24,487 nucleotides of DNA, taken from Planctomycetota bacterium. GTDB taxonomy: Bacteria; Planctomycetota; Planctomycetia; Pirellulales; Pirellulaceae. The DNA lies in the NCBI GenBank assembly GCA_026692885.1, contig JAPLNJ010001196.1, forward strand, positions 1-24,487, read 5' to 3'. The notes beneath the pieces were generated by a model that did not search any database, had not been told where the DNA came from, and was given only the letters and a program-made list of their open reading frames with translations. Positions 1 through 24,487 of the stretch are shown here, piece by piece (the first letter of the stretch is position 1; each line of letters begins with the position of its first letter). The translations under genes were made by a program, and so were the position numbers.

Positions 1-2535
1 ATGGCCAAGCAGGCGCAGTCGCGGGTCAAGCGCCTCGGAGCCGGCCAGTGTCACCGCGTCGGCCGCCACGTGGCTGCCCAGCTTGGCCATCACCCGCAAC
101 GTCTCGGCTGTTTTGAGTCCGTCGAGCTTAGCCCGCAGCACGCCGTCCTTCCCAGTCTTGCCAGTGGCGATGACCTTCTGGCCGTCACTGAGCAGCAACT
201 CGGCGCCTTCGACCGGCTGCCGTTTGACCATGTCCTGCACGAAGACCAGCGTCTCGCGGCGACTGCTCTTGAGGATCAGGTCGATGTCGCTACGGATGAC
301 CAGTGTCGTGGCCTCCAGGTCCTCTTCGCTGACGTTGACGATCGAGACGCCTGGTAGGTTCGGGTCGCAGGGCACCGCCAGTTCCTGGTCGATGGGTTTG
401 TATTTGGCGTAGCCCGCGACCTGGAACTCCCAGGTCTTGTCGGGCTGGATCAGCGCGATATCCAACGCCTCGACCGACGCCACGCCGTGGGTCTTGCGGA
501 AGTACGACTGCAGGTCCAAGCGGTAAAGCTTGACGGTGAGTCTTTCGATATTGCGGGTGCCCAGCTTCAGCCGCACCGGCTCGTTGGAGCGAAACAGACG
601 CTCGGTACGCAGGGTCAGGGCTTTCTGTGTCATCACGGCCACGCGACCGGCCGCGGCTGGCGCTTGCGAGCCCCAGTTCAGCTTGCGATAGGCGTCGATC
701 GCCTGCGCCAATTCGGCCAATTTCTCCTCGTGGATCAGGCCGATACGGTACTGGGCCAGCGACGATTCTTCGGCCGCCGGAAAGCGGCTGACGAGTTTGG
801 ACCACTCGACGATGGCGGCGCGGTAGGCTTTTTGGATGGCGGCGTTTTCGGCCTTGTCCTGCTCCAGCTTCTGTGCGGCGGCGTAAGGGATCTGCCCGAA
901 GATGAACAGCGCCTGCGGGACACGTTCGTCCAGCGGGTGCCGCGTCAGGAAGCTGGCGAGCAGTTCCCTCGCGGGGTCAACCTTGTTGGCCGCCACCGCA
1001 GCCAACGCGATCTGGAACTCGGCGTTGACAATGCCCTTCTGACTCTCGGCCCACTGCGGGCCGTTGGGATAACGCGTGATGTAGGTCTGCCACTGTTGGA
1101 TAGCTTTGTCGAAGTGTCGCTGAAGGAAGCGGATCTGCCCGATTTGGAACACGGCCTGACGGGTCAGCTCCTCCTGCAGTTCGGCCGGTGTCCTGGGGAC
1201 GCCGTCCAGTCGCCGGTTGGCCAGGTTGCCTGGGGGCAAGGCGAACCCCTTGCCCGCGATAAACGACTCGAAGGCGCTCACGGCCTGGTCGAGCCGGCCC
1301 TGGCTGCGGTAAGCCTCCGCGATGCCATAAGCCGCCTGGACCGCCTGGGGATGCCGACCAAAGCGGGCGAGGAAATCGGCGGCGGCCTGGACGGCCTTGT
1401 CCAACTCCTGCGCCGACGGCGCGGGCATGCCATAGGTCTGCACGACCAGCCAAGCCACGTCACCCGCGTCGACCTCCGTCGAAAAAGGAGACGTCCCTCT
1501 CGGCACGCGGGGGGCGTCAGCCCCCTGCTTCCCCGGCCCGGCCAACAGCTTCTGCAAATCTTCCAGCTCCAGTCGCGCCTGGGCCGCTTGCCCCGCGGCC
1601 AGCATGGCCTCAGCCAGTCGATATCGCGCCGCCAGAACTCGCTGCCCCGCGGGTGGCGGACTCTTTTTTTTCTGGTTCAGCGCCCGCTCCTGGCTGCCGA
1701 TCGGCCCGGTCCAGTTGGGATCGAACTCCTGGAGGTAGGCTTGGAAATCCTTGATGGCTTCGGGAGGCTGCTCGGCCAGTTGACCGGTGCGTCCCAACTT
1801 GAACATAACCTCGTCCTTCAGGTCTCGGCCGATCTCCATCGCGAGGGCCTTGCGGTACAGGTTCCCGGCCTTCGCATAATTGGGCGGCAGGGCCGCCACG
1901 TCATGCGGATCGCCTTGGGTCGCCATCGCGTCCGCGAATTTCACCAGCACGCCGGCCACTTCATGCTTGCGCGCCGCACCCAGCAATCGCAACGTTTCGG
2001 CCTCGTAGATTTCCTCCGCGCCGCGATAGTTCTTCTGCTGGACCATCGCCTGGGCCGTCAGGAACATCGCCTTCTGCCGCCAGACCGAGTTCTTGTACTG
2101 CATCAGCACCCGCTGGGCCGCGGCGATAGCTCGGTCGTGGTGACCTTGGTAGTGGAGCACGAGAGCCTGGAGGTACTGGGCCTCGTCCGCGTCTGGCGCC
2201 TTCGTCTGCAGTTGTGCTTCGAGCAGCTTCAGGGCCTGGTCCCACGCCTTGCCCTGCATGGCGACCTTCGCCTGCAGCAACGGCGTGGCCGGCTTCGCCG
2301 CTGCGACCGCCTGACCCACGGTCTCTTCGGCCGCCGCATCCGCAGCCAGCGGTTCCGCCGCGGCGCACCAAGCCGCCGTCACGCACCAAGCCACGAACAC
2401 CGAAATTCGCAACGCCTCGTAGGTCAGCCTTTCCAGGCTGACGTCGCCACGCCTGACAGCCTGAGCCGTGAGAAGTCTTACCCGGCCCATCATGCCTCTG
2501 CCCGCCCACCGATCGATTCGTCGCGTGCTGAACAT
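1..2535 (-). CDS. TPR / alpha-2-macroglobulin-type (MG domain) exported protein, C-terminus beyond window
   Basis: The minus-strand frame is open from an ATG at 2535 to base 1, giving 845 codons with no stop; the C-terminus lies outside the window. A hydrophobic segment at about residues 43-60 (ISVFVAWCVTAAWC) ends in small residues and looks like a signal peptide. Residues ~70-620 are Ala/Gln-rich helical repeats of TPR type (for example KAWDQALKLLEAQL and FDKAIQQWQTYITRYPNGPQ). From ~635 the sequence becomes beta-rich and resembles the MG1/MG2 region of bacterial alpha-2-macroglobulins, with LKLGTRNIERLTVKLYRLDL followed by LVFVQDMVKRQPVEGAELLL and a GKDGVLRAKL turn. Such proteins are envelope or secreted, and the bacterial A2M family is linked to protease trapping; whether a thioester motif exists cannot be seen. 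The 39-residue stretch before the hydrophobic core is unusually long and contains a REP-like element, so the true start could be a later GTG or TTG near residue 42-46. Confidence 0.85.
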   Translation of the reverse strand, partial: MFSTRRIDRWAGRGMMGRVRLLTAQAVRRGDVSLERLTYEALRISVFVAWCVTAAWCAAAEPLAADAAAEETVGQAVAAAKPATPLLQAKVAMQGKAWDQALKLLEAQLQTKAPDADEAQYLQALVLHYQGHHDRAIAAAQRVLMQYKNSVWRQKAMFLTAQAMVQQKNYRGAEEIYEAETLRLLGAARKHEVAGVLVKFADAMATQGDPHDVAALPPNYAKAGNLYRKALAMEIGRDLKDEVMFKLGRTGQLAEQPPEAIKDFQAYLQEFDPNWTGPIGSQERALNQKKKSPPPAGQRVLAARYRLAEAMLAAGQAAQARLELEDLQKLLAGPGKQGADAPRVPRGTSPFSTEVDAGDVAWLVVQTYGMPAPSAQELDKAVQAAADFLARFGRHPQAVQAAYGIAEAYRSQGRLDQAVSAFESFIAGKGFALPPGNLANRRLDGVPRTPAELQEELTRQAVFQIGQIRFLQRHFDKAIQQWQTYITRYPNGPQWAESQKGIVNAEFQIALAAVAANKVDPARELLASFLTRHPLDERVPQALFIFGQIPYAAAQKLEQDKAENAAIQKAYRAAIVEWSKLVSRFPAAEESSLAQYRIGLIHEEKLAELAQAIDAYRKLNWGSQAPAAAGRVAVMTQKALTLRTERLFRSNEPVRLKLGTRNIERLTVKLYRLDLQSYFRKTHGVASVEALDIALIQPDKTWEFQVAGYAKYKPIDQELAVPCDPNLPGVSIVNVSEEDLEATTLVIRSDIDLILKSSRRETLVFVQDMVKRQPVEGAELLLSDGQKVIATGKTGKDGVLRAKLDGLKTAETLRVMAKLGSHVAADAVTLAGSEALDPRLRLLGH
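2419..2442 (+). repeat. REP-like element (GTAG + 20-nt palindrome), variant copy inside a coding region
   Basis: GTAG at 2419-2422 is followed by stem GTCAGCCT, loop TTCC, stem AGGCTGAC (2423-2442). It has the same design as the copies at 6166-6229 and 21702-21813, but one stem base pair is swapped on both arms (GTCAGGCT/AGCCTGAC elsewhere). Read on the minus strand it encodes residues ~32-39 of the macroglobulin-type protein, ahead of its signal-peptide core. Confidence 0.8.
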
Positions 2536-2661
2536 GCTACGTACTCCTTGGTGCCAACGCCGCCAGAGATGCTGCGGAGAGATGCAAGCCCCAGCCCATT
2601 AGCCTACACTGTTGGCTGGCTTCGTTCCATGTATGCGCCCCAGCGCCACGTCGCGATTCTC

Positions 2662-2710
2662 GGACCCCCGCCAGCTCGTCTGGCAGGTGAGCAAGTCTTG
2701 TGAGCGAGCA
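2662..2710 (+). repeat. Transposase-flanking palindromic element, upstream copy 1
   Basis: This is a 49-nt unit beginning GGACCCCCGCCAGCTCG and ending CAAGTCTTGTGAGCGAGCA. It is repeated 77 nt downstream at 2739 with only a few substitutions, and its reverse complement matches the two units downstream of the transposase. The core forms a short stem (GCCAG/CTGGC around CTCGT). Confidence 0.85.
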
Positions 2711-2738
2711 AGACAGCGCAGAGAAGCTCGCCCTTCTG

Positions 2739-2787
2739 GGACCCCCGCCAGCTCGCCTGGCCGGTGAACAAGTCTTGTAAGCGAGCA
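2739..2787 (+). repeat. Transposase-flanking palindromic element, upstream copy 2
   Basis: This 49-nt copy has the same length and orientation as 2662-2710. Its reverse complement aligns across nearly its full length with 3718-3764, sharing ACAAGACTT, TTCACCGGCC and GGCGAGC. It is the closest upstream match to the downstream copies. Confidence 0.85.
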
Positions 2788-2810
2788 ACCGATCCGCGCG
2801 ACAACCTCTG

Positions 2811-2877
2811 CCATATCGTCTGGCAAAGGAATATAGTCGGCTTCTTTACCTGCCCGACAAACGGGCAAAACAGGTCC
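2811..2877. repeat. Degenerate copies of the flanking element and a hairpin
   Basis: The stretch CCATATCGTCTGGCA resembles the core of copy 1 (CCAGCTCGTCTGGCA). The following CTTCTTTACCTGCCCG resembles an inverted copy (CTTCTTCACCGGCCGG downstream) and encloses a GCCCG/CGGGC hairpin with an outer ACCTG/CAGGT pairing. These look like eroded units between the good copies and the transposase start. Confidence 0.45.
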
Positions 2878-2914
2878 GACGAACGACCCTGGCGAGAAAG
2901 AAGAGGCAACGATT

Positions 2915-3715
2915 ATGGACCTTCGTCCCCTGTACGAACCTGGCGGGGTGACGCCCTGCTACAGGCTGCGGTACGGCTGGGCGGGCTGGCCCACGCTCGG
3001 AACCGAGTTCCCGGCGGCGATGGAACATCTGCTCTCTGCACCCTCGGCCGACTGGGAGCGTGACCACTTACGCCTCCTGGAATTCTCGTTCTCGCCGGAA
3101 CGCGTGTTGATGACCTTCAGCGTCACACCGCAAGTCGCGCCAGTCCTTTTCGTCGCCCGCGTGAAAGGCAGACTCCAACACTCGCTGCGGCAGGCAGGTG
3201 TGCCGGTCAAATTCAACCGTAAAGTGGCGATGATGTCGATCGGCGAGAACCACCGCACGGACGTCGAGGAGTACATTCAGCGGCGCGCACAGAAGGAGGC
3301 CCACGAGGATCCCGCAGTTGAGGATCTGCTCCGCCAGTTCACGGTCGTGAACCCGTCGGTCGATCTGGCTGCGGCCTCCGAGACAACAAGCGGCCGGTAC
3401 TGGTACAATTTGCACCTGGTCATGGTGACCGCGAAGCGATGGCGTAACGGAGATCCATGTTGGCTGGGCAAGATCCGGGACCAGTCGCTGCGCATCGCCG
3501 CCAACAAGGGCTACGAGATCTCGCGATTGTCCGTCGCGCCAGACCACGTCCACATATCCTTGCGCGGGAATATAGAGCACTCGCCGGAGCAGATCACCTG
3601 GGCGTTTCAGAACAACCTGGCCTACGCGTTGGGACAGGTTCGCGTCTGGCAAGACACCTATTACGTGGGAACGTTCGGGGAGTACGACATGAATGCGGTG
3701 AGGATGTGGGAATGA
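2915..3715 (+). CDS. RAYT-like Y1 (HUH) transposase, apparently two fused Y1 domains
   Basis: The 266-aa product starts at an ATG 8 nt after AAGAGG. The C-terminal half has the Y1 plan: strand YWYNLHLVMVTAKR (~162-175), the HUH motif in APDHVHISLRG (H211, H213), a helix with ITWAFQNNLAYALG, then YYVGTFGEYDMNAVRMW. The position where the family normally has the nucleophilic tyrosine is W265. The N-terminal half has the same order of elements: CYRLRYGW (~15-22), VLMTFSVTPQVAP (~64-76) where HUH would be, helix VARVKGRLQHSLR, then MMSIGENHRTDVEEYIQRR, which places Y120 where the catalytic Tyr belongs. Y1 enzymes nick single-stranded hairpins via a 5'-phosphotyrosine and act as dimers with shared active sites. 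The flanking repeats support a RAYT role. Family assignment is confident; the split active site is inference. Confidence 0.85.
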   Translation: MDLRPLYEPGGVTPCYRLRYGWAGWPTLGTEFPAAMEHLLSAPSADWERDHLRLLEFSFSPERVLMTFSVTPQVAPVLFVARVKGRLQHSLRQAGVPVKFNRKVAMMSIGENHRTDVEEYIQRRAQKEAHEDPAVEDLLRQFTVVNPSVDLAAASETTSGRYWYNLHLVMVTAKRWRNGDPCWLGKIRDQSLRIAANKGYEISRLSVAPDHVHISLRGNIEHSPEQITWAFQNNLAYALGQVRVWQDTYYVGTFGEYDMNAVRMWE

Positions 3716-3717
3716 TC

Positions 3718-3764
3718 GCTCGCTAACAAGACTTCTTCACCGGCCGGGCGAGCCGGCAGGGGTC
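3718..3764 (-). repeat. Transposase-flanking palindromic element, downstream copy A
   Basis: The 47-nt unit GCTCGCTAACAAGACTTCTT...GGGGTC starts 2 nt after the transposase stop and is the reverse complement of the upstream units. Its core CCGGC/GCCGG forms a 5-bp stem around CGGGCGA. Confidence 0.85.
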
Positions 3765-3790
3765 GGCGGTTGGGCGCGTTGCGGGACGGT

Positions 3791-3837
3791 CTCGCTGACG
3801 ATGACTTCTTCACCGGCCGGGCGAGCCGGCAGGGGTC
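3791..3837 (-). repeat. Transposase-flanking palindromic element, downstream copy B
   Basis: This is the second inverted copy, 73 nt after copy A. The 33 bases from GACTTCTTCACC through AGGGGTC are identical to copy A. It lies between the transposase and the convergent DUF1559 gene end at 3862, so it may also act in 3'-end formation. Confidence 0.85.
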
Positions 3838-3861
3838 GGTGGCCGGGCACGATCGGGAACG

Positions 3862-4701
3862 CTACTTCGGCACTTGCACCGCTTCGCCGCCGGCACGGGT
3901 CGCCAGGCCCTGGTAGACGGTCAGATCGATATCGCTGCCAATCAGCCGCACCGAACCGTCGGCCAACGCGAAGTGTGCGCCGGTCGCATGGTAACTGCTA
4001 AAGTCCTCCTCGTGAGCGTGAGCATCGTTCGGGACATGGTCACACGCGCCGACGACACGGGCCATCGGATCCAAAGATCCGTGGATCACGCCTGTCCAGG
4101 TGGAACTGATCAGCTTGGACGAGCGTTCGCCAACCACGAAGGTGTTGCTCAACCCATCCAGGATGTCCGCAAAACGCACATGACTATTGTGAAAGAAGCA
4201 GCCATCTCCCTGGCTAGGATTAACGGTCACGTCGGCGGTCCCGAAGACGCCCAGGTAGTTCGACCGTCCGACTTCAAAATTGGCTTGATGCAAACCGGAG
4301 ATCACGAAGATTCGATCCGGGCTGGTGTCGCTGGGGCACAGGAAGATCGGGATGCTGACGCGCCGTGCGTCGTTGTTGCTGGCTTCGTCGATGTGATCCT
4401 CCAAGTGAATCTGGTCGTCCAGCAACGCCTTCTGCTCGACAAAGTGCAACAAGTACGCGGCCCAGCCCCAACCCGGTTCGCCCAGCGGTGTATCGGCAAC
4501 CCAGCCGGGCGGCAGGCGGCCGTTCGTGTTGTGGAAATTCTGCATGGCCACGCCGATATTACGCAGATGGTTTTGGCATTGCGAGCGACGGGCCGCTTCG
4601 CGCGCGTACTGGGTGGCGGGCAGCAAGATGGCCACCAGGATGCCGATGATGGCGATCACGACCAACAATTCGACCAACGTAAATCCATGACGAGAACGCA
4701 T
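3862..4701 (-). CDS. DUF1559 protein with prepilin-type N-terminal cleavage/methylation motif
   Basis: The 279-aa product is of the planctomycete DUF1559 family, pseudopilin-like exported proteins of unknown precise role and often present in many copies per genome. The N-terminus MRSRHGFTLVELLVVIAIIG is a type IV prepilin motif (cleavage after G6, conserved E11) followed by a hydrophobic helix. After it come the family features QNHLRNIGVAMQNFHNTNGRLPPGW and ILDGLSNTFVVGERSS, and near the C-terminus the H-X9-DG signature in HATGAHFALADGSVRLIG. The start at 4701 was chosen because GGGAGG lies 9 nt upstream and it puts the prepilin motif at the N-terminus; the frame stays open to 4836, but that extension would bury the motif. 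It ends just before the convergent transposase repeats and may share a transcript with the small gene upstream. Confidence 0.93.
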   Translation of the reverse strand: MRSRHGFTLVELLVVIAIIGILVAILLPATQYAREAARRSQCQNHLRNIGVAMQNFHNTNGRLPPGWVADTPLGEPGWGWAAYLLHFVEQKALLDDQIHLEDHIDEASNNDARRVSIPIFLCPSDTSPDRIFVISGLHQANFEVGRSNYLGVFGTADVTVNPSQGDGCFFHNSHVRFADILDGLSNTFVVGERSSKLISSTWTGVIHGSLDPMARVVGACDHVPNDAHAHEEDFSSYHATGAHFALADGSVRLIGSDIDLTVYQGLATRAGGEAVQVPK

Positions 4702-4863
4702 AGGAAGAATCCTCCCAAACGAAAATACCAGCTCGATCTGACGAGCGGCAATGAAGTGTCCAAGACCCACGACGGACAGGCAGGTCCGTGTTGCGAATAC
4801 CAGCAGAGCACACTCCATGGGGCGGTGGGACACCACGAGCGCGCAGCGAGAAACAGTGGCCGG

Positions 4864-5262
4864 CTAGAGCCGCGTGGGAGGACCGCGGGAGAGTGGCAGC
4901 GAGATCTGCGAAGCGGGATCGCTGGCGACTGTCGGCCAGTCGACCAAGTCCAGCCGATCGGCCAAACACGGTGCGGTAGACAGAATCACCGGCAGCGCGT
5001 GTTTCGCCAGGAACTGGCAAGCCAAACAATGCTTCTCGTCGTGACGGCTGGGCGACGGCCCTGGGGCGTGCCGCTCACGATCGGGTGGGTTGGCAGCGTC
5101 TACGGAGTCACGGGCCGTCTCCGCGTGTCCAGCCGCCGACGCCACGACGTGGCAGGCCGATAGCGAGTGGCAGTCGCGATGGGCCACGCCAGCCAGCAAA
5201 CCCTCGACCGCGAAAACCGCAGCCAGGATGATCGCGACAAACTGTGAGGGGCGGCTAGCCAT
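4864..5262 (-). CDS. Small secreted Cys/His-rich hypothetical protein
   Basis: The 132-aa product is not one I recognise. The N-terminus (MASRPSQFVAIILAAVFAVEGLLAGVA) looks like a signal peptide. The mature part has two Cys/His clusters, HRDCHSLSACH (~28-38) and HDEKHCLACQFLAKH (~74-88), separated by a Pro/Arg/Asp-rich linker; the second contains CxxC-like HCLAC. This suggests metal binding or a disulfide-bonded envelope protein, but no function can be claimed. It lies 162 nt upstream of the DUF1559 gene in the same direction, so co-transcription is possible. The ATG at 5262 has no clear Shine-Dalgarno sequence. Confidence 0.65.
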   Translation of the reverse strand: MASRPSQFVAIILAAVFAVEGLLAGVAHRDCHSLSACHVVASAAGHAETARDSVDAANPPDRERHAPGPSPSRHDEKHCLACQFLAKHALPVILSTAPCLADRLDLVDWPTVASDPASQISLPLSRGPPTRL

Positions 5263-5630
5263 CGCAACAACCGAGGGTTACAGCAATTTGACCAACGTGA
5301 AGTCTAGGCAACCGTCCGAATTTCTGTCAATCGCAGTCTGGCATGGCAAAAACCTTGATCGCGAGGTTGCCAACTGCTAGCTGACGGGTGGGCCTTGATC
5401 ATAACGTTGCGCACACAAGCCCGACGCGCCAGCGAGGGTGCCCCAGACTTCGCCCCGGCCACGTATTCCGTCCGCGTGTCAGCCCAGCTAAGTCGCCTCA
5501 CCCAATTCCGTGAATAACTTAGGTCGGGAGCTTCTCGGGGGCGATCACGACGCTGCTAGCATTTCCCGACGTTATGATCAAGGCCTTGGCGCCGAACGAC
5601 TGCGTCTGGTTCCTGCCAAACGATCGGCGG
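5263..5630. other. Intergenic region with a long perfect inverted repeat
   Basis: No gene is supported in these 368 bases. The main feature is the 16-bp inverted repeat at 5391-5406 and 5570-5585. The region is upstream of the small Cys/His-rich gene and downstream of the NYN gene, so it must hold the promoter of the former, but no clear -35/-10 pair was recognised. Confidence 0.6.
5391..5585. repeat. 16-bp perfect inverted repeat bounding a 195-bp non-coding segment
   Basis: GGCCTTGATCATAACG at 5391-5406 is the exact reverse complement of CGTTATGATCAAGGCC at 5570-5585, with 163 nt between the arms. The pairing does not extend outward and no target duplication was seen at the outer edges. 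It could be a MITE-like remnant, a pair of operator sites, or terminal repeats of a decayed element. Confidence 0.6.
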
Positions 5631-6131
5631 CTATTCCTCAGTAAACCTCTTGACCCAAACGGCGACCTCGGCTGGGGAGAGCGGGGTGTGCGGCTTCAAG
5701 TCAGCCTCGGCGTGCGCGGGGCTGTCGGCGGCACATCGCTGGAGCAACTCCGGGAACCAGACTTCGCTGTCCACGGCTCGTACCCGCCGCCGTCGCGCGG
5801 CCCGCTGCACCCGGTGATCGCTGGACACCACCGTCAGCTGGCGCGGCGCCGTGTCGGCGCGGATCAATTCCTCGATCAGATCGTCCGCTTCCTCGTGGCG
5901 CGGCGCATAGCGAACCACCAGTCCCCGGTGTTGGCAGGTCCGCGGCAAGCCGGGCGGCGCCTGCTGGGCATCGAACACAATCGTCGTCGCGGTCCGTTCC
6001 TCAGGCTCCAATCGGTCGGCTAAGAAATCCAGCAGCGCCAGGCGAGAGCGTTCGAAGCTCCTCGCACCTCCGCCCGCACCGAAGATCCCGGTGACGTTCA
6101 GCAGGTTGTAGCCGTCGATGATCAATCCCAT
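5631..6131 (-). CDS. NYN (PIN-like) domain protein, YacP/Rae1-type putative ribonuclease
   Basis: The 166-aa product opens with GLIIDGYNLL, the typical start of NYN domains of the YacP/Rae1 type. The acidic residues expected for a PIN-like metal site are all present: D6 (IIDGYN), D54 (TIVFDAQ), D83/D84 (EEADDLIEELI) and D105 (VVSSDHRVQRAARRR). Related proteins are endoribonucleases, for example Rae1 cleaving mRNA on ribosomes in Bacillus; the substrate here is unknown. It follows the dihydroorotase-like gene in the same direction, separated by 94 nt that contain a REP pair, so its expression could be set by those hairpins. AGGAG lies somewhat far upstream of the ATG at 6131. Confidence 0.88.
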   Translation of the reverse strand: MGLIIDGYNLLNVTGIFGAGGGARSFERSRLALLDFLADRLEPEERTATTIVFDAQQAPPGLPRTCQHRGLVVRYAPRHEEADDLIEELIRADTAPRQLTVVSSDHRVQRAARRRRVRAVDSEVWFPELLQRCAADSPAHAEADLKPHTPLSPAEVAVWVKRFTEE

Positions 6132-6165
6132 TCCATGATCCGCCCGCTCCTGCTGTACAGCGTTA

Positions 6166-6229
6166 GTAGGTCAGGCTTTCCAGCCTGACTTCTGGGCGTC
6201 TCGACGTCAGGCTGGAAAGCCTGACCTAC
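6166..6229. repeat. Inverted pair of GTAG-type REP elements (BIME-like)
   Basis: GTAG at 6166-6169 is followed by stem GTCAGGCT, loop TTCC, stem AGCCTGAC (6170-6189). After a 16-nt spacer the same element occurs inverted at 6206-6225, ending in CTAC at 6226-6229. The outer end overlaps the stop codon of the dihydroorotase-like gene (TAG, 6228-6226). Confidence 0.9.
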
Positions 6230-7494
6230 AGCTTCCGTTCGCCACCGACAAACACGTGCACCGCACGACCTTTGAGTTGCCAACCGGCAAAGGGCGTGTT
6301 CTTGCTCTTGGAGCGGAACTGACTGGGATCGACCGTCCAGGCGAGTTCCGGGTCGATGACCGTAATGTCCGCATCGGCGCCGACTTGTAGCGTGCCTTTG
6401 GGGATGCCCAGGATCCGGGCGGGGTTAATCGTCATCTTCTCCAGGGCGGTCATCCAATCCAGCCTGCCGGTCGCGATCAACTTGGTGATCACCACCGACA
6501 ACGAGGTCTCCAGGCCGACGACGCCGAAGGGCGCTCGATTCAGTTCGAGCATCTTCTTCTCGGAAGCCCGTGGCGCGTGACCGCTGGAGATGACATCGAT
6601 CGTGCCGTCGGTCAGGCCCTGAATACACATTTCCACGTGTTCCGCCGATCGCAACGGCGGGTTGACTTTGAAGTTCGAGTCAAAGCTGCGCAGGCATTCG
6701 TCGGTCAACGTCAGGTGATGCGGGCAGACCCCGACCGTGACGTGCAAGCCGCGCGCCTTCACGCGCCGGATCAACTCGACGCTATTGGCGCTGGAGACGT
6801 TCAGCAGATGCAGCCGGCCGCCGGTCGCCTCGGCCAGTCGCAGATCGCGGCTGGTCATAACGTCCTCGGCTTCGCACGGCAACCCCGGCAGTCCCAGCAC
6901 CAGCGAGACTTTGCCCTCATGCATGACCCCATCGCACGACAGTTCCAGCACCTCGGGGTGATTGAAGATCGGCTTGTCGAACATTCGACAGTACTGGAAT
7001 GCCCGGCGGAGCAAGTCCGAGTTCTGCAGCGGTTGAGGCGCGTCCGTGAAGGCCACCGCCCCGGCCCCGACGAGCGAGCCGATTTCCGCCAATTCCTTGC
7101 CGGCCCGATCGCGGCTGATGCAGGCCGCCACGTATACGTTGCAGTTCCCTGCACGGGCGGCTTTCTGCCTCACAAATTCGACGCTGGCCTGCGTGTCGAT
7201 AGGGGGATCGTTGCTCGGAACACAGACGATCGAGGCAAATCCGCCGGCGATGGCCGCGGCGGTGCCCGTCTCGATCGTCTCGTCTTCCTCGTAGCCCGGT
7301 TCCTGCAGTTGCACGTGCAAGTCAATCAGGCCCGGCGCGACGATCTTGCCGCTGACGTCGAGCACCTGCTCTTGGCCCGTCGGCATCACGTCGTAGGCCA
7401 CGATTCGGCTGTTTTCAATCAGTAGATTCGTGACCCGATCCAGCTTTTGGCTGGGATCGATCACCCGACCGTTTTGGAGAAGGATGCGTGACAT
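6226..7494 (-). CDS. Dihydroorotase-family protein (PyrC-like), metal-site residues replaced: probable pseudoenzyme
   Basis: The 422-aa product aligns by motif order with class I dihydroorotases over its full length: GLIDLH..L.EPG.EE.ETIETGTAAAIAGGF, the PHHLTLTDE motif, FKVNPPLRS, APFGVVGLETSLS and SKNTPFAGWQLKG. Key residues differ. HxH is H60-V-Q62, the substrate Arg in LREPG is Q64, MPNT is VPSN, the His of the 'HVST' motif is N232 (LLNVSS), and DHAPH is G305-HAPR. Three zinc ligands and a substrate residue are therefore changed, much like the non-catalytic PyrC' proteins that support aspartate transcarbamoylase assembly in some bacteria. No pyrB lies in the window. The ATG at 7494 gives the usual length; a GTG at 7566 would add 24 atypical residues. 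It follows the oxidoreductase gene by 109 nt. Confidence 0.85.
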   Translation of the reverse strand: MSRILLQNGRVIDPSQKLDRVTNLLIENSRIVAYDVMPTGQEQVLDVSGKIVAPGLIDLHVQLQEPGYEEDETIETGTAAAIAGGFASIVCVPSNDPPIDTQASVEFVRQKAARAGNCNVYVAACISRDRAGKELAEIGSLVGAGAVAFTDAPQPLQNSDLLRRAFQYCRMFDKPIFNHPEVLELSCDGVMHEGKVSLVLGLPGLPCEAEDVMTSRDLRLAEATGGRLHLLNVSSANSVELIRRVKARGLHVTVGVCPHHLTLTDECLRSFDSNFKVNPPLRSAEHVEMCIQGLTDGTIDVISSGHAPRASEKKMLELNRAPFGVVGLETSLSVVITKLIATGRLDWMTALEKMTINPARILGIPKGTLQVGADADITVIDPELAWTVDPSQFRSKSKNTPFAGWQLKGRAVHVFVGGERKL

Positions 7495-7603
7495 AGCCAA
7501 CAATTTACCAAGACTCGGCGGCAGGTCAATTCCGCGCACCGTGTTTGCGCCCGAGTTTTCTGTCACGCAGCCGAATTCGCAAGTCGTTCCAGTGTGGGAT
7601 GGT

Positions 7604-9013
7604 TTACAGCGTCCATCCTTGGCGGTATTCGCGTTGGACCAATTGGTTGAGTTCGGGCAGATTGATGCACTTCAGTTGGGGACCGTCCCATTGCACTTTC
7701 TTGCCCAAGCCGGCCCGCACCGCCAAGTTGCCCAGTAGCACCATTTCGGTCAACGGCCCGCCGTGATCAAAATTGGAGAAGGCGGGGCGCCCACCTTTGC
7801 AGGCTGTAACCCATTCGGTGAAGTTATTGCTCAGACAACGGGGAATACTCGGTTCAGGCGGCTTGAAGTCTTTCATGCGTTCGCCGGAGATGAAGCCCGG
7901 TCCGCCGTTAAGCTTGCCCTTGTCGCCGATGAAAATCGCGCCGTTGTCGGGATACGCCTGATCGGGAGCGAGTCCGCAGACTTCACGGGACGGGTAGTAT
8001 CCACCGTCGTACCAGAAAATCTTGCAGGGGGGCATGGCCGCGCGGGCCGGAATGTCCCAGCGAACAATCGAGGAACTGGGGAACATCTCGGCGGTTGTAT
8101 CGCCGGAATCCTTGACCAGCTCGACCGCTTCGGCGTGCTCAATCTTCAGGGCGGTGAACAGACCACTCATGGCGTGACAGCCAATGTCCCCTAGAGCGCC
8201 GGTGCCGAAGTCCCACCAGCCGCGCCAGACGAAGGGCTGATAATCGGGTTTGTCCTTGAACTTGCCTTCCTTGTAGATGTGCAGGAAGGGACGCTCGGGT
8301 GCTGGTCCCAGCCAGACGTCCCAATTGCTGCCGGCGGGGATGGGATCGGAACCTGCCGGACGAGTGCCACCTTGCGGCCACCAGAATCGTTGAGAAATGC
8401 CAGGCCGATCGGTCCAGATGTGCGCCTCCAAGACATTGCCGATCGCACCGACCCAGATCCACTCGCAGAGACGCCGCCAGCCTTCGCCTTCTCGGCCATT
8501 GTTGCCCAGTTGTGTGGCAACCTGATGCTGCCGAGCCGCCAGGGTGAGTTGGCGAGCTTCGGAAATGCTATGCGTCAACGGTTTCTCGCAGTAGACGTGC
8601 TTGCCGAGTTTTATCGCTCGCAGGGAAGCCGGCGCGTGGTGATGGTCGGGAGTGGCGACAAACACGGCATCGATCTGGCCGCTCATCTTGTCGAACATTT
8701 CGCGATAATCGGAGAACGTTTTGGGTGGCGGCTTGGTGAGACTGTGGTCCTTGTTGTACTTGTCGATTTGTCCAAGGCAGCCGTTGACAGCACCCGCGAC
8801 CACATCGCAAACTGCCACCAAATTCTCGTTCAGGAACGCTTGGACATGGGCCCCGCCCCGCCCCCCCACGCCAATGCCGGCGATATTGAGCTTCGAGTTG
8901 GGGGACGGCTCGGCAAGAATGGCCGGAGCGTGGAAGAGTCGCGTACCGGCTGCTGCGGCGGCAACAGCGGCAGTTCTTCCAAGAAACGTGCGTCGGTCAA
9001 TACGTGTCGCCAT
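7604..9013 (-). CDS. Gfo/Idh/MocA-family oxidoreductase with Tat signal
   Basis: The 469-aa product has a twin-arginine signal at the N-terminus (R7-R8 in IDRRTFLG, then an Ala-rich stretch to about residue 33), so export of a folded, cofactor-loaded enzyme is likely. A Rossmann dinucleotide motif follows (G46-x-G48-x-G50, IAGIGVGGRGG), then VFVATPDHHHAPA and the family's EKP motif (143-145, VYCEKPLTHS). The C-terminal half has the substrate-domain pattern WRGWWDFGTGALGDIGCHAMS. Such Tat-exported members are abundant in planctomycetes and are thought to act on sugars or polyols; the substrate cannot be read from sequence. The ATG at 9013 has a weak GGGA upstream. It is the first gene of a minus-strand run with the PyrC-like and NYN genes. 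Confidence 0.93.
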   Translation of the reverse strand: MATRIDRRTFLGRTAAVAAAAAGTRLFHAPAILAEPSPNSKLNIAGIGVGGRGGAHVQAFLNENLVAVCDVVAGAVNGCLGQIDKYNKDHSLTKPPPKTFSDYREMFDKMSGQIDAVFVATPDHHHAPASLRAIKLGKHVYCEKPLTHSISEARQLTLAARQHQVATQLGNNGREGEGWRRLCEWIWVGAIGNVLEAHIWTDRPGISQRFWWPQGGTRPAGSDPIPAGSNWDVWLGPAPERPFLHIYKEGKFKDKPDYQPFVWRGWWDFGTGALGDIGCHAMSGLFTALKIEHAEAVELVKDSGDTTAEMFPSSSIVRWDIPARAAMPPCKIFWYDGGYYPSREVCGLAPDQAYPDNGAIFIGDKGKLNGGPGFISGERMKDFKPPEPSIPRCLSNNFTEWVTACKGGRPAFSNFDHGGPLTEMVLLGNLAVRAGLGKKVQWDGPQLKCINLPELNQLVQREYRQGWTL

Positions 9014-9273
9014 ATCGTCACATCCCGTGGTGTTTGGAGAAAACCTGGTGGATCCCGCTGCGGCGGGGTTGGTTAGCCCAGATCATTCATGCCAGACCGA
9101 TGAACAATGCGGGTTAGCAGAACAACGCTGAGGCGGGCAGAAACGGCAGGAAGGCTCGTAGCTCAGGTGCGAAAACAGAATGCAGCGGCATTCTAGAGAA
9201 CCCACGCGTGCCTTGTCAACCGTTCGCGTTGGTCGGTAGTGGGGTCGTTTTAGGGACACGGTTCGTCACGAGG

Positions 9274-9633
9274 TCACTTTGCGGAGGCGGCTTTCGCCCC
9301 ACGACCCTTGATGGCTGCGGCGAGAACTTCGATCAACTCCGTGTCGGTCATCCCCTTTAGGACCTGGACGGCAAGTTCTGCGCGAACGCGATTGCTGCAC
9401 TCGCCAATCAATTGGACTGCCACCTTCTCCACCTCCTCCAGTTGTAGGTACATTTCCTGATACAGACGCCCACGACATGCCGCGATTTCAACAACAGCCC
9501 CCAAGGCGAGGCACTTGGATCTGGAAGCATCATACTTGCGAGCGCTAATATTGACTTCTTCTGCGCTGAACGCACGGCTACGAACAGTAAAGCCAGTCCC
9601 TCGGCCAAGCCATTGATTGGTCATGTACCCCAT
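9274..9633 (-). CDS. Small hypothetical protein
   Basis: The 119-aa product is not recognised. It is predicted mostly helical: AFSAEEVNISARKYDASRSK, then a long segment with RLYQEMYLQLEEVEKVAVQLIGECSNRVRAELAVQVL, and a basic Ala/Lys tail. It is cytoplasmic by appearance, with no signal or membrane segment. A G-rich stretch (GGGGG) lies about 8 nt before the ATG at 9633; the second ATG at 9624 is also possible. Codon use is less GC-rich than the neighbouring housekeeping genes and it sits in an accessory patch next to a broken DUF3800 gene, so horizontal origin is plausible. Confidence 0.55.
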   Translation of the reverse strand: MGYMTNQWLGRGTGFTVRSRAFSAEEVNISARKYDASRSKCLALGAVVEIAACRGRLYQEMYLQLEEVEKVAVQLIGECSNRVRAELAVQVLKGMTDTELIEVLAAAIKGRGAKAASAK

Positions 9634-9681
9634 CGCGCACCCCCACTTCGCAGTAGTGTGACGTAATCCGAAGACGCCGTG

Positions 9682-9755
9682 CGCCGTATTCTACCACGGG
9701 CGTCATGCCTGCAATACGGCGTTCGATCCTACAGGCCGCCGCAAGGCGGCTTTTT
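9682..9755 (+). ncRNA. Candidate small structured RNA ending in an intrinsic terminator
   Basis: On the plus strand CGCCGTATT (9682-9690) pairs perfectly with AATACGGCG (9713-9721) around a 22-nt loop that can form its own GGGC/GCCT helix. It is followed 13 nt later by a strong terminator hairpin with a T-run. No plus-strand gene lies upstream to use that terminator, so a short transcript is inferred. The 5' end and promoter are unknown, and no RNA family was recognised. Confidence 0.35.
9735..9755 (+). terminator. Intrinsic terminator without an upstream plus-strand gene
   Basis: Stem GCCGCC (9735-9740), loop GCAA, stem GGCGGC (9745-9750), then TTTTT (9751-9755). This is a textbook rho-independent terminator in the plus direction. 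Confidence 0.7.
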
Positions 9756-10004
9756 CGTGAGCCTGCTTCGTGGCACAGCTTTTGTTGGCGGACACGATAC
9801 GCAGATGAGAGCGGACGTTGTGGACGGTTGCGGCCCACCGCGGCCATGATGGCAGGCGTGACGAATCGCCTGCGGTCGTTCTTGTGGAGTTCGTAAATCA
9901 GTAAAAGGTTGTCAGTAGACGACTTGCGAATCAATTTCACTGACTTACAAGAATAACGCATTGACAACCCGACTACTGACCCGATAATACCCTCAGATAA
10001 GAAC

Positions 10005-10087
10005 CGTCCAGTGCCTGCAGGTGCTGGACGTTTGGCCGAACCGGTTCACGCTGGGCGGCACGTCCTGCGGCCACTTTACGGTGGCCG
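10005..10087. other. Two hairpins in the leader of the DUF3800 gene
   Basis: CGTCCAG (10005-10011) pairs with CTGGACG (10024-10030). CGGCCAC (10068-10074) pairs with GTGGCCG (10081-10087) around a 6-nt loop. The second hairpin ends 28 nt before the ATG at 10116 and could be an attenuating leader structure or a decayed repeat. Confidence 0.45.
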
Positions 10088-10115
10088 TAGTTGTTTCTTG
10101 TGACTGTGATTGCCA

Positions 10116-10876
10116 ATGTACATCTGCTACATGGATGAATCCGGATGTACTGGTGCACTCCCATCTTCAACGTCCCCAATTCAGCCCGTTCTTGTTGTCG
10201 CCGGCGTCATCATTGATCAGCAGAAGATACAGGCTGCGACCGTAGAGTACCTGAACATAAAGAGGAAGTTCTTTCCGAAACGTCTTGGACAATCGGCTGC
10301 ATTCCTGCAGTGGGTACTCGAAGAGATCAAGGGAAGCGACATACGAAAAGATGTGCGCAGTTCGGGGCGATCAGAGCGCCGGCATGCCATAGGCTTCCTG
10401 GATCATTTCATGCTTCTCTTGGAGCGTAATGGCGTAAAGATAATTGGAAGACTATGGGTGAAGGGCGTTGGGCAGCCTTTTTCTGGAACACCAGTCTACA
10501 CTTCGTCAGTGCAGCATATCTGCGAATACTTCAATAACTTCCTGGAGTCCCACCAAAGTGCTGGATGTATTATCGCGGATAGTCGCAACCCGGCTCTGAA
10601 TGCCAATGTTTCGCATTCGATTTTCACGATGAAATTTCGAGCCAAGGGGGACGCTTTCCCTCGCATTCTTGAGATGCCGACGTTTGGGCACAGCGAGAAT
10701 CACGTAGGAATCCAGTTGGTTGACCTCCTTTGTTCGTCGTTGTTGTTTCCGCTAGCCGCGTATTCGTACTGCACCGGGCATCGCTTCAATACATCTATCG
10801 AGATGGCGGCAAAATTCGCGGCGGGATCACGGTTTCTGACGCGATCGGGAAGAAGTCGGCCGCTGAAATGTTCTAA
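10116..10876 (+). pseudogene. DUF3800 protein gene, broken by a frameshift near 10780
   Basis: From the ATG at 10116 the frame encodes a DUF3800 protein: the N-terminal YMDESG motif, then GCIIADSRN, the SHSIFTMKF region, and the conserved HVGIQLVDLLCSSLLFPLAAYSY. After YCTG (ending 10778) the frame continues only as low-quality sequence to 11072, overlapping the mprF end. In the frame starting at 10781 the sequence reads SLQYIYRDGGKIRGGITVSD and ends AAEMF-stop at 10876, which is the expected DUF3800 C-terminus. Family members usually have a stretch of residues between these two parts, so a deletion whose length is not a multiple of three is inferred. DUF3800 proteins are of unknown or putative nuclease-like function, often in mobile or defence-rich regions. 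Less GC-rich codon use than the flanking genes suggests transfer. A sequencing error is less likely because residues seem to be missing as well. Confidence 0.75.
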
Positions 10877-10954
10877 AACGCAAGTGAATCTTGTTCTCGT
10901 AGTTCACTTCCTTCTGTTGCGGACCAACCGTGTCACTCAAACGCCCCCACTACC

Positions 10955-10982
10955 CGTTGGTCGGTCACGCGTTGGTCGGTCA
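10955..10982. repeat. 13-bp direct repeat at the mprF stop codon
   Basis: CGTTGGTCGGTCA occurs at 10955-10967 and again at 10970-10982. The second copy contains the mprF stop (TGA on the minus strand, 10982-10980). It looks like a small local duplication in the convergent gap between DUF3800 and mprF. Confidence 0.7.
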
Positions 10983-13550
10983 GGAGGGCCCGCTTTCGCC
11001 GCGAACTCGGCGGGCGGCGATCAGCGCGGTCACATCCGCCAGGATCTGAGGCAACGCCATGCCGCCCGGTGAAGCCAGATACCTGGGATTCCAAACCGGG
11101 CCAAATTTCTCCTTATAAGCTCGCAGGCCGGCGAAATCGTGGAAGTGGTCGGCATGCCGGAAAACCAGACCGGTGGTCCGATTCCAGATGGGCGCGAGGG
11201 GCCGGTCTTCAATGCCGGACAGCGACGCCAGGCCCAGATTGAACCACTGGTAGCCCTGCTGTTGCCCCCAGAGCATCAATTCGATGAACAAGTAATCCAT
11301 GACGTCCGAGGGTGCGTCCGGCAGATACCGCAGCAGGTCCACGGAGCACTCTTCGTGTTCCGCGCCGAGCCAGAGATTGGCAAAAGCGACGAGCCGTCCC
11401 TGCTGCCGGACCACCGCACACGGAAATCGTTGCAGGTAGCCGGGGTCGAAGAAGCCCAGCGAAAAGCCCTTCTCGGTAGCGTGCTTCTCCGTCAGCCAAG
11501 CGTCCGAGATCGTGCGGAGCGCCGGCAGCACGTCGGCGACGCAATCCCGCGGCAGGACTTCGAAACTGCAGCCCTCGCGCTGGCAGGCGTGGTAGGTCTT
11601 GCGTAAGCTCTTGCGGACGCCGTCCTCGAGGCTAAATCCAGGCAAGGCCACACGGGCCTCTTCGCCCAGTTTCAGCAGCGTTAGGCCCTGATCGAGATAA
11701 ATCAGCAGATGGTCCGGTTCGACCTGATAGAACACCGGCCAGCCATCGTACCGATCGCACAAACCGCGGAACTCCCAGACCAGTTCGGCGCTGTCCTGTT
11801 CGGCACCGACGGGATCGCCCAACGCGACCCAGGATCGCCGCTGAACCGAGTACATCACGAAGGCGGTGCGCGCGTCGTTGAACAGGAATGATTTGTCGCC
11901 CAACAGCGCGAGATTGGACCAGGTCTGCGTGGCCCCGGCGACGATGGCCGCCGCGGTTTCCAGTTCCGACGCATCGGGCGGTTGGGGACGGGCCGCGGGC
12001 GGCGCGACCAGCTTACGGAAGGTGAACAGTAAGAGCACCAGTAGCACCCCCACCGTGGCACGCATGAAACGCGGGGCGTCGCCGTCCAGGGTAAACTTCC
12101 ACCACAGATCGGTCGAGTACTCGACTTGCTTGTGAGCGAACATTCCCAGCCAAATCGAGCAACCGGCGGCGAGGATGATGGCGCCGATCCAGCCGGGCGT
12201 GAACGGCTCGTGCACCAGCGAACCCTTGCGGCGAAACTCGCCGCGGCAACCTAACAGCGCGGCCAGAATCACGCCCAAGAAGAACATCTGCTCGAAAGCC
12301 AGTCCCTTGAGTAGCGAGAACACCATGCCGGCCACCAACAACCCGGCGGTCAGCCAGAACGCCGAATCCAACCGCCGGTACAGTCCCAGCGCCAACAACA
12401 GCAGCGCGGCTCCGGTCAGACTGGCCAAGAAGTGCGACGTTTCAACCACCGACAGCGGCACCAGTTCTCGTAACCTCGGCAACCGGCTGTGGAAGACCGG
12501 CATGGCGCCGGACAGGAGCATCACGGAGCCGGCCAGCAGCGTCCCCAACGCCAGCAGGCTGGGGGCGACCGCTCCCAACCAACGACTCATCCCGCCCCAT
12601 AGACGGCGCACCGTCGTTTGCCGCAGCGCAATTTCATAGCCGCCCAGCAGGCCGGCGGCCAGCACCAGCGGCAGCAGGTAGTAGATCACGCGAAAAGCCA
12701 GCAGTGCGGCGACGACCTGTGTCTTGTTGGTGTCCGTGCTACCCATGGCCAGTACGACACCTTCGAAGACCGCCAGGCCCCCCGGCACGTGCGACAGCAC
12801 GACGGCCACCCAGCCCAACAGGAACACGCCCAGAAACTGCCAGAAGTTGAGGGTAAAATCGTCCGGCATCAGCACGTACAACACCGCCGCGGCGACGACC
12901 AGATCCGCGGCCGACACGCCGAGTTGGGCCAAGCTCAGGCGAAAACTGGGCAGGGCGACCTCCATCCCGCGGAACCGGACCGGCTTCCGACGCCACAGCG
13001 TAATCCCCAAGTAGCTTACCGCGACCGCCAGCAAGAACAGGCCCAACGGCTGCACGGTCTTGAAGGGCAGATGCAGCAGGTCCCCCAACGACTCGGGGAT
13101 CGGGAACGGCTGCACCAGAAAGACGACTCCGGCCAGGGCGAATAGCCCGACCCAGAAGATCACAGCCAGCATCAGCACCAGTCGTACGATCTCGACCGCC
13201 GAAAAGCCCCAGGCGGAATACAGTCGATACCGGACGGGCGTGCCGCCCAACAAGGCGCCGATGTTGTAGCTGATCACAAACCCCGTGAAGGAAGCCAGGG
13301 AAATCCGCGGCAGCGACAGACGCCGTCCCAACGAGCGTACGGCCAGGTAGTCGTAGCCGATCAGCAACAGGTAATTAACCGCGGTCAAGATCAGCGCCAG
13401 CCAGAGATGATCCGCCGGGATCTCGTCCAGATGGTCACGAATCTTGCGCAGACTCTGATCCTTGAGCTGGTGGTGCAGCGCGAAGACGGCAGCCACAAAC
13501 ACCAGCACCACAATCAGCGGCGGTAGAATCCTGCGGAGATGTTTGATCAT
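10980..13550 (-). CDS. mprF: Phosphatidylglycerol lysyl/alanyltransferase with flippase domain (MprF)
   Basis: The 856-aa product has the two-part MprF architecture. Residues ~1-510 carry many hydrophobic helices, with the flippase-domain features SYNIGALLGGTPVRYRLYSAWG and VVLSHVPGGLAVFEGVVLAM. The C-terminal ~300 residues are the DUF2156/GNAT-fold aminoacyl transferase, with EKGFSLGFFDPGYLQRFPCA, VAFANLWL, SVDLLRYLPDAPSDVMDYLF, WFNLGLASLSG and YKEKFGPVWNPRYLASPGG. MprF moves an amino acid, usually Lys or Ala, from aminoacyl-tRNA to phosphatidylglycerol and flips the product, lowering surface negative charge against cationic peptides. The amino acid used cannot be decided here. The ATG at 13550 lies 3 nt after the argG stop, so the two genes are probably one transcript with translational coupling. 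Confidence 0.95.
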   Translation of the reverse strand: MIKHLRRILPPLIVVLVFVAAVFALHHQLKDQSLRKIRDHLDEIPADHLWLALILTAVNYLLLIGYDYLAVRSLGRRLSLPRISLASFTGFVISYNIGALLGGTPVRYRLYSAWGFSAVEIVRLVLMLAVIFWVGLFALAGVVFLVQPFPIPESLGDLLHLPFKTVQPLGLFLLAVAVSYLGITLWRRKPVRFRGMEVALPSFRLSLAQLGVSAADLVVAAAVLYVLMPDDFTLNFWQFLGVFLLGWVAVVLSHVPGGLAVFEGVVLAMGSTDTNKTQVVAALLAFRVIYYLLPLVLAAGLLGGYEIALRQTTVRRLWGGMSRWLGAVAPSLLALGTLLAGSVMLLSGAMPVFHSRLPRLRELVPLSVVETSHFLASLTGAALLLLALGLYRRLDSAFWLTAGLLVAGMVFSLLKGLAFEQMFFLGVILAALLGCRGEFRRKGSLVHEPFTPGWIGAIILAAGCSIWLGMFAHKQVEYSTDLWWKFTLDGDAPRFMRATVGVLLVLLLFTFRKLVAPPAARPQPPDASELETAAAIVAGATQTWSNLALLGDKSFLFNDARTAFVMYSVQRRSWVALGDPVGAEQDSAELVWEFRGLCDRYDGWPVFYQVEPDHLLIYLDQGLTLLKLGEEARVALPGFSLEDGVRKSLRKTYHACQREGCSFEVLPRDCVADVLPALRTISDAWLTEKHATEKGFSLGFFDPGYLQRFPCAVVRQQGRLVAFANLWLGAEHEECSVDLLRYLPDAPSDVMDYLFIELMLWGQQQGYQWFNLGLASLSGIEDRPLAPIWNRTTGLVFRHADHFHDFAGLRAYKEKFGPVWNPRYLASPGGMALPQILADVTALIAARRVRGESGPS

Positions 13551-13553
13551 CAA

Positions 13554-14768
13554 TCAGTAGGCACGCGGCGTCAGACGAGCCTGGACTCGGCTCGGCAAAC
13601 ATTGGATGCGCAGGAACCCTTCGGCGTCGTCCTGATTGTACGAGCCGCCGCCCTCCATCGTGGCGATGCCTTCATCGTACAGACTGTTGGGACTGCTGCG
13701 GCTGTCGACAATCAGGTTCCCCTTGTACAGATTCAGACTCACCTCGCCCGTCACCCGCCGGTGCGCCTCGCGGATGAAGGCCAGCAACGCGTCCAGCTTG
13801 GCCGTGTACCAGTAGCCGTAGTAGACCAACTCGGCGACTTCCGGCGCCAAACGGTCGCGGAGATGCACCAGATCCCGGTCCAGCGTCAATTGCTCCAAGA
13901 CCAGCAGCGCGGTGTACAGGATGGTCATGCCGGGCGCCTCGTACACACCGCGGCTCTTCATGCCCACGAAACGGTTCTCGACCATGTCCACCCGGCCGAT
14001 GCCGTGGCGACCACCGATTTGGTTCAGCTGCTGCACCACCTGCAACGGGCTGCAGGCCTGGCCGTTGACCGTCTTCGGCACGCCCGCTTCAAAACCGATC
14101 TTCACGTTCTCGATCTGATCCGGGGCCTGCTGCGGGGAGACTGTCATGCCGAACTCGACCAAGTCCACGCCGTTGACCTGCAGATTCTCCAGCTGGCCCG
14201 CCTCGTAGCTGATGTGCAGGCAGTTCTCGTCCGAGCTGTACGGCTTCGAAACCGAAGCCTTGACCGGAATATTCTTCTGCTGGCAATACGCGATCATGTC
14301 CGTGCGGCCAGGGAATTTTTCCCGGAACCGCTTGATTCGCCAAGGGACGAGCACTTCGATGCCGGGATCCAGTGCCGCGGCGGCCAGTTGAAATCGGCAC
14401 TGGTCGTTGCCCTTGCCCGTGGCGCCGTGGGCATACGTGCGTGCGCCGACTTCGCGGGCCACTTGCAGGCACTTCTTCGAAATCAGCGGCCGGGCAATGG
14501 ACGTGCCCAGCAGGTAAACGCTCTCGTACTTGGCCTGCCACTGCAGCACGGGGAAGGCGAAATCGCCGCACAGTTCTTCCCGGGCGTCTACAATCCGGGC
14601 GCTCGCCGCACCGCAGGTCTGGGCCTTGTTCAGGATCGCCTGGCGATCCTCGCAGGGCTGCCCCAGATCGACGTACACGGCGTGCACCTCGTAGCCTTCG
14701 TCTTGCAGCCAGCCCAGAATGACCGACGTATCCAATCCGCCCGAGTACGCTAAGACACAACTTGACAT
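13554..14768 (-). CDS. argG: Argininosuccinate synthase
   Basis: The 404-aa product has full family length and intact motifs. The ATP-pyrophosphatase loop is AYSGGLDTS (residues 7-15). Others include YLLGTSIARPLISKK, HGATGKGNDQCRF, VPWRIKRF, NCLHISYEAGQLEN, GRHGIGRVDMVENRFVGMKS and RGVYEAPGMTILY. The enzyme joins citrulline and aspartate, using ATP, to give argininosuccinate in arginine synthesis. A start ATG at 14768 has AGGA about 7 nt upstream. It is followed immediately by mprF. The upstream region carries a 16-bp tandem duplication and large hairpins. Confidence 0.98.
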   Translation of the reverse strand: MSSCVLAYSGGLDTSVILGWLQDEGYEVHAVYVDLGQPCEDRQAILNKAQTCGAASARIVDAREELCGDFAFPVLQWQAKYESVYLLGTSIARPLISKKCLQVAREVGARTYAHGATGKGNDQCRFQLAAAALDPGIEVLVPWRIKRFREKFPGRTDMIAYCQQKNIPVKASVSKPYSSDENCLHISYEAGQLENLQVNGVDLVEFGMTVSPQQAPDQIENVKIGFEAGVPKTVNGQACSPLQVVQQLNQIGGRHGIGRVDMVENRFVGMKSRGVYEAPGMTILYTALLVLEQLTLDRDLVHLRDRLAPEVAELVYYGYWYTAKLDALLAFIREAHRRVTGEVSLNLYKGNLIVDSRSSPNSLYDEGIATMEGGGSYNQDDAEGFLRIQCLPSRVQARLTPRAY

Positions 14769-14780
14769 GCGAGGTTCCTA

Positions 14781-14812
14781 ATCCAAGAGGTACGGAATCC
14801 AAGAGGTACGGA
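14781..14812. repeat. Perfect 16-bp tandem duplication upstream of argG
   Basis: ATCCAAGAGGTACGGA is present twice in direct succession (14781-14796 and 14797-14812), 12 nt before the argG start codon. It shifts upstream promoter elements by 16 bp relative to the ribosome binding site. Confidence 0.9.
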
Positions 14813-14909
14813 AGCACACAGTGCGTTTATCGGTTCCGGTCTGCGCGGTTTATTGTGCCCGGCTCAGTTGATCCTCACAAGTGGACACCGGCCGCTACCC
14901 AAGAACGTC

Positions 14910-14988
14910 GAAAGGGCGGAAGCCGCTCATGCGACTTCCGCCCTTTCCGTGATCCCTGGCGTCGGAGCGACCGAAGTCGCTCCGACGC
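14910..14988. terminator. Two strong hairpins downstream of murF
   Basis: Hairpin 1: GAAAGGGCGGAAG (14910-14922) pairs with CTTCCGCCCTTTC (14935-14947), 13 bp. Hairpin 2: GCGTCGGAGCGAC (14959-14971) pairs with GTCGCTCCGACGC (14976-14988), 13 bp with loop CGAA (TTCG on the minus strand). No long T-run follows in either direction, so they may be repeats or Rho-linked stabilisers rather than classic terminators. Confidence 0.55.
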
Positions 14989-15147
14989 TCAGTAAAAAGC
15001 TTCACCGTGAAGCGCCGGTGGGAGCAGTCGACCCAGTAACCACTATCCACCAGCGAAATGCTTCGACCCAGGAGGGAGGGCTGTGCCGTATTCCCGCAAA
15101 CACGACACGAACGGTGAAGCTTCCGCAAATATTGAAATACTGTTGTG

Positions 15148-16545
15148 TTACGCCGTGAGGGCTGGGGCTTCGTCCAGCAGGACCTCCACCAACCGCGTCA
15201 AGCCTAGCCCACGGCCGCCTTTCACCAAGACCACGTCTCCCGGCCCGACCAGATCCTGTAATCTCGTCGCGGCCTCTTCCACCCGCTGGCAGCGCAGCAC
15301 ACGTCGCGGAGACATGCCGGCGGCCTCTGCCGCGGCCGTCATTTCGGAACTGTACCGACCACAAGCCACCAGTACATCGGCACCGCAGTGAGCCACAATC
15401 GCGTGCCCCATCCGCCGATGCAATTCCTGCAGGTTGCCGGTCCCCGTCAGGTCGCCGCACACGACGATCCGCCGCCCGGCTCCTTCAAAGTCTCTCAACA
15501 CCTCCAAAGCTGCGTCCAGGGACGCCGCGTGATGATCGTACGTATCGTCGATCACCGTGACCTCGCGGCCGCGCGTGATCTCACAGCGTTGCGGCGGCAT
15601 CTGAAACCGTTCCAAGGCCGCGGCCATCGCCTGCGGCGGGATCTCCAAGATCCGTCCCACCGCATACGCGGCCAGTGCCGAATGCAGCGGATGTCGGCCC
15701 CACACCGGCACCCGAAAGGGCGTGCCCGCAATGGTGAACGACAGCTGACCGGACCGGCTGCGGATCTGGCTCGCGGTGACGTCGCAATGCGACCCGCGAC
15801 CGACCAACACCACCTGGGCGTCCGTCTGTTCGCCGAACGCCCGCAGTCGCCGGGCGTCGCCGTTCAGAACCGCCCAGCCGTCTTCCGGCAAGGCTTCCAG
15901 CAACTCCGCTTCGCAAATCCTCGCTCGCTCATCAAGCGTTCCCATGCGTTGATTTGTGAGGGAGTTAATAACGACTATTTCGGGATCGCACAAGTGCGAT
16001 AATTCAGAAATTTCTCCCGGCTCAGGGGGGCCATATTCGACCACGCAGAAGTCATGTTCTTCGCCCAGTTCCAGCAAGCTCAACGGCAGACCCAGTCGGT
16101 CGTTTGCAGCGCGCTCGGGTGACCAGCCGTGCAGTTGTGTCGCGAGCACGGCCTCGATCATCCGCCGCGTCGCGGTCTTGCCCAAGCTGCCCGTGACGGC
16201 GATCATGCGGCCGGTGAACTCGGCGCGGATGCGGTGTGCCAGTTGCCACAGCGCCCCTTGCGGATCCTCGACCACTAGGCTAAACGTGCCGGCCCACGGT
16301 TCGAGCCGGCGGCCGGACACGACGGCGCCGGCGGCGGAGTGGGCAAAGGCTTCCTCGGCTCGGGCGGCGACGTTGCAGGACGAAGTCCCCAGGGCCCAGT
16401 AGACGTCCCCGGGTCGCACGTCCCGCACGTCGGTCACGACGCGGCCTACCGGCTCCAGCTCACCGCCCAGCGGCGGCATCGAGCCGAGTTGCAGTTGGCC
16501 GCCGATCGTCTCGGCGAGCTGTCGGAGGCAGAGACCGTGCACCAT
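15148..16545 (-). CDS. MurF-family Mur ligase with several eroded active-site motifs
   Basis: The 465-aa product follows the MurF layout: an N-terminal substrate domain (VGRVVTDVRDVRPGDVYWAL), an ATPase domain with P-loop VTGSLGKTATR (117-127), and a C-terminal ligase domain (RRIVVCGDLTGTG, VVLVKGGRGLG). MurF adds D-Ala-D-Ala to the UDP-MurNAc tripeptide. Many invariant positions differ from functional MurF as I know it: the usual NYNN motif is ANDR (147-150), the NIGxAH motif is NSLTNQR with the His gone, the lysine normally carbamylated appears to be E212, DD.YNANP is DDTYDHHA (333-340), and KGSR.M.ME is KGGRGLGLT. The family is certain by context with murE, 6 nt upstream; catalytic function is doubtful. 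The ATG at 16545 is translationally close to the murE stop. Confidence 0.85.
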   Translation of the reverse strand: MVHGLCLRQLAETIGGQLQLGSMPPLGGELEPVGRVVTDVRDVRPGDVYWALGTSSCNVAARAEEAFAHSAAGAVVSGRRLEPWAGTFSLVVEDPQGALWQLAHRIRAEFTGRMIAVTGSLGKTATRRMIEAVLATQLHGWSPERAANDRLGLPLSLLELGEEHDFCVVEYGPPEPGEISELSHLCDPEIVVINSLTNQRMGTLDERARICEAELLEALPEDGWAVLNGDARRLRAFGEQTDAQVVLVGRGSHCDVTASQIRSRSGQLSFTIAGTPFRVPVWGRHPLHSALAAYAVGRILEIPPQAMAAALERFQMPPQRCEITRGREVTVIDDTYDHHAASLDAALEVLRDFEGAGRRIVVCGDLTGTGNLQELHRRMGHAIVAHCGADVLVACGRYSSEMTAAAEAAGMSPRRVLRCQRVEEAATRLQDLVGPGDVVLVKGGRGLGLTRLVEVLLDEAPALTA

Positions 16546-16551
16546 GCCTGT

Positions 16552-18087
16552 TCAATTCAGTAATTCCGCACCGCGCGGAAACGAGAGGATACGAGCGGGC
16601 GGCTGGTCATAGTCGATCTGTGCGCCGACCCCGCGGAGCCATTCCTGGGCGACCTCGCGATCGTCAAAGAATTGCTCCTCCCCGCCGATTACCTGGGACT
16701 GCTGGTCGCCCTTGCCGCTGATCAGGACGGCGTCGCCGGTTCGCGCCTCGCCCAGGGCCCACCGAATGGCTTCGGCCCGATCGGGCAAGATGTGGGCGCG
16801 AGCCGGACGCTCGTAGCCGTCAAGAATGTCATGGGCAATCTGCAGCGGTTCTTCGTGGCGGGGGTTGTTGTTGGCGATGATGCCCAGCTGCGCATTCCGC
16901 TCGACCACGCGTCCCAGCAACGGACGCTCGGCCGGATCGCGCGCCGCATCCGCGCCGTACAGGCAGATGACGCGGCCGGTGGTCACCTGCCGCAGGGCTC
17001 GCAGGCTGACCGCCAGGGCATCGGGCGAGCGGCCGTAATCCACATAGACGCCGAACGGCTGACCACAGACTACCGGTTCCAGCCGGCCAGGGATCTGCTG
17101 GAGTGCTTCCAAGCCGCGGGCGATGGTGGGCAGATCCAGCCCGGACCCCAGGCCGACAGCGGCTGCCGCCAGGCAGTTGTAGACGTGGTGGTCGCCGAAC
17201 ATGCGGGTCTGGACTGCAGCCGTTTCGTGGCCCGCGGTCAACAAAATTGTCTGTTCACCGGCGAAACGCTCAACCACGGACGCCATCACTTCCGCCGACG
17301 AGTGCAACCCGAAGGTCAACACGGGACAATCCAAGTGCTTCAGCCACTGTCGGCTGGCAGGATCGTCGGCATTGATCACGGCAAAGCCTTGGGGCTTGAG
17401 CTGCTGCAGGAGTCGCGTCTTCATGCGGCGGTAGTTCTGTAACGACCCGTGGTAGTCCAAATGCTCGCGGCGTACGTTGGTGACCACGGCCACGTCGAAG
17501 GCGACCCCCGCGGTTCGTTTCTCCGCCAGGGCTCGACTCGAAACCTCCAGAACTGCATTCCGGCAGTCGTGGGCTGCCATGCGGGACAGCCAATCCGCCA
17601 ACTCCGGGGCCTGAGGCGTGGTGCGAGTGGCCGTCACCTGATCTTCCGTGTCGTCGTAGAACATGCCGGTCAGCACGCCGGTGGCTTGCGAGCCGGCCCG
17701 CAGTACCGAGGCGATCAGCAGACTGGTGGTTGTCTTGCCATTGGTTCCGGTGACGCCGACGGTCCGCAAGCGTCGGGCCGGTTGACCGGCAAGTTCCTGG
17801 CAGATCTGGCCGAAGGCCTCGCGGCTGTCAGGCACCACGCAGAGCGGCGCGTCGATCGATAGCATGCGTTCGGCCAGCACGGCGGCAGCGCCACGTTGCA
17901 GGGCTTCGCCGACCTGGTCATGTCCGTCGAAATCGCCGGTCTGCAAGGCGACGAACAAATCCCCTGGCCGCACGCCGCGTGGATTGCCAGAGCACGAGTG
18001 GATGCGGATGTCACGATCGCCGAGAAAGCGGCTGTCGGGCAGCAACTTGCGCAGGCTAACACCTTGCGCGCGGTGAGCAATTTGCAT
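16552..18087 (-). CDS. MurE-family Mur ligase with substituted catalytic and substrate motifs
   Basis: The 511-aa product has the three MurE domains: an N-terminal UDP-binding domain, an ATPase domain with P-loop GVTGTNGKTT (111-120) and TTP (157-159), and a C-terminal domain (IPGRLEPV). MurE adds the third amino acid, usually meso-DAP or Lys, to UDP-MurNAc-L-Ala-D-Glu. K223, at the carbamylated lysine position, is kept. However SSHA is SSRA (R185), TRDHLDYHG is RREHLDYHG, YAHTPD is YGRSPD (351-356), GGDRD is AAARD-like, the DNPR substrate motif is NNPR (407-410) and GKGHE is GKGDQ (458-462). The start at 18087 is fixed by AAGGAGG 8 nt upstream; a longer frame to 18111 lacks such a site. It forms a pair with murF. 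Confidence 0.87.
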   Translation of the reverse strand: MQIAHRAQGVSLRKLLPDSRFLGDRDIRIHSCSGNPRGVRPGDLFVALQTGDFDGHDQVGEALQRGAAAVLAERMLSIDAPLCVVPDSREAFGQICQELAGQPARRLRTVGVTGTNGKTTTSLLIASVLRAGSQATGVLTGMFYDDTEDQVTATRTTPQAPELADWLSRMAAHDCRNAVLEVSSRALAEKRTAGVAFDVAVVTNVRREHLDYHGSLQNYRRMKTRLLQQLKPQGFAVINADDPASRQWLKHLDCPVLTFGLHSSAEVMASVVERFAGEQTILLTAGHETAAVQTRMFGDHHVYNCLAAAAVGLGSGLDLPTIARGLEALQQIPGRLEPVVCGQPFGVYVDYGRSPDALAVSLRALRQVTTGRVICLYGADAARDPAERPLLGRVVERNAQLGIIANNNPRHEEPLQIAHDILDGYERPARAHILPDRAEAIRWALGEARTGDAVLISGKGDQQSQVIGGEEQFFDDREVAQEWLRGVGAQIDYDQPPARILSFPRGAELLN

Positions 18088-18095
18088 GTCGTTGG

Positions 18096-18102
18096 CCTCC
18101 TT
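18096..18102 (-). promoter_or_regulatory. Ribosome binding site that fixes the murE start
   Basis: On the minus strand AAGGAGG ends 8 nt before the ATG at 18087. The in-frame ATG at 18111 lies upstream of this site, so the shorter protein start is preferred. Confidence 0.8.
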
Positions 18103-18254
18103 GCCGTGCATGCAGTGTGGGATAGAAATTCAGAACTCCGACGTACAGCGCAGCTCGTTGCGACTCCTTTCGACAAAAACCGCGAGCTGGCAGTGGGTCC
18201 TCCTAGTCGGAGCGTCTGAAGCCTCGCCGATTCTTTCCGATCCGGCGGATGGTG

Positions 18255-19184
18255 TCAAGGTGAGTTTCCGCGTTCCCGGATCCTCAGCACCACCGTGTTG
18301 GACGCTTTGAGTTGCACCGTCTTGTCGCGGTACGCGGCTTCCGAGAGTGTGGTCTGCTGAAGTTCGGATTTGACGAGCTGGCCGAGGCTGGCATCGAAGA
18401 ACAGGTTGCCGCTGTACTGCTGCCGTACGGGCGCGGCCGTTTCGCCCGGCCGCGATTTTTCCGGGGCCGCCGTCACCTGGGTGGCCACGCCGATCCGTTC
18501 CACCGACCGATCCTGCAGACGCTCCGGCCCCTGATAGGTATAGGTGGTGGCGAGTCGAATCTTGCCGGCTGGGGCATCGATTTCGAACGCGTCGTGCCAG
18601 GTATTGCCGCTGGCGACCGGCGACTGCGGCAAGAGTCCCAAGGCCGGCCGCAGCGTCTGATTGATCCCGGCCTTAGTCAACAGCCGCAGCAAGCCTGCAG
18701 CGCCCGGAGCATTTCTCAGCAGGCTGTCGGTTTCCGCCGCGGGTTTGACGTCGGTAATCTCACCACGGGCGGAAAGCGTCAGTTGGCACTGCGTGCCCAG
18801 CAGGCGGCGGACCGCCTGGGCCAGTTCCTGCATTTCGAGCGGAGGGGCGGAAGCGGACGAAGAATCGTACTGAACCGACTTGGCCTCTTGGCCGCTGGTC
18901 TTGACCAGGACCCGAGTAAACAACTGAGCCACTCGCGCGGTGCCGTCGGATTCGACGCGGTCTACATGCCAAGCCAGTTCCATCGCCATCTGGACCACCA
19001 TGACCAGCGGCCGGTCCTTGACCAACGTCTCCATCGTGTTAGTCTGCGTAATCTGGACCTTCAGATCATCGCCCGCGCGGAGTTTCCAGCGCAGCACAGT
19101 CTTTCCCTCGTCGCCCCCCACGACGGACGGCAGCAGCAACACAGCCAACCAAACCAAGCTTGGGCTACCCGACGATCTTGTCAC
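18255..19184 (-). CDS. DUF6263-like secreted protein of unknown function
   Basis: The 309-aa product has an N-terminal hydrophobic segment (LVWLAVLLLPSVVGGDEG) typical of a signal peptide. The mature part starts LRWKLRAGDDLKVQITQTNTME and continues with MVVQMAMELAWHVDRVESDGTARVAQLFTRVLV. It then has LTLSARGEITDVKP, a PQSPVASGNTWHDAFEI segment and a C-terminal QYSGNLFFDASLGQLVKSEL. This pattern, a beta-rich 'model fit' of an LRWKL domain, matches planctomycete proteins annotated DUF6263, with no known activity; the assignment is from memory. The start is a GTG at 19184, and a weak GGGGT precedes it. It is divergent from the BatA gene, with hairpin repeats between them. Confidence 0.75.
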   Translation of the reverse strand: MTRSSGSPSLVWLAVLLLPSVVGGDEGKTVLRWKLRAGDDLKVQITQTNTMETLVKDRPLVMVVQMAMELAWHVDRVESDGTARVAQLFTRVLVKTSGQEAKSVQYDSSSASAPPLEMQELAQAVRRLLGTQCQLTLSARGEITDVKPAAETDSLLRNAPGAAGLLRLLTKAGINQTLRPALGLLPQSPVASGNTWHDAFEIDAPAGKIRLATTYTYQGPERLQDRSVERIGVATQVTAAPEKSRPGETAAPVRQQYSGNLFFDASLGQLVKSELQQTTLSEAAYRDKTVQLKASNTVVLRIRERGNSP

Positions 19185-19220
19185 CCTGTCACCCCACTGC
19201 TGTGAACATCTTCACGCCGC

Positions 19221-19332
19221 TCTCGTTCCCACGCTCCGCGTGGGAACGCAAGTGTTTCGACGCTCTGCGTCGTCTGCCAAAGGACGCAGAGCGTCCGTGG
19301 CTTGCGTTCCGACGCAGAGCGTCGGAACGAGA
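19221..19332. repeat. Nested inverted-repeat cluster with three long hairpins
   Basis: Hairpins: CGTTCCCACGC/GCGTGGGAACG (19224-19248, loop TCC), GACGCTCTGCGTC/GACGCAGAGCGTC (19259-19295) and CGTTCCGACGC/GCGTCGGAACG (19305-19329, loop AGA). The whole block is also an imperfect inverted repeat: TCTCGTTCC at 19221 pairs with GGAACGAGA at 19324, and GGAACGCAAG at 19243 with CTTGCGTTCC at 19301. It sits between the two divergent genes. Similar GTTCCCACGC hairpins are dispersed in several bacterial genomes. Confidence 0.85.
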
Positions 19333-19340
19333 AAACCAAA

Positions 19341-19427
19341 GTAGCACGGCTCTCCAGAGCCGTGCCGGTGCGGCTCTTTCCTGGCGAGTCGCTCCCGATA
19401 CGGCCCGGTTCTGGAGAGCCGGGCTTC
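19341..19427. repeat. Second GTAG-type REP family, inverted pair
   Basis: GTAG (19341-19344) is followed by stem CACGGCTC, loop TCCA, stem GAGCCGTG (19345-19364). An inverted partner at 19404-19423 reads, on the minus strand, GAAG then CCCGGCTC, TCCA, GAACCGGG. The head, 8-bp stem and 4-nt loop match the design of the GTCAGGCT family, with a different stem sequence. Confidence 0.75.
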
Positions 19428-19482
19428 AAAGTCACCCGCCCGCCCGGTGTCGCCGCTGCCTGTTTCCCGGTAAACTCGTAGC

Positions 19483-21669
19483 ATGGATTGGCTTTCCGCA
19501 CTGCTGAAATCGCTCCCGTTCGCCAACGGCGCCATGCTCCTGTGGGGCGGGGCGGCAGTGTTGCCGATTATCATCCATTTGCTCAGCAAGCGAAAGTATC
19601 GCGAAGTCACCTGGGCTGCGATGGAATACCTGCTGGCCGCCCTGCGGAAGAACGCCCGCCGAATCCGGATCGAGCAACTGCTTCTGCTGCTGATTCGCGT
19701 GTCCATTCTGCTGCTGCTGGCGCTGGCCCTGGCCGATCCGATCTGGTCGCTGTTTCCTTCGCTGAGCGCGTCGCTCGGCGCCGGCGGACACACGCATTTC
19801 GTGCTGGTCATCGACGGCTCGTACTCGATGGACTACCGCCCGGCTGAAAAGAGCCGCTTCGAGGCCGCTTGTGAATTGGCCACTCAGGTCGTCGAGAACA
19901 GTCGGCAGGGCGATGGCTTCTCACTAATCCTGATGGCGGACCCGCCCCAAACGATCATCGCCGAACCGGGCTTCGATCCCAAGGACGTGCTGCAGGAGAT
20001 CCGCAATCTGCGGTTGCGGCACACCGGCGGGGACTTGTCCGCGACGCTGGGCGAGGTCGAGAAGATGTTGCGGCAAGCCCAGACGCAGCATCCCCGTTTG
20101 ACCGACGCCAAGGTCTGCTGTTTCACAGACCTGGGCCGCACGACCTGGGATGAAGTGGCCACCGACCGCAGCCGACAGACGCTGGGACGTTTGGCCGACA
20201 AGGCGATGTTGGTGATGTTCGACGTCGGGCAAGGTGATGTGCAGAACCTGGCGGTGACGCGACTGGACGTACGCGAATCGCTGGTAACCCTCGCCCGCGA
20301 CGTGACGATCGAGGCCGAGGTCCAGAATTTCGGTGCCTTGCCGGCAACGCGGCAGCGGGTCGTCTTCCTGGTCGATGACCAACAGGTCCATGCCCAGGAT
20401 GTAGACGTGCCAGCCGACGGCCGGGCGACCGTGTCTTTCGCGTACCGCTTTGACACACCGGGGGAACATGGCCTGGAAGCCCGTTTGCTGGATGACCGGC
20501 TGGCGGTCGACAACCACCGCTGGCTCAGCTTGCCCGTGCGGGAATCGATTCGCGTGCTGTGCGTGGAGGGCAAGCCGGAGGCAGCCCGGTACGTCGCCTA
20601 TGCTTTGCAGCCGGACCGCAGTCTACGTCCGGCGGTCCGGCCCGACGTGCGTATGGAGAACTCGCTGATGGAGGTGGATCTGAACGAATACGATTGCCTG
20701 TTCCTGTGTAACGTCGGCCGGATCAGCCGTGACGAAGCGGGCGTGCTGTACGACTTTGTGAAAGTCGGCGGCGGGCTGGTGATTACGCTGGGCGATCAGG
20801 TCCAAGCGGACAGCTACAACCAGGAACTGGGCGGCGAGTTGTCGCACAAGCGGGTGCTGCCCGCGCGGCTGGAGCAGTTGGCCGACGAGGCCCAGTACAC
20901 GTTCGATCCGCTCGAATACCGCCACCCGATCGTCGCGCCGTTCGCCCGCCACGAACGAGCCGGCCTGTTGACCACGCCGGTCTGGAAGTACTTCCGTGTC
21001 CAACCTTACGACAAGACTGCCGCGAAAGTAGCGTTGGCGTTCCAGAACGGCGACCCGGCGATCGTCGAAGAACCGATCCTGCGGGGCCGCAGCATCCTGC
21101 TGGCCACAGCCGTCTCGCCGGACTCCGTCGACCGCAATTCCCAACCGCCCGTGCCCTGGACCGCGATTTCGACCTGGGCCAGTTTCCCGCCACTGGTGCA
21201 GGAGCTGCTGGCCTGGGCCGTGCGGGGACAAAGCCAGCATCGCAATCTGCTGGTGGGTGAACCCCTGGAAGGGCACGTTCGAGGCGCCGCGGCGCAAGTG
21301 GTGCTGTCGGTCATCGACCCTGACGGAACCAGCGAGCGGGTGCCGTTGAAGGCGGAGGGCGACGAGAGCCGATGGATCTACCACAGCCCCGCCTGGAGTG
21401 GCCTGTACCGTGCCCAGTTCGGTGAATCGCTGAATCCGACGCAGTTGTTTGCCGTGAATGTGAATCCGCAGGAAAGCAATTTGGAACGATTTGATCCGGA
21501 ACTGCTGCCCAGCCAGTTCCGGCGCGATCTGCCGACATGGGACCAGACGGCGGCCACCTTGCCAACCAGTCGACCCACGCAGTACTTCCGCTACCTGCTC
21601 GGCTTGGTGCTGGTGTTGTTGTTGACCGAGTCGTTCCTGGCTTGGAGATTTGGCAATGCCTCCGTGTAA
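19483..21669 (+). CDS. BatA/VWA-domain membrane protein
   Basis: The 728-aa product starts with a BatA (aerotolerance regulator N-terminal) region: a membrane segment at ~17-34 with the PIIIHLLSKRK signature, a cytoplasmic loop, and a second membrane segment at ~64-85. A von Willebrand factor A domain follows, with MIDAS-type D111-G-S-Y-S in VLVIDGSYSMD. A CARDB-like beta region comes next (RLDVRESLVTLARDVTIEAEV), then a glutamine-amidotransferase-like fold (YDCLFLCNVGRI, VKVGGGLVITLGDQV). A C-terminal membrane helix lies at ~702-720. Such proteins are usually in MoxR-DUF58-BatA operons and are thought to support envelope or metal-linked protein assembly. No Shine-Dalgarno sequence is evident before the ATG. 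It is followed 178 nt later by a second VWA protein, with four REP units in the gap. Confidence 0.9.
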   Translation: MDWLSALLKSLPFANGAMLLWGGAAVLPIIIHLLSKRKYREVTWAAMEYLLAALRKNARRIRIEQLLLLLIRVSILLLLALALADPIWSLFPSLSASLGAGGHTHFVLVIDGSYSMDYRPAEKSRFEAACELATQVVENSRQGDGFSLILMADPPQTIIAEPGFDPKDVLQEIRNLRLRHTGGDLSATLGEVEKMLRQAQTQHPRLTDAKVCCFTDLGRTTWDEVATDRSRQTLGRLADKAMLVMFDVGQGDVQNLAVTRLDVRESLVTLARDVTIEAEVQNFGALPATRQRVVFLVDDQQVHAQDVDVPADGRATVSFAYRFDTPGEHGLEARLLDDRLAVDNHRWLSLPVRESIRVLCVEGKPEAARYVAYALQPDRSLRPAVRPDVRMENSLMEVDLNEYDCLFLCNVGRISRDEAGVLYDFVKVGGGLVITLGDQVQADSYNQELGGELSHKRVLPARLEQLADEAQYTFDPLEYRHPIVAPFARHERAGLLTTPVWKYFRVQPYDKTAAKVALAFQNGDPAIVEEPILRGRSILLATAVSPDSVDRNSQPPVPWTAISTWASFPPLVQELLAWAVRGQSQHRNLLVGEPLEGHVRGAAAQVVLSVIDPDGTSERVPLKAEGDESRWIYHSPAWSGLYRAQFGESLNPTQLFAVNVNPQESNLERFDPELLPSQFRRDLPTWDQTAATLPTSRPTQYFRYLLGLVLVLLLTESFLAWRFGNASV

Positions 21670-21701
21670 GAACGAGCCCCGACGAAATGTGTGCGAATGT
21701 T

Positions 21702-21813
21702 GTAGGTCAGGCTTTCCAGCCTGACTTTAGTAGGTCAGGCTTTCCAGCCTGACTTCAGTAGGTCAGGCTTTCCAGCCTGACTCCAAGACGTCAGGCTGGA
21801 AAGCCTGACCTAC
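21702..21813. repeat. Cluster of four GTAG-type REP elements (three direct, one inverted)
   Basis: Palindromes identical to the 6170-6189 unit (stem GTCAGGCT, loop TTCC, stem AGCCTGAC) lie at 21706-21725, 21734-21753 and 21762-21781, each preceded by GTAG and spaced exactly 28 nt. A fourth, inverted copy is at 21790-21809, ending CTAC at 21810-21813. The array fills the gap between the BatA and VWA genes. Confidence 0.95.
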
Positions 21814-21819
21814 GGGTTT

Positions 21820-21834
21820 GCGGCCTCAGGCCGC
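21820..21834. repeat. Short perfect palindrome before the VWA gene
   Basis: GCGGCCT C AGGCCGC forms a 7-bp perfect inverted repeat. It ends 13 nt before the ATG at 21848 and could affect ribosome access. Confidence 0.6.
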
Positions 21835-21847
21835 GTTAGGTGCCAGT

Positions 21848-24283
21848 ATGAACGACCGTCTCCTCCCACTGCTGCAAGACGCCGCCGACTTCCTGTCGGG
21901 TCGGAGCGCACTGGGTACGGAGACGAGTCGTGCGCATTCCTGGCCTTGGCCGCCCTCGGTGACAATTGTGCTGTTGTTGGCCGCGGCGGCTCTGATCATC
22001 ACGGTCTACGTCAAGGAACGCAGCAGTGCCGGCCGCTTCACCAAGACTTGCTTGGCTGCGATTCGGCTGGCCTTGGTGGCGTTGGTGCTGTTCATGATGT
22101 ACGGCTGGATGTTGCATCGGCATCGCACCGAGTTGCCCGACATTGTGGTGGTCCTGGATGACTCGGAGAGCATGTTGCTGCCCGACCACTACGACGATGC
22201 CCCCTTGCGCAGCCGGCTCGCCAAACGCCTGCAGCAGCTCGGCCTGCCGGAGCTGAGCCGGTTCAACCTGGCGAAGTCCGTGCTGTTCGATCGCGACGGC
22301 GCCCTGCTGTCGCAATTACGTCAGCAGTACAACCTGAAGTTCTATGTGGTCGGCGGGTCGGCCCGGCTGCAAACCTGGGAGGGCACTGGCTCCGAGGAGA
22401 CTCAGCCGCAGCGGGCCTGGCGCGACGGTATCCAATCGCTCGAAGCCCACGAGACCGCCAGCCGCCTGGGCAAAGGCCTACGCGACATCCTGGAAGCCCA
22501 ACGCGGCCGGCCGACCGCGGCGGTGATCATGTTTACCGACGGGGTGACGACCGAAGGCAAGACGATTGGCGAGGTGGCGGAATATGTGCGCCGGAAGACC
22601 GTGCCGCTGTATCTGGTCGGCCTGGGCAATGACAAACCGCCGCGTGATCTGCGGCTGAGCGATCTGTTGGTGGACGACGTGGTCTTCGTGGGCGATCAGG
22701 TCAACTTCGATTTCAAGGTTACCGGTTCCGGTTACGAAGGCCAGCGGGTCACCGTGCGGCTACTGGAAAAGGGCCGCGAGAGTCAGTCCCTGGCTCAGGA
22801 CACCCTAACGCTCGGCAAGGACAGCGAGCCGCAGTCGGCGCGGCTGTCCTATCGGCCGACGGCGGAAGGCGACTTCGAGTATGGGGTCGAGGTGCAACCG
22901 CTGGAGGGCGAAGCCAATCTGCAAAACAACCGCCAAACCCGGCTAGTCAAGGTGCGCGACGAAACGCTGCGCGTGCTGCTCGTCCAGGAACAACCGAGCT
23001 ACGAGTTCCGGTTCCTGAAGAACGCCCTCGGCCGCGAATTAAAACGCGACGGCAAGGAGAAAGCCATCGCGTTGACGACCGTGTTGCAGGAGGCCGATTT
23101 GGAATACGCCGAGTTGGACGAGACGGCGGCGCGCGTGTTCCCCGTCAGTCGCGACGAATTGTTTGCCTTCGACGTGCTGATTTTCGGCGACACGAACCCC
23201 GCCTACCTCAGCCGTTCCGTGCTGGAGAACATTGTGGCGTTCGTCGAGGAACGGGGAGGAGGACTAATCGTGGTATCCGGCCCCCGCCACACGCCGCTGG
23301 CATATCGCGAGTCGCCGTTGGCCAAGCTACTGCCGATCGATGTCCAGACGGCGTCCATCCCGCCACCCGATGCCGTCCTGGACAAATCGCTCACGATCCA
23401 GCCCACGCGGCTGGGTCTGTCCAGTCCGCAGCTGCAGTTGGAGAGCACGCTGGCCGCCAACCTGCGGGTCTGGCGCAGCCTGCCGGGCTGCTACTGGATG
23501 CTGCAGGCCCCCGATCTGCGTCCGGGCACGCGCGTGTTGGCCGAGGACGTGACGCGCACCGGCGCCGCGGGGTCCAACTTGCCGGTCATCTGCGTGCAGT
23601 TTGTCGGGGCCGGCAAGGTGGTCTTTCATGCGACCGACGAAACCTATCGCTGGTCGCGGCATCCGGATGGCGAGAAGTACTACACCCGGTACTGGATGCA
23701 GACGCTGCGGTATTTGAGCCGCAGCAAGCTGTTAGAAGGTAGCCGAGCGGCCGAGTTGACGTCCGACCGCGAGGAATACCGCCGCGGCGAAAGCGTGCGA
23801 TTGCGAGTGCGGTTCTTCGACGACCGGCTGGCCCCGGCGCGCGACGACGACGTGACCATCATGCTGGAACGCGAAGGCAGTCAACGGCGGCAGATCAAGC
23901 TGCACCGCGACGCCGTCAGCCGCGGGATCTTCGAGGGCGCGGTGAGCAATCTGGCCGAAGGCAGTTACAACGCCTGGGTCGCGACGCCGACGTTGCCGGG
24001 CAAGCCGGCCTCCCAACGCTTCACCGTCGTCGCGCCACCCGGCGAGCAGGCCCGCCTGGAGCTGGACGCCGCCGACCTGCAGCAGGCCGCCAAAGTCACG
24101 CAGGGCAAGTACTACACGATCCGGACGGCGGACCAATTGGTCAAGGATCTGCCGCGCGGTCGTCAGGTGCGTATCGAGTCGTTGCCGCCCACGCCGATCT
24201 GGAATTCATCGCTGTGGGCCGGGCTGTTCGTGGCTTTGATCCTGACCGAATGGTTGTGGCGCAAGAAAGCGGGGATGTTGTAG
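21848..24283 (+). CDS. VWA / glutamine-amidotransferase-like membrane protein
   Basis: The 811-aa product has two N-terminal membrane helices (~38-55 and ~70-88). A VWA domain follows with MIDAS-type D104-D-S-E-S in IVVVLDDSESM and the later AAVIMFTDGVTTEGKT motif. Beta domains of CARDB type come next (RLSDLLVDDVVFVGDQVNFDF), then a glutamine-amidotransferase-like region (FDVLIFGDTNPAYL, FVEERGGGLIVVSGPRHTP). The C-terminus carries a membrane helix (LWAGLFVALILTEWLW). It is the partner of the upstream BatA protein in a layout typical of planctomycete MoxR/Bat loci; the moxR and DUF58 genes are not in the window. The ATG at 21848 is preferred to an in-frame TTG at 21818, because the latter lies in the REP/palindrome region. 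Function beyond envelope association is unknown. Confidence 0.88.
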   Translation: MNDRLLPLLQDAADFLSGRSALGTETSRAHSWPWPPSVTIVLLLAAAALIITVYVKERSSAGRFTKTCLAAIRLALVALVLFMMYGWMLHRHRTELPDIVVVLDDSESMLLPDHYDDAPLRSRLAKRLQQLGLPELSRFNLAKSVLFDRDGALLSQLRQQYNLKFYVVGGSARLQTWEGTGSEETQPQRAWRDGIQSLEAHETASRLGKGLRDILEAQRGRPTAAVIMFTDGVTTEGKTIGEVAEYVRRKTVPLYLVGLGNDKPPRDLRLSDLLVDDVVFVGDQVNFDFKVTGSGYEGQRVTVRLLEKGRESQSLAQDTLTLGKDSEPQSARLSYRPTAEGDFEYGVEVQPLEGEANLQNNRQTRLVKVRDETLRVLLVQEQPSYEFRFLKNALGRELKRDGKEKAIALTTVLQEADLEYAELDETAARVFPVSRDELFAFDVLIFGDTNPAYLSRSVLENIVAFVEERGGGLIVVSGPRHTPLAYRESPLAKLLPIDVQTASIPPPDAVLDKSLTIQPTRLGLSSPQLQLESTLAANLRVWRSLPGCYWMLQAPDLRPGTRVLAEDVTRTGAAGSNLPVICVQFVGAGKVVFHATDETYRWSRHPDGEKYYTRYWMQTLRYLSRSKLLEGSRAAELTSDREEYRRGESVRLRVRFFDDRLAPARDDDVTIMLEREGSQRRQIKLHRDAVSRGIFEGAVSNLAEGSYNAWVATPTLPGKPASQRFTVVAPPGEQARLELDAADLQQAAKVTQGKYYTIRTADQLVKDLPRGRQVRIESLPPTPIWNSSLWAGLFVALILTEWLWRKKAGML

Positions 24284-24323
24284 CGTCTTTGGTAATGGGA
24301 TGCGAGCGTCTTACCAACAGTTC

Positions 24324-24353
24324 CCCCTCGCCCCGGTACTCCCGGGAGAGGGG
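24324..24353. terminator. Hairpin downstream of the VWA gene
   Basis: CCCCTC (24324-24329) pairs with GAGGGG (24348-24353), with an inner CCCGG/CCGGG helix around TACTC. It begins 41 nt after the VWA stop. It lacks a T-run and resembles a dispersed repeat, but could mark the end of the transcript. Confidence 0.5.
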
Positions 24354-24445
24354 TTAGGGGTGGGCCGCGCAAAATTGTATCCCAGAGAGTCCTTGCAATG
24401 GTGAGATCTGGTCCGGCTTTTGTTCCAGCTTGGCATGTCGGGTCC

Positions 24446-24468
24446 CCATTCGGGCTTGCCCCGAATGG
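24446..24468. repeat. 9-bp-stem hairpin near the right edge
   Basis: CCATTCGGG (24446-24454), loop CTTGC, CCCGAATGG (24460-24468). It is a perfect stem in non-coding sequence after the VWA gene. No gene is seen from 24284 to the window end. Confidence 0.65.
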
Positions 24469-24487
24469 CACGAGGTTAAGCCTAACC

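Follow-up and report, generated by a model that had tools for sequence, protein, structure and literature searches.

In TnpA of IS608, each active site is built in trans, the helix that carries the catalytic tyrosine coming from one monomer and the HUH motif from the other (PMC5934647). The metal of Y1 enzymes is bound by the His pair and a residue about four positions past the tyrosine (PMC6006769). The trans sites of the dimer explain IS608-type transposition; the RAYT of E. coli, TnpA(REP), appears monomeric, and the third ligand of its metal is Asn (PMC6006769). The latter study (Quentin et al. 2018) also describes a TnpA(Y1) class 3 that has the motif Y----Q, atypical flanking structures and a median length of 178 aa and is found mainly in Planctomycetes, Acidobacteria and Proteobacteria, and a subclass 1.2 with the motif Y---Q--HH. 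How does a Y1 enzyme give up one site, and does a single site suffice for REP movement? A naturally fused protein that has a single composite set of residues, together with a branch resembling the step before it, would allow a direct test with purified proteins.

Such a fusion appears to be encoded in the stretch of DNA analysed here, a window of 24,487 nucleotides from a Planctomycetota bacterium (assembly GCA_026692885.1, contig JAPLNJ010001196.1). The gene and its parts are as follows.

2915..3715, plus strand: fused two-domain Y1 (HUH) transposase gene, 266 aa, ATG start
2936..3310, plus strand: N-terminal Y1 domain, residues about 8-132, Tyr helix kept, HUH lost
3101..3109, plus strand: degenerate HUH position of the N-half, R63-V64-L65
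3272..3274, plus strand: codon of Y120, the putative nucleophile
3284..3286, plus strand: codon of residue 124, Arg in the window copy
3371..3712, plus strand: C-terminal Y1 domain, residues 153-266, HUH kept, Tyr helix truncated
3545..3553, plus strand: codons of H211-V212-H213, the sole HUH motif
3707..3709, plus strand: codon of W265, the lost Tyr column of the C-half

Neighbouring genes in the window encode a DUF1559 protein with a prepilin motif, argininosuccinate synthase and Mur ligases, as would fit a planctomycete chromosome, and none of the 11 ORFs scanned with Pfam gave another Y1 match.

The original prediction had read the protein as two tandem Y1 domains, the first with the tyrosine and no His pair, the second with the His pair and Trp in place of the tyrosine, and this reading holds in each part. 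Tested separately, both halves resemble Y1 transposases of known structure in profile and in fold; the profile match of the N-half is to TnpA of IS608 and ISDra2, and its fold match was obtained with that half alone. The C-half matches Pfam Y1_Tnp above the cut-off (5.5e-13, best stretch 164-263), and the whole protein narrowly misses the cut-off of NCBIfam transpos_IS200 (53.7 vs 55 bits). The structure predicted for the 266-aa chain has a mean pLDDT of 95.5 and a pTM of 0.92. When 27 N-halves, 27 C-halves and 18 single-domain Y1 proteins were aligned together without regard to halves, Y120, which sits in DVEEYIQRR, fell in one column with W265, and R63 and L65 in the columns of H211 and H213. 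In the match to IS608 TnpA, the catalytic Tyr of that enzyme pairs with Y120 and its Gln with residue 124. The chain ends at residue 266, right after W265, and the last helix of the C-half is predicted to span only residues 259-262.

The same division of residues runs through the family. We aligned 327 sequences in three groups: group A, the window type (121 including the query, from the best 120 of 509 matches), group B (the best 120 of 961 matches) and group C (all 86 matches); groups A and B are biased to closer relatives, since only their best-scoring matches were taken. Apart from one gap, Y120 is Tyr in every sequence (326/326; 121/121 in A, 120/120 in B and 85/85 in C). Position 124 is Gln in 316 of 326, His in eight and Arg in two, and by homology this residue would bind metal (PMC6006769). 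H211 is kept in 324/326 and H213 in 325/326, and these four positions rank among the most conserved of the family. At the aligned N-half site HxH occurs in 0/327 sequences, a few of them gapped there; in five group B sequences an out-of-register HxH stands elsewhere within residues 52-72. No group A or group B sequence has Tyr at position 265 (0 of 214 letters; Trp in 24, with 27 gaps). Among 38 genes read from DNA, the window's included, Y120 and H211 are present in all 38 and Gln124 and H213 in 37 each, the one gene without Gln124 being the window copy. The expectation that Y120 and the HxH would be invariant while W265 and the N-half HUH position would not be kept is thus borne out, H211 and H213 failing in only two sequences and one, and the proposal of a fused pseudo-dimer with one complementary catalytic set, Tyr in the N-half and HUH in the C-half, is supported.

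It was also asked at the outset whether another tyrosine might be the conserved one. The nucleophile could in principle be Y257, or Y250 or Y249, acting in cis within the C-half with Y120 in a structural role, and in groups A and B two of these are indeed well kept (Y257 in 235/239, Y250 in 219/241). The position of Y257, however, is Leu in 72 of the 86 group C sequences, where Y120 remains invariant; Y250 is placed by the predicted structure on the strand preceding the Tyr helix; and the match of Y120 and residue 124 to the IS608 residues, together with the shortness of the last C-half helix, also speaks against a nucleophile in the C-half. We consider this arrangement very improbable.

We conclude that the protein is probably a covalent pseudo-dimer of two Y1 domains, derived from a homodimer with two trans sites, of which it keeps exactly one, formed by the N-half Tyr and the C-half HUH. 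The argument rests on the pattern of losses. If the sites of the fused dimer are of the trans type, the losses observed abolish one site entirely and spare the other, whereas in a cis arrangement the same losses would destroy both, which fits poorly with invariant residues and with the low dN/dS of the relatives. In five pairs of relatives from three clusters, none of which includes the window, dN/dS is 0.09-0.18 (two of the pairs have dS near 1); taken by halves, the same pairs give 0.08-0.20 for the N-half and 0.06-0.11 for the C-half. Purifying selection acts on both halves in these relatives. Because the cis reading is at odds with both observations, assembly in trans within the chain is the best explanation, and we infer that the composite site is assembled within a single polypeptide.

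The conservation pattern would be identical if the N-half Tyr entered the C-half HUH site of another chain, in a domain-swapped or head-to-tail arrangement that gave a working dimer with two sites, and IS608 TnpA does act as a dimer. Against this, a single chain already joins two Y1 domains, and its model is confident, the Tyr-helix segment being predicted confidently in the presence of that chain's C-half and not without it. We therefore regard assembly between two polypeptides as unlikely, though credible. Residue covariation bears on the contact of the Tyr helix with the C-half only slightly. Among the top 400 within-group mean-field couplings, 46 pairs link the Tyr helix (112-129) to the rest of the protein, and by hand count 27 of these fall in the C-half, 12 in the N-half and 7 in the linker. 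This excess is a hint at best: coevolution of the Tyr helix with the C-half site was not significant, the fraction of null windows reaching the observed count being 0.82, 0.48 and 0.11 at three cut-offs. Mean-field couplings over all sequences hardly differed from the group-stratified version, and those from pseudolikelihood mainly reflected differences between groups.

In the mechanism we favour, the single-chain composite site, Y120 of the N-half would act as nucleophile, joined in most relatives by a metal-binding Gln at residue 124; both histidines would come from the C-half; and the reciprocal site, of N-half HUH and C-half Tyr helix, would have been lost. Flanking REP-like repeats would be recognised by their hairpins, in single-stranded form, and cleavage adjacent to these would proceed through a 5'-phosphotyrosine link at the enzyme's one site. 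By analogy with E. coli, where cleavage falls at C|T (PMC8266576), the cut might be at C|TA, 15-17 nt 3' of the hairpin. Since one chain has one Tyr at one metal site, strand rejoining would then need sequential turnovers or a second molecule. Metal dependence, the point of cleavage and REP mobilisation by the fused enzyme are presumed here from these features.

Group C, which lies deeper in the family, is apparently an intermediate. Its N-halves have lost the HUH and carry Y---Q--HH, the motif also given for subclass 1.2 in PMC6006769; its C-halves keep the Tyr at position 265 (81/84), with Trp at the following Gln position in 69/84. In a quick domain tree of 72 domains, made without bootstrap, the N-halves of all three groups cluster together (SH-aLRT 96), as do the C-halves (91), and both clades split C from A and B. 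This suggests one fusion, with the N-half HUH lost before the split between A and B on one side and C on the other, and the C-half Tyr lost in A and B only. The tree sets the N-halves beside eight single-domain proteins and the C-halves beside the other ten, at an unusable support of 11. A profile of the N-halves did not match one of the C-halves significantly (hhalign E 0.057 local, 0.37 global), so a recent tandem duplication is not claimed; the halves may equally well come from different Y1 lineages that became fused.

A wider scheme, which we think rather unlikely as a whole, would have the fusion free one active site to decay, the N-half HUH going first (the state of group C) and the C-half Tyr afterwards (groups A and B), so that two trans sites became one in steps. 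In this scheme group C is an enzyme with one HUH and two tyrosines, in which the N-half Tyr in trans and the C-half Tyr in cis could take turns at that one HUH, and groups A and B, the window protein included, would be true single-site monomers that process REPs cut by cut. The Y2 HUH enzymes are of the flip-flop type, and a two-Tyr group C would be convergent with them.

What does the enzyme act on? The gene lies between inverted hairpin repeats, two units on each side, each with 0 occurrences in 100 shuffles.

2663..2697, plus strand: REP-like hairpin unit, upstream copy 1
2740..2774, plus strand: REP-like hairpin unit, upstream copy 2
3730..3764, minus strand: REP-like hairpin unit, downstream inverted copy 1
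3803..3837, minus strand: REP-like hairpin unit, downstream inverted copy 2

Similar flanks accompany the relatives. The flanks of 37 loci (the 38 less one whose flanks were not long enough; some are closely related to one another) were set against 60 mismatched-pair controls, the two largest of which reached 34 and 22; the inverted-repeat flanks exceed the first of these in 23 loci and the second in 34. In place of a 5' GTAG directly at the hairpin foot, the units tend to have a more distant CTA, which reads TAG on the opposite strand: of 148 hairpins from the flanks of the 38 loci, 61 have it at 15-17 nt from the stem on the 3' side, with any other offset occurring at most three times. A mirror control on the 5' side gave CTA at 15-17 nt in 23, perhaps from units in the opposite orientation, and the tail is thus not cleanly one-sided (a cruder count gave 60/112 vs 25/108). 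At offsets 13-18, CTA occurs in 23 of the 38 loci, and the window is not among them. The window repeat had no exact match in viral contigs.

A unit pattern built from the flanks in three genomes, G003, G535 and G559, matched 44, 29 and 17 units there, of which 37, 26 and 5, by our own count, lie away from the gene; the units are often in tandem with a spacing of about 72 nt. Three further genomes (G002, G064 and G479), whose hairpins differ from the pattern, gave 0, and a backward control gave 0 in all six. At one place in the first genome (L090, G003:C88:35300-37700), two facing arrays of REP-like units lie about 0.9 kb apart; six stretches examined gave no significant remnant of the transposase (best E 4.1). 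The window also has a second family of REP-like units, these with GTAG at the foot (GTAGGTCAGGCTTTCCAGCCTGAC), at 2419-2442, 6166-6229 and 21702-21813, in seven copies, six exact and one with 2 mismatches, where none is expected by chance.

Gene and inverted repeats together resemble a REPtron, as in the RAYTs of the E. coli type (PDB 4er8), and many relatives are annotated at source as 'REP element-mobilizing transposase RayT'. The likeness to E. coli TnpA(REP) ends with the two domains, the Gln that is typical of the family in place of Asn (PMC6006769) and the distant CTA in place of GTAG at the foot. With TnpA of IS608 and ISDra2 the protein shares, half by half, fold and profile, and as a family the HUH, the Tyr and mostly the Gln, and hairpins adjoin the gene in both cases. 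It differs in having two domains per chain with one HUH and one Tyr rather than two full sites, and in the inverted REP-like units around the gene, often several per side. By fold and profile of both halves the protein belongs to the Y1 HUH superfamily, its one HUH and one Tyr lying in different halves, unlike the IS transposases of IS200/IS605, in which a single-domain protomer carries both. It is also longer than class 3 (266 aa against a median of 178 aa), and we found no two-domain form described in the available part of PMC6006769. According to that part, the authors set long fusion proteins aside, and HuH or Y motifs were missing from 5 of the 10 class 3 members they started with, so relatives of the fused protein may have been in those data. 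Among the titles and first lines of abstracts listed in a literature search, no paper on a two-domain Y1 transposase appeared, which does not establish its absence from print.

At least 20 of 392 genomes sampled across the phylum have a match at E up to 1e-3, and at least 35 of 397 across the class have one at 1e-10; these are lower bounds because at most six candidates were scored per genome. Near full-length matches in the phylum scan number four (G002, G064, G117 and G133), and the last of these genomes alone among the 392, with at most six candidates scored in each, has a full-length match of the group C type. Group C is rare, and among 40 candidates in viral contigs no relative of this group was confirmed.

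The window copy itself departs from its family at one metal ligand. The Gln or Asn expected four residues past the Tyr is absent, and Arg stands there in this copy and its 99% twin only; eight near relatives (P0003-P0007, P0013, P0024 and P0027) have His. These are lineage-specific changes at a metal ligand. The Arg lowers the claim of activity for the window copy, not for the family, and with its repeat tails lacking the usual CTA this may be a weakened gene in a family that is otherwise under constraint. Both features would also suit a domesticated REP-binding protein without cleavage activity, as would the single match in 23 of the 35 matching genomes of the class scan. Such a role overlaps with our preferred explanation and could apply to the window copy alone; the strong conservation of Tyr, Gln and both His, the low dN/dS of relatives and the units of matching type away from the gene in three genomes count against it, and we hold it to be distinctly unlikely.

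Finally, some copies in other genomes are broken or altered. In three loci (L058, L059 and L060) a break in the linker puts the N- and C-halves out of frame with each other. We considered a two-subunit version and read them as decay, there being no ATG near the break in the stretches examined; in the first of the three a GTG lies three codons into the C-half frame, where re-initiation is possible, and a short repeated stretch marks the break. A relative at L001:2839-3474 matches only from about residue 104 and is apparently decayed. A 258-aa frame at L028:1180-1956 (plus strand) has a Y1 domain whose HUH reads DHVV, the second His being lost, and its N-terminus, which looks like the LexA type, is fused to this altered domain.
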